Positions 1 to 64,000 of a stretch of DNA of 64,000 nt are shown one piece after another. The notes under the pieces are model-generated. The model ran no database searches. It was given only the letters and a program-made list of their open reading frames with translations, and was not told where the DNA came from. The position numbers were made by a program, and so were the translations under genes. This stretch comes from Solirubrobacterales bacterium (GTDB lineage Bacteria; Actinomycetota; Thermoleophilia; Solirubrobacterales; 70-9), in the NCBI GenBank assembly GCA_020438355.1, contig JAGQUT010000009.1, forward strand, positions 1-64,000, given 5' to 3'. Positions within the stretch are counted from its first letter, which is position 1, and the number at the start of each line of letters is the position of its first letter.

Positions 1-8
1 ACTCTCGC

Positions 9-55
9 ACCCCTCCGGGGTCGACTGAAAGGCTAGCGATTTGTCCCCTACGGGG
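9..55. other. Short hairpin-forming leader before tRNA-Ser
   Basis: Two small perfect inverted repeats are visible: ACCCC/GGGGT (9-13 with 17-21) and CCCC/GGGG (45-48 with 52-55). They could belong to the terminator of a gene left of the window or to tRNA leader structure. There is no T-run, and no coding frame is convincing here. Confidence 0.3.
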
Positions 56-96
56 GCGCCTCCGGGGGCCCTTCTCGGGTACCCTTCGCTCTCCCC

Positions 97-185
97 GGAG
101 AGGTGTCCGAGCGGCTTAAGGAGCGCGATTGGAAATCGCGTGGGCGGGATCTCTCGCCTCGTGGGTTCGAATCCCACCCTCTCCG
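97..185 (+). tRNA. tRNA-Ser (anticodon GGA)
   Basis: The acceptor stem GGAGAGG (97-103) pairs with CCTCTCC (178-184), followed by discriminator G185. The anticodon stem-loop CGATTGGAAATCG carries GGA, reading UCC/UCU serine codons. A long variable arm, expected of class II tRNA-Ser, and the T-loop GTTCGAATCC are present. CCA is not encoded. Confidence 0.95.
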
Positions 186-189
186 TACT

Positions 190-558
190 TCAGGCGTCGA
201 ATCTTCTGTGGATCCCGAGGACGTTTCCGTCCGGATCCTTGAAGTAGGCCTGATAACAGACCGGGCTTTCGATCTTGTCGGTGACGAACTCGACTCCGGC
301 GGCCTCGAGTTCGGCCTTGGCGGAATCGAAGTCGTCGACCTGGAGGACCACGCTGCTGCCGCCCGCGCTCTGGAAAGGCATACCAAAGGCCGTTGGATCC
401 ATGATCGCGATCGTCAGGTTGCCGGTCTCGAACTCCTGGGCCGGCATGTCGCCCCACTGCTTCCCCTCTGTCAAACCGAGAGTGTCCCGGTAGAAGGCCT
501 TCGATGTCTCGAAGTCGGTGATCGGAATGGTCACAAAATCCGTCGCGGTAACAGCCAC
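190..558 (-). CDS. VOC family (glyoxalase/bleomycin resistance-like) protein
   Basis: This 122-residue single-module VOC protein has the beta-alpha-beta start 'FVTIPITDFETSKAFYRDTL' and the closing strand motif 'FKDPDGNVLGIH' typical of the superfamily. Many small VOC proteins bind a divalent metal or a small hydrophobic ligand as dimers; here the first-strand metal His is absent (VTIPI), so a dioxygenase or glyoxalase reaction cannot be assumed. The start is GTG with a strong Shine-Dalgarno (AAAGGAG). It begins 2 nt after the stop of the upstream membrane-protein gene, so the two are probably co-transcribed and perhaps translationally coupled. Substrate unknown. Confidence 0.85.
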   Translation of the reverse strand: MAVTATDFVTIPITDFETSKAFYRDTLGLTEGKQWGDMPAQEFETGNLTIAIMDPTAFGMPFQSAGGSSVVLQVDDFDSAKAELEAAGVEFVTDKIESPVCYQAYFKDPDGNVLGIHRRFDA

Positions 559-560
559 TC

Positions 561-2588
561 TTACTCCTTTGTCGATGGGGTCTGAACCGATGCTACAGCC
601 GTCCCTTCGGGCCGTCCAAGCAGGTAGGCGCAGACACCGGTCAAGGTGATCGTGGCAACAACGATCAGGAGCGGTCCCGAGTCTTCGGTTACAGACCCGA
701 TCAGGCCGCCTGCCAGTCCACCGGTGAGGGCGGCTGGCCAGATCGGCCCGGCCCAGGGTTTGAACATCTCCCGGTTGCGGTACGCGAATCCGGCCGCCAG
801 CAGGCAGGCCAGGGTCACGACCGGCATATTGCCGTTCCAGAGTTGCTGCCAGGCGAGCGTGCTGCGACGGCGAACGTCATCGGCGAATCCCTCTCCACCT
901 CCGGTCAGGACGCTCGTGTAATGGCCCTGCCCGCCCGCCGTCGCGAGGTCCAGCGCTGCAAGCAATGCCAGTCCGACTACCGGCGCCGCCACGAGCGCCG
1001 CGCCCCGCTTCCAGGTCATCTTTCCGGGCAACATCATCAACGCGGCCACCGCGGTCGCCGACGCGACGATAATTGCCGCGCCAACCCCTGCGCCGAGTCT
1101 TCCCGAACCGAGAACCACCCCAAGGGTCAGTCCGAAGCCAAGCACGATCGCCGCGTTCTTCCGGGACTTCGGTCGACCGCTCAACAAGGCAGCGAGGCCG
1201 GCCAGAAGCAGGACCATCAGGGCGGGCTTGAGCTCGTTGCCGATTCCGTAGAACCGCGAGCCGTAACCCGGGTTGGGGCCGAGGATCGAACGGGTGACCA
1301 GATGCGAACCGAAAGCCAGGTCAACCGTGATCACCGTCAACCCGACCACAGCGGGCACCAGTGGCGCCCGCGGCCAGTCGACGAATCGCTCCGAGAGGAA
1401 GCCGAGCAGCAGCGCGAGTCCGGCGATCAGGGTGTACTCGAGTTCGGCCGAGGGGTTGCCCAGCGCGGCTGGCACGAGGATCACCGTTGGTATCCAGAGA
1501 ACCGATAGGCCACCAATTCTGCGCACTCGTCTGAAGGTGCGCTCCCTGCCAAAGAAGGCTCCTACAGCCAGGTAGAGGATCAACCAACCGACGAAGACGA
1601 AAGCCAGCGCCGCGTTGCGACGGGGACCCAGCTCATCGAGGCGGTCACGGAACGGGGTGAGTTCCTCAGGCTGGCGCTCGCCCTCGGCGCTGATCGGTTT
1701 GCCTGTCATCTCGTCAGGGGTCTCGATGCCGAGGTGGTCAAGGATGGTCGGTGCGATGTCGATCCCGGCCACCAGGTTCGGGAGGTTGGTCGTGTCCGAG
1801 GTGAGTCCGTGAGCGAACGGATCGATTTCGTCATCGGCGTTCTCGCTGATTCCGACTGCGCCGATCGGAAGCAGGGGCAGTATCGGGGCGAGCGGGGGCG
1901 TCTGGGTCGCGATCACCAGCTGCCCCGGACGCCGCATGCGGACGATCTGTTCGAGCTCGCGAAGCCCGTTGCGACCGGGAGAAGTGGCCACCACCACGAG
2001 CCGGTAGTTGTAGGACTGGCTGATCGCCCTCCGCGCCGTGTCGGTCGTGTCGGCAAGCGCCAGTGAGGAAACGAATCCGAGGCGATTCGTTGCCGGGATC
2101 ACGGTCTCCTGAAGTTTTGTCGCGTCTCCGACGTAGGCGGCGCCCCCGGGGATCGAGCTTGCCAGCAGCCCGGGCTCGATCGTCTGAGGCGCGGTCTCGG
2201 CCCGCTCCAGGATCGCCTCCCAGCCTTCGACCACGCCCCCGCCACCGATCATCCGGGCGAGGCCGACCGGTGGGACCTCCGAAGGATCGTAGGTCGAGCG
2301 GGAGACCCTGGCCCCCTGGCTGATGTCGAGCAGCCCCTGTTCCCGACGGTAGGAGCCCTGGGTCACACTTGTCAGGCCGACCGAAAGCGCCCGGATCTCC
2401 GCAAATCCCTCCGCGACTTCCTCGCTGTAAGAGGGGGTTTCCTCGAGGTCCTGGGGCACCAGCACAAGGATCGCGGTGTTCTCCGCAAGGCTCGGGTCAT
2501 CCTCCGCTGCACCAATCGCAGGGAAGGTCAGGACCGTGAAGGCCAGGCAGATGATCGCCACGAAAACTGTGGCGGCAGGGCGACGCAC
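561..2588 (-). CDS. Polytopic membrane protein with alkaline-phosphatase-like ectodomain
   Basis: 675 residues with a GTG start. An N-terminal signal peptide (about 1-27) is followed by an extracytoplasmic domain (about 30-320) whose end carries 'GIDIAPTILDHLGI', a motif of the alkaline phosphatase/sulfatase fold. I do not see an intact set of metal ligands, so this may be a pseudo-enzyme. From about residue 325 to 665 there are roughly ten hydrophobic helices. This arrangement (periplasmic phosphatase-like module plus a multi-TM carboxy half) is that of an uncharacterised actinobacterial envelope protein; a role in cell-envelope polymer modification is only inference. It lies 2 nt upstream of the VOC gene. 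Confidence 0.75.
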   Translation of the reverse strand: MRRPAATVFVAIICLAFTVLTFPAIGAAEDDPSLAENTAILVLVPQDLEETPSYSEEVAEGFAEIRALSVGLTSVTQGSYRREQGLLDISQGARVSRSTYDPSEVPPVGLARMIGGGGVVEGWEAILERAETAPQTIEPGLLASSIPGGAAYVGDATKLQETVIPATNRLGFVSSLALADTTDTARRAISQSYNYRLVVVATSPGRNGLRELEQIVRMRRPGQLVIATQTPPLAPILPLLPIGAVGISENADDEIDPFAHGLTSDTTNLPNLVAGIDIAPTILDHLGIETPDEMTGKPISAEGERQPEELTPFRDRLDELGPRRNAALAFVFVGWLILYLAVGAFFGRERTFRRVRRIGGLSVLWIPTVILVPAALGNPSAELEYTLIAGLALLLGFLSERFVDWPRAPLVPAVVGLTVITVDLAFGSHLVTRSILGPNPGYGSRFYGIGNELKPALMVLLLAGLAALLSGRPKSRKNAAIVLGFGLTLGVVLGSGRLGAGVGAAIIVASATAVAALMMLPGKMTWKRGAALVAAPVVGLALLAALDLATAGGQGHYTSVLTGGGEGFADDVRRRSTLAWQQLWNGNMPVVTLACLLAAGFAYRNREMFKPWAGPIWPAALTGGLAGGLIGSVTEDSGPLLIVVATITLTGVCAYLLGRPEGTAVASVQTPSTKE

Positions 2589-2652
2589 AGCGGCAGTGTT
2601 TCAGAGCCCCGGCGAAGGCGGGCAGCTCGAGCGTGGCCGGTAGGGTGGATGC

Positions 2653-2910
2653 ATGAGCAATGAACAGGAGCAGTCGCCGTCCGCAAGAATCGGAGCCCTC
2701 GCCCAGGAGTTGATGGAACAGGTTGAAAGGGACACCCCCGGGGCGCGACTCGACCAGCTTGTGATCTCGGCGGTCCTCAGCGAGGACGCGGGAATCGACG
2801 AGCAGACCATGCACGTTCAGCTGGTCTCGGACTCCTCCGACCCCCTCTCGGTTGTCGGCCTCCTCACCGTCTCCCTGGAACTGGCAAAGGGCCAGCTAAC
2901 CGGCGAATAG
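2653..2910 (+). CDS. Small conserved-looking hypothetical protein (85 aa)
   Basis: Encodes an acidic soluble protein with a helical amino half (IGALAQELMEQVERDTPG) and a beta-rich carboxy half (MHVQLVSDSSDPLSVVGLLTV). I do not recognise a family. Codon usage is normal and the ATG start is reasonable. Its last codons and stop (GGC GAA TAG) lie inside a structured repeat that recurs at 49512-49664, where it again ends a small orphan gene with Gly-Glu-stop. Confidence 0.7.
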   Translation: MSNEQEQSPSARIGALAQELMEQVERDTPGARLDQLVISAVLSEDAGIDEQTMHVQLVSDSSDPLSVVGLLTVSLELAKGQLTGE

Positions 2911-3054
2911 CCCGGGCGGCGCCAGGAACCACCAGTCGTCCGCTGGCGGCGTCGACGGTCGGAAACGGCAGCTCAAGTACCCGCGTACGATCGCGGCCAT
3001 TGCCGGCTCTTACTCCTCGCCAGCGAACGGCTGGAGGCCCCTGGCATCCACCCG
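2901..3054 (+). repeat. Structured dispersed element, copy 1
   Basis: About 154 bp that aligns with 49512-49664 with roughly 85% identity by hand, including a near-identical 26-nt head and a 36-nt tail with one mismatch. Three hairpins are shared: CGCCAG/CTGGCG (2920-2925 with 2943-2948), CCGCG-TACGAT-CGCGG (2981-2996) and CCAGC-GAACG-GCTGG (3020-3034). It starts within the last codons of the upstream gene and provides its stop codon. It could be a 3'-UTR RNA element, a terminator or a REP-like mobile repeat. Confidence 0.8.
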
Positions 3055-3292
3055 ACGGTTGAACCTGCTCTCCGGGACACGTTGCAGGCATCAGAGCCAA
3101 ACGAGATGACCCAAATGGCACTTATCGAAATAAAAAGGTCATTTCGACCAACCGAACGTCGACCAGGACCAGTCCAGCTCAAGACTGGCGGGGGTTGGTG
3201 TACCGCCGACCGGAGCCAGTTCATCCATCCCGGACCTTATGAACTGGCGGGTTAGGTATGGAGGGCGGGTTGGACCCCGCCCGACTTGGTGA
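3055..3292. other. Gene-free hairpin-rich intergenic region
   Basis: No credible coding frame. It holds serial perfect inverted repeats: TCGAAAT/ATTTCGA (3125-3131 with 3141-3147), CCAGTC/GACTGG (3169-3174 with 3183-3188), CCAGTTCAT/ATGAACTGG (3216-3224 with 3239-3247) and GGGCGGG/CCCGCCC (3263-3269 with 3276-3282). The last is just downstream of rpsD. The region between convergent transcripts probably carries terminators for both strands, though none has a long T-run. Confidence 0.6.
3263..3282 (-). terminator. Probable rpsD terminator hairpin
   Basis: A perfect 7-bp GC stem with a 6-nt loop begins about 10 nt past the rpsD stop on the minus strand. It has no clear U-tract, as is common in high-GC actinobacteria. 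Confidence 0.5.
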
Positions 3293-3913
3293 TTAGCGCG
3301 AGTAGTGCTCGACGATGAGTCGCTCTTCAATCGGGGCGGCGATGTCGCTCCGGTCGGGCAGGCGGTTGACGGTGCCCTTGAGCCCGTCGTGATCCGCGAG
3401 CAGCCAGGCCGGGGTAGGACCGGCTGATTCGGTTGACTGGCGGGCCATCGGTTCGATTGCCGAACCGGGCTTGACGGCGATCTCGTCGCCGGCCGAAACC
3501 TCGTAGGAAGGACGGTCGAGTCGCTTGCCGTTCACCTGGATGTGCTGGTGGACGACGAACTGACGGGCCTGAGCGCGGGTCGATGCGAGGCCGAGGCGGT
3601 AGACGACGTTGTCGAGACGCGACTCGAGGTGGCGCATCAGGTTCTCGCTGGCCATGCCCTCTTCGCGGTTGGCGCGATCGAAAAGCTTGGCGAACTGCTT
3701 CTCGCGGAGACCGTACATTGCCTTGGCGCGCTGCTTGGCCCGCATGCGGACCGAGAACTCGGAAGCACGGCGCCGACCGCGGCCATGCTGGCCGGGCGGG
3801 TAGGGACGACGCTCCATGGCGCTCTTGCCGCCAAGGGCGCGTTCACCCTTGAGTCCGAGGTCTACGCCTTCACGGCGCGAAAGCTTTTCTTTTGGTCCTG
3901 TGTATCTGCCCAT
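3293..3913 (-). CDS. rpsD: 30S ribosomal protein S4
   Basis: A primary 16S rRNA-binding protein that nucleates 30S assembly of the 5' domain. 206 residues starting MGRYTGPKEKLSRREG; the frame stays open 21 codons further upstream but family length and the conserved MxRYTGP start favour this ATG. The S4 RNA-binding domain is at about 95-160 (RLDNVVYRLGLASTRAQARQ, HIQVNGKRLDRPSYEV). The N-terminal zinc-ribbon cysteines found in C+ type S4 are absent, so this is the zinc-independent (C-) form. It stands alone, not in an rpsM-rpsK-rpoA operon, and is divergent from yqgE. Residues 155-200 contain a lineage-specific insertion-like stretch before the C-terminal IEERLIVEHYSR. Confidence 0.95.
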   Translation of the reverse strand: MGRYTGPKEKLSRREGVDLGLKGERALGGKSAMERRPYPPGQHGRGRRRASEFSVRMRAKQRAKAMYGLREKQFAKLFDRANREEGMASENLMRHLESRLDNVVYRLGLASTRAQARQFVVHQHIQVNGKRLDRPSYEVSAGDEIAVKPGSAIEPMARQSTESAGPTPAWLLADHDGLKGTVNRLPDRSDIAAPIEERLIVEHYSR

Positions 3914-4019
3914 AGTGCGGCGAAGGAGCCTACCGGATTCGCCCGCTTCCCGCTTTGCGCGGTGCTTCGAGGGCAAGTATGCATGCGTTCGGCGCCGAGC
4001 GGGGTTTTATAGTCGGGAT

Positions 4020-4541
4020 ATGGAGTCGCTCAAAGGACGCTTGCTGGTAGCCGCACCGAGCCTTTTCGATTTCTTTCGGCGCACTGTGGTGCTCGTCGTG
4101 GAGCACACCGAGCAAGGTGCCTTCGGCGTGATCCTCAACCGCCGGGCAGATACCGAAGTCGTCGAACTTGTTCCCGACCTGGTTCCCCTGGTCGAGAAGG
4201 GCGCACCGCTGTGGGTGGGAGGTCCCGTGGGTCCTGATTCGATCGTGGTGCTTGGGGAGTTCGATGATCCCGACCAGTCCGCCGGAGTGGTCGAGGGCCG
4301 GATCGGCGTGGTCGACCCGGACGGTGACGTCGGCTTCTCCCGGGCCCGGGTATTCGTAGGCCATGCCGGCTGGGGGCCAGGCCAGCTCGAAGGGGAGATC
4401 GAACGTGACTCGTGGATCGTGTCCGACTTCGATCCCGATGATGTCTTCTCCGAGGGTGATCTCTGGGCCGATGTGGTCAGGCGACCCGGCGGTGATTTCG
4501 CCCTGCTCGCCACCATGCCCGACGATCCATCCTTGAACTAG
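4020..4541 (+). CDS. YqgE/AlgH family protein
   Basis: 173 residues. The family signature is clear: 'LKGRLLVAAPSLFDFFRRTVVLVVEHTEQGAFGVILNR', followed by 'GGPV', 'VFVGHAGWGPGQLEGEI' and 'WIVSDFDPDDVF'. (The first motif spans about residues 4-41.) The biochemical function of the YqgE fold is unknown; AlgH was once called a transcriptional regulator but has no evident DNA-binding motif. The frame is open upstream, but the ATG at 4020 fits the family start and avoids overlapping the divergent rpsD. The next gene, pdxH, follows after 50 bp. Confidence 0.92.
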   Translation: MESLKGRLLVAAPSLFDFFRRTVVLVVEHTEQGAFGVILNRRADTEVVELVPDLVPLVEKGAPLWVGGPVGPDSIVVLGEFDDPDQSAGVVEGRIGVVDPDGDVGFSRARVFVGHAGWGPGQLEGEIERDSWIVSDFDPDDVFSEGDLWADVVRRPGGDFALLATMPDDPSLN

Positions 4542-4591
4542 CTGAGCGGTAGCCGCGGATCGCCCGCGTGTTACCCCGGTAGGCTTGGCCC

Positions 4592-5221
4592 GTGTCATTT
4601 CCTTCCCCTGAACGTCAGCCGCTGACCAGGTCCGATCTCGACGACGATCCGATCGCCCAGTTCCGAAAGTGGTTCGATGCTGCCGGCGAAGTGATGCCTC
4701 TCCCCGAGGCGATGACCCTCGCCACGGTTGACGAGGACGGCCGGCCGGATGCCCGCATGGTTCTCCTGAAAGGGGTTGGTCCTGGCGGCTTTCGCTTCTT
4801 CACCAACTACAGCGGTGTGAAGGCCGCCCAGATCGACGCCACCGGCGAAGCAGCCCTGGTTTTCTTCTGGGCTCCCCTCGACCGTCAGGTCAGGGTGCGC
4901 GGTCCGGTCCGCAAGCTCGATCCTGAAGCCTCCGACGAGTACTTCGCAAGCCGGGACAGAGCAAGCCGGATCGGGGCCTGGGCATCCCCGCAGAGCACTC
5001 CACTCCCCGATGAACGTGAGGCACTCGAGGCGCTGAACACAGAGGCCGAAAAACGTTTCGAGGGCGGCGAGGTCCCGCGACCCGAGCACTGGGGCGGGTT
5101 CATCATCGAGCCTCGGACGATCGAGTTCTGGCAGGGCCAGGGTGCCCGGCTGCATGACCGGTTCCAGTTCGTCCGGGCCCCCGCCGGGGACGCCTGGGAA
5201 GTCACTCGCCTGGCCCCCTGA
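4592..5221 (+). CDS. pdxH: Pyridoxamine 5'-phosphate oxidase
   Basis: FMN-dependent oxidase that makes pyridoxal 5'-phosphate from PNP or PMP. 209 residues with GTG start, matching the usual length. Recognisable PNPOx segments include 'MTLATVDEDGRPDARMVLLK', 'GFRFFTNYSGVKA', 'AALVFFWAPLDRQVRVRG', 'ASPQST' and the C-terminal dimerisation motif 'EFWQGQGARLHDRF...RLAP'. FMN-phosphate binding falls in the R-M-V-L-L-K and R-Q-V-R segments. Probably read with or from its own promoter after yqgE. Confidence 0.95.
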   Translation: MSFPSPERQPLTRSDLDDDPIAQFRKWFDAAGEVMPLPEAMTLATVDEDGRPDARMVLLKGVGPGGFRFFTNYSGVKAAQIDATGEAALVFFWAPLDRQVRVRGPVRKLDPEASDEYFASRDRASRIGAWASPQSTPLPDEREALEALNTEAEKRFEGGEVPRPEHWGGFIIEPRTIEFWQGQGARLHDRFQFVRAPAGDAWEVTRLAP

Positions 5222-5305
5222 GCTTCCACTTCGGGCTGCACGGCTTATCGCATCGGGCTGGACAACTTGCCCTCAACCCGGCTAGCCTGAGAACCTCAAG
5301 GGCTG

Positions 5306-5980
5306 ATGTCTGCATTTACCCGCATCTCCGGGCTGGCCGTTCTGGCGATCGTTGCCGCCCTTCTAGTGCCGTCCGCGACCCAGGCTGTCAGTCGGACCGG
5401 CGGTATCACCCTGCCGAGCCCGGCCACCTCGCCGAAGATCGCCAAGATCCTCCCGCGTGCCCGCCTCGAGCTTTCGAGGAATGTCGTGGAGCGACGCAGC
5501 AACAACGTTCCGCGCTACCGCAACGGCAAGGGCAAGGTTGCCCCGTACAGCATTGGTGACCAGTGGTGTGCGGCTTTTGCGACCTGGATCTGGAACAAGA
5601 CGGGCTTTCGCGCCTATCTCGGCACCAGCATCCTCTGGCCTTCTTTTGACGGCACCATGGTCGGCGTTCAGGTGAGGGATCTGACCAACTGGGCGAGCAG
5701 GAACGGTTACTTCTCCTACCGCGCAGTGCCCGGGTACCTGGTCGCCTACGGAACCAGCCACATCGGCATCGTCGAGAAGATCGACCGCAAGACCGGGCAG
5801 GCGGTCGGATCGATCGAGGGCAACATCGGTGACCGGGTAAATCGTGTGACCGTTCCGATGGACCGGGTTACCGGATACATCAGCCCGGTCAGGCTCTCAC
5901 CCGTTCAGCTGAAGAAGAGCGCCAGCTACGCCGACATGCCGGTGCCCGCCGTAGTCAGGGACAGGCTCAACCTGCCCTGA
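5306..5980 (+). CDS. Secreted CHAP-domain amidase/endopeptidase
   Basis: 224 residues. A signal peptide (about 1-28, cleavage near ATQA-VS) precedes a CHAP (NlpC/P60-like) domain from about residue 60. The catalytic Cys is in 'DQWCAAFATWIW' and the His in 'YGTSHIGIVEKI', followed by 'IEGN'. Such enzymes cleave peptidoglycan stem peptides or amide links outside the membrane. The 3' end overlaps the convergent membrane-protein gene by 14 bp. Confidence 0.88.
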   Translation: MSAFTRISGLAVLAIVAALLVPSATQAVSRTGGITLPSPATSPKIAKILPRARLELSRNVVERRSNNVPRYRNGKGKVAPYSIGDQWCAAFATWIWNKTGFRAYLGTSILWPSFDGTMVGVQVRDLTNWASRNGYFSYRAVPGYLVAYGTSHIGIVEKIDRKTGQAVGSIEGNIGDRVNRVTVPMDRVTGYISPVRLSPVQLKKSASYADMPVPAVVRDRLNLP

Positions 5981-6440
5981 GGTGATCGATGATCGACACG
6001 CAGCCGGAGATCTTCCGGTCGGTGTCGGATGAGGCGGGAGCACCGATCAGCTCGCCGCTCCAGCAGCCAGCCCAGTCGACCTTCACGTCGTAGCGTTCTA
6101 CGGTGCCATTCGAGGTGGTGGTGCAGATCCAGGTGCTGCCGGAAGGACGGCAGTCATCCACCGAAGATCCACCGACCGAGTTGGCGAGCGCACCGTGGCT
6201 CGCTCCTAGGTACGGGGTGGGGGCGAACAGGATGATCAGGGCCAGGGCGAGCAGCAGAACGGCGAGCGTGAAACCCCCGACCAGGATCAGTTTCGTTCGC
6301 CGGCCCCTGTACGGGCTGTTGCGGCGTTCGGCCCAGATGCGCTCAACCCGCTCGTCCCGCCGTTCACTACGGGACTTGTACTCGGGCAGACCACTGAAAT
6401 CGTCGCTGACTCCATCCATCGCGTCGGCAACAGTAGCCAC
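5967..6440 (-). CDS. Single-pass membrane protein with 4-Cys/Trp ectodomain (paralogue A)
   Basis: 157 residues: a charged cytoplasmic stretch (1-48), one TM helix (about 50-73) and an outside domain of about 80 residues. Four cysteines (97, 106, 126, 147) sit in the pattern DCR-W.C-W.GCW-SGC. The ectodomain aligns across its length with the product at 18256-18618, including LAN(S/T), GG.S, CR, W.C, V.W.GCW and SGC. I do not recognise a named family; two conserved disulfides are a fair inference. It overlaps the CHAP gene tail to tail. Confidence 0.75.
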   Translation of the reverse strand: MATVADAMDGVSDDFSGLPEYKSRSERRDERVERIWAERRNSPYRGRRTKLILVGGFTLAVLLLALALIILFAPTPYLGASHGALANSVGGSSVDDCRPSGSTWICTTTSNGTVERYDVKVDWAGCWSGELIGAPASSDTDRKISGCVSIIDHLRAG

Positions 6441-6505
6441 GACCGTCCAGCCTGCCCCGGAAATACCTGCTAATGAACGGAAATCTGCCGAACCGCCTCA
6501 GAACT

Positions 6506-8923
6506 TCACTTGAGTCTGGCGACCATGAAGTTGCTCCGTTCTGGAGCAAACTCGATTGAACCGGTCACGATCGGCTTCCTGCCATCAAAGAAGACGTCCT
6601 GGCCGATCGCTTCGGGGAAGGCCCGCAGATGCCGATAGGCACGACGCTCGAAGGCTCTGTCGATCGAGCCATCCGGTCTCAGTCTCTTGACCAGCAGCGG
6701 ATGGAAACAGCCCCATTTCGGGTTACAGGTCGGGCGACTGTAGCCCGTGACCACCAGGCTTCCGTCCGGGCTGATGCCGATCCCGGCGACCCTGGGGTCC
6801 TTGGGCCACAGATACTTCGGGATCGGCGTACGTGACCCGTAAAGCATGCGGACCGCCCCCTTTCCGAACCCGGCTACAGGGAAGCCACGAGGGCCGAGCT
6901 TTGCCACGAAACCGACTTTGTGTATGGCGCCGGCCAGGAAGATCGCCCCTCCCCGTCCGAAGGCGATGTCCGCGATCCGTCCCAGTCCCTTCAGGAAGAT
7001 CGGCTTCTGAGGCACGTATACCTGATCGACCGAGTGGATTCCGTAATAGATGATCCCCTTGAACCCGAAGCTGGTGTCGGGGCGGCCCTCCCGGGTGAAT
7101 CTCGCGATGTAAGGAGGATCGGAAACCGTCGAGACAAGGACGGTCCTGCCCTTCGGGTCGGAGAAGAGTCGCGTCTGGTAGACGTAGGTCTTCATCTTCG
7201 GCTGCCTGAACGCGATGCCACCGTTGCCGTAGCTGGTATCGATCTCCCCGGCCCGGGTGATCCGGATCAGGTCCAGTTCCCCTCGATCCTCACCCATCCC
7301 CATTGCCGAGATTACGGCCCCCAATCCGTCGAACGAGATGTCCTGGCAACGTTGCTGAAAGGGAAGCACGAGCCGCCCGTCTTCGCCGAAGCTTTCAACC
7401 AGCTGACCGTCCCTGCTGATCCTCCAGACCACAGAATCCCGCCCCTGCTTTGCACAGATCATGGCTCCGCCTGAAGACAGCAGTGTCAGTCTGGGCTTGG
7501 GATGGGACCGGAACGTAGGGTCACTCAAAATCAGACGGCCCCGATCACCGAAAAGTGCTTCCGGCTTCCCGGAGGATCCGATGGAAGCGACCGCTACCCC
7601 TTCGTCCCAACCATCGCTTCGCGCGATCGTTCCGACCGCAAGGATGCTGCCATCCCGCCGGCGGGCAGAATCGGTCATCACGCTGTGGGGCACGAGCTGG
7701 GTCCGGAGACTTGCTGTTCCACCGGTCCCGAAATCGTTGTCGAGCGCTCCCGAAGAGTCGATCAGGCGGATGTCCAGATGACCGGGCTTGCCACCCCAGT
7801 ACGCGGCCCTGCCATCAGAAGTCGTCCACGAATGCGGCAGCGGTCCACCGTCCAGCCAGTAGGCCTCGAGCAGGCCGTCCCCTCCGAAGCTCGCATCGGG
7901 CTGGCCGTCTGGATCGATCCGGTTCAGGTCGTACAGCTGGTCGAAGGGGTCGTCGGTGCGATCAGCGACGAAGATGACCGATCCGTCTGGCAGAACGGCT
8001 CCGATCGAGTTGGTGGCCGCCAGACCGAAAGCCGAACCGTTCCCCGAAGGCCCGTAACCGGGGTATGGGCTTCCAGCCCTGGTGAACCGGTGGACTCTCC
8101 CGTTCCAGCCACTCAGGATGAGTCCGTCGGCGAGCGCGGTGATCTGCTGGGCGCCCGCCGGTACATATCCCGTTTCGTTGAACGAGAGGTCGAGCTCCCC
8201 GGTGTGGGTAAGCCGGAAAGTGCGCGCGTAGGAAGCAACGTAGATGCCTTCATCGGTGGACAGGACGTCTTGAGGAGTCCGCCAGGGCACCCCGGGCTTG
8301 CTGACCCCATTCTCGCCAAAACTCGGGTCTATTTTCCCGTTGGCCTTGAGCCGGGTCACTGTTTCCTTACGGTTCGAGACGAGCAGAATGCGCCCGCGCG
8401 AATCGACCGTTCCGATCGAATTCGGTGCGCTCCTCACGAAGACCGGCCGGCCGGAGCCAAGAGACTTGTCGCGCCGCCCGTCCGGTTCGAGTCGGGTCAC
8501 AGCGGTAGCTCTCCTGGCGAGGCTTCCGATCAGAATCGGACCGCCGTCAGGAGCTACGAGAACCTGCCCCCAGCCCGCGGTCCGGTTTCCGAAAAGGGTT
8601 CCTGGTCTGAACGATCCCTGGTTGCCGAATGACCTGTCGAGTTCCCCGTCAGCACCCAGTTTGTAGAGCCTGAACGGAACTCCCGCGAGCACATAGGTCG
8701 AACCGTCGGGAAGCGGTGCGGCGTCAATCCAGTCCGTCGTCACGTCAAGGTCCCCGAAACCCACGCTGGCCACGCCTCGCGCTGCCGTGGTGCCGAAGCC
8801 TGGGTCGAGGACGCCGGACGGGAAACCTGCGGTTGCCGGAGTGGCTGAGGTGGCAAGCAGGCAGGCTGCGAGGACGCAAACGACCCACCACTTGACCCTT
8901 GGACGATTCCGGCTGCGCTTCAT
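6506..8923 (-). CDS. Secreted delta-60 repeat protein (805 aa)
   Basis: An ATG with a strong Shine-Dalgarno (GGAAGG, about 4 nt away) fixes the start at 8923, although the frame is open 21 codons further. A signal peptide of about 35 residues (core WWVVCVLAACLLATS) is followed by many ~55-residue repeats of the delta-60 type, recognisable by LD.SFG..G endings such as 'GELDRSFGNQG', 'GKIDPSFGENG' and 'GEIDTSYGNGG'. These repeats build a beta-propeller-like fold found in large bacterial surface proteins of unknown ligand. No anchor or sorting signal is visible. A smaller paralogue is at 12713-13942. Confidence 0.85.
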   Translation of the reverse strand: MKRSRNRPRVKWWVVCVLAACLLATSATPATAGFPSGVLDPGFGTTAARGVASVGFGDLDVTTDWIDAAPLPDGSTYVLAGVPFRLYKLGADGELDRSFGNQGSFRPGTLFGNRTAGWGQVLVAPDGGPILIGSLARRATAVTRLEPDGRRDKSLGSGRPVFVRSAPNSIGTVDSRGRILLVSNRKETVTRLKANGKIDPSFGENGVSKPGVPWRTPQDVLSTDEGIYVASYARTFRLTHTGELDLSFNETGYVPAGAQQITALADGLILSGWNGRVHRFTRAGSPYPGYGPSGNGSAFGLAATNSIGAVLPDGSVIFVADRTDDPFDQLYDLNRIDPDGQPDASFGGDGLLEAYWLDGGPLPHSWTTSDGRAAYWGGKPGHLDIRLIDSSGALDNDFGTGGTASLRTQLVPHSVMTDSARRRDGSILAVGTIARSDGWDEGVAVASIGSSGKPEALFGDRGRLILSDPTFRSHPKPRLTLLSSGGAMICAKQGRDSVVWRISRDGQLVESFGEDGRLVLPFQQRCQDISFDGLGAVISAMGMGEDRGELDLIRITRAGEIDTSYGNGGIAFRQPKMKTYVYQTRLFSDPKGRTVLVSTVSDPPYIARFTREGRPDTSFGFKGIIYYGIHSVDQVYVPQKPIFLKGLGRIADIAFGRGGAIFLAGAIHKVGFVAKLGPRGFPVAGFGKGAVRMLYGSRTPIPKYLWPKDPRVAGIGISPDGSLVVTGYSRPTCNPKWGCFHPLLVKRLRPDGSIDRAFERRAYRHLRAFPEAIGQDVFFDGRKPIVTGSIEFAPERSNFMVARLK

Positions 8924-9001
8924 ACGCCTTCCTGTCGTGACTGGTTTCTGCTGCTGCCGCACTCCCAAACCCTGCCGGCGGCACAAAGTACCGCTCCGAA
9001 G

Positions 9002-10411
9002 TTACGGCTGGGGTTCGAGTTCAAGCACCCTCGAAAGCTCGGTCTCGAAGTCTCTGACCAGCTCTGCGGGGTCGGGTACCAGTCCCGTATCCGCCATCAG
9101 TCCAACTGTCAGGTCCCCGGCGTAGCTGAAAATCGAGATTGTCATCGAAACATTGCCGGAACATGGTGCCCAGACCAGAACCCCCGATATGGGGGTGCCG
9201 GCGATGTAGACCGGCTCCCGTGGCCCGGGGACGTTCGTGACGACCGTGGTGCCTTTTGCCGTGAACAGGTCGATCACCCGCTGCTCGAGTCCCTCTGGAG
9301 TGCGACCCATTGCGTCGAGGACTCCGTAGGACACAACCCCTTCGTGGGACTGCTTGATCTTCTTCATGCTCTTGTGGATTCTGAGAAGGCGGGCGTTGCG
9401 ACTTGAAGTTCCCACCGGCAGGTCGAGAAAGACGAGACCGAACCGGTTGCCGAGTGTCGCCGGGAGCGGTTCGGTGGGCGTCCGCAGGTTGAAGGGCACC
9501 ATGGCGGTCAGCTGCTCGACGAACTCTCCCCGGCGCTCCAGATAGCGGCGGAAAGCTCCTGCCACGGCTGCCATGACGACGTCGTTGACGGTGTTGCCGG
9601 TCGCGTGACCAAATTCGAGCACGGCGTCCAGGGGGATCGGATCCGACCACGCAACGCTCTTCGAGACTCCGAGATCACCCTTGAGCGCGGTTCCCGGATC
9701 GTTGCCCCGGAGCAGCACCTTCGAAAGCGCGTCCGCGTCTTCCCGTCCTGCGGCGGCAATGTCAAGGAGGTGAGAGGGGTTTTTCGCAACCTCCAGTGAC
9801 TCGTGCGCCACCGTCCCGACCGCACCCCCCGCCGCTGAAGCCACGCCCCGCACCGGCCCGGTCAAACGGGACAAGGGTCCGCGCCGCTCATCCGAGGGCT
9901 CCGGTTCGGGTTCCCTGTCGATCGGTCTGGCAGCCTCATCGGGTTCCTCGTCTGCCAGTGACAGCAGCACTCTGGAGAGGGCAATCCCGTCAGCGATGCA
10001 GTGGTGGATTCGGTAGATCGTTGCGGCACCCTCGCCGAAACCGTCAACCATGTGGATCTGCCAGAGCGCCTGTGCCGGGTCGAGGGGGGTTGAGGTGATG
10101 TCACCGACCAGGGTTGCCAACGCGTCCTGGTCTCCTGGCGCTGGCAGGGCGACGTGGTGAAGGTGAGCGTTGATGTCGAAGTTCGGGTCGTCCTCCCAGT
10201 GCGGGCCAGAAAGCGGCGGTGTTCCCTCGACCACCCGCTGACGGAATCGCGGGTAAGGATCGACGAACCGCTCTTTCACGAGTTCGCGGAACCGGTCCCA
10301 GTCCGGGGTCTCGTCGAACCAGTTCACCCCCGTGATCACCATCAGGTTGGTCGGCTGGTCCATGTGGAGCCACGCAGCGTCCGCATGCGACATTGGCTGT
10401 GCCGTACTCAC
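9002..10411 (-). CDS. Wax ester synthase/diacylglycerol acyltransferase (WS/DGAT)
   Basis: Catalyses acyl transfer from acyl-CoA to diacylglycerol or a fatty alcohol, making storage lipid. 469 residues with the family start 'MSHADAAWLHMDQPTNLM', the active-site HHxxxDG motif as 'HHCIADG' (about residue 138), and the C-terminal WES_acyltransf region with 'TNVPGPREPVYIAGTPI' and 'SIFSYAGDLTVGLMAD'. A GTG start is used; a Met 6 codons in would also fit. It is a typical actinobacterial triacylglycerol-storage enzyme. Confidence 0.93.
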   Translation of the reverse strand: MSTAQPMSHADAAWLHMDQPTNLMVITGVNWFDETPDWDRFRELVKERFVDPYPRFRQRVVEGTPPLSGPHWEDDPNFDINAHLHHVALPAPGDQDALATLVGDITSTPLDPAQALWQIHMVDGFGEGAATIYRIHHCIADGIALSRVLLSLADEEPDEAARPIDREPEPEPSDERRGPLSRLTGPVRGVASAAGGAVGTVAHESLEVAKNPSHLLDIAAAGREDADALSKVLLRGNDPGTALKGDLGVSKSVAWSDPIPLDAVLEFGHATGNTVNDVVMAAVAGAFRRYLERRGEFVEQLTAMVPFNLRTPTEPLPATLGNRFGLVFLDLPVGTSSRNARLLRIHKSMKKIKQSHEGVVSYGVLDAMGRTPEGLEQRVIDLFTAKGTTVVTNVPGPREPVYIAGTPISGVLVWAPCSGNVSMTISIFSYAGDLTVGLMADTGLVPDPAELVRDFETELSRVLELEPQP

Positions 10412-10463
10412 GCCCCCAGCATAGGACCTGTGAAGCGGAACGGGGGCGGGAAGTGTCTCCCGG

Positions 10464-11078
10464 TCAGGCAGGTTTCTTCCGGGCAGCCAGGAGTGGCACC
10501 ACCAGGAAGAGCAGGGAGGCCAACAGGTAAAGGAAGAGGGCGACCTCCGGAAGGAACAAGGCGGTCACGACTGCGAGTGCCTGGATGACAAGCAGCCAGT
10601 TACGTTCCCTGACAGACTCCATGAGGTCCTCGTCCGAGAGCTCGCTAGACGCGAGCCCCGGTACGGACGCCGAGTAACGGATCAAGACCGTAAGCAGAAC
10701 CGACGCGAGAAAAAGATCGATCCCGTAGATCGCTACCGCCGTGTGCTCGCCGTCCTGCCCGATGAAGTTCGTCATCAGCGCGGTGGCGAATGGAATCAGT
10801 GACACGAAGAGCAGCCAGAGGAGGGTGAGGCGAAAAAGGATCGGGTCGCCCTTGTCGATCAGCCGGGTCGCGTTCGAATGCGCCACCCAGTTGCCTCCAA
10901 CGAAGACGAAGCTGATCAGGTAGCCCAGGTAGCTTCGCCACTCCTCACCAAGAGTGTGAAGGAGCCCGTCCGGGCCGGCGACCTCGGGTACCTCGAGTTC
11001 AAGCACGAGGATTGTGATGACGATCGCCAGTACGCCGTCTGAAAATGCCTCGAGCCGGTTCTTTGGCAGCAGTCCCAT
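10464..11078 (-). CDS. TMEM175-family (DUF1211) membrane protein
   Basis: 204 residues with about six hydrophobic helices. The first carries the signature 'RLEAFSDGVLAIVITILVLE', in which R...FSD is the conserved motif lining the pore of TMEM175 potassium channels. Bacterial members form tetrameric K+ leak channels. A basic stretch closes the protein (LLAARKKPA). Confidence 0.88.
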   Translation of the reverse strand: MGLLPKNRLEAFSDGVLAIVITILVLELEVPEVAGPDGLLHTLGEEWRSYLGYLISFVFVGGNWVAHSNATRLIDKGDPILFRLTLLWLLFVSLIPFATALMTNFIGQDGEHTAVAIYGIDLFLASVLLTVLIRYSASVPGLASSELSDEDLMESVRERNWLLVIQALAVVTALFLPEVALFLYLLASLLFLVVPLLAARKKPA

Positions 11079-11154
11079 TCGGGCGCGATCCTAGAACGTT
11101 CGGGCTCGGGCTGCTCTACCGACGGTCGCCCACGGGTGCGCGAGAATCTTCGCC

Positions 11155-11736
11155 ATGGGCGGAGTTCACAAAGATGGCCGCGAGATCGTCGAGGTGGCTG
11201 ATCTTGTCGAGTGGCGAGACTGGCTTCAATCGAACCATGAATCTGCAGGGCCGGTCTGGGTGACCAACTCGAAGAAGGACGGCCAGGTCGCGGCCGTCTC
11301 CTATGACGATGCGAGCGACGAGGCCCTCTGCTGGGGCTGGATTGACAGCACTGTCAACCGGATGGACGAACACCGCTACCTCACGCTTTTTGCGAGGCGT
11401 AACCCTAAGAGCGGCTGGTCCAGGGTGAACAAGGAAAGGGTCGAGGACCTGCGGCGCCAGGGGCGGATGCGGGAACCCGGCGAGCAGGCGATCCTGGTCG
11501 CGATCGGTAACGGGTCCTGGGAGTTGCTGGACGCGATCGAGGCCCTTGAGTTGCCGGACGACCTGGCCGGGGCGATCAATGCCGATCCGATTGCCGTCAA
11601 AGGCTATGAATCCATGCCCCGGGGAATGAAGAAGGAGTTGATCCGCCGGGTGGTGCTGGCCAGGCGCCCGGAGACCCGTGACAAGTGGATCTCCCAGGGA
11701 GTCGCAGACGCGAAAGCCAGGGGCCTCAAGACCTGA
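11155..11736 (+). CDS. YdeI/OmdA family protein
   Basis: 193 residues. The family pattern is plain: 'WRDWLQSNHESAGPVWV', 'YDDASDEALCWGWIDS', 'FARRNPKSGWSRVNKERV' and a C-terminal helical part 'RRVVLARRPETRDKWIS'. Relatives have been linked to resistance to cationic peptides or bacteriocins (OmdA), but no biochemical activity is established. Stands alone between oppositely oriented genes. Confidence 0.87.
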   Translation: MGGVHKDGREIVEVADLVEWRDWLQSNHESAGPVWVTNSKKDGQVAAVSYDDASDEALCWGWIDSTVNRMDEHRYLTLFARRNPKSGWSRVNKERVEDLRRQGRMREPGEQAILVAIGNGSWELLDAIEALELPDDLAGAINADPIAVKGYESMPRGMKKELIRRVVLARRPETRDKWISQGVADAKARGLKT

Positions 11737-11751
11737 TGCAGGAAGGGCGGC

Positions 11752-12630
11752 TCACCGCTCCGCCTCGATCCACTTGGCGATGAGCGGGTTGACCGTGTCC
11801 GGGTCTTCGAGGTGCAGGAAGTGACCGACCCCGGTGACGGCTTCGAAACGGCTCCCCTCGGGCAACCGGTCAGCGTGCATCCTTCCGATCTCGACCTGTG
11901 CGCAGCCGTCGTTTTCGCCGTGGAGATAGAGAGCCGGAGCTGCCGGCCTCATGGCTGCAAGCTCACCGATGTGCCGAGTCAGCGTGTTCCGGTAGTACCG
12001 GAGTGCGGCCCGCCGCCGACCTGGTCCTGAAAGCGATTCGAACACCCTCGCGAGATCCTCGTCGGCGACGTAGCCAGGTGACCAGTCCCGCCAGAGCTTC
12101 GGGATCAGCCAGCCCAGGGTTCGCTCGGTTTCGGGAAGCTGGTTGAACAGGAAGTACCAGCTCATCCGGAGCTGCCTCAAGGCGACCGGCAGGGTCCCGG
12201 GGGAGGTCAGTGGCGCGACGATCGCCTCGGGTGGAGGCACCGACATTGCGACGTACGAGGAAAATCGCTCGGGCTCGACGGATGTCACCTGCCAGGTCGC
12301 GACCGCACCCCAGTCATGTCCGATCAGCACCGCGTCAGAGTCACCTCCGAGAACCTCGTGAAGCGCGAGGAGGTCGCCGGCCTGATCGGACACCGCATAA
12401 CGGTCGTCCGGCGCGAGGTCGGTGGGCCCGTAGCCACGCGTGAAGGGGGCGACCGCCCGCCAGCCCCGTTCGGCGAGGAACGGCCCGAGGTGACGCCAGG
12501 TCCAGGCAGTGTCCGGATAGCCATGGACCATCAGGGCCAGAGGCGCATCCGGATCGCCCCATGCGAGCGCACCGAAGTTCATGCCCCTCACCTTCAGGCT
12601 CAGCGTTTCCGGGTTCAGGTCGTTGGTCAT
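11752..12630 (-). CDS. Alpha/beta hydrolase, epoxide hydrolase/dehalogenase-like
   Basis: 292 residues with the fold landmarks HGYPD (36-40, oxyanion region) and GHDWGA (104-109), in which Asp106 is the nucleophile as in epoxide hydrolases and haloalkane dehalogenases. The catalytic His is in 'GVGHFLHLEDPDTV' near the C-terminus. The cap region (about 130-215) is Trp- and Arg-rich. Cytoplasmic; substrate unknown. Confidence 0.88.
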   Translation of the reverse strand: MTNDLNPETLSLKVRGMNFGALAWGDPDAPLALMVHGYPDTAWTWRHLGPFLAERGWRAVAPFTRGYGPTDLAPDDRYAVSDQAGDLLALHEVLGGDSDAVLIGHDWGAVATWQVTSVEPERFSSYVAMSVPPPEAIVAPLTSPGTLPVALRQLRMSWYFLFNQLPETERTLGWLIPKLWRDWSPGYVADEDLARVFESLSGPGRRRAALRYYRNTLTRHIGELAAMRPAAPALYLHGENDGCAQVEIGRMHADRLPEGSRFEAVTGVGHFLHLEDPDTVNPLIAKWIEAER

Positions 12631-12712
12631 CCTGCCGATACTCTGGACGTCAGCGCGGTTTCATGGGTGCAGGTCAAGGATGGGTGGTGTCTATCAGGGA
12701 CGGAGATTGAAG

Positions 12713-13942
12713 ATGCAGAGCAGGACGCTGAAGACAGTATTGGCCGGTTTCGCGGCACTTCTGGCTGGCCTCGGTCTGGCCGGCGGCATCTTCGCCAAGA
12801 CGACGAGCCTCGAGGCTGACCGGTCGTTCGGGAAGGGCGGCACATCCTCGGTGACGCTGCCTGAGGGCGGCCAGTCTCTGGTCCACGGAGTCGCTCGAAC
12901 TCCCGAGGGGAAGATCGTCGAGAGCGTGATGACCGCCGAATCGGGGCCCGGACTGGTAGTCCAGTTCACCAATCGCGGCAGACTCGACCGGACCTTCGGC
13001 GCAGAGGGATTCTCGAAACTCGATTTCAAGGCCGGAACGCTTGATCCTCGCGACTTGATCGTAGGAGGACGGGGAACGATCTTCGTGGCCGGAGGAGGCA
13101 GCGCCACCGGATCCGACACGTACGGCGTTGCTTTCGGGAGCCTGCGGCCCGACGGTCGCCCGAACCGGAAGTTTGTCGGTGGCGGATTGACGGTGCCGGA
13201 AGAACTTGAACGGGTCACTCCTCTCGAGATGACCTTCGACTCGAAGGGAAGGGTCGTGATCGTCGGCCAGCTCGGCGGCTTACCCGCCGCCAACACGGTC
13301 GTGGCTCGCTTCCTGCCTGGGGGGCAACTCGACAGGTCGTTCTCCGAAGATGGCGTGAAGCGATTCTCGGTTACGAAGAACCAGCTCGGCCGGTCGGTGG
13401 CGATCGACGGCAAGGGACGCATCGTGGTCGGGAGCCCCGGTGGCGCCCCATACCGGCACGAGCACTACATAGTCAGGCTGCATCCGAACGGAAGTTTCGA
13501 CAACAGCTTCGGGGGAGACGGTCGCCTCGAGGTGGATGCTGTGAAGGGCTACGAGGAGACGGCGGACGTGGCAGTCGACGACCGGAACCGGATTCTCGTG
13601 GCAGGTCAGGGAAGCGCCCGCGGGGGCATGGTTGTCAGGCTTCTCCCCGGAGGTGGAATCGACCGAAGCTTCGGGAAAAAGGGAGTTGCCGATTTCGCCT
13701 GGTTCGAGCCTTCCAGCCTTGCCCTGGGCAAGGACGGACGCATATTCACCATCGGCTCCGACACCTACGTCGGTGGTGAAGTAACGCGAATTGGAAGAAA
13801 CGGGAGGCCAACCGACTACTTCTTCGTCCCGCGTACCGATTACCTCACCGACGGTTTCATCGACCGGAGGGGACGCCTGGTCGTCGGGGGCAGGAGCACG
13901 AATAGAAATCCGGCGGTCGCCCGCGTGCTGACAGACCGTTGA
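12713..13942 (+). CDS. Secreted delta-60 repeat protein (409 aa)
   Basis: The ATG at 12713 is preceded by GGAG at 7 nt and begins a signal peptide (TLKTVLAGFAALLAGLGLAGG). The mature part is built from delta-60 repeats such as 'GRLDRTFGAEG', 'GQLDRSFSEDG', 'GSFDNSFGGDG' and 'GGIDRSFGKKG'. It is a shorter relative of the 805-residue protein at 6506-8923 and probably extracytoplasmic. The frame extends upstream across the divergent hydrolase gene, but that part has no coding merit. Confidence 0.85.
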   Translation: MQSRTLKTVLAGFAALLAGLGLAGGIFAKTTSLEADRSFGKGGTSSVTLPEGGQSLVHGVARTPEGKIVESVMTAESGPGLVVQFTNRGRLDRTFGAEGFSKLDFKAGTLDPRDLIVGGRGTIFVAGGGSATGSDTYGVAFGSLRPDGRPNRKFVGGGLTVPEELERVTPLEMTFDSKGRVVIVGQLGGLPAANTVVARFLPGGQLDRSFSEDGVKRFSVTKNQLGRSVAIDGKGRIVVGSPGGAPYRHEHYIVRLHPNGSFDNSFGGDGRLEVDAVKGYEETADVAVDDRNRILVAGQGSARGGMVVRLLPGGGIDRSFGKKGVADFAWFEPSSLALGKDGRIFTIGSDTYVGGEVTRIGRNGRPTDYFFVPRTDYLTDGFIDRRGRLVVGGRSTNRNPAVARVLTDR

Positions 13943-13960
13943 CTCCATTGATCAAGGTGA

Positions 13961-14032
13961 TGGGCACGGCTGGTTTCGAACCAGCGACCTCTCGCGTGTG
14001 AAGCGAGCGCTCTCCCGCTGAGCTACGCGCCC
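13961..14032 (-). tRNA. tRNA-Val (anticodon CAC)
   Basis: On the minus strand the acceptor GGGCGCG pairs with CGTGCCC (one G-T wobble), discriminator A. The D-arm GCTCAGCGGGAGAGC, anticodon stem-loop CTCGCTTCACACGCGAG (CAC) and T-arm CTGGTTCGAAACCAG are all intact. CCA is not encoded. Confidence 0.95.
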
Positions 14033-14060
14033 GGGAACGGGCATTGTAGTTGGACTCCGC

Positions 14061-14942
14061 TCAGAGGTGTCGCTTGAGGAAATCGACCTGATCGGTGACT
14101 ACCTGCTCGAACCATGGGTCGTTGTAGACATCGAAATGCCCGCAGTCGTACACCCGGATCTCGCCTTGAGGCGCCGAGTTGCCGGCCTTCTCCGCGGGGC
14201 AGGGAGGCGTGTCGAGATCCCTGTCGGCAACCTGGACGAGCAGAGGACAAAGGATCTCCTTGGCCCTTCTTCCCGGGCGCCAACTGAGGATGTCGAGCGC
14301 CACTCCGGCCGACACCTCGTTCTTGTGGAGCGAGTCGGGAGGAGTGATCGATTCGAACCCGGGCAACGCGTCCTCGCTGGTCATCGCGGCGAGCGAGCCC
14401 GGTGGTCCGGCGGCGGGGATCATCACGCGAGGCTTGCCTAGGCTGGCCGCGATCTTGTCCTTGATCGCCTCGGTCGAAAGGCGGGTTGCGGCCAGTGGCG
14501 GTAGTTCCCCGAGGAGCGAGAAGCCGTCGGAGAAAGGCACCTGCGCGATCGCACAGGCAACCGCCGGGTTGGTCGCCGCCGTCTCGAAGGTCAGGCCCCC
14601 GCCCAGTGAAGATCCCCAGAGGGCGATCCTGTTCGGGTCAACCCGATCCTGGGCTCCCATGAAGTGGAGCGCGGCCGCCACGTCCTGCAGTTCACGCTTG
14701 ATCGAGAGGACCTGTCGTTCGGTTCCCTCGCTTTCACCGAAGCCGCGGTAGTCAAAAGTGAGCGCGGCGAAACCTTCATCGGCGAAGCGTTCGCCGAAAC
14801 CGACGAGACCGTCCTTGCGGGTCGCGGTGAAACCGTGTGCGAGCACGACCGCGGGGACGAGGGAATCACCATCCGGCATGAACAGCGTTCCGGCGCATTC
14901 CTCGCCACGGCTCCTGAATCGGACTTCGGTGGAAACTGGCAT
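14061..14942 (-). CDS. Alpha/beta hydrolase (dienelactone hydrolase-like serine hydrolase)
   Basis: 293 residues, no signal peptide. HGF (about 36-38), the nucleophile elbow 'WGSSLGGG' with central Ser, the acid in 'VADRDLDTPP' and the His in 'DCGHFDVYND' form a classical Ser-Asp-His triad. The 'FDYRGFGESEG' segment is typical of the bacterial Hydrolase_4/DLH-type subset. Starts 81 nt before the SRP RNA region on the other strand. Substrate unknown. Confidence 0.87.
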   Translation of the reverse strand: MPVSTEVRFRSRGEECAGTLFMPDGDSLVPAVVLAHGFTATRKDGLVGFGERFADEGFAALTFDYRGFGESEGTERQVLSIKRELQDVAAALHFMGAQDRVDPNRIALWGSSLGGGLTFETAATNPAVACAIAQVPFSDGFSLLGELPPLAATRLSTEAIKDKIAASLGKPRVMIPAAGPPGSLAAMTSEDALPGFESITPPDSLHKNEVSAGVALDILSWRPGRRAKEILCPLLVQVADRDLDTPPCPAEKAGNSAPQGEIRVYDCGHFDVYNDPWFEQVVTDQVDFLKRHL

Positions 14943-15012
14943 GGCTCGACTCTATGGCGTTCACCTTGTTCGGGCGGCACGGACGGCGGCTACCGATTTC
15001 AATCGCTACAGT

Positions 15013-15236
15013 TCCGGGTGGACCGTGCTAGGCGGGGAGTCAGCGGTGCCCTGTCACTTGCAATCCGCTTTAGCAAGGCCGAATGCCGTTCTGAGGGTCT
15101 GGCCATCGGGGTCAGTGCACCGAGGGAGGTGTTGACGGTCAGGTCCCGCGCGACGCAAGCCCGTGAACCAGGTCAGGTCCGGAAGGAAGCAGCCTTAAGC
15201 GGAAACTACGGGTGCCGCGGGTCAGCCTAACCCGAG
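15013..15236 (+). ncRNA. ffs: Signal recognition particle RNA, long (Alu-containing) type
   Basis: The S-domain core with the helix 8 motif GGTCAGGTCCGGAAGGAAGC is at about 15170-15190, flanked by the expected pairing arms (CCCGCGCGACGC with GGGTGCCGCGGG). Upstream, 15025-15085 carries GTGCTAGGCGGGGAG and AGCGGTGCCCTGT, which match from memory the Alu domain of the Bacillus subtilis scRNA. CGGGT (15015-15019) can pair with ACCCG (15230-15234), closing the molecule. The ends are approximate. It works with Ffh and FtsY in co-translational membrane targeting. It occupies most of the 14943-15331 gap between protein genes. Confidence 0.9.
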
Positions 15237-15331
15237 CCAAACTTGATGAAAACGCCCGATGACTTCGTTTCGAAGGCGGTTGCACGGTCCATTTTCTTCT
15301 CCTGTTGAGGCTGCTTGGGTAACTTGGGGGC

Positions 15332-15778
15332 ATGTCCGAGCGAATCTGGCGTGTCTACCTTGCTGGCGAAATCCACTCCGACTGGCGGGACCGGGTCGAG
15401 ACTGCCTGCGAGGGTTTGCCGATCGTCTTCACATCGCCGGTTACGGATCACCCGGCATCCGATGCGGCCGGGACCTCGACCCTCGGGGACGAGGAGAAGA
15501 AGTTCTGGGCTGATCACAAGGGGGCCGGGGTCAATTCGATCCGCACCCAGACCTTCATCCAGGAGGCCGATGTGGTGGTCGTCCGCTTCGGCGACAAGTA
15601 CCGCCAGTGGAACGCGGCATTCGACGCCGGATACGCATCCGCCCTGGGCAAACCGGTGATCACCCAGCATGACGAGGAGTTCGATCATGCCCTCAAGGAA
15701 GTCGACGCCGCGGCCCGCGCAACAGCCCGCACCCCGGAGCAGGTCGCGGCCGTCCTGCGGTACGTGATTACCGCCTGA
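15332..15778 (+). CDS. YtoQ family protein (nucleoside deoxyribosyltransferase-like)
   Basis: 148 residues. The start 'WRVYLAGEIHSDWRDRV' and 'QTFIQEADVVVVRFGDKYRQWNAAFDAGYA' are diagnostic of the YtoQ family, a conserved group with a nucleoside 2-deoxyribosyltransferase-like Rossmann fold and no settled function. Length is normal. Follows the SRP RNA by 95 bp. Confidence 0.88.
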   Translation: MSERIWRVYLAGEIHSDWRDRVETACEGLPIVFTSPVTDHPASDAAGTSTLGDEEKKFWADHKGAGVNSIRTQTFIQEADVVVVRFGDKYRQWNAAFDAGYASALGKPVITQHDEEFDHALKEVDAAARATARTPEQVAAVLRYVITA

Positions 15779-15868
15779 GAACTTCGCTCACACACGTCTT
15801 ATCGAATGGTGTAAAGTTTTCACCGAATGGTGTGCGGTAAATCTGAAAAGGGGGAGTTGGGGAGCGAG

Positions 15869-17872
15869 ATGGCGGCCACGCGAACGGCAGTCTGCGTCCG
15901 GAATGTGGTCATTGCGTTCTGTGTCGGAGTCGTGGCATGTTTCGGTCTGGCCTCGGTGGCGTCTGCTCAAGGAATCGTCAACCCGGCCGCGGACCGTGCC
16001 TACAACGTGCAGCCTGTCGACTTCCGGGGGAACGCAAGTCTCAACCTCATCGAGCTCAGCAAGTACTCGTTGAACGTCAACATGACGCTCTATTACACAG
16101 AGCAGGTCAAGTGGAACGACGATCACGGGGGATACCTCCAGAATCGATATGCGCAGCAGCTGTCGGTCGGCAGAGGCGAAGACGCGATCGATATCGACGG
16201 TGACTGGAACATCCATCTTGCTGACGTCTACAACCGCTACCGGTATGACCTCGTCCCGGACAGTTTCGGCATCTTGAACCCGAACCTGGTTCCTCTCCCG
16301 AACGGCGCGGCACTTCAGGACGGCAAGTACGACATGGTCGTGAGCCAGTACAACATCGAGTTCGGCAACATCGGGGCCGGTCCCGATGACCCGGTCCACA
16401 AGAAATGGATTGCCGCTTTCTGGATCGATACCGGGATCCCGGACACGGTGATCGACACCGAGGTTCCATCCGGTTCGTCGGCCGCCAACAGCCGGACCTT
16501 CACCTTCCATGCCCAGGACGTGAACCCGACCACCTCCTCCGGAACAATCCTCAACTGCCGTCTCGACGGCGGGGCCTGGCAGGAGTGCAACGACCCGCTC
16601 TCGGTCCAGTACACGCCGACCAGGCCGGGCTCCTACTCGGTCAGCAACCTGGCTCCTGGCCAGCACACCTTCCAGGTTCGGGCCAATGACGCAGCGGGCA
16701 ATTTCGATCCGACCCCTGCCACCTCCACCTTCTACGTCGATGGAGCCCCGCCGACGATCAACATCATTCGCCCGGCCGACGGCAACCGCTTCGTGCTCGG
16801 GTCTGACGTCAATTCAGACTTCACCTGCACCGACCCGCTTGTCGGAACGCCTCCAGGCAATTCAGGCGTCAAGACCTGTGCCGGTCCCGCCAAGGTCAAC
16901 ACCTCGACCCTTGGCGCGCACACATTTACCGTCAACGCGGAGGACAACGCCGGCAATACCGCCAGCAAGACCACGACCTACTTCGTCGACCCGCCCAGGT
17001 ACATCGACGTGATCCACTCGGGTGACCCGATCGCCTACTACCGGCTCGGTGACCCGGTCGGTTCAGCAACGATGACCGACAGCTCCGGCAACGGTCACCA
17101 CGGCGAACTCAAGAATGGAATCCGGCTGGGCCAGCCCGCTGCCCCGGCCTGCCAGACCGGTTCCGGGCGCCCCGCGGTGTGCAACCTGAGCAATGAGCCT
17201 CAGGATTTCTCCGGTGCCTTCCCCGAGCGTGACGGATACGGCTACGCCAACGGCATCAACGCTCCCCAGGTCGCCTACTCGATCGAGGCCTGGATCAAGA
17301 GGAGCGGAACCGGTGACGGTTCGATCGCCGGACAGGGCGGTGGGGGACAACTCTTCGTCAAGGACGGTCGACTCGCGCTGCGCCAGACCCAGGACACGGT
17401 CCTTTCCTCGGGACCGGTACTTGACCCGGGCAAGTGGTGGCACGTTGCCGCCACCTGGAACGGTCATCTGGCAAAGCTCTACGTCAACGGGGCGGAAGTC
17501 GCCTCGAGTTCTTCCTCCAACAAGTCTCCCTCCGGTTCCGGCACCTTCTACGTCGGCTACGGAGACCAGGCTCCGTGGTTCTACGGCAACCTCGATGAGG
17601 TCGCGTACTACGGTCGAGCGCTTTCGCCCGCAGAGATAGAGACGCGCTACCTCGTCGGCACGGTCACGGACCCTCCGGCCGACCCTCCGGCGGACCCGCC
17701 GGTCGCACCCCTGATCGCACCGAATCCGCCCTCGGTGACTGGTTCAGGCTCATCCGGGCGAACTTCGCAGACCGCGACGAATCCGAAGCAGCGTGCGCTG
17801 AAGAAATGCCATCGGATCAGCAACCGGTCCAAGCGCAAGAAGTGTGTGCGCAACGTTCGCAACCGCTTCTGA
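15869..17872 (+). CDS. Secreted LamG/concanavalin-like protein
   Basis: 667 residues from an ATG with GGGGAG 4-5 nt upstream; an ATG 42 nt earlier lacks a ribosome site. A signal peptide (about 10-34, cleavage near ASAQ-G) leads into a novel N-terminal beta domain (to about 190), one or two Ig-like 'CRLDGGAWQECNDP...GQHTFQVRANDAAGN' modules (about 200-300), a second such module (to about 380) and a LamG-like jellyroll (about 385-600: YYRLGD, SIEAWIK, WHVAATWNG, LYVNGAEV, NLDEVAYYGRAL). A Pro-rich linker (DPPADPPADPP) and a Lys/Arg-rich tail follow. Likely wall-associated carbohydrate or protein binding; the basic tail resembles others in this window. Confidence 0.82.
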   Translation: MAATRTAVCVRNVVIAFCVGVVACFGLASVASAQGIVNPAADRAYNVQPVDFRGNASLNLIELSKYSLNVNMTLYYTEQVKWNDDHGGYLQNRYAQQLSVGRGEDAIDIDGDWNIHLADVYNRYRYDLVPDSFGILNPNLVPLPNGAALQDGKYDMVVSQYNIEFGNIGAGPDDPVHKKWIAAFWIDTGIPDTVIDTEVPSGSSAANSRTFTFHAQDVNPTTSSGTILNCRLDGGAWQECNDPLSVQYTPTRPGSYSVSNLAPGQHTFQVRANDAAGNFDPTPATSTFYVDGAPPTINIIRPADGNRFVLGSDVNSDFTCTDPLVGTPPGNSGVKTCAGPAKVNTSTLGAHTFTVNAEDNAGNTASKTTTYFVDPPRYIDVIHSGDPIAYYRLGDPVGSATMTDSSGNGHHGELKNGIRLGQPAAPACQTGSGRPAVCNLSNEPQDFSGAFPERDGYGYANGINAPQVAYSIEAWIKRSGTGDGSIAGQGGGGQLFVKDGRLALRQTQDTVLSSGPVLDPGKWWHVAATWNGHLAKLYVNGAEVASSSSSNKSPSGSGTFYVGYGDQAPWFYGNLDEVAYYGRALSPAEIETRYLVGTVTDPPADPPADPPVAPLIAPNPPSVTGSGSSGRTSQTATNPKQRALKKCHRISNRSKRKKCVRNVRNRF

Positions 17873-17908
17873 GCCGGGCAGCGATCCGCAATGAGCCAAC
17901 TGGGGGCC

Positions 17909-17939
17909 ACGATTTCCCGCAATATTTGTGGGAAATCGT
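17909..17939. terminator. Long perfect hairpin between genes
   Basis: ACGATTTCCCGC (17909-17920) pairs with GTGGGAAATCGT (17928-17939) with one G-T wobble around an AATATTT loop. It lies 37 nt after the LamG gene stop and 31 nt before the next start. It may be a terminator or an operator; no T-run follows. Confidence 0.55.
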
Positions 17940-17970
17940 TGGTTTCGAGAGGCGCCAATAGGGTGTGCGT

Positions 17971-18252
17971 ATGAAGCTCTACGTCTGCTGGGGAACTTTT
18001 CAGGTGCCGGGTGTGCGTGAGCATCCCTGCAAGGTCGCCTACGACGCGCTGGTCCAGGCGGACCTCGAGCCGGAGGTGATCAAGACCCACAGCGTCGGCC
18101 TGATGCCCCGGGCACTCCAGACCAGCGGCCGGAAGAAGGTCGAGGATGCCACCGGAAGCAAATGGGTTCCGGCGCTGGAGACCGACGATGGCGAGTGGAT
18201 CTCGGGTTCATCAGAGATCGTCGCCTGGGCAGAGCAGCACGCCAGGGTCTGA
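17971..18252 (+). CDS. Small thioredoxin-fold (GST N-terminal-like) protein
   Basis: 93 residues starting MKLYVCWGTF (a GTG two codons earlier is an alternative). The cis-Pro motif 'WVPALETDDGEWISGSSEIV' matches the GST N-terminal/glutaredoxin fold, where the VP and S-E-I residues contact glutathione. Cys at position 6 and 'HPC' near residue 21 flank the expected active-site region. There is no C-terminal helical domain, so it is a stand-alone thioredoxin-fold module; actinobacteria usually lack glutathione, so a different thiol is plausible. Confidence 0.75.
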   Translation: MKLYVCWGTFQVPGVREHPCKVAYDALVQADLEPEVIKTHSVGLMPRALQTSGRKKVEDATGSKWVPALETDDGEWISGSSEIVAWAEQHARV

Positions 18253-18255
18253 CCC

Positions 18256-18618
18256 TTAGTCGCTATCGATTCGGATCACGTCACCGAGTTCGATACAGCC
18301 TGATTTCGATTCGGGGGCCTCTCCGACGAGGGTTTCCGTCCGACTGGCTTCCCAGCAGCCCATCCAGTTCACTTCCAGCCGGTAGCGGGCATTTCCGCTC
18401 TGGCCGGCAAACCAGCAGGTCCACTCCCCATCGTCCGCCTTTCGGCAGTTGCTGCCGCCTCCCGGAGATGTCGTGTTGGCAAGAGAGTGGGCGAGGTCGT
18501 CGGCTGAGACTCCGGCCAGAAGCGCCGGGCGGGTGACCATGACCAGGATGAAGAAAAAGGCGAGTGTCAGGAGGACGGCGCTCAGGACCCCCAGGATCTT
18601 GACGCCGGTCCACCACAT
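18256..18618 (-). CDS. Single-pass membrane protein with 4-Cys/Trp ectodomain (paralogue B)
   Basis: 120 residues: one TM helix (about 7-29) and an outside domain with cysteines 58, 68, 88 and 107 in the pattern NCR-W.C-V.W.GCW-SGC. It aligns with the ectodomain of the protein at 5967-6440 but lacks its long cytoplasmic N-terminus. It starts 6 nt downstream of the stop of the GT-C-like gene, so the two are probably one operon. Function unknown. Confidence 0.78.
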   Translation of the reverse strand: MWWTGVKILGVLSAVLLTLAFFFILVMVTRPALLAGVSADDLAHSLANTTSPGGGSNCRKADDGEWTCWFAGQSGNARYRLEVNWMGCWEASRTETLVGEAPESKSGCIELGDVIRIDSD

Positions 18619-18624
18619 CCCGGA

Positions 18625-20205
18625 TCAGCCCGCCAGACAGTTGCTGTAGAGGACCCACGAGCGGTTTCGGGCGACCTCGTCAAAGCCGGGCGGCGGGGTG
18701 GTGACCGCGCGGCCTGGTTCACCCGGGTCGAGAATGAAGTTCTCGACCGTGAACTGCCGGGCGGGTGCGAGGAAGAAGCCGGAGACGGGCTGCTCGTCCG
18801 CCGCCGCGATCGACACAACATCCGAGGGCCGGATATCCAGCCAGAAAGCCAGCCGTGGGACAGCGCGATGGTTCGGAACCGAGATCGGGAGGCAATCTTC
18901 CACCGAGGTGGTCGCCGTCCCGCCACCCTGAACGTTCAGGTCTGTCGGAGGATTGAACGCCCCTTCATCAACCAGCGCCTCGAGGTCCCTTTCGACCAGG
19001 GCCTGGTCGCTCAGGTCCTCGTCCACGGTACTCAGCAGGTCGTACTGGTTGGGCAGCCAGATCAGCCAGAGGGCGACGGTGATCGCCGCAGCCACCTGCC
19101 AGATGCGGCGCAACCGGTGGCCGGGCTCGAGCAGACGCCAGCCGAGTACAGCCGCTGCGGTGAAGATGAAGAGAATCGCCGCGGCCAGCATCGTGTAGCG
19201 CGGGATGATCGCCAGACCGGCGGCACCCATGATCGCGAAGGCGACCAGCGCCAGAACGGCCGAAATCACGCCGATCGTTGCCCGCTTCGGCATCGCCCAC
19301 AAAGTGAGGATCACACCGAAGAAGGCACCGACCATTCCCGGCCACTGCATGACCTCACCAAGCCGGCGCGGACCGTAGATGATCACGTCGAGGGGTCCCG
19401 TATCCCTCTCCAGCGTCTCTACGGTCTCGCGGGTCCCGGTGAACGAATAGAGGGGGTTCGAGGTGGTGATCAGGTCAAACAGAACCCAGATCACGGGGCC
19501 GGCCGCGGTCAGGCAGGCCATGAGGACTAGGTTCCCGTCGATTCCGTTCTCCCGAAGCTGGACCCTCAGCCGGCCAAGAGTCAAACCGGGGCGCCGCTCC
19601 GGGGCCGAATCATCCGGACCCTTGGTCGGTGACAGGTGAAAGTCAAGGGCCAGCCACAGGAAATAGAAGCCGGCGAACAGCCAAGCCTCGGGCCTGAGCA
19701 AGCCGGCCAGGGCCAGCAGGACGAGCACCGGCCAGCCGGCTCTGGGTTTTCTGGTTTCGATCAGCAGTGCCGCCAGACAGAGCACCATGTAAGGAATGTC
19801 GATGTAGGCGCGAAGTCCGTTGCTGAGAACGGGGGCACTGGTCATCACCAGAAAAGCGGCGAGGAAGCCGATCGGGCGGTCGAACCAGTCCGCGCCAATC
19901 CGGTAGACGAGCCAGGCCAGCAGACCGAGGCTGATGTAGGCGAGCACCACTGCGACCGTTATCGATCCGTCGCCCAGCGGGGAGAAGACGGCGCCAAGCA
20001 GATCGTAAAACGGGTGGGGCGTGGGGGCGAGCGGGGCGCCGTAGTCGGGGCTCATGCCCTCCGCGATCTCCCTGCCCCACAGCAGGTAGTAGATCGTGTC
20101 GTAGTTGGGGAACCCCTTGGGGAAGATCGCCAGAAGCACCGCCGAGACGACGGCGATGAAGGCGAGCGGCGGCCCCCAGGGCCGGAGTCGGGCGGGCATC
20201 GTCAT
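18625..20205 (-). CDS. Polytopic GT-C-like glycosyltransferase or related membrane protein
   Basis: 526 residues with about eleven hydrophobic helices up to residue 400 and a soluble C-terminal tail (about 410-526). The first external loop carries 'FPNYDTIYYLLWGREIAEG', the Asp-containing loop of GT-C polyprenyl-phosphate-dependent glycosyltransferases (PMT/ArnT group). Helix pairs 'GFLAAFLVMTSAPVLSNG' and 'LLALAGLLRPEAWLF' also resemble this class. Probably transfers a sugar on the outer face of the membrane; acceptor unknown. Upstream of, and likely co-transcribed with, paralogue B at 18256. Confidence 0.75.
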   Translation of the reverse strand: MTMPARLRPWGPPLAFIAVVSAVLLAIFPKGFPNYDTIYYLLWGREIAEGMSPDYGAPLAPTPHPFYDLLGAVFSPLGDGSITVAVVLAYISLGLLAWLVYRIGADWFDRPIGFLAAFLVMTSAPVLSNGLRAYIDIPYMVLCLAALLIETRKPRAGWPVLVLLALAGLLRPEAWLFAGFYFLWLALDFHLSPTKGPDDSAPERRPGLTLGRLRVQLRENGIDGNLVLMACLTAAGPVIWVLFDLITTSNPLYSFTGTRETVETLERDTGPLDVIIYGPRRLGEVMQWPGMVGAFFGVILTLWAMPKRATIGVISAVLALVAFAIMGAAGLAIIPRYTMLAAAILFIFTAAAVLGWRLLEPGHRLRRIWQVAAAITVALWLIWLPNQYDLLSTVDEDLSDQALVERDLEALVDEGAFNPPTDLNVQGGGTATTSVEDCLPISVPNHRAVPRLAFWLDIRPSDVVSIAAADEQPVSGFFLAPARQFTVENFILDPGEPGRAVTTPPPGFDEVARNRSWVLYSNCLAG

Positions 20206-20253
20206 CGGGTCGCAAAGCCTGTCACATACTGCGGCTAGACTGGCTTATCCGCG

Positions 20254-21987
20254 ATGAGTGAATCGACCTCTCTATACCGAAGCCACCGTCCGCACTCCTT
20301 TGATCAGGTGGTCGGCCAGCAGCATGTGGTCCGGACCCTGTCCAACGCGATCACCCAGGACAAGGTCCACCACGCCTATCTTTTCGTCGGTTCGAGGGGC
20401 ACCGGAAAGACTTCGATGGCAAAGATTCTGGCGGCCTCTCTGAACTGCGAGAACGGCGGTCCGACCTTGACGCCCTGCGGAACCTGCGAATCATGCCGTT
20501 CGATCGCCGCTGGCAATTCGGTCGACGTGATCGAGATGGACGCGGCCTCGAACCGCTCGGTCGATGACATTCGCGAGCTGCGTGACCGGGTTGCTTTCGC
20601 GCCGACCGCCGGGCGCTGGAAGGTCTACATCCTCGACGAGGCGCACATGCTGACCAAGGAGGCATGGAATGCCTTCCTTAAGACTCTCGAGGAGCCGCCC
20701 CCGAACACCGTATTCATCCTCGCCACGACCGAAGCCCACAAGGTGATGCCGACCATCGCCGACCGGTGCCAGCGCTTCGACTTCCAGCGGCCGTCGATCG
20801 AGCAACTTTCGGAAGTGCTTACCCGGGTATCGGCGGCGGAAGGGATTTCGATCGATCCGCCGGCCATCGCCATGGTCAGCCGTTCCGCGTCGGGGAGCTT
20901 CAGGGATGCCCTCGGCACTCTTGATCAACTCGTCTCCTACAGTGGCAACGAGATACCGCTCGACGATGTCCTGGAGGTACTCGGTGCCGCCGATGCCGAC
21001 CTGCTTTTCGGCGTGGTCGACAAGGTGACGGAGGGCGATCCGGCCGGAGTCCTGAACGCGGTCGAGCAGGTCGTCCGTTCCGGTCGTGACCCGGCCCGGT
21101 TCGCCCGCGACCTGCTCGGGCATTTGAGAGTACTCCTGGTAACGCAGACCACGGGTCGGATTCCGGAAGCGTTCGCCGTAACCGCGTCAGATCCCGAGCG
21201 GCTGGCGCGACAGGCCCAGGCGATCGGGCCGGCGAACCTGATCCGGACGATCGACGAGCTTTCGGCCGCCCTGGGGTTGATCAGGGAAGGAGACGAGGCC
21301 AGGCTCGCTGTCGAGGTGGCGCTGCTGAAAGCGGCCAGACCTGATTTTGACCCGTCGAGCGACGGGCTGGCCAGGCGCCTCGAAAGGCTGGAGCAGGGAG
21401 TCCAGCCTCCAACGCCGGCGCCGGCATCACGGCCTGCTCCGCCGCCCGCTTCGCCCCCGTCCACCGCGAGCCAGCAGTCTCCCGAGGCAGAAACAGCCTC
21501 GCCTCCAGTCCCGACCGTCGAGGAAGTTCCGTCGCCGACCGATGAGCCGGCGGTCTTGATCGAGAGTGCCGAGGCGGCCAGACCTGAAGGGTCGCCAGGC
21601 GGAAGCTCTCCGCTCGAGAGCTCACCGCCGCTCGATCTGGATCGCCTCGAGCAGGTCTGGACGGCGATACTCGACTCGCTCGCTGCCTCGGCATCGGGGA
21701 TGGTTGCCTCGTACTTCGACGGCACCGCGCCGGTCACGCTTGATGGCGCGAACCTGACGATCGGGTTTCCCGCGGACGCGGCATTCAACCGTCGGAACGC
21801 CGAGCGGACCGAGTGCCGGCAGCAGCTCGCGGAAGCGGTCCTGGCGGTAACCGGTGAGCGCCTGAAGATCGAGTACGACAGTCTTGAGTCAGACCGGCAG
21901 GCGACGGAGCCGGAGTCCGAAGTAATGCCGGAGGAGGACTTCGTTGCCAGGGTCAAATCGGAATTCAACGCAGAGGAGGTCATCTGA
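20254..21987 (+). CDS. dnaX: DNA polymerase III subunits gamma and tau
   Basis: Clamp-loader ATPase of the replisome. 577 residues: AAA+ domain with Walker A 'GSRGTGKTS' (about 47-55), zinc module with C..CGTC.SC, Walker B 'ILDEAHML', sensor 1 'FILATTEAHK' and 'IADRCQRFDFQR', then the collar domain (about 230-370). A Pro/Ser/Glu-rich linker (about 385-450) leads to a short C-terminal domain. I saw no obvious slippery frameshift site for a separate gamma form. Its stop overlaps the ybaB start by 1 nt, forming dnaX-ybaB-recR. Confidence 0.96.
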   Translation: MSESTSLYRSHRPHSFDQVVGQQHVVRTLSNAITQDKVHHAYLFVGSRGTGKTSMAKILAASLNCENGGPTLTPCGTCESCRSIAAGNSVDVIEMDAASNRSVDDIRELRDRVAFAPTAGRWKVYILDEAHMLTKEAWNAFLKTLEEPPPNTVFILATTEAHKVMPTIADRCQRFDFQRPSIEQLSEVLTRVSAAEGISIDPPAIAMVSRSASGSFRDALGTLDQLVSYSGNEIPLDDVLEVLGAADADLLFGVVDKVTEGDPAGVLNAVEQVVRSGRDPARFARDLLGHLRVLLVTQTTGRIPEAFAVTASDPERLARQAQAIGPANLIRTIDELSAALGLIREGDEARLAVEVALLKAARPDFDPSSDGLARRLERLEQGVQPPTPAPASRPAPPPASPPSTASQQSPEAETASPPVPTVEEVPSPTDEPAVLIESAEAARPEGSPGGSSPLESSPPLDLDRLEQVWTAILDSLAASASGMVASYFDGTAPVTLDGANLTIGFPADAAFNRRNAERTECRQQLAEAVLAVTGERLKIEYDSLESDRQATEPESEVMPEEDFVARVKSEFNAEEVI

Positions 21988-22334
21988 TGGCGCGCAAGGG
22001 AATGGGTGGCATGCCCGGAGGCATGGACATGAACAAGCTGCTCCAGCAGGCTCAGCAGATGCAGGCCGAGATGATGCAGGCCCAGGAATCACTGAAGGAC
22101 GAGATCGTCGAGGCAAGCGCCGGTGGCGGGATGGTCAAAGTGAAGATCAGTGGAGATCTCGTGGTCCAGGACGTGACGATCGATCCGGACGCAGTTGACC
22201 CGGAGGATTCGGAGATGCTCGCCGAGATGGTCCAGGCGGCTATCAACGAGGCGATCCGCTCCGCGCAGCAGCTGGCCGAGTCCAAGATGCCCCAGATGCC
22301 GAACATGCCCGGCATGCCCGGGCTCGGTGGATGA
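21987..22334 (+). CDS. YbaB/EbfC nucleoid-associated protein
   Basis: 115 residues. Small dimeric DNA-binding protein of the YbaB family: Met/Gln-rich first helix 'MDMNKLLQQAQQMQAEMMQ', then 'VEASAGGGMVKVKISGD' and 'LAEMVQAAINEAIRSAQQ', with a Pro-Met-rich tail. Sits between dnaX and recR with 1-nt (ATGA-type) overlaps on each side, the conserved arrangement in many bacteria. Confidence 0.95.
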   Translation: MARKGMGGMPGGMDMNKLLQQAQQMQAEMMQAQESLKDEIVEASAGGGMVKVKISGDLVVQDVTIDPDAVDPEDSEMLAEMVQAAINEAIRSAQQLAESKMPQMPNMPGMPGLGG

Positions 22335-22927
22335 GCGAAGGCCCGGCACCACTCGCCCGCCTGACCGCCGAGCTCTCGCAGCTACCGGGCATCGGCAGGC
22401 GCACCGCGCAGCGGCTCGCATTCCACATTCTGCGCTCGGATGAATCCGATGCGCGCAGCCTCGCCCAGGCGATCGTTGAGGTCAAGGAGAAAGTGGGTCT
22501 CTGCGAGATCTGCTTCAACCTGGCCGAAGGTCCCCGCTGTCGGATCTGCGAGGACACCTCGCGTGACGAAGCCCTGATCTGCGTGGTCGAGGAACCGGCC
22601 GACGTGATCCCGATCGAGCGGACCCACGAATTCCGGGGCCGCTACCACGTGCTCGGTGGCGCACTCTCGCCGATCGACGGAATCGACGCAGAAGACCTGC
22701 GCATCGCCGAACTGAGGCGACGGGTCGAGGCGGGAGGGATCACCGAGGTGATCCTCGCCACAAACCCGACCACCACCGGCGAGGCCACCGCATCCCACAT
22801 CGCCGACCTGCTGCGAGGGCAGACCTCGGTGACCCGTCTCGCGGCCGGCCTGCCCGTAGGCGCCGACCTCGAATACGCTGACGAGGTCACCCTCGGTCGC
22901 GCTATGGCAGGCCGCGCAGCCCTCTAG
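22331..22927 (+). CDS. recR: Recombination mediator RecR
   Basis: 198 residues, full length. Acts with RecF/RecO to load RecA on gapped DNA. Helix-hairpin-helix 'LPGIGRRTAQRLAFHIL' (about 18-34), zinc finger C..C...C..C in 'LCEICFNLAEGPRCRICED' (about 56-74), and the Toprim domain with 'ICVVEEPADVIPIE' and 'LATNPTTTGEATASHI'. ATGA overlap with ybaB indicates coupled translation. Confidence 0.96.
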   Translation: MSEGPAPLARLTAELSQLPGIGRRTAQRLAFHILRSDESDARSLAQAIVEVKEKVGLCEICFNLAEGPRCRICEDTSRDEALICVVEEPADVIPIERTHEFRGRYHVLGGALSPIDGIDAEDLRIAELRRRVEAGGITEVILATNPTTTGEATASHIADLLRGQTSVTRLAAGLPVGADLEYADEVTLGRAMAGRAAL

Positions 22928-22946
22928 CCCTCGGCTGAAGTTTCTT

Positions 22947-23765
22947 TCACTGACCTGGATTGCGGTGGCGTAGCAGGGCCATCTGCCTGGCCTTTGCCAA
23001 CAGCCTGCCGTCGCGTGACCAGAGCTCGGCATCCTCGGAGAAATGGCCTTCGGTGCCTTCCTCGGCGGTCAGTCGGATCAGGTTCCAGTCCGGCGGTCCC
23101 GGCTCGGGAATAGTCCGGGGAAAGTGGACGGTGTACTCGAGCGTAGGGGCGAAGGGCAGTTCCCTGAAGACCACGAACGGTGCCGGATACCAGACGTCCA
23201 GCACGGCGGCCGCCAGAACCGGATCAACCGGCTGCTCGTCCCGAAGCCTGATCCATCCCAGGGTATCCGCCTTCTCGCCGGCTTCACCGGGAAAACCCCG
23301 GATGAACTTGGCCCGGTAGCGACCGAAAACAGCGACAGGCGACTGTTCGGTGTCGGCTTCCTCTACCTCCTCGGGCGTTGGCGCCTCGGGCATCTCCGAA
23401 CGGTCGAACGAGGGACCCTCACGCTCTCCCGAAAAAACTGACATAGCTTTGGCCTTGACCTCTCCATCCTGCACAAGGCGGGCGGAAAGGAACGCGGTCA
23501 GACGGCCCGCATGCTCGAGGGTGACGTCAACTTCAGCTGGTCCGGCGACCGGCGGCCGCAGGAAGTGAACGCTTAGCGAGCGGGCCGGAAGGGGCCCATC
23601 TGTGGCAAGCGAAGCGGCCTCGGCGGTCATGGCCCGCAAGACGAGTGCGGCCACATACCCGCCGTTCGGACCCCTGCCAACCCACCATCGGTCGCTCAGG
23701 TTGATCGAGTAGCGGCCATCGCCCAGCGGATCAGCCGCAGTGTCTTGCTCGAAACCGGTAGTCAT
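22947..23765 (-). CDS. Acyl-CoA thioesterase family protein (double hot-dog)
   Basis: 272 residues. The N-terminal hot-dog shows 'WVGRGPNGGYVAALVLRAM' and 'SLSVHFLRPPVAGPAEVDV', and the second carries 'LEYTVHFPRTIPEP' and 'GHFSEDAELWSRDGRLLAKARQMALL', both characteristic of TesB-like/4HBT_3 acyl-CoA thioesterases. Probably hydrolyses medium or long acyl-CoAs in the cytoplasm; consistent with other lipid genes in the window. Follows the PhnA-like gene on the same strand by 9 nt. Confidence 0.87.
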   Translation of the reverse strand: MTTGFEQDTAADPLGDGRYSINLSDRWWVGRGPNGGYVAALVLRAMTAEAASLATDGPLPARSLSVHFLRPPVAGPAEVDVTLEHAGRLTAFLSARLVQDGEVKAKAMSVFSGEREGPSFDRSEMPEAPTPEEVEEADTEQSPVAVFGRYRAKFIRGFPGEAGEKADTLGWIRLRDEQPVDPVLAAAVLDVWYPAPFVVFRELPFAPTLEYTVHFPRTIPEPGPPDWNLIRLTAEEGTEGHFSEDAELWSRDGRLLAKARQMALLRHRNPGQ

Positions 23766-23774
23766 GGCCCGAAG

Positions 23775-24131
23775 TCAGGCCTTCTTGACGACGCTGGACT
23801 TGAGCTGCATCGGCCCGAAACCGTCGACCCTGCAGTCGATGTCATGGTCCCCGACACCGCTGACAAGGCGAATTCCCTTGACCTTGGTCCCGGCCTTGAT
23901 CGGCGCTGATGCGCCCTTGACCTTGAGGTTCTTCACCACCGTGACCGTGTCCCCGTCGGCGAGCACGTTGCCGACCGAATCGCGGATCACCGGCTCGGCA
24001 GCGTCTTCAGTTGCCGAACTCGCCTGAGTCGGGTCCCACTCGTGGGCACACATCGAGCAGACGGTGAATCCGGCAAGTTCATAAGTGTGTTCGCTGCCGC
24101 ATTCGGGACAGCGGAGAGGTTCATCAGCCAC
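23775..24131 (-). CDS. PhnA/YjdM family zinc-ribbon protein
   Basis: 118 residues. N-terminal zinc ribbon with Cys8, Cys11, Cys25 and Cys28 ('RCPECGSEHTYE...VCSMCAHEW') and the C-terminal PhnA domain 'DSVGNVLADGDTVTVVKNLKVKG...IKAGTKVKGIRLV'. Despite the name, the family's link with phosphonate breakdown is not established for this E. coli YjdM group. Upstream member of a two-gene minus-strand unit with the thioesterase. Confidence 0.92.
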   Translation of the reverse strand: MADEPLRCPECGSEHTYELAGFTVCSMCAHEWDPTQASSATEDAAEPVIRDSVGNVLADGDTVTVVKNLKVKGASAPIKAGTKVKGIRLVSGVGDHDIDCRVDGFGPMQLKSSVVKKA

Positions 24132-24196
24132 CCGCCGCAGGTTATTGAAAAGCGCTTGGGGACCCGACTCCCTGGTGATCCGTATGCTCAGGGGTG

Positions 24197-25480
24197 ATGC
24201 CTGAAAGAGATGACATCGTCGTAATGAAGTTCGGCGGCACTTCTGTCGCCGGGCCCGAAGAGATCAAGCGGGCAGCCCGCCGCATGGTCAGGGCCAGGGA
24301 AGCCGGCAACAGCGTTGTCGCCGTTCTTTCCGCCCGGGGCAAGACCACCGACGAACTGGTCGCCTCCGCTTACGAGATATCCGAGCGTCCGGACCCCCGC
24401 GAAATGGACATGCTGCTTTCCACCGGGGAGCGAATCTCCTGCGCCCTGGCCGCGATGGCGATCAAGGACATGGGACACAACGCCGTCTCCCTGACCGGAT
24501 CACAGGCAGGCATCGTCACCGACTCCTCGCACACCAAGGCGAAGATCATCGACGTGAAGGCCGACCGTATCCGGGAAGGCCTGAACGAAGACAAGATTGT
24601 CCTCGTCGCCGGGTTCCAGGGTGTTTCAACCGACAGCCGTGATGTCACAACTCTGGGCCGTGGCGGCTCTGACACCACGGCCGTTGCCCTGGCGGCCGCG
24701 CTCGGCGCTTCGGTCTGCGAGATCTACACGGACGTGACCGGAGTTTTCAGCGCCGACCCGCGCATCGTGCCCGACGCCCGCAAACTCCCGGTCGTCTCGT
24801 TCGAGGAGATGCTCGACATGGCCGCATCCGGCGCCGGCGTACTCCAGCTGCGCTCGGTCGAGTACGCCCGCAACTACAACATCCCGATCCACTGCCGGAG
24901 CAGTTTCGAAGACCTGCCCGGTACCCTCGTACTTCCCGAAAGCGAAACCATGGAACGACCGATAATCACAGCCGTCACCCACTCGACCGACGAAGCTCGC
25001 GTCACAGTCATCGGGGTCAAGGACGAGCCGGGAATCGCCGGCCGCATCTTCAGCGCCCTGGCCGACGCGAACGTGAACGTCGACGTGATCATCCAGAACG
25101 AGCCGGTTCACGAAGGCGCGCTCGCTGACCTCTCGTTCACCGTCGAGACCGGCGACCTTCAGACCGCCAGGGACGCGATCGCGGGCCTCGGCGACATCAG
25201 CCAGGAAGTCCGGACCGACGAGCAGATCGGCAAGGTCTCGATTGTCGGCGCCGGCATGCGCAGCCACCCCGGTGTCGCCGCCAAGGTCTTCGAGGTGCTC
25301 GGCGAGAAAGAAATCAACATCGAGATGATCTCAACCTCATCGATCCGCATCTCCTGCGTCATCCAGGCCGACCAGGTTCCCGAGGCAGTCCGTTCCCTCC
25401 ATGCCGCATTCGATCTTGGTGAGGACCAGATCTTCACCGAAGACTCGACCGGCGAACACCGCCAGGTCACTCCTTCCTGA
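24197..25480 (+). CDS. lysC: Aspartate kinase
   Basis: First step of the aspartate family pathway (lysine, threonine, methionine, diaminopimelate). 427 residues; kinase domain begins '[17 protein letters not shown]' with '[13 protein letters not shown]', '[15 protein letters not shown]' and '[18 protein letters not shown]', then two ACT regulatory domains (about 265-410). A GTG immediately upstream at 24194 is an alternative start. An internal ATG (24950) aligns with the separate beta-subunit start known in corynebacterial lysC. asd begins 2 nt after the stop, forming a lysC-asd operon. Confidence 0.96.
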
Positions 25481-25482
25481 TC

Positions 25483-26511
25483 ATGAACGACTCCAGTTAC
25501 AGGGTTGGCGTTCTCGGCGCCACCGGAGCGGTCGGCTCGACCATCCTCGAAATCCTTGCCGAGCGAAAATTCCCGGCCAGCGAGGTGGTGCCATTCGCAT
25601 CCGAGCGTTCTGCCGGCAAAAACGTCGCTTTCGGTGACCGCGAGATATCCTGCGTCGTGCCGGGGGACGACACCATTCAGGGGATCGACATCCTGATCTC
25701 CTCGGCCGGCGGTTCGATCAGCGCCGAGTGGGCTCCGAAATTCGTCGAAGCGGGTGCGGTAGTGGTCGACAACACCTCCTACTGGCGGATGCACGAGGAC
25801 GTACCGCTGGTGGTCGCGGAGGTGAACCCGGAAGCCGCAGAGAAGCACAAGGGAATCATCGCCAACCCGAACTGCACCACCATGGTGATGATGCTGGTCG
25901 TCGCACCGATCCACCGGGAGGCCGGTCTCGAGCGCCTGATCCTCTCCAGCTACCAGGCGGTATCGGGCACGGGCCAGAAGGCGATCGAAGAACTCACCCG
26001 GCAGGCCGGGGAAGTGCTCGCCGATGATCCGGTCTCGGATCCGGCCGTCTACCCGCACCAGATCGCCTTCAACGTCATCCCCCAGGTCGAGACCTTCAAG
26101 GACGGAGACGACTACACGACCGAGGAGCGCAAGGTGATGGCCGAAACCAGGAAGATCCTCGGCCTCGGTGAGGAGGTGAAGATCTCCGCCACCTGCGCCC
26201 GCGTGCCTGTCTTCACGGGCCACTCGGAATCACTGAACATCGAGACCCGCGAGGACCTGAGCCCCGACCGGGCCCGGGAGATCCTGGCCGAAGCGGAGAA
26301 CGTGATCGTGGTCGACAATCCGGCGGCCGGCGAGTATCCGACCGCCCTCGATGCGGCGGGTCGTGACGAGACTCTGGTCGGCCGGATCCGCAGGGATCCA
26401 GGTCAGGCGCGGACCCTGAACCTGTGGCTCGCTGGCGACAACCTCCGCAAGGGGGCAGCCACGAACGCCGTCCAGGTGGCAGAGCTGCTGGTCGAAAACG
26501 ACTGGATCTAG
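25483..26511 (+). CDS. asd: Aspartate-semialdehyde dehydrogenase
   Basis: 342 residues. NADPH-dependent reduction of aspartyl phosphate. N-terminal 'VGVLGATGAVGSTILEIL' is the dinucleotide-binding loop; 'ANPNCTTM' holds the catalytic Cys; 'SSYQAVSGTGQKAIEEL' and 'RVPVFTGHSESLNIE' with the catalytic His follow. Length is standard. Co-transcribed with lysC; its 3' end overlaps the convergent N-formylglutamate amidohydrolase gene by 4 bp. Confidence 0.96.
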   Translation: MNDSSYRVGVLGATGAVGSTILEILAERKFPASEVVPFASERSAGKNVAFGDREISCVVPGDDTIQGIDILISSAGGSISAEWAPKFVEAGAVVVDNTSYWRMHEDVPLVVAEVNPEAAEKHKGIIANPNCTTMVMMLVVAPIHREAGLERLILSSYQAVSGTGQKAIEELTRQAGEVLADDPVSDPAVYPHQIAFNVIPQVETFKDGDDYTTEERKVMAETRKILGLGEEVKISATCARVPVFTGHSESLNIETREDLSPDRAREILAEAENVIVVDNPAAGEYPTALDAAGRDETLVGRIRRDPGQARTLNLWLAGDNLRKGAATNAVQVAELLVENDWI

Positions 26512-27374
26512 CGCTCTGTCCCCAGCAGCCCGGCCGTGAAGCAGATCGCCATGCTGGCGATGATCGAAGGCAGGGCAGGAACGGGTCTCTCGCAGCGCTC
26601 GCCCCTGGCCCAGTTGGCAACGACATCCCGTCGAATCTCGAACATCACTGACGAAACCCGGCGATCGCTCCTGTAAGAGCCGAGCGGTACATAGCTTCCG
26701 GGGAATGGCTGGTCTAACTCGAAAGAGTCCGGCCAGGGCCACACGGATCGGGCGTAGGAAGCAAGGCCCTCCGGCGTGTGGAAATCATCGGTGCCAAGGC
26801 AGAGCGAAGGTCTCGCCTGTTCCGGTCTCAGCTCGTATGGCAATCGTTCGACCGGAAACGAATGAAGGTCGATGATCAGGACCTCGCCGACCTCTTCGAG
26901 CCTCTCCGCGACGAGCTGTTCGAAGGCCCGGGCATACGGGTCGAAATAGGACCCGATGAGTCTGTCGTCATCCGACGGGTCCGGCTTCCTCAACTCGCGA
27001 CCGTCAGAAGTCTTCAGGTAGACGCGGCCCATGCCGACGCGGGACATCTCCTCGCGCTCATCGGGAAACCTTTCGGGATCGACCAGCAGCCTCGAGAACC
27101 GGTTCTCGAATATCCAGGGACGGCGTGTGAGCGACCGCTCTGCCACCTCCCGGGCAAGCAGGTCGGTGTCCGCGTCGGTCATCGCGTCCAGTTCCCTTTC
27201 AAGCTCCTCGGGCCCAAGCAGTATCCGTTCCAACGCCCGGACCGGAATTTCCCTGGAAGCGTGGGGGACATGCAGGATCACCCCGCTCTGGCGGTGCCCC
27301 GGCCTGATCGTCCAGTTGGTCTGGCCCGCAGATCCGCCGGGCTCGCCGTCATTTCGCTTGCGTTCCATCAACAC
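26508..27374 (-). CDS. N-formylglutamate amidohydrolase family protein
   Basis: 288 residues. 'VILHVPHASREIP' near the start, 'DTDLLA', 'ENRFSRLLVDPERFPDE', 'LIIDLHSFP' and 'SVMFEIRRD' are the conserved zinc-binding and catalytic blocks of the FGase family (histidine degradation pathway in the named enzymes). No hut genes are nearby, so the true substrate could be another N-acyl amino acid. Downstream of, but separated by 38 nt from, the CBS gene on the same strand in reverse order of transcription. Confidence 0.88.
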   Translation of the reverse strand: MLMERKRNDGEPGGSAGQTNWTIRPGHRQSGVILHVPHASREIPVRALERILLGPEELERELDAMTDADTDLLAREVAERSLTRRPWIFENRFSRLLVDPERFPDEREEMSRVGMGRVYLKTSDGRELRKPDPSDDDRLIGSYFDPYARAFEQLVAERLEEVGEVLIIDLHSFPVERLPYELRPEQARPSLCLGTDDFHTPEGLASYARSVWPWPDSFELDQPFPGSYVPLGSYRSDRRVSSVMFEIRRDVVANWARGERCERPVPALPSIIASMAICFTAGLLGTER

Positions 27375-27412
27375 CCGGGTCGTGATTCACACCCGGGATC
27401 TGACGTCGGAAG

Positions 27413-27889
27413 TCAGTCGCCGAAATCCTCGGCGATGTCGGCAATCCGTTCATACAGCGCCTGGAAGAAGTCACTGCGCGGAACCACCGCGTGGACCCGA
27501 CCCTCGGTGGCGATCGGGACCACCATCACCCGGTGGTGAAGGAAAGTCTCCGCCAGCTGGGTGTCGGCATAGTCATCCTCGACCAGGACAGGGTCGGTCG
27601 TGAGGTAGGCCTTTACCGGCTCCTCCTGGCTGTCGATCCGGCGCTCGATGGTCTCGTCGAGGGAGCGGCGGATCATCCGGGCACTCATCAGCGTGCCGAC
27701 ATAGCCGGGGAAAACCGCGGTCATGAACTCGCGCTCACCGAACAGTCCGGCATAGACCCCTTTCTCGTCGACCACCGGCAGCGCTGGCAGACCCGACTCG
27801 ATCACGAGTCGCGCCGCATACCCCACCGGATCACTGGTCTTCAGGGGCTTGACCTCCCTGATGACCGATCTGACTATCTGGTCTGCCAA
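27413..27889 (-). CDS. CBS-domain pair protein
   Basis: 158 residues consisting of two CBS motifs: 'SGLPALPVVDEKGVYAGLF' in the first and 'HHRVMVVPIATEGRVHAVV' in the second. Such Bateman modules sense adenosyl nucleotides and control partner enzymes or channels. It follows the NhaD/ArsB-type transporter gene by 37 nt on the same strand, so regulation of that transporter is plausible inference. Confidence 0.88.
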   Translation of the reverse strand: MADQIVRSVIREVKPLKTSDPVGYAARLVIESGLPALPVVDEKGVYAGLFGEREFMTAVFPGYVGTLMSARMIRRSLDETIERRIDSQEEPVKAYLTTDPVLVEDDYADTQLAETFLHHRVMVVPIATEGRVHAVVPRSDFFQALYERIADIAEDFGD

Positions 27890-27926
27890 CTCACCACCTC
27901 GAAGAAACTAGCCGGTTCAGGGGACA

Positions 27927-29183
27927 TCAGCCATACCTCAGCAGGATGTAGCCGGTAGCCATCACCGTCGAAGCCAAGGTCACCGGGAAGCCGACCTTGA
28001 AGAACTGCCAGAACCCGATTGGCCGACCGGACCTTTCGGCCATTCCTGCTGCCGCGATGTTGCACGCTGCCGAGATGAGGGTCAGGTTGCCGCCGAAGCA
28101 GGCACCGAGCGAGAGGGCCCACCAGTAGGCATTGTCCTGCGAGCCTCCCTGTATGTCCTCGACCACCGGGATCATCGCCGCAGTCAGAGGAATGTTGTCG
28201 ACTATTCCGCCGACGATCGAGGAAGTCCAGATGATTCCGACCAGCTCGGCATTTCGGTTTCCCTGGGTCACGCTGGTGATTCCGTCAGAAACCTTGTCGA
28301 TGGCGCCCGTTACCTCAAGCGCTCCAACCATCACGAAAAGGCCAATAAAGAAGAAGATCGTCGTCCATTCGATGTTTTCCAGCGCCTTCTCGATCGGGAT
28401 CCGGGTGACCATCAAAGCCACCGCCGCACCGGTCAGGGCGACCGTGGCGGGCTCGACGTGGATGTACTGATGAATGAAGAAGAGAAAAATGGTGCCGAGC
28501 AGCACCGGCATCGTCCTCTTGAGCTCGGCCTTGTCCCGGATCGAAGCGGCCGCGTCGAGTTCCATCACGAACCTCCGGTCCCGCTCGTCCACCTGAATCT
28601 GGCTTCGGTAGGCGAAATAGAGACCGACCGTGATCACCGCCAGGATCACCGCCACACCGGGCAGATTGTTGACGAGGAAATCGTTGAAGCTGAGCCCGGC
28701 CGCGTTGCCGATCATGATGTTCGGCGGGTCACCGATCAGGGTCGCCGCGCCACCGATGTTCGCCGCCATCACCTGGATCAGGACCAGCGGCATCGGGTTG
28801 ATGTCCAGGGTGTCAGCCAGCAGGAAGGTGATCGGCACCATCAGAAGAATGGTGGTCAGGTTGTCCAGGAAGCCGGCCAGAACCGTGACCGTTATCGACA
28901 GCATCACCACGAGCAGAAACGGATTTCCCCGCGAGATCTGGCCAGCCTTAACGGCGACGTAGTCGTAGATGCCGCTTTGGCTGGTGAGATAGACCAGCAC
29001 CATCATTCCGGCCAGGAGGCCGAGCGTCCCGTACTCGACTGACTCGATCGCCAGTTCCTGGTTGTAATCGCCGACGAAGAGGACGACGACGGCGGCTCCG
29101 AGCAGGGCGACTTTGGTGCGATGAACCCGCTCACTCGCGATCAGGGCGAGGGCGATCAGAAATGTCGCTACTGCAAGTGCCAG
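27927..29183 (-). CDS. ArsB/NhaD-family ion transporter (non-canonical start)
   Basis: Integral membrane transporter of the ion-transporter superfamily (arsenite or Na+/H+). The part from 29006 encodes 'MMVLVYLTSQSGIYDY', 'LSITVTVLAGFLDNLTTIL', 'ANIGGAATLIGDPPNIMIG' and 'WTSSIVGGIVDNIPLTAAM', all classical. The reading frame continues upstream to a TAA at 29193-29195 and encodes the missing first helix and the family motif 'LIALALIASERVHRTKVALLG', so the 29006 ATG would drop a needed TM segment. No ATG, GTG or TTG lies in that extension; CTG at 29183 (taken here) or CTG at 29159 are candidates. 47 nt separate it from the S2P gene upstream. Confidence 0.8.
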   Translation of the reverse strand: MALAVATFLIALALIASERVHRTKVALLGAAVVVLFVGDYNQELAIESVEYGTLGLLAGMMVLVYLTSQSGIYDYVAVKAGQISRGNPFLLVVMLSITVTVLAGFLDNLTTILLMVPITFLLADTLDINPMPLVLIQVMAANIGGAATLIGDPPNIMIGNAAGLSFNDFLVNNLPGVAVILAVITVGLYFAYRSQIQVDERDRRFVMELDAAASIRDKAELKRTMPVLLGTIFLFFIHQYIHVEPATVALTGAAVALMVTRIPIEKALENIEWTTIFFFIGLFVMVGALEVTGAIDKVSDGITSVTQGNRNAELVGIIWTSSIVGGIVDNIPLTAAMIPVVEDIQGGSQDNAYWWALSLGACFGGNLTLISAACNIAAAGMAERSGRPIGFWQFFKVGFPVTLASTVMATGYILLRYG

Positions 29184-29230
29184 ATGCCGAGTTTATGGAC
29201 TGGCGAGGTCCTCCGCGCTGAAACCGGTCT

Positions 29231-30412
29231 TCAGGTCCGGAGGGCCCTGCCAAGCTGCTCGACGGTAATCACACCGGCCAGCTGGCCGCGCTCGTCGATC
29301 ACCATCAGGGCGCCAAATCGTCTCAACTGGGGGTTGCCGAGCAGGGTGTCCAGCCCGGCCTGCCGGCTCACCGCGAGTGCCGGATCCCGTTCGGCCAGAG
29401 AACCGACCGGGGTAGAGGCCCGCTCAACCTCGGGGACGGCCTCGAGCCGGTCCCGCAGGGCCATCCCGATGAATGCTCCGGTCTCGTCGACAACCGGAAA
29501 CCAGGACCAGCCGAACCGGAGGAAGTACTCCTCGATTGCCCGCGCGCAGTCGAGGTCGCCCGGGATCGCGACCGGCTCGGCGTCCATCACCTCGCCCACG
29601 GTCATTCCTTCGAGACGCTCGGAAACTGTGCTGCGGCTGGCGGCCCGGGCGGAACCGTTGACGAGAAAACCGATCATCGCGAGCCAGAGACCGCTGAACA
29701 CGTTTCCGTTGAGCGCCCACACGAGGCCCAGCCCGATGAAGATGAAGCCGAAGATCCGGCCAAGTCCGGCAGCGAACCGGGTCGCAGCACCGCGCTTTCC
29801 GGTGATCTTCCAGGCGATTGACCGCACGATCCTTCCACCGTCCATCGGGAAGGCCGGGAGCAGGTTGAAACCCAGCACCAGAACGTTGACGGCGGTCAGC
29901 CAGGCGATCATCGTGATCACCCCGGTTGTGTCTGCGGTGACGCGCATCTCCAGCGCGTCCCTGAAGTTGTCGACGCCAGCCGCCTGAATTCCGATCACGC
30001 CAAGTACCACGGCGATCAGAAGGGTTACGAGCGGTCCGGCGATCGCGACCTTGAACTCGGTCCCGGGGCTGTCCGACTCCTGTTCCATCTCGGCGACCCC
30101 GCCGAAAAGCCAGAGCCGGATCGTCCTGATTCCGATCCCGCTACGCCGGGCGGCAACCGCGTGGCCGAGTTCGTGAAGCAGGATCGAGCCGAAGAAGCCG
30201 ACAGCACTGAGCACCGCCAGCACGTAGGCCCCTGAACTTCCGGGTTCGTCAAGAACGTCGCCGTAGAACCCCGACAACCAGACGATCACGATGAAAAGGA
30301 AAAGGAACCACGACCAGTCGACCGCGATCCGGATCCCGGCCACGCGGAAGAGGGTTATCGAGCTGGCGCCTCCGAACACGACCACATCGTATGGACATGC
30401 ATCACCGGGCAT
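29231..30412 (-). CDS. Site-2 protease (M50) with C-terminal CBS domains
   Basis: 393 residues from the ATG at 30412; the frame is open a further 122 codons, but that overlaps the divergent M28 gene and is compositionally non-coding. Zinc motif 'HELGHAVAARRSG' in a TM segment, 'GGVAEME', second motif 'NLLPAFPMDGGRIVRS' with the Asp ligand, then two CBS repeats (about 245-390). These intramembrane metalloproteases cleave TM substrates such as anti-sigma factors; the CBS pair likely gates activity by nucleotide binding. Upstream gene of a minus-strand set with the transporter and stand-alone CBS protein. Confidence 0.9.
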   Translation of the reverse strand: MPGDACPYDVVVFGGASSITLFRVAGIRIAVDWSWFLFLFIVIVWLSGFYGDVLDEPGSSGAYVLAVLSAVGFFGSILLHELGHAVAARRSGIGIRTIRLWLFGGVAEMEQESDSPGTEFKVAIAGPLVTLLIAVVLGVIGIQAAGVDNFRDALEMRVTADTTGVITMIAWLTAVNVLVLGFNLLPAFPMDGGRIVRSIAWKITGKRGAATRFAAGLGRIFGFIFIGLGLVWALNGNVFSGLWLAMIGFLVNGSARAASRSTVSERLEGMTVGEVMDAEPVAIPGDLDCARAIEEYFLRFGWSWFPVVDETGAFIGMALRDRLEAVPEVERASTPVGSLAERDPALAVSRQAGLDTLLGNPQLRRFGALMVIDERGQLAGVITVEQLGRALRT

Positions 30413-30441
30413 GAGGCGGCCAGCGGATATCGTCCCCCGCC

Positions 30442-31668
30442 ATGCCCGCTGAAGGTCAGATGAAACTCGCAGCTCCACACGGTGAAGCCGACCAGATCTG
30501 GCTGCGAGAACGGCTGGAGGAACTGGAGAAGATCGAGCGTCCGTCCGCCTCGGAAGGTGAGCGAATCGCCGCCGGGTGGCTGGTTGAAGAGCTCTCCCGG
30601 CTCGGCGCCGACGCCAGGGTCGAAACCGGGAAAGCGCACGGCACATACTGGTGGCCGATCGGAATCGGCACGGCTCTGGGGGCTGCTGCGGGCGTGGCGA
30701 CGCTGAGGGGCAGCCGGATGACGGGCGCGCTTCTGGGAGCAGCCGGTGCGGCGGCGATAGCCACGGATTTCCCGCCAAGGCCCCGCTACCTCCGGCGTCT
30801 GCTGCCAGCCCGCGAGACTTTCAACGTGATCTGCGAGCTGGGTGACCCTGAGGCCGAGCGGACCGTCGTCTTCGTCTCCCATCACGACGCCGCCAATCAG
30901 GGGCTCGTCTTTCACCCCGGCATTCCGGACCTTGTGTCGAAGACCGGTGCCTTCAAACACCTCGACACCTCACCGATGCTTATGGCCCCGGTCATCGGGG
31001 GCCCGCTGCTCAGTGCCCTCGCCGGCTTGACCGGAAGTCGCAAACTGGCGACGGCCGGCACGATAGTTTCGGCTGGTGCGACCGCCTCGATGATCGACAT
31101 CGGCCTTCGCAACGTGGTGCCGGGAGCAAACGACAACGGGACAGCGGTGATCGCACTGCTCGAACTCGCCCGGCGCTTCCTTGCCGACCCACCGGAGGGC
31201 CTCAGGCTGATTCTGCTCTCGACCGGCTCCGAGGAGTCCTTCAGCGAGGGCATGAAGGCCTTCGGCGAGCGCTACTTCCCCGAGCTGCCGGTCGAATCAA
31301 CTTTTTTCATCAACATGGACACGATCGGTTCTCCCTATCTGACCGTGCTGCGGGGAGAGGGCTTTCTGAAGATGTTCGAATACCCGCCCGAAGCTCTCAT
31401 CCTGGCCGACCGCACGGCCGAAGAGGAAGGCATCGACCTGATGCCCAACCTCAGGATCCGCAACGGGACCGATGGTCTCGAGGCTCTGGCGGCGGGTTAT
31501 CCGGTCGTTTCGATCTGCTCCTGCACGGAGCACAAGCAGCCAGCCAATTATCACTGGCCAAACGACGTTTCAGAGAACGTCGACTTCGACACCGTGGAGG
31601 CTGGCATCCGCCTGGCCGAAGCGATGACCAGGCGGCTGGCACTCGACTGGGTCAGCCTGCCCGGCTGA
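30442..31668 (+). CDS. M28-family metallopeptidase-like protein with membrane segments
   Basis: 408 residues. Catalytic domain split around a hydrophobic insertion: 'VSHHDAANQG' (His and Asp zinc ligands), 'GANDNGTAVIALLELAR' (bridging Asp), 'LLSTGSEESFSEGM' (Glu pair) and 'NYHWPNDVSENVDF' (final His) follow the M28 aminopeptidase scheme. Hydrophobic stretches at about 70-105 and 175-210 suggest membrane association. Divergent from the S2P gene with only 29 nt between starts. Confidence 0.85.
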   Translation: MPAEGQMKLAAPHGEADQIWLRERLEELEKIERPSASEGERIAAGWLVEELSRLGADARVETGKAHGTYWWPIGIGTALGAAAGVATLRGSRMTGALLGAAGAAAIATDFPPRPRYLRRLLPARETFNVICELGDPEAERTVVFVSHHDAANQGLVFHPGIPDLVSKTGAFKHLDTSPMLMAPVIGGPLLSALAGLTGSRKLATAGTIVSAGATASMIDIGLRNVVPGANDNGTAVIALLELARRFLADPPEGLRLILLSTGSEESFSEGMKAFGERYFPELPVESTFFINMDTIGSPYLTVLRGEGFLKMFEYPPEALILADRTAEEEGIDLMPNLRIRNGTDGLEALAAGYPVVSICSCTEHKQPANYHWPNDVSENVDFDTVEAGIRLAEAMTRRLALDWVSLPG

Positions 31669-31675
31669 CCGTCTC

Positions 31676-32011
31676 TCAGGCTTCGTCTTCGGGGTCGCCC
31701 CAGCGATTGTCGCCGTAGTCGCGGTCCCGTTCGTCCTGGACCGGCTTCGCGTCCGGACCGTAACCGGCCTCGGTCAGCATCCGGCGGATATCGACGATCT
31801 GCTGGCGACCGATTTCCTTGCCGTGAGGAACGTGAAAGGTCTCGGTTTCAGGGCCGACCGTCACCTTGAGGTGACCGTTGTGCTCCTGATGGACTGTGCC
31901 AACAGCCTTGAGCAGTGACTCGACCTTCCTCCACTCGAGTGAGTGCTTCTGGTGGTCGAAGATCTCGGCCAGGGTGGTGCTGTGGTGATTGCTCAGACCG
32001 TGATCGGCCAT
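31676..32011 (-). CDS. Small hypothetical protein with HicA-like RNA-binding character
   Basis: 111 residues. The core 'LEWRKVESLLKAVGTVHQEH', 'GHLKVTVGPETETFHVPHG' and 'QQIVDIRRMLTEAGY' has the order of a helix, three strands and a helix with conserved His, reminiscent of the HicA/YcfA double-stranded RNA-binding fold. No HicB antitoxin is adjacent, so a toxin role is not supported. The C-terminus is acidic. It is 36 nt downstream of the AidB-like gene. Confidence 0.7.
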   Translation of the reverse strand: MADHGLSNHHSTTLAEIFDHQKHSLEWRKVESLLKAVGTVHQEHNGHLKVTVGPETETFHVPHGKEIGRQQIVDIRRMLTEAGYGPDAKPVQDERDRDYGDNRWGDPEDEA

Positions 32012-32047
32012 TTCTCTCCTTGATTGATTGCGGGGTGAAACGAAGTC

Positions 32048-33721
32048 TCAGACCACCGGGGTCGAGCGTTCGATGATCGTCTTGAAATCAGTTCCGGCGG
32101 GAAGTGTCCCGAATGCCTCGCCCCAGTCGCCACCGAGTCGCGACGCGCAGAATGCATCGGCGACCGCGGGGTCGCCGTGGCGAACCAGCATCGAGGCCTG
32201 GAAGGCAAGACCCATCGACTCGACCACCCGGCGGGCTCGAACCTCAAGGGTCTCGGGGTCACCGGTGATCTGCTCCTGAAGTTTCCCGACGAAATCATCG
32301 AGACGAGGGTCAGCGCCTTTCGCCTCGCCCACCTCGTTGAAGAAGGCTTCGTAGGAGGCAGGGCTCTTGACCATCGCCCTCAGGGCGTCGAGGCACTGGA
32401 CGTTCCCGGACCCCTCCCAGATCGACATCAGCGGGCTCTCCCGGAAAAGCCGGGGCATTCCTGACTCTTCGGCGTAGCCGTTTCCGCCGAAGCACTCGAG
32501 TGACTCCACCGCATGCCAGGGCGCGCGCTTGCAGATCCAGTACTTGAGAACCGGGGTCGCAAGCCGCTGGAGCAGAGCCGCTTCTTCGTCTCCGGCGGCC
32601 GCTTCGTCGTATGCCCTCGCGAGACGCATCACGGAAGCTGTCGCGGCTTCCGACTCGATGCAGAGGTCAGCCAGGACGTTCCCCATCAGTGGCTGGTCGA
32701 TCAGCTTCCGGCCGAAGGCCGACCGGTTGGCCGCGTGATGGGTGGCCTGTGCCACGCCGTTTCTCATCCCGGCGCTGGAGCCGATCGCGCAGTCGAGGCG
32801 GGTGTGGCTGACCATCTCGATGATCGTCCTGATGCCGCGGCCGTCTTCACCGACCATGCGGGCCCAGGCTCCCCTGAACTCGACCTCCGAGGATGCGTTC
32901 GACTTGTTGCCCAGCTTTTCCTTGAGTCGCTGGACATGAAAGCGGTTCCGTTCTCCGCCAGGGGTGAAGCGGGGGAGCAGGAAACAGGAGACCCCTGCAT
33001 CGGTCTGGGCCAGAACAAGAAAGGCGTCGCACATGGGTGCCGAGCAGAACCACTTGTGGCCGGTGATCTCGTACTCCCCTCCGGGGCCACCGCCATTCAG
33101 CGGTACGGCCCGGGTGGTGTTTGCCCTTACATCTGATCCGCCCTGCTTTTCGGTCATCGCCATACCGGCAAGGCAGCCCGGCTTCTCCTCCGGGGGCCGG
33201 AGCTTTCCGTCGTACTCAAGCGAGGTGAAGCGGGGCTCCCACTCCTCGGCAATTTCCGGCTGGTTCCTGAGCGAAGGGATCACCGAGAAAGTCATCGAGA
33301 TCGGGCAGCCAACTCCGGCTTCGACCTGCGCCAGCTGGGTGAACAGGGCCGCGCGGGCCACATTCGCCCCGATGCCCGGCTCGCGCCAGGGCAGGGCGTG
33401 AAGGTCATGCTCGATGCCAAGGCTCATCAGCTGGTGCCATGCGGGATGGAACTCGACCTCGTCGATCCGGTGACCGAAGCGGTCGAAGGCCTTGAGTTTC
33501 GGCGGGTACTCGTTCGCGTCGCGGCCGGCGAGGAGGGTGTCGGGCTGGCCGCAGATCCTGCCCAGATTGCTGATTCTGTCCTCGGCCCAGGCGGCACCTT
33601 CACGCTTCACGGCCTCCTTGAGCGGGCGGTCGGTTTCGTAAAGGTTGACGTTCTCCAGCGGAGTCGACTGGTTGAAGACTGTGTGTGTCGCGTGGGCAGC
33701 GGGTTCGGCGGTTTCCGGCAT
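32048..33721 (-). CDS. AidB-like acyl-CoA dehydrogenase
   Basis: 557 residues, within the AidB range rather than the ~380 of ordinary acyl-CoA dehydrogenases. N-terminal extension 'FNQSTPLENVNLYETDRPL' is typical of AidB; FAD-binding segments 'MAMTEKQGGSDVRANTTRA' and 'GHKWFCSAPMCDAFLVLAQ', and 'ECFGGNGYAEESGMPRLFR' with the substrate-domain arginine, are clear. AidB is induced in adaptation to alkylating agents and binds DNA in E. coli; many homologues are plain dehydrogenases, so the substrate is open. Confidence 0.9.
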   Translation of the reverse strand: MPETAEPAAHATHTVFNQSTPLENVNLYETDRPLKEAVKREGAAWAEDRISNLGRICGQPDTLLAGRDANEYPPKLKAFDRFGHRIDEVEFHPAWHQLMSLGIEHDLHALPWREPGIGANVARAALFTQLAQVEAGVGCPISMTFSVIPSLRNQPEIAEEWEPRFTSLEYDGKLRPPEEKPGCLAGMAMTEKQGGSDVRANTTRAVPLNGGGPGGEYEITGHKWFCSAPMCDAFLVLAQTDAGVSCFLLPRFTPGGERNRFHVQRLKEKLGNKSNASSEVEFRGAWARMVGEDGRGIRTIIEMVSHTRLDCAIGSSAGMRNGVAQATHHAANRSAFGRKLIDQPLMGNVLADLCIESEAATASVMRLARAYDEAAAGDEEAALLQRLATPVLKYWICKRAPWHAVESLECFGGNGYAEESGMPRLFRESPLMSIWEGSGNVQCLDALRAMVKSPASYEAFFNEVGEAKGADPRLDDFVGKLQEQITGDPETLEVRARRVVESMGLAFQASMLVRHGDPAVADAFCASRLGGDWGEAFGTLPAGTDFKTIIERSTPVV

Positions 33722-33851
33722 GTTCCTATCGTCGCACAGGCACCCCGGGAGCTGTCACGGATAACTACCCATTGACGCCTCCATCGCGTTTCGCTCTATA
33801 GCATCGGATACTGCAAGAGCCTCAGCCGAATATCGAAGGGAAGTTCCAGTC

Positions 33852-35066
33852 GTGTCGAAGATCAAAGTGACCAATCCGATAGTCGAGCTGGATGGCGACG
33901 AGATGACCCGCATCATCTGGTCGTTCATCAAGGAGCAGCTGATCCTTCCCTACCTTGACGTCGATCTGAAGTACTACGACCTCGGGATCGAGAGCCGCGA
34001 CGACACCGACGACCAGATCACGGTCGACGCCGCCAACGCGATCAAGGAGTACGGCGTCGGCGTCAAGTGCGCGACGATCACGCCCGACGAGGCCCGCGTC
34101 GAGGAGTTCGGCCTCAAGGAGATGTACCGCTCGCCGAACGGCACCATCAGGAACATCCTCGGCGGAGTCATCTTCCGCGAGCCGATCGTGATTTCAAACG
34201 TGCCGCGCCTGGTGCCCGGCTGGACCAAGCCGATCATCATCGGCCGTCACGCCTTCGGCGACCAGTACCGGGCCACCGACATGGTGGTCGAGGGAGCAGG
34301 AACCCTGACCATGACCTTCACCCCGAAGGACGAGGGTGAGCCGATCGAGATGCACGTCCACGACTTCCCTGGCGGCGGCGTCGCCATGGCGATGTACAAC
34401 CACGACGATTCGATCCGTGACTTCGCCCGGGCCTCGTTCCGTTACGGCCTCGAGCGCGGCTACCCGGTCTACATGTCAACCAAGAACACGATCATGAAGC
34501 GCTACGACGGCCGGTTCATGATCCTCTTCCAGGAGATCTTCGACGACGAGTTCAAGGAGGAGTTCGACAAGGCCGGGCTCACCTACGAGCATCGCCTGAT
34601 CGACGACATGGTCGCTTCCGCCCTCAAGTGGGAGGGTGGCTACGTATGGGCCTGCAAGAACTACGACGGTGACGTCCAGTCCGACACGGTCGCGCAGGGC
34701 TTCGGGTCGCTCGGCCTGATGACCTCGGTCCTGATGACTCCGGACGGAAAGACCGTCGAGGCTGAAGCCGCCCACGGCACGGTAACCCGCCACTATCGCG
34801 AGCACCAGAAGGGCAACGCCACATCGACCAACCCGATCGCCTCGATCTTCGCCTGGACCCGCGGACTTTCCGCCCGCGGCCGAATGGACGAAACGCCGGA
34901 AGTCAGCCAGTTCGCCGACACCCTCGAGCGGGTATGCATCGAGACAGTCGAGAGCGGCAAGATGACCAAGGACCTTGCCCTGCTGGTCGGTTCTGACCAG
35001 GAATGGCAGACCACCCAGGAATTCCTCGCTTCGATCGACGAGAACCTTCAGAAGGCGATGGCCTAG
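33852..35066 (+). CDS. icd: Isocitrate dehydrogenase (NADP+), homodimeric type
   Basis: 404 residues with a GTG start. Belongs to the eukaryote-like type II subfamily: '[22 protein letters not shown]', '[10 protein letters not shown]', '[14 protein letters not shown]', '[13 protein letters not shown]', '[28 protein letters not shown]' and '[14 protein letters not shown]' are near invariant in that group. Oxidative decarboxylation in the TCA cycle. mdh follows after 30 nt, giving an icd-mdh operon. The 130-bp upstream gap probably holds the promoter, not resolved by eye. (Conserved blocks over 20 residues are listed at positions about 10-31 and 250-277.). Confidence 0.96.
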
Positions 35067-36083
<1,017 letters not shown>

Positions 36084-36114
36084 ACCCTTCAGCAACTGAC
36101 GTCTCCCCTTCGCG

Positions 36115-37077
36115 GTGAGCAGCCCGGCAAGAGTCGTGATTCTGCGGGAGCTGCTCCCCGCGGGGAGGGACCTTCTCCAGCAGCATTTCGAGGTCGAGTC
36201 GCTAGGACTCGAAGCAGACCGGAAGACGATGCTGGCCGGGGCCAAAGGTGCCGACGCCCTGGTCACCGACCTGACCTTCCCTGTGGACGGTGAGCTGCTT
36301 GACGCAGCAGGCCCGCAACTCAAGGTCGTCGCCAACTTCGGTGTTGGCTACGACAACGTTGATCTCGAAGCCTGCGCCGCCCGGGACGTCACAGTCACCA
36401 ACACCCCGGGTGCCCTGACAAACGCGACCGCCGAACTCGCTCTGGCCCTCGCCATGGCGGCAGCGCGCGACCTTTCCGGCGCCGAGAAGGACCTCCGCGA
36501 AGGAAGGTGGCAGGGATGGGATCCGCGCCGCTGGCGGGGATTCGAGTTGAGCGGCGCGACGATCGGGGTGATCGGGGCCGGCCGGATCGGCGCCCGATTC
36601 ATGGAACTGGTTTCCGGGTTCGGAGGCGACCGGCTCTACACATCGAGGAGTCCAAAGCCGGATCTGGAACAAGGACTCGGCGCCGAGAAGGTCGAGCTGG
36701 ACGAACTGCTCCGGCGCTCTGATCTGGTCAGCCTTCACCTCCCGGGAGGGAGCGCAACTCACCAGATCATTGACGAGCGGGCGATCTCGCTGATGAAGCC
36801 GACCTCGATCCTGGTCAACACCGGCCGTGGAACCCTCGTCGATTCACTGGCTCTCGCCCGTGCGCTTGAGGAGGGCCGGCTCGGCGCAGCCGGCCTTGAT
36901 GTGTTCGATGGAGAACCGACCGTTCCCGAGGAACTGCTCCGGGCGCCACGCGTTGCCCTGGCTCCCCACATCGGCTCGGCTACATACCGGTCGCGGGACG
37001 AGATGGCGAGAATCGTGGCTGCGAATGTGGTCGCTGTTCTCGAGGGCCGCGAGCCACCCTCACCGGTAACCCCTTAA
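36115..37077 (+). CDS. D-2-hydroxyacid dehydrogenase (glyoxylate/hydroxypyruvate reductase-like)
   Basis: 320 residues, GTG start. NAD-binding 'GATIGVIGAGRIGARFMEL' (about 145-165), catalytic Arg in 'VNTGRGTLVDS', Glu in 'DVFDGEPTVPEEL' and His in 'VALAPHIGSATYRSRDEMA'. Substrate-binding N-terminus includes 'VVANFGVGYDNVDL'. Likely reduces glyoxylate or hydroxypyruvate. Starts 31 nt after mdh, so it may share the TCA operon. Confidence 0.9.
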   Translation: MSSPARVVILRELLPAGRDLLQQHFEVESLGLEADRKTMLAGAKGADALVTDLTFPVDGELLDAAGPQLKVVANFGVGYDNVDLEACAARDVTVTNTPGALTNATAELALALAMAAARDLSGAEKDLREGRWQGWDPRRWRGFELSGATIGVIGAGRIGARFMELVSGFGGDRLYTSRSPKPDLEQGLGAEKVELDELLRRSDLVSLHLPGGSATHQIIDERAISLMKPTSILVNTGRGTLVDSLALARALEEGRLGAAGLDVFDGEPTVPEELLRAPRVALAPHIGSATYRSRDEMARIVAANVVAVLEGREPPSPVTP

Positions 37078-37085
37078 ACGTCAAA

Positions 37086-37138
37086 GGGCCCCGATCCCGC
37101 GTTTGGAATCGAGGCCCCGGGACCGCCGTGGGCGGTCC
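37086..37138. terminator. Tandem hairpins between convergent genes
   Basis: First stem GGGCCCCGAT (37086-37095) with ATCGAGGCCC (37108-37117), one mismatch; second a perfect GGACCGCC/GGCGGTCC stem (37120-37127 with 37131-37138) with loop GTG. Sits between the hydroxyacid dehydrogenase and the convergent surface protein, so probably a bidirectional terminator. Confidence 0.65.
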
Positions 37139-37153
37139 GACTGGACGTGAGAG

Positions 37154-39811
37154 CTAGCGCTTGACGCGCAGAATCTTCGCCTTGGTCTTGCCGTTGGCGG
37201 AGGTCAGCTTGACCTTCACCTTCTTGACCTTGCCGCGCTTGATCGCCTTGGCGTAGCGTCCGAAGATCTTCACCTTCGCCTTGCCCTGACCCGCCTTGTT
37301 CAGGCGGTAGGCACCCTTTCCGACAACCTTGTTGCCGGCGGGAAGGGTGACGATGATCTTGCCGCCACGGGTTTCCGACTTGAAGCCGACAAGAAGGCTT
37401 CCACCCCTGAGGCTGGCGCTGTAGAGGGTCGGACCGGCAACGAGGCCGTTATCCCTGGTCACCTTGACGGAAGCGTCGTCAGAAAGCACGGCTCCGGAAT
37501 CCTGGCTTGAGGACGAGCTGACCGTTGCGGTGTTGACGTATGTCTTCTCGCCAACCGGGACCGAGGATCCGGTCCTGGCTTCCAGGCAGAGCAGGTAGAG
37601 GGTTCCCGTCAGCGGATTCGCGGTCGGGTTCCAGACGTAGAAGACACGGCTCTTGGGCTGAGGGTCATTGCCGAGCGGCACCAGACCGTCATCGAATTCC
37701 CAGCCAGCGACGATTCCCTTTGCATTCTCGCCACAGATAAGGGATTCGGTCGCCTTGCCACCCGCGCCGATCGAAATCGGCTTGGTCACCTGGGTGAACA
37801 CCAGCTCGGAGCTGGCTCCGTTCACTTCGGAGGTCTTGTTCTGGAGGCAGCGAATGCTCGCTTCAACAGTTGCGGCGGCGCCACTGACCTTGAGAGTCAG
37901 CTTGCGACCGGTATCGCCGACGGGCGCATTACCCAGCATGAGGACACGGCCACCGGAAACGTCGATTCCGGGGGCGATCGGGGTCGAGCCGACCGGGCAG
38001 TTCAGCGTCACCTCATGAATGCCGGGTTTCAAAACCACGGTCTGCGTGACCGGAGAGCCGACCGTCAGGCTCCGGCCTTCGGTGGTCTTGCCGGGCAGAC
38101 ACACGGCGAACAGCTTGAGCTGGGCCTGGCCGGTTGCGTGATTGGTTACCGACGCGCTGTAGCTTCCGGTCGAATCGGACTCGAGCTTGTGGATCTCGAT
38201 GTCGTTCGCATCACCGGTGCCCTGGTCGATGTTGTCGACCCTGACTGCCGCATCCGAGATCAGGTCGCCAGGGTTGCAGGCGATCGACTCGTTGACAGTA
38301 TTGCCGGCCTGCATCGAGATCTGCTTTTCCACCTTGTAGATGGTCAGCTGCTCGTTCTGGCTGGAGACCGTCGCGGCCGGAAGAGTCGTTTTGACCTTGA
38401 TCTTGTAGGTCACGGTCTGCCCGGGAGCGACGGTGCCCGCGACGCAGGTGACCTGCTGGCCGGTGTAGGTGCAGGGATTGTCAACCTCGACGATGTCGAG
38501 GCCGGCCGGGACGTTGTCGGAAACGACTACGTTGCCCGAGCTGGCGGTTCCCCAGTTCTTGACCGAAATGGTGAAGGTCACGAAGCTGCCCTCGACGACC
38601 TCCGGGTTATCGGCGATCTTGTCGATCTTCAGCTTGGGGAGATCCGGGGTGGTAGGACCGGTGGGTCCAGTTGGGCTCGTCGGACCAGTCGGACCGGTCG
38701 GGCTCGTCGGACCGGTCGGGCCGGTCGGGCTGGTCGGGCCGGTGGGACCAGTCGGCGAAGTGGGGCCAGTCGGACCGGTGGGGCTCGTGGGGCCAGTGGG
38801 GCCCGTAGGACTGGTGGGGCCGGTCGGACCCGTCGGGCCGGTGGGCCCGGCCGGAGTGTCCGGGAGGCAGCCGGTGAACGGCGCGTGATGGGTCTCGCGG
38901 TCGGACTTGAAGGTCTTGGCGATGACCTGACCGATGTTGTGTCCGACATCATCGGCATCAACCAGCGCCTTGGTGGCCAGGATGGTGCCGCCGAAGGCCG
39001 ATCCGGTCTTCAGGGTCACGTTGGAAGCGTTGGCGAAGTTCCAGAGGGTGTTCTTGTTCTGGGAGGCGGTCGCCGAGTCCTGCGCCTGATTCCAGCTTCC
39101 ACCGATTCCGTTGCGGAAGTACATCTTGCCTTCCACATCGACGCTGGTCCCGGAGACGTTGATCAGGGCGGTCGAGCCGACCGGAACCTCGATCAGGATG
39201 GCCTTGAGATCCGAGAACATCGATGAGGTAACCGAGAAGACGTTCAGGGTGGTGTCGGTTCCCTTGAGGTAAAGGGCCTTGCCGCCGAGCGAGATGCCGG
39301 CCGGGTTCGAGCCGTTGGTGTTGATCACCGAGGCGCTGCCGGTCGCAGCGGCCGTCGCCCAGTTCGCTGACTTCGTTGCCAGGTCGCTGAACGCCGTTGA
39401 GAAGTTGGTCGGCGCGGCCATCAGCTGCGAGCCGCCGCCGTTGTAGTTGATGTAGCCGGTCAGCCCAGGGGTCCAGGCGCTGCCGCGCTGAAGGTTGAAC
39501 GACTTCGAAGTTCCGTTAACGACGAGAGTTGGATACGTCTTGCCGTAAGGGGGATCGGTGAGATGGGTGCCGACCGTCATGCCGGACGCATTCAGGTTGC
39601 CGCCGTAGGCGATAGCGCCTTCGGATTCGGCTCCGCGGCTGCCGTTCATCTGGACGAACTCGGTGTAGCCGGTTGCTGCGCCGACGGGGTTTGCCATGCA
39701 CGTCACCGAGGGGGCGGTAGCTCCCGCTGGTGCTGCGAACAGGAACGCTCCGATAGCGGCCAGAGCCGCGATCACGGTTGCCTTCATGGCACGACTGGTG
39801 CTGGGGATCAT
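37154..39811 (-). CDS. Choice-of-anchor A family surface protein with collagen-like linker
   Basis: 885 residues from an ATG with AAGGA 5 nt upstream. Signal peptide (core [20 protein letters not shown]) then a choice-of-anchor A domain (about 35-305, '[17 protein letters not shown]'), a Gly-Pro-Thr linker (about 320-387), a DUF11 module ('[20 protein letters not shown]'), further beta domains with regularly spaced Cys, and a final strongly basic module ending in a Lys/Arg-rich tail. No LPXTG or TM anchor is seen; the basic tail may bind wall polymers electrostatically. Anchor A modules occur in ice-binding-like and biofilm surface proteins. Confidence 0.85.
38651..38852 (-). repeat. Collagen-like 27-bp coding repeats (SPTGPTGPT)
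   Basis: Inside the surface-protein gene, the nine-residue unit SPTGPTGPT recurs about six times, flanked by GPT triplets. Synonymous third-position differences between units show the repeats are not freshly amplified. Gly-Pro-Thr triplets could form a bacterial collagen-like triple helix or an extended glycosylated stalk. Confidence 0.85.
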
Positions 39812-40049
39812 GTGGTCCTTGTGTAGTTGTCTGCTGCCACCAGAGTCGTTTCCCAAAGACTCCGGGCTGAACTGACAACGCAGCGAACCGATGTCGCTGA
39901 CTTGGGACGCTGTGGATCCCCCGATCCGCACCGTCCGGCAAGGCCAACCTCAACGGAGGTCGGAGATGCCGTTCAGAATTGGCTGACTATTGTACAGATC
40001 AGAAACACCAGTGGCCCCGAAAAGTTTCACGAAGGGTGCTGAAGCGTTC
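39812..40049. other. Intergenic region upstream of the surface protein
   Basis: 238 bp with no coding frame. It must hold the promoter of the choice-of-anchor gene. It contains an imperfect dyad near 39950-39965 (CCAACCTC/GGAGGTCGG) that might end the fatty acid hydroxylase transcript. Nothing else is recognised. Confidence 0.4.
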
Positions 40050-40688
40050 TCAGCTGTCGCGGTCAGACCTGCGAGACCGCGGCACAGTGCGGAAAATGTG
40101 GTCCCAGAACGGGGTCGAAACGCCGTAACCGTAGTGATGGTCCTGGAAGTGGTGCCGCATGTGATGCTCCCGCACCTTCTTGCCGATTTTCGACTTCGGC
40201 ACGAAATGGTGAAGGTAGTAATGCGTGTAGTCGTAAGCCAGGTAGCCCGCGAGGAAACCGGCGAAGCAGGCAAAGCCAGTGGGAGAGCCGAAAATGAGCA
40301 TGAACGCGGCGTAGAAGATCAAGGCCAGCGGGATGCTCGCGGCCGGCGGCATGACCAGTCTCATCTTGTCGTTGGGATGGTCGTGGTGGACGCCGTGAAT
40401 GATGAAGTTGATCTTGTCGCCACCCTTGAACTTGGGTGTCCAGTGAAAGAGCAGGCGGTGCAGCCAGTACTCCGAGAGGGTCCAGATCGCCAGTCCGGCA
40501 ACGAAAAGTCCGATTGTCGAGAGGGCGGAAAGGCCCCGGTCAACTCCCAGCCAGATCAGCACGGCAATGATCGGTCCGTAGATCAGCAGGGGCACTACGG
40601 GGTGAACTCTCGAGAAAAAGTTCAGGAATCTGTTCTCGAAAAGGTCAGGTGAAGCGGCGAGTCTTTCGGTACGTTCGGACGATCCCAT
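40050..40688 (-). CDS. Fatty acid hydroxylase/sterol desaturase family membrane protein
   Basis: 212 residues from the ATG at 40688 (CATATG); the frame runs upstream over ahcY but without merit. About four TM helices and the di-iron histidine clusters 'HRLLFH', 'HGVHHDH', 'HYYLHH' and '[13 protein letters not shown]', which match fatty acid 2-hydroxylases. Hydroxylates lipid acyl chains in the membrane using O2. Divergent from ahcY with 56 bp between start codons. Confidence 0.9.
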
Positions 40689-40744
40689 ATGTGAATAATG
40701 GTAGCGTGACTCGTCACCCCGACTCTCAGGAGAGACCCGCAGAG

Positions 40745-42214
<1,470 letters not shown>

Positions 42215-42220
42215 GCATCA

Positions 42221-42340
42221 TCCCGGACCGGCCTGAGGGGGTCCGGGACGGCAGTACTTCCCGAAAACCGTCGCTGCGCTCCTCATTCCGGAGGTTTTCG
42301 GGAAGCACCACGGGTGGGCCATCTTTGGGAGGGCCACCCG
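42221..42340. terminator. Three consecutive hairpins after ahcY
   Basis: TCCCGGACC/GGTCCGGGA (42221-42229 with 42240-42248), a perfect 13-bp stem CTTCCCGAAAACC/GGTTTTCGGGAAG (42257-42269 with 42293-42305), and CGGGTGGGCC/GGCCACCCG with one bulge (42311-42320 with 42332-42340). Located between two convergent genes; likely terminator plus RNA 3'-end structures. Confidence 0.7.
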
Positions 42341-42368
42341 ACGCCCTGCCGCGATCACATGAGCCGGG

Positions 42369-44699
42369 TCAGCTGATGCAGTTCGCTCGCTTCTTCTTTG
42401 GCGGGAAGGGGAGGTCCGCGATCGCTGCGGTTTCGAGGTAGCGGTTTTCCATCTTCTTGCCGCTTCCCGCCAGCAGGGCCTCGCCAGTCTTGCGTAGCTC
42501 TGCCCGCGGGGCGTCCTTGCGGACCCAGGGCGCGAGAGTTATGAACTGACGTTTCGGACCGGCGTATCGCTCGTATGAGGGGGCGTCCTCGGCCTGGAGT
42601 TTGCGGTTTCCGACATAGGCGCACTGCTTCTTGCCGAGCAGGCCGCGCTGGGTGATCGCGGTCTGACCGTCGAAAGGCAGGTCCCCGAGGTTGCCGACCA
42701 TGTGCGGGGTCACGTTGTAGGTGAACTTCACGCCCGGGTCCACGACGGAACGCCAGGTGGAGCCCATCCAGTCGAGTGGTTGCCAGTAGCTGCCCGTGGG
42801 GTTGGCCCATTCACCGGGGTTGGCTTCATCCTGCATGACCAGGTTGGTCCCCAGATGGCTCAGGCATCGCATATAGGTAACGCTGATGTCCGCACAGGGG
42901 GCAGCTGACGGGATCGGATCTCCGATCGAGTAGCCGAACTGGAAAGCCGGAAGGCTCGTCGCGAACCCGACCTTCGCCCTGGTCCCGGGGATCCGGTACG
43001 GCTTGACGTTCGCGACCCCGTCAGGGCCACTCTTCGGACCGGGCGTGAGGCCCAGCACGAGTTCGATCGTGGTCAGCGGAAGCTTCTTGTTGGAGGCGAC
43101 GACATTGCGCAGGGGTCGCGGTCCTTCCTGCCGGACCAGCTTCGGCCCCCACATGAAGACCTCGTTGTAGACCTCAGGGCTGGTTGCCACGTACACGCTC
43201 TTCGGCTTCGGCAGGTCCGGGTCCCGGAAGATGTCGATCTCGGCCGGATCCATCGACTCCCTGAAGGCAGGCTGATTGTTCGATCCGAGGATGTAGATGC
43301 CATACCGGCGGGCCATGTCAGAGAACACCTGCATCCAGCCGCGCGCGTCGGTGTCCGTGGTCGCCATGAAGCCCCGGGCGAACGGGCTCGGAATGCTGAA
43401 CCTCGAGAGGTACTCGGCGTTCGGCCCGGCGTAGGCGGCCGTGATCCGGTTCAGTCCGGCGATCGCCCGGCAGGGGGGCGCGGCCTCGGCACACTCGGAG
43501 ACCTCGGAGGGCCTGGCGAAAGCCTTGCGGGCGCTGGTGCCACGCGACCCGGTTCCGATTGCCATCAGGCCGATGTCCTCGTTGAAAGCCACCACGTTAG
43601 GACGGTGCTTCGACTTGTAGGGGAGGACCCACTTCCTGATCATGCATTCGATCTTCTTCCGAAAGCTCGAGTAGGTCTTGATGTGCCGGGCTTCCTGTTT
43701 GAACTGCATCGCAAAGACCCTGGGTCCACCCTTCGCGTCCCGGCGCTTCAGCAGGGCCCGGGCCGGCCTCCGGGTGTCCTTCGCGAAGGTCGCGCTGCAG
43801 GCCCTTGCCGAGGGAGCCTTGGGGATCGGGGAAAGCGCGGGAGCCACCTGTTTGATCGCGGTACGGGCCATCGACGGATCGTTCGAGATCACTGCGTCAA
43901 CTCCCAGGCCGGTCGCAGCCTTCACGTCGGCCGCGTTGTCGATCGTCCAGGGCACCACCTGGAGGCCTGCGTGATGCGCGTCGGAGACGTAGGTCTGGTC
44001 GATGGGCCACTGCGGTGAAACCCAGTCAATCCCGTTGTTCCTGGCGATGTTGATGCCGACCCCGTTGATTGCGTTCAGGGTCAGGAAGGAGGTCGCCGGT
44101 TCGGGGTAGACCTGATGGAAGCGAGTCAGGTTGGCGAGTGTGAAGGACTGGATGATCAGCTGCGACGAGGGAACTCCCGACGCCTTGATCACGTTGGCGA
44201 CGGTCTCCGCGTAGTCGTAGGTCGGGTCGAAGTCGTTGTCGGTCGGCAGGTTCTTGATCTCGATGTTGGCCTGGGCGCCCGTTCTCTTCAGGAGAGCCAG
44301 GAACTCCGCCAGGGTAGGTACCGCGGTCCGCCTCTCGTCTTCGGCACCGAGAGTCTCGGCCGCGTCGTCGATCCCGATCACGTCGATCTCGCACTCGGCC
44401 CGGATCTGGGCGGCAGTCACCGCCGAGACAGGGCCGATGCAGTTGGTCGTGCGGTCGAACTCGTCATCGTGGATCACAACCGGCACGTCATCCGAGGTCA
44501 GCTTCACATCGGCTTCGAGAACGAAACCGAGCCGGGCCGACTTCTCGAAAGCGGCGAGCGAGTTCTCCGGAACCGCAGCTTTCCCGGCTCCCAGGGGGCC
44601 TCCCCGGTGGCCATGCACCCAGGGTGATGCCGAAGCCTCGGACGCGAAGGCGCAAAGGACAAGCACGGACACGAACAGGAACGAGAAACGGAAATTCAA
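42369..44699 (-). CDS. Secreted glycerophosphodiesterase fused to a nitrilase-like domain
   Basis: 776 residues, TTG start with GAGGGGG about 7 nt upstream, signal peptide 1-24. GDPD domain (about 27-285): His31-Arg-Gly, Glu45-Asn46 (PENS), Glu62 and Asp64 (LEADVKLTSD), His77-Asp78, and 'NIEIKN'. It would cleave glycerophosphodiesters or lipoteichoic-like polymers. The second half (about 330-760) resembles the carbon-nitrogen hydrolase fold ('RPNVVAFNEDIGLM', 'DMARRYGIYILGSNN', a Cys in 'VTYMRCLSHLGTNLVM'), with distant likeness to apolipoprotein N-acyltransferase. Joint action on lipids or amide-linked envelope parts is inference. The final residues are basic. Confidence 0.82.
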   Translation of the reverse strand: MNFRFSFLFVSVLVLCAFASEASASPWVHGHRGGPLGAGKAAVPENSLAAFEKSARLGFVLEADVKLTSDDVPVVIHDDEFDRTTNCIGPVSAVTAAQIRAECEIDVIGIDDAAETLGAEDERRTAVPTLAEFLALLKRTGAQANIEIKNLPTDNDFDPTYDYAETVANVIKASGVPSSQLIIQSFTLANLTRFHQVYPEPATSFLTLNAINGVGINIARNNGIDWVSPQWPIDQTYVSDAHHAGLQVVPWTIDNAADVKAATGLGVDAVISNDPSMARTAIKQVAPALSPIPKAPSARACSATFAKDTRRPARALLKRRDAKGGPRVFAMQFKQEARHIKTYSSFRKKIECMIRKWVLPYKSKHRPNVVAFNEDIGLMAIGTGSRGTSARKAFARPSEVSECAEAAPPCRAIAGLNRITAAYAGPNAEYLSRFSIPSPFARGFMATTDTDARGWMQVFSDMARRYGIYILGSNNQPAFRESMDPAEIDIFRDPDLPKPKSVYVATSPEVYNEVFMWGPKLVRQEGPRPLRNVVASNKKLPLTTIELVLGLTPGPKSGPDGVANVKPYRIPGTRAKVGFATSLPAFQFGYSIGDPIPSAAPCADISVTYMRCLSHLGTNLVMQDEANPGEWANPTGSYWQPLDWMGSTWRSVVDPGVKFTYNVTPHMVGNLGDLPFDGQTAITQRGLLGKKQCAYVGNRKLQAEDAPSYERYAGPKRQFITLAPWVRKDAPRAELRKTGEALLAGSGKKMENRYLETAAIADLPFPPKKKRANCIS

Positions 44700-44958
44700 G
44701 AACTACCCCCTCGAGTCGACCGGTCACCCCGCGGGGTTCCCCTCCAGGGTCAGGATAACCGGGGCAAGGGCAACCGGGGAGAGCCTCGGGCGGCAGGCCA
44801 AACGTTGCATCAGTCTGGCCACGGACGAACTCTCCCCCTGGCGGTCGTTAGTCGAACCGCAAAATGCGGGGGTTGTTGCCAACTTGTGAATCAAGAATCC
44901 TGCGATTTGCGGAATCGCCTCCGACGCCGACCGGGCGGTCCTGCTTGGATGGCCACCG
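44700..44958. other. Intergenic region, 259 bp
   Basis: No coding frame is persuasive. A small stem CCGCA-AAA-TGCGG lies near 44858-44870. It should contain promoters for the diverging GDPD fusion and the small Cys-rich gene. Confidence 0.4.
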
Positions 44959-45177
44959 GTGGCACGGACCAGCAAAAAGCTCCCCTCTTGCGAGGACTGT
45001 TACTTCCGCCAGAAGATGCTGTGCGCGCTCGACCTGGAAGAGCCCTGCGGCACTTTCCGCGAGAGCCGTCCGGAAGGACTCGTGCCCCCGCGCCAGCCGA
45101 TGCTCCTGCTTCGTCCTCCACGCTGGGCCGACCGGGATGTCGACAAGTCATCGGGCCTCCGGCGCCTCCCGACCTGA
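44959..45177 (+). CDS. Small cysteine-containing protein (72 aa)
   Basis: GTG start. N-terminal 'KLPSCEDCYFRQKMLCALDL' and 'EPCGTFRES' give a CxxC...C...C pattern that could bind zinc or an Fe-S cluster, followed by a Pro/Arg-rich tail. I recall similar short 'C..CYFR...LCAL....C.TFR' proteins in actinobacterial genomes, without known function. It precedes the MBL hydrolase by about 100 nt. Confidence 0.6.
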   Translation: MARTSKKLPSCEDCYFRQKMLCALDLEEPCGTFRESRPEGLVPPRQPMLLLRPPRWADRDVDKSSGLRRLPT

Positions 45178-45280
45178 GCGGGACGCAAGCCGCCGGGCGG
45201 CATTCAGCGTTCATTCGAGACGCAGCGCAAAGGCCCCTCAGGAGTAGCATTGACCGGATGAACGGTCTCGGTCTGGGCTT

Positions 45281-46072
45281 ATGAAGATCACGGTCCTGGG
45301 CAAATCGCCTGCCTGGCAGGACGCTGATGGTGCCTGCAGTGGTTACCTGGTGACCGAAGGCGATACGACCGTCCTGCTCGACTGCGGCAACGGTGTATTC
45401 GGCAAGCTGCGGAAGTACCACGATTACGTCGACGTCGATGCGATCGTGATCTCGCACCTTCACGCCGATCATTTCGCAGACCTGATCCCGTACGGCTTCG
45501 CTCTTCGGTTTGCACCGAGACAGCAGCCGGTTCCGATCGACCCCTGGCCGGGCACAGACAATCCGGCCCGGCCGAAGCTGTACGGGCCGCCCGGTTCGCA
45601 TCGTTTCCTCGACGACCTGGACGGATCGTGGAGTCTGGGACGCCATTTCGAACAGGCCTTCGAGACTTCCGAGTACGACCCCGATGGATCGGTCGAGGTC
45701 GGTCCAATCAAGATCACCTTCCGCGAGGTTCCGCACTACATCACTACCTACGCGATGTCGGTAACCGGTTCCGGCGACGGCAGAATCGTCTACGGTGCCG
45801 ACTGTTGCCCCAACGAAGCCCTGGTTGAACTCGCCGACGGGGCGGACCTCCTGATCGCCGAGTCGACGCTGCCCAGACCGGAACGCGACGGCGTTCGAGG
45901 GCACCTGACTCCCTCCGAGGCAGGCGAACACGCCGAGAAGGCGGGAGCCAGGTCACTGATGCTCACACACATCTCCGACGAGATCGATACGGAGTGGGCG
46001 CTCGCCGAGGCCCGCTCGACCTACAGCGGGCCCGTGCAGGTGGCACGCGAGGGCGTCGAGATCGAAGTTTGA
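45281..46072 (+). CDS. MBL-fold metallo-hydrolase
   Basis: 263 residues. 'VTEGDTTVLLDCGNGVFGKL' and the metal motif 'ISHLHADHFADL' (HxHxDH, about 58-66), then 'GADCCPNEALVEL' and 'TPSEAGEHAEKAGARSLMLTH' with later His ligands, match the RNase Z/PhnP-like beta-lactamase fold. Related proteins are phosphodiesterases acting on cyclic nucleotides or RNA; the substrate is not evident. Followed 33 bp later by hsp20. Confidence 0.88.
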   Translation: MKITVLGKSPAWQDADGACSGYLVTEGDTTVLLDCGNGVFGKLRKYHDYVDVDAIVISHLHADHFADLIPYGFALRFAPRQQPVPIDPWPGTDNPARPKLYGPPGSHRFLDDLDGSWSLGRHFEQAFETSEYDPDGSVEVGPIKITFREVPHYITTYAMSVTGSGDGRIVYGADCCPNEALVELADGADLLIAESTLPRPERDGVRGHLTPSEAGEHAEKAGARSLMLTHISDEIDTEWALAEARSTYSGPVQVAREGVEIEV

Positions 46073-46096
46073 GCCGGGGCCGGCTCGTGAATAGTC

Positions 46097-46114
46097 TTCA
46101 GACAAATGTCTGAA
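46097..46114. promoter_or_regulatory. Perfect 18-bp palindrome across the hsp20 start codon
   Basis: TTCAGACA (46097-46104) and TGTCTGAA (46107-46114) are exact inverted arms around AA; the start codon is 46106-46108. It could be an operator for a heat-shock repressor acting on hsp20-lon, or an RNA hairpin covering the start. It does not match the HspR/HAIR or CIRCE consensus as I know them. Confidence 0.55.
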
Positions 46115-46573
46115 CGAGATCTTTTCGCCAACTTCGCCCGGATGCGCCGGGAGATGGACGAAATGCTGGGCGGCACATGGGGGCGAGCGACCTACATCAG
46201 CCGCCGGGCGAGTGGCTTCTCTCCGAACGTCGACGTCTACTACTCGGGGGATCCCCAGCGTGCGGTCGTCAAGTGCGACCTGGCCGGGATCGACCTGTCC
46301 ACGGTCGGGATTGAAGTCAGCGGCCGGCAGCTCACGATCATCGGTGAACGCCCGGTCCAGGAAACCGAGGGCCGCGTCTATCAGCAGGTCGAGATTCCCA
46401 CCGGGCCGTTTCGCCATGTCGTCGAACTTCAGGTTGATGTCGATTCCGAACGGGCCACCGCCACCTACGACGACGGCGTGCTCAGGGTCGAGCTGCCCCT
46501 GCGTGACGAGACCGAGGTGACCCGGCGTGTGCCGGTCGGCCGGGCCCGGAAGAGGGGGGAGATCGATGGCTGA
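46106..46573 (+). CDS. Small heat shock protein (Hsp20/alpha-crystallin)
   Basis: 155 residues. Holdase chaperone: the alpha-crystallin domain (about 48-140) shows 'FSPNVDVYYSGDPQRAVVKC', 'VGIEVSGRQLTIIGER', 'GPFRHVVELQVDVDSERATA' and 'YDDGVLRVELPLRDE'. There is no strong Shine-Dalgarno and the start sits in an 18-bp palindrome. Its last 8 nt overlap lon, so chaperone and protease are translationally linked, fitting a protein-quality-control operon. Confidence 0.93.
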   Translation: MSERDLFANFARMRREMDEMLGGTWGRATYISRRASGFSPNVDVYYSGDPQRAVVKCDLAGIDLSTVGIEVSGRQLTIIGERPVQETEGRVYQQVEIPTGPFRHVVELQVDVDSERATATYDDGVLRVELPLRDETEVTRRVPVGRARKRGEIDG

Positions 46574-48983
46574 CGAGAGCCAGAGCGTTCCGGTTCTCGA
46601 AGTCGTCAGTGGCAGCGATGAGGACTTCGAGGAGGCACTGAGGGGCGAGCAGGAACTTCCGGAGGCGATGCCGGTTCTGCCCCTTCGTGACACGGTCGCC
46701 TACCCGGACACCCTGGCTCCGCTGGGGGTAGGGCAGGAGCGTTCCATCAAGCTCGTCGATGACGTCCTTGCCGGAAACCGGATGCTGGTCATGGTCGCTT
46801 CACGTGACCCCGAGGAGGACACTCCGCGACCGGAACAGCTCCACGACGTAGGGGTGGTCGGCGTAGTAACCCGAATGCTCAAGGTTCCTGACGGGACGAT
46901 CCGGATTCTCGTCCAGGGCAGCCAGCGGGTGAGGCTCGGTGACTACGTGACAGAGACCCCGTACCTCGTGGCCCGTATTACCGAAATGCCCGATGTCGTC
47001 GAGCAGTCACCCGAGCTCGAGGCCCTGACCCGGAACGTCCAGAAGACCTTCTCGGACATCATCGAGCAGATTCCCTACCTTCCGGAAGAGCTGCAGCTGG
47101 CGGTCACCAACATCGATGACCCGTCCGCACTCTCCCACCTGATCGCCGGAGCGCTCCGGATCTCGACCGAGGAGAAGCAGCTGCTGCTCGAGGAGGTGGA
47201 CGTCGCGAAACGGCTGCGGATGCTCTCCGAAATCCTCGCCCGCGAACTCGAAGTGATCCAGCTCGGATCGCAGATCCAGTCCGAGGTCCAGTCATCGATC
47301 GACAAGGGCCAGCGCGAGTACTTCCTGCGCGAGCAGCTCAAGGCGATCCAGGCCGAACTTGGCGAGGAGGACGAACTCACCGCCGAGATCAATGAACTCC
47401 GCGAAAGGATCGAGGCGGCGCAACTCCCGGATCATGCTCATCATGCCGCCGAACGCGAGCTCTCCAGGCTAGAGAAGCTGCCGCCCGCGGCCGCCGAGCA
47501 CGGCGTGATCAGGACCTATCTGGAATGGCTGGTCGACCTCCCCTGGTCGAAGGAGACCGACGACAACCTCGACATCGAGCACGCCAGGGAAGTCCTCGAC
47601 GCTGACCACTACGACATGGAGAAGATCAAGGACCGCATCCTCGAGTACCTCGCGGTCCGCAAGCTCAACCCTGATTCCCCGGGGCCGATTCTCTGTTTCG
47701 TCGGCCCTCCCGGAGTCGGCAAGACCAGCCTGGGTCAGTCGATCGCGCGGGCCCTGGGCCGGGAATTCGAACGCATTTCGGTTGGCGGGGTGCGGGATGA
47801 GGCCGAGATCCGCGGGCACCGGCGCACCTACATCGGCGCGATGCCCGGAACGATCATCAGGGCGCTCCGCGACGCCGGATCGAAGAACCCGGTCTTCATG
47901 ATTGACGAGATCGACAAGATGGGCTCGGATTTCCGGGGTGACCCCTCCTCGGCCATGCTCGAGGTGCTCGACCCGGCCCAGAACGAGACCTTCCGCGATC
48001 ACTACCTCGACATGCCATTCGACCTGTCGGACGTCATGTTCATCGCGACCGCCAACGTCCTTGACACGATCCCGGGCCCGCTGCGCGACCGCATGGAAGT
48101 GATCCAGCTCGCCGGCTACACGGTCGACGAGAAGCGGCACATCGCCCGCCGCTACCTCGTCCCCAGGCAGATCAAGGCGAACGGCCTCAAGCCCTCCCAG
48201 ATCTCCTTCACCGACCCGGCCCTGACCGCGATCATCGAGGAGTACACCCGGGAAGCGGGTGTGAGAAACCTCGAACGCGAGATCGGGACCGTCTGTCGCA
48301 AGGTGGCCAGGGTTTTCGCCGAAGAGAGCGGCAAGACCAAGAAGATCAAGGTTTCAGGCAAGAAGGTCCGCGAAATGCTCGGACGGCGCCGGGTTTTCTC
48401 CGAGACGAGAAGGCGAACCAGGGTGCCCGGTGTATCCACCGGACTCGCCTGGACCCCGACCGGCGGCGACGTGCTCTTCATCGAGGCGACAGCAATGCCG
48501 GGAGCCGGGAAACTCGTGATCACCGGTCAGCTCGGTGAAGTGATGAGAGAGTCCGCGCAGGCGGCACTCTCGTATGTGCGGGCCAACGCCCGGGTTCTCG
48601 CTCCCGGGCTCGACGAGAAGTGGTTCGCGACGCATGACCTTCACATCCACGTGCCTGCCGGGGCCGTGCCAAAGGATGGACCTTCGGCAGGTGTGGCTAT
48701 CACGGTCGCGCTCGTCTCCCTGATCACCGGACGACCGGTCCGCAACGACGTCGCCATGACCGGCGAGGTGACCCTGACCGGACAGGTGCTGCCGATCGGT
48801 GGCGTAAAGGAGAAATCACTGGCCGCGCAGCGGGCGGGAATCAAAATCGTGATCCTCCCCGGAAGAAACGAGGGAGACGTCGAAGAGATCCCGGAACACG
48901 AGCGCGCAGACGTCGAATTCAGGTACGCCGACAAGGTCGGAGACGCCCTGGCCGTGGCACTCGAAGGAACGCTGAAAGTCTGA
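46566..48983 (+). CDS. lon: ATP-dependent Lon protease
   Basis: 805 residues; the ATG at 46566 follows a GGGGGAG ribosome site (an open frame extends 13 codons upstream). N-terminal substrate domain (about 40-240), coiled coil, AAA+ module with Walker A 'GPPGVGKTS' and 'GVRDEAEIRGHRRTY', and the protease domain with catalytic Ser in 'DGPSAGVAI' and Lys in 'GGVKEKSLAAQ'. Degrades misfolded and regulatory proteins. Overlaps hsp20 by 8 nt. Confidence 0.97.
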   Translation: MADESQSVPVLEVVSGSDEDFEEALRGEQELPEAMPVLPLRDTVAYPDTLAPLGVGQERSIKLVDDVLAGNRMLVMVASRDPEEDTPRPEQLHDVGVVGVVTRMLKVPDGTIRILVQGSQRVRLGDYVTETPYLVARITEMPDVVEQSPELEALTRNVQKTFSDIIEQIPYLPEELQLAVTNIDDPSALSHLIAGALRISTEEKQLLLEEVDVAKRLRMLSEILARELEVIQLGSQIQSEVQSSIDKGQREYFLREQLKAIQAELGEEDELTAEINELRERIEAAQLPDHAHHAAERELSRLEKLPPAAAEHGVIRTYLEWLVDLPWSKETDDNLDIEHAREVLDADHYDMEKIKDRILEYLAVRKLNPDSPGPILCFVGPPGVGKTSLGQSIARALGREFERISVGGVRDEAEIRGHRRTYIGAMPGTIIRALRDAGSKNPVFMIDEIDKMGSDFRGDPSSAMLEVLDPAQNETFRDHYLDMPFDLSDVMFIATANVLDTIPGPLRDRMEVIQLAGYTVDEKRHIARRYLVPRQIKANGLKPSQISFTDPALTAIIEEYTREAGVRNLEREIGTVCRKVARVFAEESGKTKKIKVSGKKVREMLGRRRVFSETRRRTRVPGVSTGLAWTPTGGDVLFIEATAMPGAGKLVITGQLGEVMRESAQAALSYVRANARVLAPGLDEKWFATHDLHIHVPAGAVPKDGPSAGVAITVALVSLITGRPVRNDVAMTGEVTLTGQVLPIGGVKEKSLAAQRAGIKIVILPGRNEGDVEEIPEHERADVEFRYADKVGDALAVALEGTLKV

Positions 48984-49062
48984 GGATCAGGTGGTTCGGT
49001 TTTCTTTGTGACGGGGTACCGGTATCCTCAGAGAACTTCAAACGGAACCAAGCGAGGGGTAC

Positions 49063-49521
49063 ATGGGCAAGGAAAACTTTTCAGAGAAGGCAGGCCAGGC
49101 TTACTCGACAGTGCGCGACAACCAGCATGTCCGCCGACTGATCGAGGATGAGGAGCTTCGCGCGAGTCTGATCGCCGCTGCCCTCGCCGGCCGCAAGGCG
49201 CTCCAGCGCATCCAGACGAACCGAAGCTCGGCTGTCGAATCGGTGACCCAGGACAAGCGCGTCAAGAAGGAACTTCAGAGCGCCGCCGACTCCCTCCGCG
49301 ATGCTGCCGAACGCATCCGTGAGCCCAAGCGGAAGAAGCGTCACCCGATCCGGAACATCCTTCTGGTTGGTGTCGTTACCGGTGGCCTGGTCCTCGTCTT
49401 CAGCGAGTCGGCCCGCAAGAGCCTGCTCGACGCGATCTTCGGTGCCGAAGAGGAGTTCGTCTACACCTCGACCACCAGCACCGAAACCGCCCAGACCAAC
49501 GGCACTCCAGTCGGCGAGTAG
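49063..49521 (+). CDS. Hypothetical single-pass membrane protein (152 aa)
   Basis: N-terminal helical region rich in Arg/Lys/Glu (about 1-90, probably amphipathic or coiled), a basic patch 'REPKRKKRHP', one TM helix (about 97-113: NILLVGVVTGGLVLVFS) and a short Thr-rich tail ending Val-Gly-Glu. No family recognised. Its last codons and stop lie in the second copy of the structured repeat, as for the orphan gene at 2653-2910. Confidence 0.72.
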   Translation: MGKENFSEKAGQAYSTVRDNQHVRRLIEDEELRASLIAAALAGRKALQRIQTNRSSAVESVTQDKRVKKELQSAADSLRDAAERIREPKRKKRHPIRNILLVGVVTGGLVLVFSESARKSLLDAIFGAEEEFVYTSTTSTETAQTNGTPVGE

Positions 49522-49664
49522 CCCGGGCGGCGCCAGGGGCCACCAGCCGCCCGCTGGCTTCGTCGGCGGCCAGGAATGACAGCTCACGTACCCGCGTACT
49601 ATCGCGGTCATTCCCGGCCTGTCTGCTTGCCAGCGAACGGCTGGAGGCCCTTGGCATCCACCCG
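49512..49664 (+). repeat. Structured dispersed element, copy 2
   Basis: Partner of 2901-3054, same orientation relative to the upstream gene. Hairpins retained: GCCAG/CTGGC (49532-49536 with 49554-49558), CCGCG-TACTAT-CGCGG (49592-49607) and CCAGC-GAACG-GCTGG (49630-49644). In the second hairpin the only difference from copy 1 is in the loop. Ends 55 bp before typA. Confidence 0.8.
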
Positions 49665-49719
49665 CTGAGGGTTCAGCGAACTGCCCGGCCCGGGGCTCTC
49701 GCGTAGACTGCTCCGTCCT

Positions 49720-51552
49720 TTGGCCCGCAGGGATGACATACGCAATGTGGCCATCGTCGCTCATGTCGACCATGGCAAAACCACTCTCGTAGACGCGATG
49801 CTCTGGCAGTCTGGCGCGTTCCGCCAGGGCCAGGACGTCAACGAACGGGTCATGGACTCGATGGACCTCGAGCGCGAGAAGGGCATCACGATTCTCGCCA
49901 AGAACACGGCGGTCCAGTACGGCGACGTCAAGCTGAACATCATCGACACCCCGGGCCACGCCGACTTCGGTGGCGAGGTCGAACGCGGCCTCACCATGGT
50001 CGACGGGGTGGTGCTGCTGGTCGACGCGTCGGAGGGCCCGCTGCCGCAGACCCGTTTCGTGCTTGGCAAGGCTCTCGAGGCGGGGTTGCCGGTGATCCTC
50101 GTCGTCAACAAGGTCGACCGGCCCGACGCCAGGATCGGCGAGGTCGTCGACGAGGTCTACGAGCTCTTCATGGATCTTGGTGCGGATGGTGAGCAGATCG
50201 AGTTCCCGATCGTCTACACGAACGGCAAGAAGGGCTGGGCGTCGCTGGAGGAGGGGGTCGAAGGAGAGGACCTCAAGCCGCTCCTGGACCTGATGGTCGA
50301 ACACATTCCCGCTCCGGAGTACGAGGAAGGGCACGTCCTTCAGGCCTGGGTAACCAATCTCGACGCCTCGCCGTACCTGGGAAGGCTCGCGATCTGCCGG
50401 GTGATCCAGGGCACGATCAAGGCCGGGTCCCAGGTCGGATGGTGCCGTGCCGACGGGTCGGTCGAGAAGGCCAGCGTCTCGGAGCTCTTCGTTACCGAAG
50501 CTCTTGAGCGCGTACCCGCGAAGGAAGCCGGGCCGGGAGAGATCATCGCCGTGGCCGGCATCCCCGAAGTGACAATCGGCGAAACCCTTTCCGACACCGA
50601 GAACCCCGACCCGATGCCGGTGATCAAGGTCGACGAGCCGTCGCTCTCGATCGTCGTCGGAATCAACACCTCCCCGCTGGCCGGTCGTGACGGAGACAAG
50701 GTCACCGCCCGCCAGATCCAGAACCGTCTCGATCAGGAACTGCTTGGCAACGTCGCCATCCGCGTGCTGCCTACCGAACGGCCCGACGCATGGGAGGTAC
50801 AGGGCCGGGGAGAGCTACAGCTTGTGATCCTCCTCGAGATGATGCGTCGTGAAGGCTTCGAGCTGACCGCCGGCCAGCCGCGGGTTCTGACCCGCGAGGT
50901 CGACGGCGAAATGCACGAGCCGATGGAGCGCCTGGTGATCGATGTCCCGGAGGAGCATGTTGGCGCAGTCACCCAGCTGCTCGCCGCCCGCAAGGGCCGG
51001 ATGGAGAACATGACCGCCCAGTCCGACAACTGGACCCGGCTCGACTACGTGATCCCGGCCCGCGGACTGGTCGGTTTCAGGACCGAGTTCCTGACCGAGA
51101 CCCGCGGCACCGGCATCCTTCACTCGATCTTCGAGGGCTGGGAGCCGTGGGCGGGGGAGATCACCACCCGGGCGACCGGTTCACTGGTTGCCGACCGGCA
51201 GGGAACGACTGCCAGCTTCGCCCTTTTCGGACTCCAGGAGCGAGGAGCGATGTTCGTCGGGCCCGGCGAGGATGTCTACGAGGGAATGATCGTCGGCGAG
51301 CACGCCCGCTCGAACGACCTGGACGTGAACGCGGTCAAGGAGAAGCAGCTGACCAACATGCGTTCATCGACCTCGGACGTACTGGTTCGTCTGACCCCGC
51401 CGAAGCCACTGACGCTCGAGTCGGCGATCGAGTTCCTGCGCGCCGACGAGTGCGTCGAGATCACCCCGAACTCGATTCGTCTGCGCAAGGTCGACCTCGA
51501 CCAGAACGAACGGGTCAAGGCGGCCCGCAAGATCAAGAACCTTTCCCGCTGA
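49720..51552 (+). CDS. typA: Ribosome-associated GTPase TypA/BipA
   Basis: 610 residues, TTG start (MARRDDIRNVAIVAHVDHGK). EF-G-like GTPase involved in 50S assembly and stress or cold growth. G1 'AHVDHGKTT', G2 'EKGITI', G3 'DTPGHADFGGEV', G4 'NKVDRPDA'; then domain II, and the TypA-specific C-terminal domain with 'RGTGILHSIFEGWEPW' and 'RKVDLDQNER'. Length is standard. A hairpin follows the stop. Confidence 0.96.
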   Translation: MARRDDIRNVAIVAHVDHGKTTLVDAMLWQSGAFRQGQDVNERVMDSMDLEREKGITILAKNTAVQYGDVKLNIIDTPGHADFGGEVERGLTMVDGVVLLVDASEGPLPQTRFVLGKALEAGLPVILVVNKVDRPDARIGEVVDEVYELFMDLGADGEQIEFPIVYTNGKKGWASLEEGVEGEDLKPLLDLMVEHIPAPEYEEGHVLQAWVTNLDASPYLGRLAICRVIQGTIKAGSQVGWCRADGSVEKASVSELFVTEALERVPAKEAGPGEIIAVAGIPEVTIGETLSDTENPDPMPVIKVDEPSLSIVVGINTSPLAGRDGDKVTARQIQNRLDQELLGNVAIRVLPTERPDAWEVQGRGELQLVILLEMMRREGFELTAGQPRVLTREVDGEMHEPMERLVIDVPEEHVGAVTQLLAARKGRMENMTAQSDNWTRLDYVIPARGLVGFRTEFLTETRGTGILHSIFEGWEPWAGEITTRATGSLVADRQGTTASFALFGLQERGAMFVGPGEDVYEGMIVGEHARSNDLDVNAVKEKQLTNMRSSTSDVLVRLTPPKPLTLESAIEFLRADECVEITPNSIRLRKVDLDQNERVKAARKIKNLSR

Positions 51553-51574
51553 TCCTTCCCGGCGCTTAAATGAA

Positions 51575-51603
51575 AGGTGGCGGGTCCGAGGACGCCGCCA
51601 CCT
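51575..51603 (+). terminator. typA terminator hairpin
   Basis: Perfect 9-bp stem AGGTGGCGG (51575-51583) with CCGCCACCT (51595-51603), loop GTCCGAGGACG, starting 22 nt after the typA stop and followed by a pyrimidine run (CCCCCCTGCTTCTG). Confidence 0.7.
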
Positions 51604-51678
51604 CCCCCCTGCTTCTGTCAGTCCCTGCCGGGCATCCCTCCCTGGCACGCGGACTGCCCCTATAACCGGGCAGGGCGC

Positions 51679-51893
51679 CAAGGGTTGCGGTCTGTCTCAG
51701 ATCCGTTGTTGACGATCGCGTTCCACGGCGCGGCATCTGCGAACTCTCACTGGACCTTGAACCGGCCCGCGCCGACCTCGACGGATTTCTTGCCTTCGTC
51801 GAGGAGCGCCGCGATGCGTGGCAACTGCTGATGGGCTCGGTGACGGCGATCGCCAACTGGTGGAACGACCATCACGATGTCCCGCGTGAGTAG
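51679..51893 (+). pseudogene. Possible gene remnant between typA and the SulP gene
   Basis: In the 394-bp gap 51553-51946 one plus-strand frame reads 'LDGFLAFVEERRDAWQLL' and 'MGSVTAIANWWNDHHDVPRE' before a TAG at 51891-51893. It looks protein-like but lacks any usable start upstream. It may be the tail of a decayed gene; I cannot name the family. The rest of the gap shows only the typA terminator. Confidence 0.25.
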
Positions 51894-51946
51894 GTACTCG
51901 CCATGGTCATGGAGTTCGCCTCTGCTGGCCAGCGCTGGGACTCCGG

Positions 51947-53659
51947 TCACTGACCGGGACTTGAGTGTGAACTTTCGCCAGTCGGACTCACGGACCCGGA
52001 CGAAACCCCGGCCACCGCTTCCCTGATCGAGACATAGGCGTTGTCAAGCAGCTCCTCCATTCCGGTTGACCGGATCAGGTCCTCTACCTGACCCACGTCC
52101 CTCGCGATAGCGAGTTTCACTTCCTCTCGAGCCAGCTCTGCGGAAAGCGACTGGAGCATCAGGGCGCCGGTGAGGTCGATGAAGGGGACTGATTCCAGGT
52201 CGAGGACGACAGCCTCGGTTGACTCCCTGACCATGTCAGTGGCGGTGCTCTTGATCTGGTCGGCGTTAGCGAAGAAGAGTGCCGCCTCGACACGGATCAC
52301 GAGTACTCCGGGGTGCTCTCGCGCTTCTGGATGCCGCTTGACATCTCCCCAATGTCCTGAATGATCACCCAGCTCGCCCAGCCTGGTGAGGTGAGGCATC
52401 GAAGAGCGGTAAAGAAGCAGGCCCAGGGAGGCGACGATCCCGATGAAGAGGCCGGGCAGGATGTCAAAGACCATTACTCCGAGCAGCGCGGCGACGGCCG
52501 CAATGAAATCCGGACGGTTCGCGGGGTTCAGTTCGTTGCCGTAATCGAGGATCCGATAGTAGGTGCGGAGACTGTGAATATCGACCACGTGAACCAGGGC
52601 GGCAATCACGACTGCTGCCAGCGCCGCTTCCGGGAGCGACTCGAAAACGCTCGAGAAGAAGAGCATCGTCAGCACCACAAGCGCCGCCACCACGATGCCA
52701 ACCAGCTGTGAGCAGGCTCCGGCGGCGGCGTTTATCGCCGTCTTGGAGACGCTGCCGGTGACCACGAACCCGCCGGCCAGGCCGCCGGAGACGTTGGCCA
52801 TGCCCATCCCGACCAGTTCGCGGTTGGGGTCGACCTTCTCGTCATCGGACGGATTTGCCCCGGCGGACGCGAGGCCCTCGGCGAACCCAACGATCATCAC
52901 CCCTGCCGCCCCGACCATCAGAGCCCCCAGGTCGGCGAACCCTGCATCGGGAATGCTCGGTGAAGGCAGACCGCCCTCGATCGGGCCGATTATTGCCACA
53001 CCGTTGGCACCGAGATCGAAGGCCGACACCACGGCGATCCCGACCCCGACCGAAATCAGAGAACCGGGAATGGCGGGGTGGAAGTAGCGGCAGTAGAGAA
53101 TGAAGGCGAGACTGCCCAGGCCGATTGCCGCGGTCACCGGATCGATCTCGTTCAGGTTCGTTAGGAAGACCCAGACACGGTCGAAGAAGTCACCGTCGCT
53201 CGACTGGACCCCGAAGAGGTGGGGTACCTGGCCGGCGATGATCGTCAGGGCCAGCCCCGTGATGAACCCGCGCAGTACGGGGATGGAGATGAAGTTGACG
53301 ACGAAGCCGAGCCTCGCGATCCCGGCGACCACTGCAATGATTCCGATGCAGATGGCAAGTGCCGCAGTGGTCTGGGCGAAAGCACCGCTGTCGCCAGCGA
53401 CGATGCCGCCGACCACGGCTGCCGAAAGTGCCGCCGCTGCCGCGTTGGCCCCGGTGATCAGGTTCCGGGAGGTGCCGATAGCCGCGTAAAGCAGCAGGGC
53501 TCCGGGAGCGGCGTACAGCCCGACGATCGGCGACACGCCGGCGATGGTGGCGTAAGCGAGCGCCTCGGGGACGAGGACTGCCCACACCGTGAAGGCAGCA
53601 AAAAGGTCGGGTCTCAGCCACTCCCTCCGGTACGGCCTGATCGTCGTGAAGAGCCTCAC
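51947..53659 (-). CDS. SulP family anion transporter with STAS domain
   Basis: 570 residues. About twelve TM helices (to about 430) with SulP marks 'RPDLFAAFTVWAVLVPEALAYATIAGVSP' (about 17-45), 'IPVLRGFITGLALTIIAGQVP', and 'GMGMANVSGGLAGGFVVTGS', then a cytoplasmic STAS domain (about 440-550, 'VLDLESVPFIDLTGALMLQ'). Likely imports sulfate, bicarbonate or a related anion; the exact substrate cannot be read from sequence. Its start overlaps the FUSC gene by 4 nt, so the pair is an operon. Confidence 0.92.
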   Translation of the reverse strand: MRLFTTIRPYRREWLRPDLFAAFTVWAVLVPEALAYATIAGVSPIVGLYAAPGALLLYAAIGTSRNLITGANAAAAALSAAVVGGIVAGDSGAFAQTTAALAICIGIIAVVAGIARLGFVVNFISIPVLRGFITGLALTIIAGQVPHLFGVQSSDGDFFDRVWVFLTNLNEIDPVTAAIGLGSLAFILYCRYFHPAIPGSLISVGVGIAVVSAFDLGANGVAIIGPIEGGLPSPSIPDAGFADLGALMVGAAGVMIVGFAEGLASAGANPSDDEKVDPNRELVGMGMANVSGGLAGGFVVTGSVSKTAINAAAGACSQLVGIVVAALVVLTMLFFSSVFESLPEAALAAVVIAALVHVVDIHSLRTYYRILDYGNELNPANRPDFIAAVAALLGVMVFDILPGLFIGIVASLGLLLYRSSMPHLTRLGELGDHSGHWGDVKRHPEAREHPGVLVIRVEAALFFANADQIKSTATDMVRESTEAVVLDLESVPFIDLTGALMLQSLSAELAREEVKLAIARDVGQVEDLIRSTGMEELLDNAYVSIREAVAGVSSGSVSPTGESSHSSPGQ

Positions 53660-54738
53660 AGGCCCAGCTTCTCCCTTGCGTTTCGCACTTCCTTCAGGGC
53701 GTCATCACTGGACATCCCGAGGCTGAGCAGCAGGTCCGTCGCACCAGACCTGATCTGGCCGACGATCACGCTGACCGACAGGTTCGAAGTCTCCTTGAGC
53801 GCTGCGGTCGCTTTGGCCGCGGCCCGCAGCGCCGACTCCCTCGTTGCGGACCTGGCCGGCGATCCGCCCAGATGCTGGTCGAGGCGTGCCACGGCCGTGG
53901 CGAGATCCCGGATCGAGTCGGAAACAACCGGAGGAATGTGTTCGTCCAGGTCGATTGCCCTCTGGCAGCCCCTTGCCAGCACCCGCGTGTTGCGGATCAT
54001 CAGGTCGATCGGCTCGGCGGCTGCCGCCAGCTGGTCAACCCTTCCCCGTTTCCGGCGTCTGGTCGGAGCGAGAGAGATCGTCTCCTGTCCGGCCTCGACA
54101 GCGATCTTCATCTCCCTTACGGCCGGATCGAGTTCGCGTGCCCGCTCGAGGGCTGCAACGATCTCCTCGTGGCTGTGGTGATCGAGCGCGTCAGCGATGT
54201 CAACCAGAGTTCCGGAGAGCCGACTGAGCAGCGGCTCCAGGTAACGCCGGACCAGCCGAACCGGATCAACGGGAGTGATCGCGTTCGCAGCCAGGGCAAC
54301 CCCACCGCCGATCAGGGCGTCCACGAACCGGTGGGTTGATTCGGCGAGGTCAGGGGCGGGGAGGGTGGCCACCAGTACCGCTGAAATGGCGGCCTGGTTC
54401 ACCAGTAGGACGCCGCCACCGGAAAGAATCGCGGCGGACATCGCGAGACCGATGACCAGCATCAACTGCCAGGTTCCGGTGCCAACGACGAGCACGATCA
54501 GGTCGGCGACAGCGATGCCGATGGCCACTCCCAGAGCGACCTCGTATGCGCGGCGACCGCGCTGCTCGATCGCCAGACCGAGCACGAGGACGACCGCGAT
54601 CGGCGCGAAGAACGGCTCGTAGTGCCCGACGAGCCTGGTCGCAATCAGCCATGCGACCGCCGCCGCGACACCGATCTGGACGATCCGCCACGAAGCGAAC
54701 CGCAGCACCGAGAGCCGATCGTCAACCAGAGATCTCAC
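53656..54738 (-). CDS. FUSC-family (aromatic acid exporter-like) membrane protein
   Basis: 360 residues: about five or six TM helices in the first 150 residues, including 'WRIVQIGVAAAVAWLIATRL', 'FFAPIAVVLVLGLAIEQRG' and 'GVAIGIAVADLIVLVVG', then a long cytoplasmic helical part. The pattern matches the FUSC/DUF939-like group, related to AaeB efflux proteins. Export of small organic acids is inferred. Overlaps sulP by 4 nt (ATGA-type). Confidence 0.85.
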   Translation of the reverse strand: MRSLVDDRLSVLRFASWRIVQIGVAAAVAWLIATRLVGHYEPFFAPIAVVLVLGLAIEQRGRRAYEVALGVAIGIAVADLIVLVVGTGTWQLMLVIGLAMSAAILSGGGVLLVNQAAISAVLVATLPAPDLAESTHRFVDALIGGGVALAANAITPVDPVRLVRRYLEPLLSRLSGTLVDIADALDHHSHEEIVAALERARELDPAVREMKIAVEAGQETISLAPTRRRKRGRVDQLAAAAEPIDLMIRNTRVLARGCQRAIDLDEHIPPVVSDSIRDLATAVARLDQHLGGSPARSATRESALRAAAKATAALKETSNLSVSVIVGQIRSGATDLLLSLGMSSDDALKEVRNAREKLGL

Positions 54739-54775
54739 TGCCCAACTATCTCACTGCCGGGCGGCAACGAGCCGG

Positions 54776-55627
54776 TCAGCCCTCGAGCAGAAGCACGCTG
54801 TTGCCGGACGGGTCAAGGTGGAGCCCCGGCTCAAGACCGAAGTTATCGCTCCCGCGGAACAGCTCGAAATGGCGCATCCCGGCAGTACCTTCAGGTGCCT
54901 GCGGAGCGCCGATTCCCTGCCAGACGTTCACGGCGATGCGGTGAGGAAAACTTCCGCCAAGGGACATGTCCGCGAACCCGATGCCTGAAGCATCGAGGTG
55001 CCGCGTGAATCCGACTTCACTGTAGAACTCCTGGGCTGCTTCCAGGTCACCGACGTAGAGGTGGACATGGCCGATTCGAGTGCCCTCCGGCAGCGGCCCC
55101 GACAGGTCTCCCTCCCCGCGGTGGGAGAAGACCTCTTCGAGTCCGAGTGGCTCGGACATGTCGTGGCGGCGTCCTTCGGCGTCGATGATCGAGGGCCGTC
55201 CTCCCACCATGCCAAGTTCACGGACCCGGTCCGGCGTCTCGAAGCTGATCTCGACGTTGATCCCGTCCGGGTCATCCAGGTACGTGGCCCAGTGGAAGAT
55301 GTGGTCGGTCGGGGCATTCGGGTGCCTCGCCGCGAAGAGCCGACTCAGGATGCGGGCGAACTCGGCCTCCGAGGACATGTGGATTGCGAGGTGGTAGAGA
55401 CCCGAATACCCCCGGAGCACCGGACCGGTCGCACCGGGATGTAGAACCACCAACTCGGCGTCAGGCACCCCGAGTCGGACCGCACCCTGATCTGTCACGC
55501 CGAGCTCGGTCATCCCGATCAGGTCCCGCCAGAACACATGGGAACGTTCGAGGTCAGTGACGTTCAGGTGTACCGCCCCGTAACGGAGTCGGTCGTTGGT
55601 GGTGCTCTCGACTACCGAAGGTCTCAC
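54776..55627 (-). CDS. Two-module VOC protein, catechol 2,3-dioxygenase-like
   Basis: 283 residues, GTG start. Two VOC modules: 'RLRYGAVHLNVTDLERSHVFWR' start (about 13-34) with 'GLYHLAIHM' and 'YLDDPDGINVEISFE', and a second 'IGHVHLYVGDLEAAQEFYSE'. The layout matches CatE-type extradiol dioxygenases, with possible iron ligands His in each module and the final Glu. The C-terminal metal-binding segment is 'GLHLDPSGNSVLLLEG', in which the usual acidic ligand is not obvious. Activity therefore uncertain. Confidence 0.82.
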   Translation of the reverse strand: MRPSVVESTTNDRLRYGAVHLNVTDLERSHVFWRDLIGMTELGVTDQGAVRLGVPDAELVVLHPGATGPVLRGYSGLYHLAIHMSSEAEFARILSRLFAARHPNAPTDHIFHWATYLDDPDGINVEISFETPDRVRELGMVGGRPSIIDAEGRRHDMSEPLGLEEVFSHRGEGDLSGPLPEGTRIGHVHLYVGDLEAAQEFYSEVGFTRHLDASGIGFADMSLGGSFPHRIAVNVWQGIGAPQAPEGTAGMRHFELFRGSDNFGLEPGLHLDPSGNSVLLLEG

Positions 55628-55724
55628 CTGGAGAAGTTTCTCAGTTGGTTAACCACGTGGCAGTTCCATCCGTAAGAATCACGGCGGTGAAAGTTGATCC
55701 GGATCAGGTACTGGTAGCGGAGAG

Positions 55725-56765
55725 ATGAAACTGGGGGTCCTCACGGCGGGCGGAGATTGCCCGGGGCTCAACGCCGTCATCTGGGCAGTGACCCGCTCTG
55801 CGCTGGACGCGGATGACGAAGTAATAGGCATCCAGCACGGCTACGCCGGCCTTGCCGATCGTGACTACCTGGCTCTCGACCAAGCCTCCATCAAGGGACT
55901 CCTGGGCAGCGGCGGGACGATACTTGGCACCTCCTCCTTCGAACCGCATCGCGAAGGGGCGATCGAACGGATCAAGGAGTCGATGGAAGCAGACGGCATC
56001 GACGCTCTGATTTCGATCGGGGGAGAGCACACGATGGAGATCGGCAGACGAATCTTCACCGACGACGGTGTGCCGGTAATCGGCGTGCCCAAGACCATCG
56101 ACAACGATGTCAGCGGCACCGATTACACCTTCGGCTTTGACACGGCGGTCCAGACAGCAACCGACGCGATCGATCGTCTCCAGTCGACCGCGCAGTCCCA
56201 CGACCGGGTCATGGTCGTGGAAGTCATGGGTCGAAACGCCGGCTGGATCGCAGTTCATTCCGCGGTGGCGGGCGGAGCGGACGCGGTCGTGATCCCGGAG
56301 CTCGCGACCACAGTTGAAGAACTGGCCGAAGGAATCGAGTCGAGGCATCGGCGGGGCAAGAGCTTCTCGATCATCGTCGTCGCGGAAGGAGCGAAGCTGG
56401 TCTTCGGGGACGGAGTAGAGCGGCTTGTGCAACCAGTCGAGACGGTCGATGACTACGGGTACCCCAGGCTGGGAGGCATCGGCGCTGTCCTCGCCCGCGA
56501 ACTTGAACTTCGGACTGGCTTTGAGGCGAGAGTCGCGGTGCTGGGTCACATCCAGCGCGGAGGTACCCCGACGGCTACCGACCGGCTCCTCGCGACGCGT
56601 TTCGGGATCAAGGCCTACGACATGGCCAAGGCAGGTGAGTTCGGGCGAATGGTTGCCTGGCAAGGCAACGTGATCAGCTCGATCCCCCTCGAGGAAGCGG
56701 CGAAGGTCAAGCCGGTCGACCAGGCCACACTGGACATGGCCCGCAAGCTGTTCAGCTACTGCTGA
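55725..56765 (+). CDS. pfkA: 6-phosphofructokinase (group III, atypical donor motif)
   Basis: 346 residues. 'GVLTAGGDCPGLNAVI' (5-20), 'GSGGTILGTS' (61-70), catalytic 'PKTIDNDVSGTDYTFGFDTA' (122-141, base Asp126), 'VMGRNAGWIA', and 'LGHIQRGGTPTATDRLLA' identify PFK. Lys123 in place of Gly is the pattern of PPi-using and mixed group III enzymes. The donor loop is GGEHT (99-103) rather than GGDGS or GGDDT, so ATP versus PPi use cannot be decided. Divergent from the VOC gene, 97 bp between starts. Confidence 0.92.
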   Translation: MKLGVLTAGGDCPGLNAVIWAVTRSALDADDEVIGIQHGYAGLADRDYLALDQASIKGLLGSGGTILGTSSFEPHREGAIERIKESMEADGIDALISIGGEHTMEIGRRIFTDDGVPVIGVPKTIDNDVSGTDYTFGFDTAVQTATDAIDRLQSTAQSHDRVMVVEVMGRNAGWIAVHSAVAGGADAVVIPELATTVEELAEGIESRHRRGKSFSIIVVAEGAKLVFGDGVERLVQPVETVDDYGYPRLGGIGAVLARELELRTGFEARVAVLGHIQRGGTPTATDRLLATRFGIKAYDMAKAGEFGRMVAWQGNVISSIPLEEAAKVKPVDQATLDMARKLFSYC

Positions 56766-56770
56766 ACGAA

Positions 56771-58162
56771 TTAGCCCAGCTTGGGTGACTTCCAGGGCTC
56801 GGCGAGCTTGCCGGCAATAAGTTCGGGAAGCCCTTCGATCGGTACCCGGACCTGCTCCAGCGAGTCGCGGTCACGAAGGGTGACCTGGCCGTCTTCCCTG
56901 GTGTCGAAGTCAACCGTGATCCCCCAGGGGGTTCCGATCTCGTCCTGGCGGCGGTAGCGCTTGCCGATCGATCCCCCCGAGTCGTACTCGGTCTGGATTC
57001 CGGCCTTCCTGAGCGCAGCATTGATCTCCTGCGCTGTCTCCGGCATGCCTTCCTTGTTGAAGAGCGGCATGACCGCAACCTTGATCGGGGCGAGGCGGGG
57101 GTGCAGCTTCAGGACGGTGCGTTCGCGCCCCTCGACTTCCTCGACGTCGTAGGCATCGACCAGGAAAGCGAGGGCAGCGCGGTCGGCTCCCGCGGCGGGC
57201 TCGATCACATGGGGGATGTACCGCTCGCCGGTCTGCTGGTCGAAGTACTCGAGCTTCTCGCCGGAGTGCTCCTGATGCTGGGTAAGGTCGAAGTTGCCGC
57301 GGTTGGCGATTCCCTCGAGCTCCGACCAGCCGATCGGGAAGAGGTATTCAACGTCAGACGTTCCGGACGAGTAGTGGGAAAGCTCATCGGCTTCGTGCGG
57401 CCGAACCATCAGGAAGTCCGGGCGAATGCCCAGCTCCAGGTACCAGTTGTGGCGAATCTCGACCCACTTTTCCCACCACTGCTGGGCTTCGGCGGGAGGC
57501 ACGAAGAACTCCATCTCCATCTGCTCGAATTCGCGGGTGCGGAAGATGAAGTTGCCCGGGGTGATCTCGTTGCGGAAAGACTTGCCAACCTGGGCAATCC
57601 CGAACGGCGGCTTCTTGCGGGCGAAGTTGAGGACGTTCTTGAAGTTGATGAAGATTCCCTGCGCAGTCTCGGGGCGCAGATAGACCGAGTTCCCATCATC
57701 GGCCACCGGTCCCATGTGGGTTTCGAACATCAGGTTGAAGTTCCGCGGCTCCGAGAGCTCGCCACCACACTCGGGGCAGACGATCGGGTCGTCGTAGTTG
57801 CCGCCCTTTTCGACGTTCGCCTCCCGCAGGTGGTCTTCACGCCAGCGTCGCTTGCATTCACCGAGGCACTGGACCAGAGGATCCGTGAACCCGGCCAGGT
57901 GCCCGGATGCCTCCCACACCTTGGGGTGCTGGAGGATGGCCGAGTCGAGGGCGACGATGTCGTCCCGTTCGACCAGCATTGACTTCCACCACTCGTTCTT
58001 GACGTTGTTCTTGAGCAGAACCCCGTAATGGCCGTAGTCGTAGGTCGAACCGAGGCCGCCGTAGATCTCCGAAGAGGGGAAGACGAAACCGCGGCGCTTG
58101 GCTAGCGCGACGATCTCTTCCATGGTGACTTCGGTGTTCTTGTCGGTGGCGTAATCGCTCAT
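56771..58162 (-). CDS. glyS: Glycyl-tRNA synthetase (alpha2 type)
   Basis: 463 residues. Class II synthetase of the homodimeric eukaryote-like type: 'RRGFVFPSSEIYGGLGSTYD', 'LRPETAQGIFINFKNVL' (motif 2 region), 'FRNEITPGNFIFRTREFEQM', 'GIANRGNFDLTQHQEHSG', 'VIEPAAGADRAALAFLVDAY' (motif 3) and the anticodon-binding domain with 'RYRRQDEIGTPWGITVDFDT'. A zinc-binding C...C / CPECGG pair is in the insertion (about 95-135). Convergent with pfkA, 5 bp apart. Confidence 0.97.
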   Translation of the reverse strand: MSDYATDKNTEVTMEEIVALAKRRGFVFPSSEIYGGLGSTYDYGHYGVLLKNNVKNEWWKSMLVERDDIVALDSAILQHPKVWEASGHLAGFTDPLVQCLGECKRRWREDHLREANVEKGGNYDDPIVCPECGGELSEPRNFNLMFETHMGPVADDGNSVYLRPETAQGIFINFKNVLNFARKKPPFGIAQVGKSFRNEITPGNFIFRTREFEQMEMEFFVPPAEAQQWWEKWVEIRHNWYLELGIRPDFLMVRPHEADELSHYSSGTSDVEYLFPIGWSELEGIANRGNFDLTQHQEHSGEKLEYFDQQTGERYIPHVIEPAAGADRAALAFLVDAYDVEEVEGRERTVLKLHPRLAPIKVAVMPLFNKEGMPETAQEINAALRKAGIQTEYDSGGSIGKRYRRQDEIGTPWGITVDFDTREDGQVTLRDRDSLEQVRVPIEGLPELIAGKLAEPWKSPKLG

Positions 58163-58217
58163 GGCGTCAAAGGTATCGGGACGCAGAGAGCAGCGCGCTG
58201 CGATAATCAGACCCGCA

Positions 58218-58562
58218 ATGCCGATTTACGAATACAGACGCGAGGACGGAACCACTTTCGAAGTGATGCAGTCGATCACCGAGGATGCCTTGACCGTCTG
58301 CCCGACTACAGGGCAGAAAGTCACCAAGGTCCTTCATTCGCCAGCTATTCACTTCAAGGGGTCCGGCTTCCACAACACCGACTACGGAACCCGCAAGGGC
58401 AACAAAGCGAAGGCTGCCGCCGAATCAGCCAAAAAGGACTCGGGCTCTTCGGACTCCGGTTCGTCCGGATCGTCAACCGAATCCTCGTCTTCAAGCCCGG
58501 GCTCGTCGGATTCAGCTTCCGGAACCGGCTCCGCGGCAAAGTCTGCTTCCAAGACCGACTAG
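58218..58562 (+). CDS. FmdB-like protein lacking its zinc cysteines
   Basis: 114 residues from the ATG at 58218; the family start MPxYEYR fixes it. The N-terminal FmdB fold is readable ('YEYRREDGTTFEVMQSITED', 'HFKGSGFHNTDYG'), but the two CxxC pairs of normal FmdB zinc ribbons are reduced to a single Cys28 (CPTTGQ). The rest (about 60-114) is a Ser/Gly/Ala low-complexity tail. Divergent from glyS, 55 bp between starts. Confidence 0.88.
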   Translation: MPIYEYRREDGTTFEVMQSITEDALTVCPTTGQKVTKVLHSPAIHFKGSGFHNTDYGTRKGNKAKAAAESAKKDSGSSDSGSSGSSTESSSSSPGSSDSASGTGSAAKSASKTD

Positions 58563-58643
58563 CCAGCCAAAGGCTCCGCCGGTCATCGAGATGCCAGTTG
58601 TTGGCGATAATCGCCAACAATCCGCATCTCACTGTTCTCCAGG

Positions 58644-59930
58644 TCAGCTTTCGAGGGCCGCTGCGGCGCGCTGGCGCTCTGACTCGGGAATCTCCAGGCT
58701 GCCTCCCGGCCCGTTGCCTGAGGGAATCAGGACATCCGGCTTGGAGGAGCCGGCGAACACCGTCGACAGGGCGAGCTGGGGGAGGGTGACGAAGCCCATG
58801 TCGGAGACGAAGGCCTTCGGTGCCGTCCAGCCGATGATCGGACCCTTGATGAAGTTGTAGGGCAGCCGGAGGGGATCGGTCAGCCTTTCCTTGATCCCGT
58901 TCATGACCAGCTGCTGGGCGGCGGCACGATCGAGATCGTCATAGCCCTCGGTGAATGCGCTCGGTTCGGTGCCCGGACAGGGGCTGGGCTTCCTGGTCCT
59001 CGCGTAGGCGAGAGCGGTTTCGCCGTCGAGGGTGTTCGAACCTTTCTGGAGGTCAATCGACCAGCCACCGTTGGCTTCGCCTCCCGAGATGTCCGCACAG
59101 AGTCTGACCGGCACATCCACCTTCACCCCGCCGATCGCGTCGATGAAGTCCTCGAAGCCGGTGAAGTTCAGGATCACGACGTGATCGATCGTGATGCCGA
59201 GGAAGTCCTCGACGGTCTGGATCTGGAGGGCTGCCCCGCCAAACGCGTAGGCCGCATTGATCTTCTGGGAGTCCTGGCCGGGGATCGCCGCGAAGCTGTC
59301 CCGGGGGATGCTCAGTTTCTTGAACTTCGCGCCACCGGCCCGGACCACCATCAGGGTGTCGGCCCGGGCGCCCGCGCAGCCGTCGTGCGGGGCTTCACCC
59401 TCTGCCTGCTGATCGTAGCAGCGCTCTTCCTGGGCGGCACCCGGCTCGAGAGTGTCCGGAGGCCGGGAGTCGGTTCCGATGATCAGGATGTTCTGAGGGT
59501 TGGTCAGGATCCAGGGACTTCCACCGAGGGCGTCCTTGGCGTCGCCGGAAAGCTTCATCGACTGGATCTGGGCGGAAACACCGAAGGCGAGAAAGCTGAG
59601 CACGAGCCAGCCAAACATCGCCAGGAGAACCCACTTCAGCCATCGTTTGCCTCCCCGGCCGCTGCGCCCGCCCTTTCGCCCGAAAGAGGGACGCCTCGGG
59701 CCGGGCGATCCGTACCGGTCACCACCCCGGCCGGAGCCGGAGCGGTGGACTTCGTAGGGTAGGTCCTGCCGGTCGGACCGGGTTGCCCTCTGTCGATCCG
59801 CCGCCTGCTTCTCTTTCCCGCTCAGGGAGCCGAGATCGGGCTTGCGGAACCGCGAGAACAGCCCCCGACGGGAGCGATAGACGTTGTAATCGGGCCGGTC
59901 CGGATCCGGCTTGTTACCTGAAGAAGGCAT
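58644..59930 (-). CDS. LCP (LytR-CpsA-Psr) family glycopolymer ligase
   Basis: 428 residues. A ~95-residue basic, Gly/Arg-rich cytoplasmic N-terminus, one TM helix (about 95-117), and the LCP domain: 'ILIIGTDSRPPD', 'RADTLMVVRAGGAKFKKLSIPRD', 'KINAAYAFGGAALQIQTVED', 'ALAYARTRK' and 'GYDDLDRAAAQQLVMNGIKE' contain the conserved Arg/Asp residues that bind polyprenyl pyrophosphate. Such enzymes attach teichoic acid-like or arabinogalactan polymers to peptidoglycan. Only 22 bp separate its start from the divergent ROK gene. Confidence 0.92.
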   Translation of the reverse strand: MPSSGNKPDPDRPDYNVYRSRRGLFSRFRKPDLGSLSGKEKQAADRQRATRSDRQDLPYEVHRSGSGRGGDRYGSPGPRRPSFGRKGGRSGRGGKRWLKWVLLAMFGWLVLSFLAFGVSAQIQSMKLSGDAKDALGGSPWILTNPQNILIIGTDSRPPDTLEPGAAQEERCYDQQAEGEAPHDGCAGARADTLMVVRAGGAKFKKLSIPRDSFAAIPGQDSQKINAAYAFGGAALQIQTVEDFLGITIDHVVILNFTGFEDFIDAIGGVKVDVPVRLCADISGGEANGGWSIDLQKGSNTLDGETALAYARTRKPSPCPGTEPSAFTEGYDDLDRAAAQQLVMNGIKERLTDPLRLPYNFIKGPIIGWTAPKAFVSDMGFVTLPQLALSTVFAGSSKPDVLIPSGNGPGGSLEIPESERQRAAAALES

Positions 59931-59952
59931 GAAGAGTTAAGAATGGTGGCTG

Positions 59953-60909
59953 ATGGCGCAAGTTGAATCAATCGGGGCTGATCTGGGTGGTACGAAGCTT
60001 GCCGTCGGTGTTGTCGATGGGCGGCCCGAAGCCCTTTGGAAAGAAGAAGTGCCGTCCAAAGGTTATTCGCAGGAAAGGGTCGTGGACCTGCTTACGACCC
60101 AGATCAACAAGGCCCACGAAGCCCGTCCCGATGCGAAGTCGGTCGGTATCGGAATCCCCGCAACCCTGGACTACGAGACCGGTCACGCGATCAGCACCGT
60201 GAACCTCGACCTGGAGGATCTGCCGATCCGCGAAATGGTCTCCGAAGGCGTGCATCTGCCGGTCGCGATCGACAACGACGGAAACCTCGCGATGCTCGCC
60301 GAGGCGCTCTACGGTGCCGCGCGCGGAACCCGTCACGCCCTGTTGCTCACGATCGGCACCGGCATCGGCGGGGGCATCTGGCTGAACGGCGAGATCTACC
60401 GTGGCTCGACCGGCGCCGGTGCCGAGCTTGGCCACCTGGTCGTCGAGATCGACGGACACCCCTGCCAGGGCAACTGCCCCAACCGCGGCTGCGTCGAGGC
60501 GATGGCCTCCGGAACCGCGATCGGTCGCCACGGAAAGGAGGCAGCCGAACGTGAACCCGACTCCCTGCTCGGTCAACGGCTGGCCGCGGGCGAGAGCATT
60601 GACTCGAAGGTGGTGAACGAGGCTGCCGTGCAGGGTGACGAGGCCGCCCTCGGCGCGATCGACCTCGCCGGCCATTACCTCGGACAGGCCCTCGTCAGCC
60701 TTGCCAATGTCTTCCAGCCCGAGATCATCGTGCTCGGTGGCGGTGCCATCGCCTTCGGAGAGCTGCTCATAGAGCCTGCCCGGCGGGAAGTGGAGAAGTA
60801 CGCCCTCAACCCGATGAACGAGACCAGGGTTGTTGCCGCCCAGCTGGGGCCGGCCGCCGGAATGATCGGCGCGGCAGCTTACGGCCGCATGGAAGCCGAG
60901 GCCGGCTGA
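59953..60909 (+). CDS. ROK family sugar kinase (glucokinase-like)
   Basis: 318 residues. ATP-binding 'IGADLGGTKLAVGVVDG', catalytic 'AIDNDGNLAMLAEALYGAAR', 'LTIGTGIGGGIWLNGEIYRG', and the zinc motif 'HPCQGNCPNRGCVEAMASG', a variant of CxCGxxGCxE with extra residues between the first two cysteines. Most likely phosphorylates glucose for the glycolytic PFK encoded nearby. Its stop overlaps the rsmI start by 1 nt. Confidence 0.92.
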   Translation: MAQVESIGADLGGTKLAVGVVDGRPEALWKEEVPSKGYSQERVVDLLTTQINKAHEARPDAKSVGIGIPATLDYETGHAISTVNLDLEDLPIREMVSEGVHLPVAIDNDGNLAMLAEALYGAARGTRHALLLTIGTGIGGGIWLNGEIYRGSTGAGAELGHLVVEIDGHPCQGNCPNRGCVEAMASGTAIGRHGKEAAEREPDSLLGQRLAAGESIDSKVVNEAAVQGDEAALGAIDLAGHYLGQALVSLANVFQPEIIVLGGGAIAFGELLIEPARREVEKYALNPMNETRVVAAQLGPAAGMIGAAAYGRMEAEAG

Positions 60910-61736
60910 TGCCCGGGCGCCTCACCGTCTGCCCGACGCCGATCGGCAACATGGATGACGTGAGCAAGCGCGTTCGCGAAGCGCTTGTCATGGCTGACTA
61001 CATCGCCTGCGAAGACACCCGTCGTACCGGTCGCCTGCTCGACCGGCTGGAAATCCGGCCGAAACCCCGCCTGGTCTCAAACCACGAAGGCAACGAAGCT
61101 TCGCGAGCGGTAGAGCTGGTCAAGCGGATGGAACGCGGAGACAGGATCGCCCTGGTCTCTGACGCCGGCATGCCAGCCATCTCGGACCCCGGGTATCGCC
61201 TGATCCAGGCCTGCATCGAGCGGGGCGTTGAAGTGGAGGTCCTGCCCGGACCATCCGTAATCCCGGTCGCCCTTGTGGCGTCTGGTCTGCCCACCGACCG
61301 TTGGCGTTTCGAGGGCTTCCTGCCCAAGCGCTCCGGCGAGATGGAGCGGGTGCTGAACTCGACTGAGACCGTGGTTGCCTTCGAGTCCCCCCGCCGGATC
61401 TCGAACTCGCTGGCGGCCCTTGCCCAGCTGGCGCCTGACCGGCCGGCTGCCGTGTGCCGGGAAATGACCAAGATGCATGAGGAGGTCAGCCGGGGCACGC
61501 TGACCGAGCTCGCACTCCGCTTCAAGGGAGAGGTCAAGGGCGAGATCGTGCTGGTAATCGGCCCGGCGGCAGCGGTGGATCATGGTCAGGACATCGCCTT
61601 CGCCGTTGAGGCCCTCAAGCGGCTGGTCAAGTCCGGCGCCAGGCCGCGTGCAGCGGCAACGGTCGTTGCGTCGCTCACCGGAACCCGGGCCAACGATCTC
61701 TACAAGGCGCTGACCGGCCGGGAACCCCGGCGGTGA
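60909..61736 (+). CDS. rsmI: 16S rRNA (cytidine1402-2'-O)-methyltransferase
   Basis: 275 residues. Tetrapyrrole-methylase-fold enzyme: 'VCPTPIGNMDDVSKRVREAL', 'ACEDTRRTGRLLDRL', 'VSDAGMPAISDPGYRL', 'LPGPSVIPVALVASGLPTDR', 'FEGFLPKRSGE' and 'AFESPRRISNSLA' are RsmI signatures. Methylates C1402 in the decoding centre. Overlaps both its neighbours by 1-4 nt (ROK-rsmI-ATP-grasp operon). Confidence 0.95.
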   Translation: MPGRLTVCPTPIGNMDDVSKRVREALVMADYIACEDTRRTGRLLDRLEIRPKPRLVSNHEGNEASRAVELVKRMERGDRIALVSDAGMPAISDPGYRLIQACIERGVEVEVLPGPSVIPVALVASGLPTDRWRFEGFLPKRSGEMERVLNSTETVVAFESPRRISNSLAALAQLAPDRPAAVCREMTKMHEEVSRGTLTELALRFKGEVKGEIVLVIGPAAAVDHGQDIAFAVEALKRLVKSGARPRAAATVVASLTGTRANDLYKALTGREPRR

Positions 61737-62635
61737 GCCGGCGAGTCGCGTTCGCCACCTGCGAACCGCGCTTCGAGGGCTGGGAGGACGATCAGCTGGC
61801 GGCCGATGTGCTGGCAGCACGAGGGCTGGATGTCGCCTTCGTCGCCTGGGATGACCCGGGTGTCTCCTGGGACCAGTTCGACCTGGTGGTTATTCGCTCG
61901 ACCTGGGATTACACCGGCAGGCTCGAGGAGTTCCTTGCCTGGGCCGACCGGGTCGGTCCCGAAAGACTCCGCAACGTTCCCGACCTGATCCAGTGGAACT
62001 CCGACAAGCGATACCTGGCCGAACTGGATTCGGCAGGTCTCCCGGTGCCTCCGACAGCCCTGGTTGCTCCGGGCGGCCCGGTACCCGACTTCGGGGGCAA
62101 GGTCGTGATCAAACCGGTCTGCGGTGCCGGGGCACGTGACACTGGTGTATTCGACGAAGACAACCGTCAGGAAGGCCTCGAGCTTCTCGCCAAACTCGGC
62201 CGCCAGGACGAGATCGGAATGATCCAGCCATACATCCCCTGGATCGACCAGCACGGCGAAACAGCAGTGGTGCTCTTCGGCGGCCGCTTTGCCTACGCCC
62301 TGAAGAAGAAGGCCTTCCTGCCGGAGTCCGGGGTCGCTCCGGTCAAGCCCGGTACCGGGGTGGCAGCCGGAATGTTTGACGAAGACCTGATGACGCTCCA
62401 CCAGGCAAGCGAGGCGGAAGTGGAACTGGGGATCAGGACAGCTGCCTGGCTCGCACGCCGCTTCGGAGGAGTGCCCCTTTACGCGCGTATCGACATGGTT
62501 TCCTCACCGGGCAGTGAACCGGTGCTGATGGAGGTCGAGGCGATCGAGCCAAGCCTGTACCTGGAGCTGACCGGGGACCTTGAAGTGAGCGGCGCCGAGA
62601 TGTTCGCGGCTGCGGTCGAGGCGGCCTGCGGCTGA
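61733..62635 (+). CDS. ATP-grasp domain protein (glutathione synthetase-like)
   Basis: 300 residues, GTG start overlapping rsmI by 4 nt. 'DLVVIRSTWDYTGRLEEFLA', 'WNSDKRYLAELDSAGLPVPP', 'KVVIKPVCGAGARDTGVF', and the Mg-binding 'ARIDMVSS...LMEVEAIEPSLYL' follow the RimK/GshB ATP-grasp scheme. It presumably ligates an amine or amino acid to a carboxylate; no substrate can be deduced. The stop is 22 nt before metG. Confidence 0.88.
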   Translation: MSRRVAFATCEPRFEGWEDDQLAADVLAARGLDVAFVAWDDPGVSWDQFDLVVIRSTWDYTGRLEEFLAWADRVGPERLRNVPDLIQWNSDKRYLAELDSAGLPVPPTALVAPGGPVPDFGGKVVIKPVCGAGARDTGVFDEDNRQEGLELLAKLGRQDEIGMIQPYIPWIDQHGETAVVLFGGRFAYALKKKAFLPESGVAPVKPGTGVAAGMFDEDLMTLHQASEAEVELGIRTAAWLARRFGGVPLYARIDMVSSPGSEPVLMEVEAIEPSLYLELTGDLEVSGAEMFAAAVEAACG

Positions 62636-62657
62636 GCCTCCATATGCTGGACGGGCA

Positions 62658-64000
62658 GTGAGCTTCTACGTCACCACACCGATCTTCTACGGCAACGGCG
62701 ATCCCCACCTGGGGCATGCCTACTCGACCATGGCCGCTGACATCCTCGCCCGGCACATGCGCCAGAGGGGAGAGGACGTCTTCTTCCTGACCGGGACGGA
62801 CGAGCACGGCGAGCCGATCGCCCAGGCCGCCGAGAAACAGGGGATCACTCCCCAGGAACTCGTGGACCGAAGCGCCGGTCGGTTCCGGGACATGGTCGGG
62901 AAGGTGAACGCCACCAACGACTTCTTCATAAGGACTACCGACCAGGGTCACATCGAGCGGGTCCAGGCGGTCGTCAACAAAGTCAAGGAAAACGGCTACG
63001 TGTACGAGGGCACCTACGAGGGCTGGTACTGCCCCCGCTGTGCCGACTTCAAGAACGAGAACGAGATCGGCCCCGGGGACACCTGCCTGATCCACGAGAT
63101 TCCCCTCGACCGCGAGAGCGAACAGAACTGGTTCTTCAAGCTATCCGCATTCGAAACCGAACTTGAGCGCCTCTACGAGGAAAACCCGGAGAGGATCCAG
63201 CCCGACTTCCGACGCAACGAGGCTCTCGCGTTCATCCGTCAGGGCCTGAATGACATTTCACTTTCCCGTTCGCAGATCAGCTGGGGCGTTCCGCTCAGCT
63301 GGGACCCGGACCAGGTCATGTACGTCTGGTTCGATGCTCTCCTCAACTACTACACGGCACTTGGATACGCCAGCGGTGAAGAGGACCTGACCGACCGTTT
63401 CTGGCCCGCTTCCTGGCACATCATCGCCAAGGACATACTCAAGTTCCACACCGTCTACTGGCCGGCCTTCCTGATGGCAGCCGGGATCGAGGTTCCCCAG
63501 CGGATCTTCATTCACGGTTACCTGCTGATGGGTGACAAGAAGATGTCCAAATCCCTCGGCAATGTGCTCGACCCCTTCGAGGTGATCGAGAAGTTCGGAG
63601 CCGACGCCCTCCGGTTCTACTGCTTCCGCGAGGTCAGCTTCGGGCAGGATGGATCGATTTCCACCGAGGGTTTCGAGACCAGATACGAGACCGAACTCGC
63701 CAACGACTTCGGCAACCTCGCCTCCCGGACACTCGCCATGGTCACCCGTTACCGCGATGGTGTCCAGCCCGATGCCGAACCGGACCCGTTGCTCGCTGCC
63801 GACTTCGACGGTGCCCCGGCCCGCATTGAGGCGCTGCTCGACGAAGCCCAGCTGAGCCAGGCCCTCGAGGAGATCTGGGTTCTTGTCCGGCGCCTCAACC
63901 GGTATGTCGAGGAAGCGCAGCCCTGGGTCCTTGCGAAGAACGAGGCCGATGCGGCAAGGCTCGACCAGGTGCTCTACAGCCTTACCGAGGGACTCCGGAT
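62658..64000 (+). CDS. metG: Methionyl-tRNA synthetase, 3' end beyond window
   Basis: GTG start; 447 codons are in the window and the frame runs off the right edge. Class I signatures: 'YGNGDPHLGHAYSTMAADIL' (HIGH as HLGH, about residues 17-20), 'TGTDEHGEPIAQAA', zinc pair 'WYCPRC' with a later 'DTCLIHE', 'YVWFDALLNYYTALG', 'KDILKFHTVYWPAFLMA', 'GYLLMGDKKMSKSLGN' (KMSKS, about 295-299) and the start of the helical anticodon-binding domain. Charges tRNA-Met. Confidence 0.96.
   Translation, partial: MSFYVTTPIFYGNGDPHLGHAYSTMAADILARHMRQRGEDVFFLTGTDEHGEPIAQAAEKQGITPQELVDRSAGRFRDMVGKVNATNDFFIRTTDQGHIERVQAVVNKVKENGYVYEGTYEGWYCPRCADFKNENEIGPGDTCLIHEIPLDRESEQNWFFKLSAFETELERLYEENPERIQPDFRRNEALAFIRQGLNDISLSRSQISWGVPLSWDPDQVMYVWFDALLNYYTALGYASGEEDLTDRFWPASWHIIAKDILKFHTVYWPAFLMAAGIEVPQRIFIHGYLLMGDKKMSKSLGNVLDPFEVIEKFGADALRFYCFREVSFGQDGSISTEGFETRYETELANDFGNLASRTLAMVTRYRDGVQPDAEPDPLLAADFDGAPARIEALLDEAQLSQALEEIWVLVRRLNRYVEEAQPWVLAKNEADAARLDQVLYSLTEGLR

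What the first reader, a model, noticed from the sequence alone, without database searches (positions are those of the whole stretch)
2901..3054. A ~154-bp three-hairpin element occurs twice and ends two unrelated orphan genes
Positions 2901-3054 and 49512-49664 align at about 85% by hand. Each starts inside the last codons of a small orphan gene, supplies Gly-Glu-TAG, and keeps three stem-loops. In the CCGCG-TACKAT-CGCGG hairpin only the loop differs, and the 36-nt tail has one change. Head and tail are the most conserved parts. Proximity to the stop in both cases suggests a 3'-UTR regulatory RNA, a specialised terminator or a REP-like repeat that settles at gene ends. An alternative is that the minus strand encodes a short peptide: both copies read 'ASGRLV.PGAARA' in one open frame.
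Basis: partly seen in the sequence, partly recalled or inferred. Interest (0 to 1): 0.78.

Follow-up and report, generated by a model that had tools for sequence, protein, structure and literature searches.

The report
Mobile palindrome lodged at stop codons
The two copies in the window belong to a family of about 145-base DNA palindromes, found in one uncultured actinobacterial genus, that insert themselves, always the same way round, immediately behind the stop codons of ordinary genes; none of the transposase types tested that usually move such repeats was found in genomes that carry it.

Summary
The element is not three hairpins in two copies. It is one ~145-nt imperfect palindrome (core 2911-3054 and 49522-49664) with about 14 places in this genome, up to ~50 in a relative, and matches in 13 of 18 genus genomes but 0 of 214 other genomes of the order. 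Among strong copies, 49 of 56 begin within -2 to +10 nt of a same-strand stop codon (null 7.6%); the other end abuts an opposing stop only twice. TAG/TAA stops are strongly enriched. Filled, empty, nested and remnant sites among relatives, plus clustering of copies by genome rather than by host gene, show recent mobility. Stems covary massively: 30 of 44 pairs show double changes, 0/500 shuffles. But G-U pairs are no commoner than A-C mismatches (29:45, against 208:8 in the genus' SRP RNA), so the structure is held as a Watson-Crick (DNA or both-strand) palindrome, not as a sense RNA. RAYT (Y1), reverse transcriptase and IS110 genes were not found in carrier genomes. Best reading: a new REP/ERIC-class mobile palindrome targeted to stop codons, probably recognised as a folded DNA strand by an unidentified enzyme. 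Stop-adjacent TAG-tagged REPs are known (PMC3733652), so this is a new variant of a known kind.

The parts
2908..3056 (+). Copy 1 of the palindromic element; model core 2911-3054, preceded directly by the TAG stop codon (2908-2910)
   Evidence: 155.6 bits; fold
2911..2946 (+). Copy 1, 5' outer arm of the long hairpin
   Evidence: consensus structure
2947..2955 (+). Copy 1, conserved left internal loop (CGGCGTCGA; family consensus CTTCGTC)
   Evidence: conservation line
2977..2988 (+). Copy 1, apical stem-loop GTAC-CCGC-GTAC, nearly invariant across the family
3008..3019 (+). Copy 1, conserved right internal loop (..TCCTCG)
3020..3054 (+). Copy 1, 3' outer arm of the long hairpin
2653..2910 (+). 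Host gene of copy 1: 85-aa protein, no Pfam match, orthologues in most genus genomes; the element starts at its TAG
49519..49668 (+). Copy 2 of the element; model core 49522-49664, preceded by TAG (49519-49521), followed by the frequent end CTGA
   Evidence: 160.4 bits; fold
49558..49564 (+). Copy 2, conserved left internal loop CTTCGTC
49588..49599 (+). Copy 2, apical stem-loop GTAC-CCGC-GTAC
49063..49521 (+). Host gene of copy 2: 152-aa protein, no Pfam match, conserved in the genus and mostly ending in TAG also where no element is present; upstream of an elongation-factor-like GTPase gene (49747-51552)

Best explanation
The feature is a non-coding mobile DNA palindrome of about 145 bp, a REP/ERIC-class repeat confined to one genus of Solirubrobacterales (relatives include Solirubrobacterales bacterium 67-14). 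It inserts immediately 3' of stop codons, preferably TAG or TAA, always with the same end towards the stop, so the host protein stays intact. SHOWN: multiplicity, mobility (empty, filled, nested and remnant sites), orientation and stop-codon adjacency, stem covariation in Watson-Crick pairs, conserved unpaired loops. INFERRED: the selected form is a folded DNA strand or cruciform whose conserved internal loops and apical GTAC stem are read by a structure-specific enzyme that copies the element into the DNA next to a stop codon. The enzyme is not identified; it is not a RAYT/Y1 transposase, an RT-based element or an IS110-type transposase. Effects on the host mRNA (a strong 3' hairpin that protects, terminates or changes decay) are likely side effects that help tolerance. 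At one pilus-operon gene the copy seems to have become a fixed, inherited part of the gene end.
For: Copy census: 14 places in this genome, ~50 in G014, 13/18 genus genomes, 0/214 others in the order; collection-wide exact core matches only in this group plus two Streptomyces core-only matches without the structure. Placement: 49/56 strong copies within -2..+10 nt of a same-strand stop against 7.6% expected, p~1e-47; opposite end near a stop 2/56 (the 49th copy, L008 at a rubredoxin TAA). 59 gene groups, stops TAG 40/TAA 10/TGA 9 against TGA 39/TAG 11/TAA 6 in the window, p 2e-9. Mobility: Hpt-gene site filled in G000, empty in G013/G010/G009; site of the window's first gene filled in G000 and by another subfamily in G010, empty in G001, G003, G008, G009, G011, G013; mIHF site filled in G000/G006, left remnant G009, right remnant G012, empty G013; nested insertions (L107, L024) and tandem copies whose stop-proximal member scores higher. 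Copies cluster by genome (47/93 nearest neighbours, 10.3 expected), rarely by gene (9/39). Structure: 30/44 pairs with double changes, 0/500 shuffles; 39/44 pairs with at least two WC types over 93 copies. DNA rather than RNA: GU:AC 29:45 against 208:8 for SRP RNA.
Against: No transposase or longer parent element with the same ends was found; Y1, RVT_1 and IS110 were absent from carrier genomes, but other transposase families were not tested. No target-site duplication could be recognised; only the mIHF site aligned well enough to look. Stop adjacency to nucleotide precision has no proven cause. The pilus-operon copies (L052, L105, L116, L132, L138) are inherited vertically with compensated stems, which suggests a host function there. 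Part of the compensation could come from copying whole palindromes or from templated arm repair rather than selection. The GU/AC test also allows selection on RNA of both strands. About 55 of 131 copies, mostly weak-scoring, are not stop-adjacent in the gene calls; about ten of them lie just behind an intrinsic terminator instead.
Confidence: 0.68

Rival explanations
1. A 3'-UTR regulatory RNA or unusual transcription terminator conserved because the transcript must fold.
For: Location directly behind the stop on the sense strand, very stable fold, conserved internal loops, one set of orthologous copies at a pilus-operon gene.
Against: G-U pairs are 1.4% of pair cells and not commoner than A-C, against 15.4% and 26:1 in SRP RNA of the same genomes. 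No U-tract terminator in either window copy; about ten copies sit behind an ordinary intrinsic terminator. Orthologous sites are usually empty in relatives.
Confidence: 0.13
2. A REP/REPIN family moved by a RAYT (Y1 tyrosine) transposase.
For: Palindromes at gene ends with TAG at one tip, arrays, lineage-specific amplification; GTAG REPs are known to supply TAG stops (PMC3733652).
Against: No Y1_Tnp match in any carrier genome; the only genus genome with one (G003) has no element. The base before TAG varies, and TAA and TGA also occur. Length is 145 bp, not 20-40 bp.
Confidence: 0.04
3. A fixed DNA site (cruciform or protein-binding palindrome) kept at the 3' ends of a set of genes by host selection and homogenised by gene conversion, not a mobile element.
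For: Same genes recur in different genomes (14 of 59 groups); WC-only covariation; within-genome similarity.
Against: Empty sites next to unchanged genes in close relatives, end remnants, nested and tandem insertions, and zero copies in five genus members.
Confidence: 0.1
4. Stem complementarity maintained by mutation (template switching between the arms) rather than by selection on structure.
For: Long palindromes are known to be corrected arm to arm (own knowledge); double changes far outnumber single ones.
Against: Such correction would also erase the conserved, non-complementary internal loops, which are instead the best conserved columns.
Confidence: 0.05

Closest known systems
GTAG- and CGTC-tagged REPs (Repetitive Extragenic Palindromes) and REPINs
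   Same: Palindromic, non-coding, multi-copy, at gene 3' ends; GTAG REPs often supply a TAG stop codon and lie <20 bp from ORF ends (PMC3733652). CGTC REPs also lack a dedicated transposase, and CGTC occurs in this element's conserved left loop.
   Different: 145 bp instead of 20-40 bp units; no GTAG tag; no RAYT; conserved internal loops at two levels of one long hairpin; family confined to one Solirubrobacterales genus; nucleotide-precise adjacency also to TAA and TGA stops.
ERIC / IRU / RU-1
   Same: Similar size (127 bp), imperfect palindrome, intergenic, co-transcribed with neighbouring genes (PMC2229807).
   Different: No TA-bounded terminal inverted repeat with TA duplication was found; no sequence relation; GC-rich.
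YPAL / RU-2 (Yersinia palindromic sequences)
   Same: ~168 bp, not A+T-rich, no TA at the tips, targets beside dyad symmetry, empty and filled sites (PMC2229807).
   Different: YPAL makes target duplications of 3-26 bp; none seen here. Unrelated sequence and taxon; stop-codon targeting not described in the text read.
Integron attC sites
   Same: Folded-DNA hairpins of 60-150 nt directly behind stop codons, sequence-variable stems, conserved unpaired bases (own knowledge).
   Different: Dispersed behind core genes in conserved synteny, not in cassette arrays; no RYYYAAC/GTTRRRY core sites at the ends.

Membership tests
REP/REPIN (GTAG class) | Tyrosine transposase (RAYT, Y1_Tnp) in the genome | tested here: not met
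   PF01797 absent in all carrier genomes; only G003 (no element) has one
REP/REPIN (GTAG class) | GTAG tetranucleotide at one tip | tested here: not met
   Base before TAG varies; TAA and TGA also occur
REP-like palindromic repeats in the broad sense | Many dispersed non-coding palindromic copies, mostly behind ORFs | tested here: met
MITE (IS630-type, as ERIC, RUP, Correia) | TA (or other) target-site duplication | tested here: inconclusive
   No duplication recognised at the alignable mIHF site; TA-containing stops are favoured, but the right end is mostly CTGA
MITE | Autonomous parent with the same ends | tested here: inconclusive
   Isolated ends seen in BLAST look like remnants, not paired ends around a gene; no exhaustive search for other transposases
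Structured RNA family (Rfam sense) | RNA-type covariation including G-U pairs | tested here: not met
   GU:AC 29:45 against SRP control 208:8
Structured RNA family (Rfam sense) | Match to a described family | tested here: not met
   No gathering-score match; only weak miRNA-precursor chance hits
Group II intron / retroelement derivative | Reverse transcriptase available in the genome | tested here: not met
   PF00078 only in G003, which has no element
Intrinsic terminator | GC stem directly followed by a T-run | tested here: not met
   No terminator-like site within either copy
Integron attC | R''/R' core sites and an integron integrase with cassette array | not tested
   Ends read by eye carry no RYYYAAC/GTTRRRY; the integrase was not searched

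The most novel reading that the evidence does not exclude
A mobile DNA element whose insertion machinery recognises translation stop codons, or the gene 3' end to the nucleotide, using a folded DNA strand and an enzyme outside the tested REP/RAYT, IS110 and reverse-transcriptase families. Several unrelated palindrome families of the same genus would share this stop-codon hot spot.
Probability: 0.3. Interest if true: 0.82.

Novelty: new variant of a known kind. Interest (0 to 1): 0.55.

Why it matters
If the stop-codon targeting is a property of insertion, it is a 'safe harbour' strategy in which a selfish palindrome lands at the least harmful nucleotide of a gene, repeatedly and in one orientation. 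Three usual vehicles (RAYT, RT, IS110) were not found in the carriers, so there may be an undescribed way of moving folded DNA. The G-U versus A-C comparison used here is a simple general test that separates palindromic DNA repeats from true structured RNAs, which covariation alone does not.

Tried and rejected
Rfam at gathering and at E<=5: nothing credible. Minus-strand peptide: rejected by lengths and stops. RAYT/REPIN: no Y1 transposase. Retroelement and IS110 vehicles: absent from carriers. Plasmid, phage and IMG/VR origin: no match. Streptomyces pattern hits L273 and L274: the 28-nt core only, no full covariance-model match at that place, taken as chance. Element supplying the TAG stop: not general, because orthologous genes without the element mostly end in TAG as well (window gene 49063-49521 and PntB). 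A search for a longer parent element relied on BLAST end pairs only. Gene calls in relatives are from a simple codon-usage finder written here, checked against orthologues at eight loci.

Full report
WHAT IS THERE. They are two members of a repeat family. A BLAST search of the window's genome gave nine places. A covariance model built without the TAG stop gave 14 places in this genome (several are listed twice there because the palindrome matches on both strands), about 50 in relative G014 and 11 in G009. A second model from 38 copies matched 13 of the 18 genomes of the genus and none of 214 other genomes in the order, spread over 53 other genera. An exact core pattern run over 84,980 species genomes matched only MAGs of Solirubrobacterales (67-14, HKST-UBA63/64/67, SSF62, SCN18_13_7_16_R1_B_68_13), plus two Streptomyces contigs with the 28-nt core but no surrounding structure. 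No match was found in IMG/VR, phage or plasmid collections.

SHAPE. Each copy folds as one long imperfect hairpin running from CCCGGGCGG at the 5' end to CCACCCG at the 3' end, not as three hairpins. The best conserved columns are unpaired: CTTCGTC opposite TCCTYG, and GCTCA opposite ATCGCGG, with an apical GTAC....GTAC. The stems vary freely but in step. On 38 copies, 30 of 44 pairs show changes on both sides, none of 500 shuffles comes near, and sliding the partners by one to three columns destroys the signal. On 93 copies, 39 pairs occur in at least two Watson-Crick types.

RNA OR DNA? In an RNA helix G-U is an accepted intermediate and A-C is not. The SRP RNA of the same 18 genomes shows this plainly: 15.4% G-U, 0.6% A-C, 208:8. 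The element shows 1.4% G-U and 2.2% A-C, 29:45, at a lower mean identity; on all 93 copies it is 49:86. The pairing is therefore kept as a Watson-Crick palindrome: in DNA, or in the RNAs of both strands equally. This argues against a sense-strand regulatory RNA as the selected form. No U-tract terminator is found in either window copy. The minus-strand reading frame is not conserved.

WHERE IT SITS. The 5' end abuts the stop codon of an intact gene on the same strand. Of 56 strong copies, 48 lie within -2 to +10 nt by automatic gene calls, and one more (L008, rubredoxin, TAA, distance 0) was missed by the gene finder. The null from the window's non-coding DNA is 7.6%, p about 1e-47. The 3' end lies near an opposing stop only twice, so orientation is fixed although the element is nearly symmetric. 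Host genes fall into 59 groups and include ordinary core genes: PntB, an mIHF-like S13-H2TH protein, rubredoxin, ribosomal protein S7, acyl-CoA dehydrogenase, an Hpt protein. Counting one copy per group, stops are TAG 40, TAA 10, TGA 9, against TGA 39, TAG 11, TAA 6 in the window, p 2e-9. About ten copies instead sit 63-82 nt behind the stop, just behind an ordinary intrinsic terminator.

IT MOVES. At the site of the window's first gene, G000 carries the element at the TAG and G010 carries a different subfamily behind a TAA, while G001, G003, G008, G009, G011 and G013 are empty. The Hpt site is filled in G000 and empty in G013, G010 and G009. The mIHF site is full in G000 and G006, reduced to a left end in G009 and a right end in G012, and empty in G013; the PntB site is full, remnant or empty in different genomes. 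Copies are nested (L107, L024) or stacked with the better-scoring copy next to the stop. On a tree of 93 copies, 47 have their nearest neighbour in the same genome against 10.3 expected, while only 9 of 39 copies at shared genes have it at the same gene. So the same stop codons have mostly been hit independently. The exception is a gene of a probable pilus operon, where five genomes share a vertically inherited, fully compensated copy.

HOW IT MOST LIKELY WORKS. Shown: a mobile, non-coding, oriented palindrome next to stop codons. Inferred: the folded DNA strand, with its conserved loops, is the substrate of an enzyme that places copies directly behind stops. The stop codon mostly predates the element: for the window's second gene, orthologues without the element also mostly end in TAG. 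The base before TAG varies and TAA and TGA occur, so the site is not a simple GTAG-type tag. Y1 transposase, reverse transcriptase and IS110 transposase were not found in carriers; other families were not tested. Whether adjacency comes from insertion or from selection is not settled. The window holds 51 non-coding, non-stop TAGs against 11 stop TAGs, so sequence targeting of TAG plus avoidance of genes would not give the observed concentration.

COMPARED WITH WHAT IS KNOWN. The nearest kind is the REP/ERIC/YPAL class. GTAG REPs are reported to lie within 20 bp of ORF ends and often to provide the TAG stop, and CGTC REPs lack a known transposase (PMC3733652). ERIC and YPAL are of similar size (PMC2229807). 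The present family differs in length, in conserved internal loops, in the lack of RAYT and of a recognisable target duplication, and in its taxon. It works like a REP or MITE, but the defining features tested for GTAG REPINs (RAYT, GTAG tag) are not met.

VERDICT. A real, new, genus-specific mobile palindrome family with unusually exact stop-codon placement: a new variant of a known kind, of moderate to good interest.

Noticed in passing
window 42215-42368: Another long palindrome lies directly behind the TAG stop of a gene ending ...[10 protein letters not shown]; the orthologous stop in G014 carries the present element instead (L148, TAG). Pieces of this second family recur in L055, L056, L025, L037, L084.
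   Followed up: partly
window 3175-3290: Hairpin of the type CCGGAGCC[arm]CATCC...[arm']GGCGGGT followed by GGAGGGCGGGTTGGACCCCGCCC; related copies with changed arms occur behind stops in G009, G011, G012, G013.
   Followed up: partly
L024 and L099 3' flanks; L109; L107; L219: Two further small palindromes with GTATAC and CTATATAG centres follow the element in a fixed order in G009, G012 and G015, making a composite of about 300 nt.
   Followed up: partly
L258, L238, L251, L252: A palindrome starting CTGCATGCCGTCCGG sits directly behind the rubredoxin stop in G011 and is also inserted inside the present element in G012 and G015.
   Followed up: partly
L052, L105, L116, L132, L138: At a gene upstream of a prepilin-peptidase-like gene the element overlaps the last codons and, in L116, the TGA stop lies inside the stem; these copies are inherited vertically in five genomes with compensated arms.
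   Followed up: partly
L169 (G014:C4:92000-96000), 1417-1800: Three tandem units of 123 bp made of element-like sequence, 96-100% identical.
   Followed up: no
window 58563-58643: A strong 81-nt palindrome fills the space between two convergent genes.
   Followed up: no

What the first reader, a model, noticed from the sequence alone, without database searches (positions are those of the whole stretch)
42369..44699. Secreted GDPD fused to a nitrilase-like domain
An intact glycerophosphodiesterase catalytic set (His31, Glu45, Glu62, Asp64, His77) is followed by over 400 residues with carbon-nitrogen hydrolase features including 'AFNEDIGLM', 'GIYILGSNN' and a Cys in 'YMRCLSHLG'. I know of no characterised protein with this pairing. 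One chain may release a glycerol-phosphate head group and act on an amide or acyl-protein in the same envelope molecule.
Basis: partly seen in the sequence, partly recalled or inferred. Interest (0 to 1): 0.6.

Follow-up and report, generated by a model that had tools for sequence, protein, structure and literature searches.

The report
Secreted phosphodiesterase fused to serine-type nitrilase relative
A soil-type actinobacterium makes a secreted two-part protein: one half looks like a working phospholipid head-group cutting enzyme, the other is a distant relative of nitrilase enzymes in which the usual catalytic cysteine is replaced by a serine in every intact relative examined.

Summary
The ORF is real, on the minus strand (776 aa, TTG start). 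Residues 325-776 match no Pfam or NCBIfam model, but are a divergent nitrilase-superfamily (CN-hydrolase) domain. A related secreted branch links them to Pfam CN_hydrolase, and 47 of 50 rows of a structural comparison are nitrilases, although the model is poor. The nucleophile position is serine (S582) in 32 of 33 sequences; Glu374, Lys539 and Glu546 are kept. The one exception lost Glu, Lys and Ser together. The fusion arose once within the order. The domain also occurs alone and, fused or alone, lies beside a flavin amine oxidase gene with a Tat-like leader in 8 of 20 order genomes, with overlapping start/stop codons in four. Best reading: a secreted GDPD plus a serine-nucleophile amidase/esterase-like domain in amine or head-group turnover. 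Catalysis by serine is inferred, not shown.

The parts
42369..44699 (-). gene for the 776-aa GDPD / serine-type nitrilase-like fusion
   Evidence: one intact copy in its genome; orthologues in 11 further genomes
44706..44712 (-). Shine-Dalgarno-like GAGGGGG, 6 nt before the TTG start
   Evidence: also before the start in L002 and L003
44625..44699 (-). Sec-type signal peptide (residues 1-25, judged by eye: basic N-terminus, hydrophobic core, A-S-A)
   Evidence: sequence; no signal-peptide program was run
43845..44624 (-). GDPD domain (residues 26-285)
   Evidence: PF03009 E 2.8e-34; PDB GDPDs
44607..44609 (-). H31, catalytic His of GDPD
   Evidence: conserved 12/12 fused, 5/5 GDPD-only
44565..44567 (-). 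E45
   Evidence: 12/12 and 5/5
44508..44516 (-). E62 and D64, metal-ligand positions
   Evidence: 12/12 and 5/5
44469..44471 (-). H77, second catalytic His
   Evidence: 12/12 and 5/5; E62-H77 spacing of 15 equals Glu78-His93 of LpgD (PMC10404611, passages)
44259..44261 (-). E147
   Evidence: 12/12 and 5/5
43728..43844 (-). variable linker (residues 286-324)
   Evidence: 24-77% identity to five relatives
42372..43727 (-). serine-type nitrilase-superfamily-like domain (residues 325-776)
   Evidence: no Pfam/NCBIfam match of its own
43578..43580 (-). E374, general-base position
   Evidence: 23/24 near rows, 10/10 remote rows with a letter there
43083..43085 (-). K539, catalytic-Lys position
   Evidence: 23/24 near, 10/10 remote; aligned to nitrilase Lys
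43062..43064 (-). E546, second conserved Glu next to Lys
   Evidence: 24/24 near, 10/10 remote
42954..42956 (-). S582, in the column of the nitrilase catalytic Cys
   Evidence: 22/23 near, 10/10 remote; Cys in 16/16 canonical nitrilase rows
42894..42896 (-). C602, probable disulfide partner
   Evidence: 22/24 near rows, no letter in remote rows
42864..42866 (-).
   Evidence: 24/24 near rows, 0/11 remote rows

Best explanation
An exported bifunctional protein. Its N-terminal GDPD domain hydrolyses glycerophosphodiesters (or a lysophospholipid head group) to a glycerol-phosphate and an alcohol. Its C-terminal domain is a nitrilase-superfamily fold in which serine has replaced the catalytic cysteine, with Glu base, Lys and second Glu kept. 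It most likely works as a serine hydrolase: Glu374 activates Ser582, which attacks an amide or ester carbonyl; Lys539, held by Glu546, stabilises the oxyanion; water releases the acyl group. The domain's ancestral partner is an exported flavin amine oxidase encoded next to it, so the likely setting is extracellular breakdown of an amine-containing compound, with the GDPD added once in one clade. Shown: gene, GDPD residues, homology chain to CN hydrolases, Ser in the Cys column, single origin, gene neighbourhood. Inferred: export, fold in detail, catalysis by Ser, substrate.
For: GDPD: and invariant residues. CN-hydrolase ancestry: the near-family profile finds a sister branch (ORF E 1e-19 to 1e-12); sister-near hhalign 100%, E 4.4e-46; sister-nitrilase 95.5%, E 1.4e-8. 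PF00795 passes its cut-off in 5 of 9 proteins scanned, all 5 among 7 full sister-branch proteins. The sister profile finds both the window family and canonical nitrilases. Structure: 47 of 50 listed VIA-align rows are nitrilases, Z 7.5-5.7. Ser: 32 of 33, codons AGC/AGT in 29 and TCG in 3, so Ser survived codon-class changes; the only loser (L042) also lost Glu and Lys. Conservation is stronger in this domain than in the GDPD (85/82/64/57/62% vs 68/66/52/50/50% identity). Ser can be acylated in this fold: Lnt Cys387Ser acylates spontaneously (PMC5500888, section 8 read). Single fusion origin: support 94/93. Amine-oxidase linkage.
Against: Direct near-family vs nitrilase hhalign is weak (3.9%) and no Pfam model hits the window domain; the link runs through the sister branch. 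Both AlphaFold models are poor (pLDDT 42 and 36.5); Foldseek E-values are all above 0.3, and Z under 8 can be a common arrangement (note). Engineered Cys-to-Ser in Lnt blocks turnover at deacylation, so Ser could mean a slow or dead enzyme or a binding site. The window's own gene and 11 other order genomes have no amine oxidase in the flanks examined.
Confidence: 0.6

Rival explanations
1. The C-terminal domain is a pseudoenzyme: a nitrilase fold that lost its nucleophile and now binds a ligand or positions the GDPD (or, elsewhere, the amine oxidase or BNR domain).
For: Loss of the canonical Cys in all members; Cys387Ser of Lnt is inactive in N-acylation; different partner domains in different branches.
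Against: Glu, Lys, second Glu and Ser are all kept across both branches, and Glu, Lys and Ser are lost together only in L042. A pure scaffold would not need that set; L042 looks like the real pseudoenzyme.
Confidence: 0.3
2. The domain is an acyltransferase like Lnt, moving an acyl group through an acyl-Ser to an amine acceptor.
For: Lnt is a nitrilase-superfamily acyltransferase acting on phospholipid; Lnt Cys387Ser acylates; partner GDPD acts on phospholipid derivatives.
Against: No membrane domain in the ORF; O-ester stability blocks transfer in Lnt Cys387Ser; no lipoprotein gene link was seen or sought.
Confidence: 0.08
3. Cys612 is the catalytic nucleophile.
For: Invariant in 24 of 24 near-family rows with a letter there.
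Against: Profile alignments place it in the helix after the nucleophile strand; absent in 11 of 11 sister rows; 16 of 16 complete order-level domains have eight Cys and L040 has four, as disulfide pairs would give.
Confidence: 0.03

Closest known systems
GDPD family, PF03009 (PDB 5t91, 2pz0, 3qvq; S. aureus LpgD 8ghh)
   Same: Domain length, fold by homology, both catalytic His and acidic metal-ligand positions
   Different: Carries a 450-residue C-terminal domain not matched by Pfam or NCBIfam
Nitrilase superfamily / CN_hydrolase, PF00795
   Same: Order of Glu, Lys, second Glu and nucleophile motif; post-nucleophile helix and strand; best structural matches
   Different: Ser instead of Cys; eight Cys, probably disulfides; exported; inserts; no direct Pfam match
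Apolipoprotein N-acyltransferase Lnt
   Same: Extracytoplasmic nitrilase domain joined to another domain; second Glu beside Lys (PMC5500888)
   Different: Lnt uses Cys387 and has a membrane domain
NitFhit and other nitrilase fusions (1ems)
   Same: Nitrilase fold fused to an unrelated enzyme (PMC9913352, search listing)
   Different: Partner is a GDPD and the nucleophile is Ser
Lysine 2-monooxygenase / delta-aminovaleramidase pair DavB-DavA
   Same: An amino-acid oxygenase cloned together with an amidase (PMC4980613, passages); that DavB is an amine-oxidase-family flavoenzyme and DavA a nitrilase relative is recalled
   Different: Here both proteins are exported, the amine oxidase is closest to MAO and putrescine oxidase, and the nitrilase relative has Ser

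Membership tests
GDPD (PF03009) | profile match above gathering score | tested here: met
   119.7 bits vs 23.6
GDPD (PF03009) | two catalytic His and acidic metal ligands | tested here: met
   H31, H77, E62, D64, E147 in 12/12 fused
GDPD (PF03009) | phosphodiesterase activity | not testable with these tools
   needs assay
Nitrilase superfamily (PF00795) | homology to CN hydrolases | tested here: met
   through the sister branch; the direct comparison alone is inconclusive
Nitrilase superfamily (PF00795) | alpha-beta-beta-alpha sandwich | tested here: inconclusive
   poor models; matches dominated by nitrilases
Nitrilase superfamily (PF00795) | catalytic Glu and Lys | tested here: met
   E374 and K539, each 33/34 rows with a letter there
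Nitrilase superfamily (PF00795) | catalytic Cys nucleophile | tested here: not met
   Ser in 32/33, Gly in 1, Cys in 0; so it is a relative and possible functional analogue, not a canonical thiol-enzyme member
Lnt | N-terminal membrane domain of about eight helices | tested here: not met
   the ORF holds a signal peptide, GDPD and the C-domain only
Amine oxidase neighbour (PF01593) | profile match | tested here: met
   E 7e-67 to 4e-80 in 4/4 scanned

The most novel reading that the evidence does not exclude
A naturally serine-based branch of the nitrilase superfamily exists in Actinobacteria and is catalytically active. With a Tat-exported flavin amine oxidase and, in one clade, a fused GDPD it forms an extracellular head-group pathway. 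For example: glycerophospho-N-acylethanolamine to N-acylethanolamine plus glycerol-3-phosphate (GDPD), then fatty acid plus ethanolamine (Ser amidase), then aldehyde plus ammonia and peroxide (amine oxidase).
Probability: 0.15. Interest if true: 0.75.

Novelty: new variant of a known kind. Interest (0 to 1): 0.55.

Why it matters
Nitrilase-superfamily enzymes are described as thiol enzymes with a Glu/Lys/Cys triad (PMC5500888, passages). A conserved branch that keeps Glu, Lys and the second Glu but has serine in the Cys position makes a natural test of what this active site can do with an oxygen nucleophile. It escapes Pfam and NCBIfam, so such proteins would be annotated as plain GDPD or hypothetical. 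The overlapping gene pair with a Tat-exported amine oxidase, and the fusion to a GDPD, give a concrete and cheap substrate hypothesis for poorly studied soil Solirubrobacterales.

Tried and rejected
Sequence search of the PDB with the C-domain profile: one chance hit. Viral contigs with the near and sister profiles: none. Plasmids and phages: none. A GDPD gene beside the stand-alone domain: none in the 10 stand-alone loci tested. An operon at the window locus: the gene sits between S-adenosylhomocysteinase and a metallo-beta-lactamase-fold gene on the other strand; this order is shared with L002 and L003 and gives no pathway hint.

Co-occurrence: of 9 order genomes with an unfused GDPD of this type (E <= 1e-45), 4 also hold the sister Ser-nitrilase, which occurs in 8 of 232 genomes by the near-profile search. 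Hypergeometric P is 7e-5, but the genomes are related, so I count it only as a hint.

Literature: nitrilase + glycerophosphodiester phosphodiesterase + fusion, 0 papers; glycerophosphodiester phosphodiesterase + carbon-nitrogen hydrolase, 3, off-topic by title and abstract start; nitrilase superfamily + active site serine, 0; nitrilase + pseudoenzyme, 2, off-topic by listing; amidase + nitrilase superfamily + C145S, 0; two broader searches gave nothing on a natural Ser form in their listings. This covers only the held open-access library.

Rows dropped before counts: 55 used 37 rows, 26 near rows from 24 of 25 near genomes (the 25th, G256 = L002, is) and 11 sister rows; L043 and L068 are each split in two by a frame break, L047 is a fragment. 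The tree left out G723 and G347 for those breaks. Of 30 loci given to, 24 rows printed; 2 of these (L121, L126) do not align through the motif.

Full report
WHAT IS THERE. The finding is one 776-residue ORF on the minus strand (44699 to 42369), starting with TTG. A GAGGGGG ribosome-binding-like sequence lies 6 nt upstream and is repeated before the same start in two relatives. The N-terminus looks like a Sec signal peptide by eye. The genome holds one copy. Named relatives are MAGs of Solirubrobacterales and Thermoleophilaceae. Contig G256:C7, from a genome of the window's own genus, has the same length (544718) as the contig of 'Solirubrobacterales bacterium 67-14' that gave L002.

FIRST HALF. 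Pfam GDPD covers residues 39-276 (119.7 bits), and solved GDPDs match at E down to 5e-13. H31, R32, E45, E62, D64, H77 and E147 are identical in 12 of 12 fused proteins and 5 of 5 unfused relatives; K149 in 11 of 12. The spacing E62-H77 equals that of Glu78-His93 in S. aureus LpgD, whose mutants support a two-histidine, metal-assisted mechanism (PMC10404611, passages). I take this half to be active.

SECOND HALF: HOMOLOGY. No Pfam or NCBIfam model matches residues 290-776, nor any of the 10 members of alignment A3 except one chance hit (Pfam only). A profile of these 10 found two groups. The near family (about 480 residues, full-length) is in 20 of 232 order genomes and in 9 of 396 sampled phylum genomes. 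A sister branch, whose proteins tend to end in a BNR-like region (weak Pfam matches), is in 8 of 232; in the phylum sample it is in 4 of 396, with one further fragment. Five of seven full sister proteins scanned pass Pfam's CN_hydrolase cut-off (23.8-26.7 bits vs 23.2); two do not (18.2 and 20.8). By hhalign, sister vs near gives 100%, E 4e-46, over most of the domain. Sixteen canonical nitrilases from relatives vs sister give 95.5%, E 1e-8. The same nitrilases vs near directly give only 3.9%. Controls (GDPD, six column shuffles) give 0.1-0.7%. A sister-branch profile run on 396 genomes finds both the window family and canonical nitrilases. The AlphaFold model is poor (pLDDT 42). Still, VIA-align ranks nitrilase-superfamily structures 1 to 47 of 50 (Z 7.5 to 5.7, model residues about 30-372; one of the 47 is titled only hypothetical protein PH0642, its family recalled), and unrelated rows start at Z 5.6. 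Together this makes descent from CN hydrolases likely; the fold itself is not proven.

SECOND HALF: ACTIVE SITE. The alignments equate the nitrilase Glu (VLPEKW), Lys (DKIHM) and Cys (ICYDLRFPE) with near-family E374 (AFNEDIGL), K539 (NKKLPLTTIE) and S582 (FATSLPAF), and with sister-branch LPEDVGL, VKTYLTP and ISKDAWMPD. In one profile alignment the nucleophile column is C in 16 of 16 canonical rows and S in all 5 sister rows and the one near row that aligns cleanly. Counts: E374 23/24 near and 10/10 sister; K539 23/24 and 10/10; E546 24/24 and 10/10; S582 22/23 and 10/10. L042 alone carries A, R and G at E374, K539 and S582. Ser codons are AGC or AGT in 29 rows and TCG in 3, so serine was kept across a codon-class change in both branches. 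Sixteen of 16 complete order-level domains carry eight Cys and L040 four, which fits disulfides in an exported protein.

MECHANISM. In Lnt, Glu267 is the base, Lys335 stabilises the oxyanion, Glu343 sits beside Lys335, and Cys387 is acylated. [quoted passage not shown] So serine can do the first half of the chemistry; the second half would need water activation, as in serine amidases. I prefer a slow-to-normal serine hydrolase (about 0.6 for the whole reading, including the GDPD); a ligand-binding pseudoenzyme is the main rival (0.3).

EVOLUTION AND CONTEXT. GDPD plus C-domain in one ORF occurs in 12 genomes. On the C-domain tree these 12 form one side of a branch (94/93), among 11 stand-alone rows and 10 sister rows; one origin is favoured. 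Across five relatives the C-domain is more conserved than the GDPD. A flavin amine oxidase gene (PF01593) lies beside the gene in 8 of 20 order genomes that carry the near family: fused G041, G689, G690, G783; alone G154, G752, G723, G719. A weaker one lies beside it in 1 of 5 genomes outside the order (G347). It is in 0 of 5 sister loci. Two order flanks (G731, G754) are short or cut. The N-termini carry twin-arginine leaders by eye in all 9. In four cases the oxidase stop overlaps the next start (ATGA in L104 and L107, GTGA in the fused L005 and L150). G723 has the reverse order and G719 a divergent pair. Related oxidases at E <= 1e-60 exist in 113 of 232 order genomes. With 2 to 5 copies per genome, chance would put 8 of 20 this close with P about 2e-10 or less (rough, ignores shared ancestry). 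The closest solved relatives are monoamine and putrescine oxidases. So the amine oxidase looks like the older partner and the GDPD a later addition. The window's genus lacks the neighbour in the three genomes looked at; the window's genome holds a related oxidase on another contig (C45). GDE1 and GDE4 release N-acylethanolamine from glycerophospho-N-acylethanolamine (PMC6166290, passages); that is the source of the pathway in the novel case, and nothing here tests it.

VERDICT. Real, conserved and exported by its look; a new serine variant of the nitrilase superfamily fused to an ordinary GDPD.

Noticed in passing
L104:6523-7917, L107:6429-7790, L005:1160-2500, L147, L148, L149, L150, L112: Flavin amine oxidases with Tat-like leaders are encoded beside the serine-type nitrilase relative, often with overlapping stop and start codons.
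   Followed up: partly
L045, L053, L070-L075, L048, L118: Sister branch of exported Ser-nitrilase relatives with weak BNR-repeat matches in the C-terminal part.
   Followed up: partly
L042:919-2907: A divergent relative that has lost Glu, Lys and Ser of the active site together; probably a true pseudoenzyme.
   Followed up: no
L148, between amine oxidase and fused gene: A small exported ORF that looks like an L,D-transpeptidase (HGCVRM motif, recalled) sits between the two genes.
   Followed up: no
window 37154-39931, minus strand: Large exported protein with a pAdhesive_15 ice-binding-like domain, DUF11 and a long GPTGPTSPT repeat.
   Followed up: no
G246:C5, 17802-19253 and 29709-31043: In this genome a related amine oxidase lies about 10 kb from the stand-alone domain gene on the same contig, outside the flank that I fetched.
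   Followed up: no
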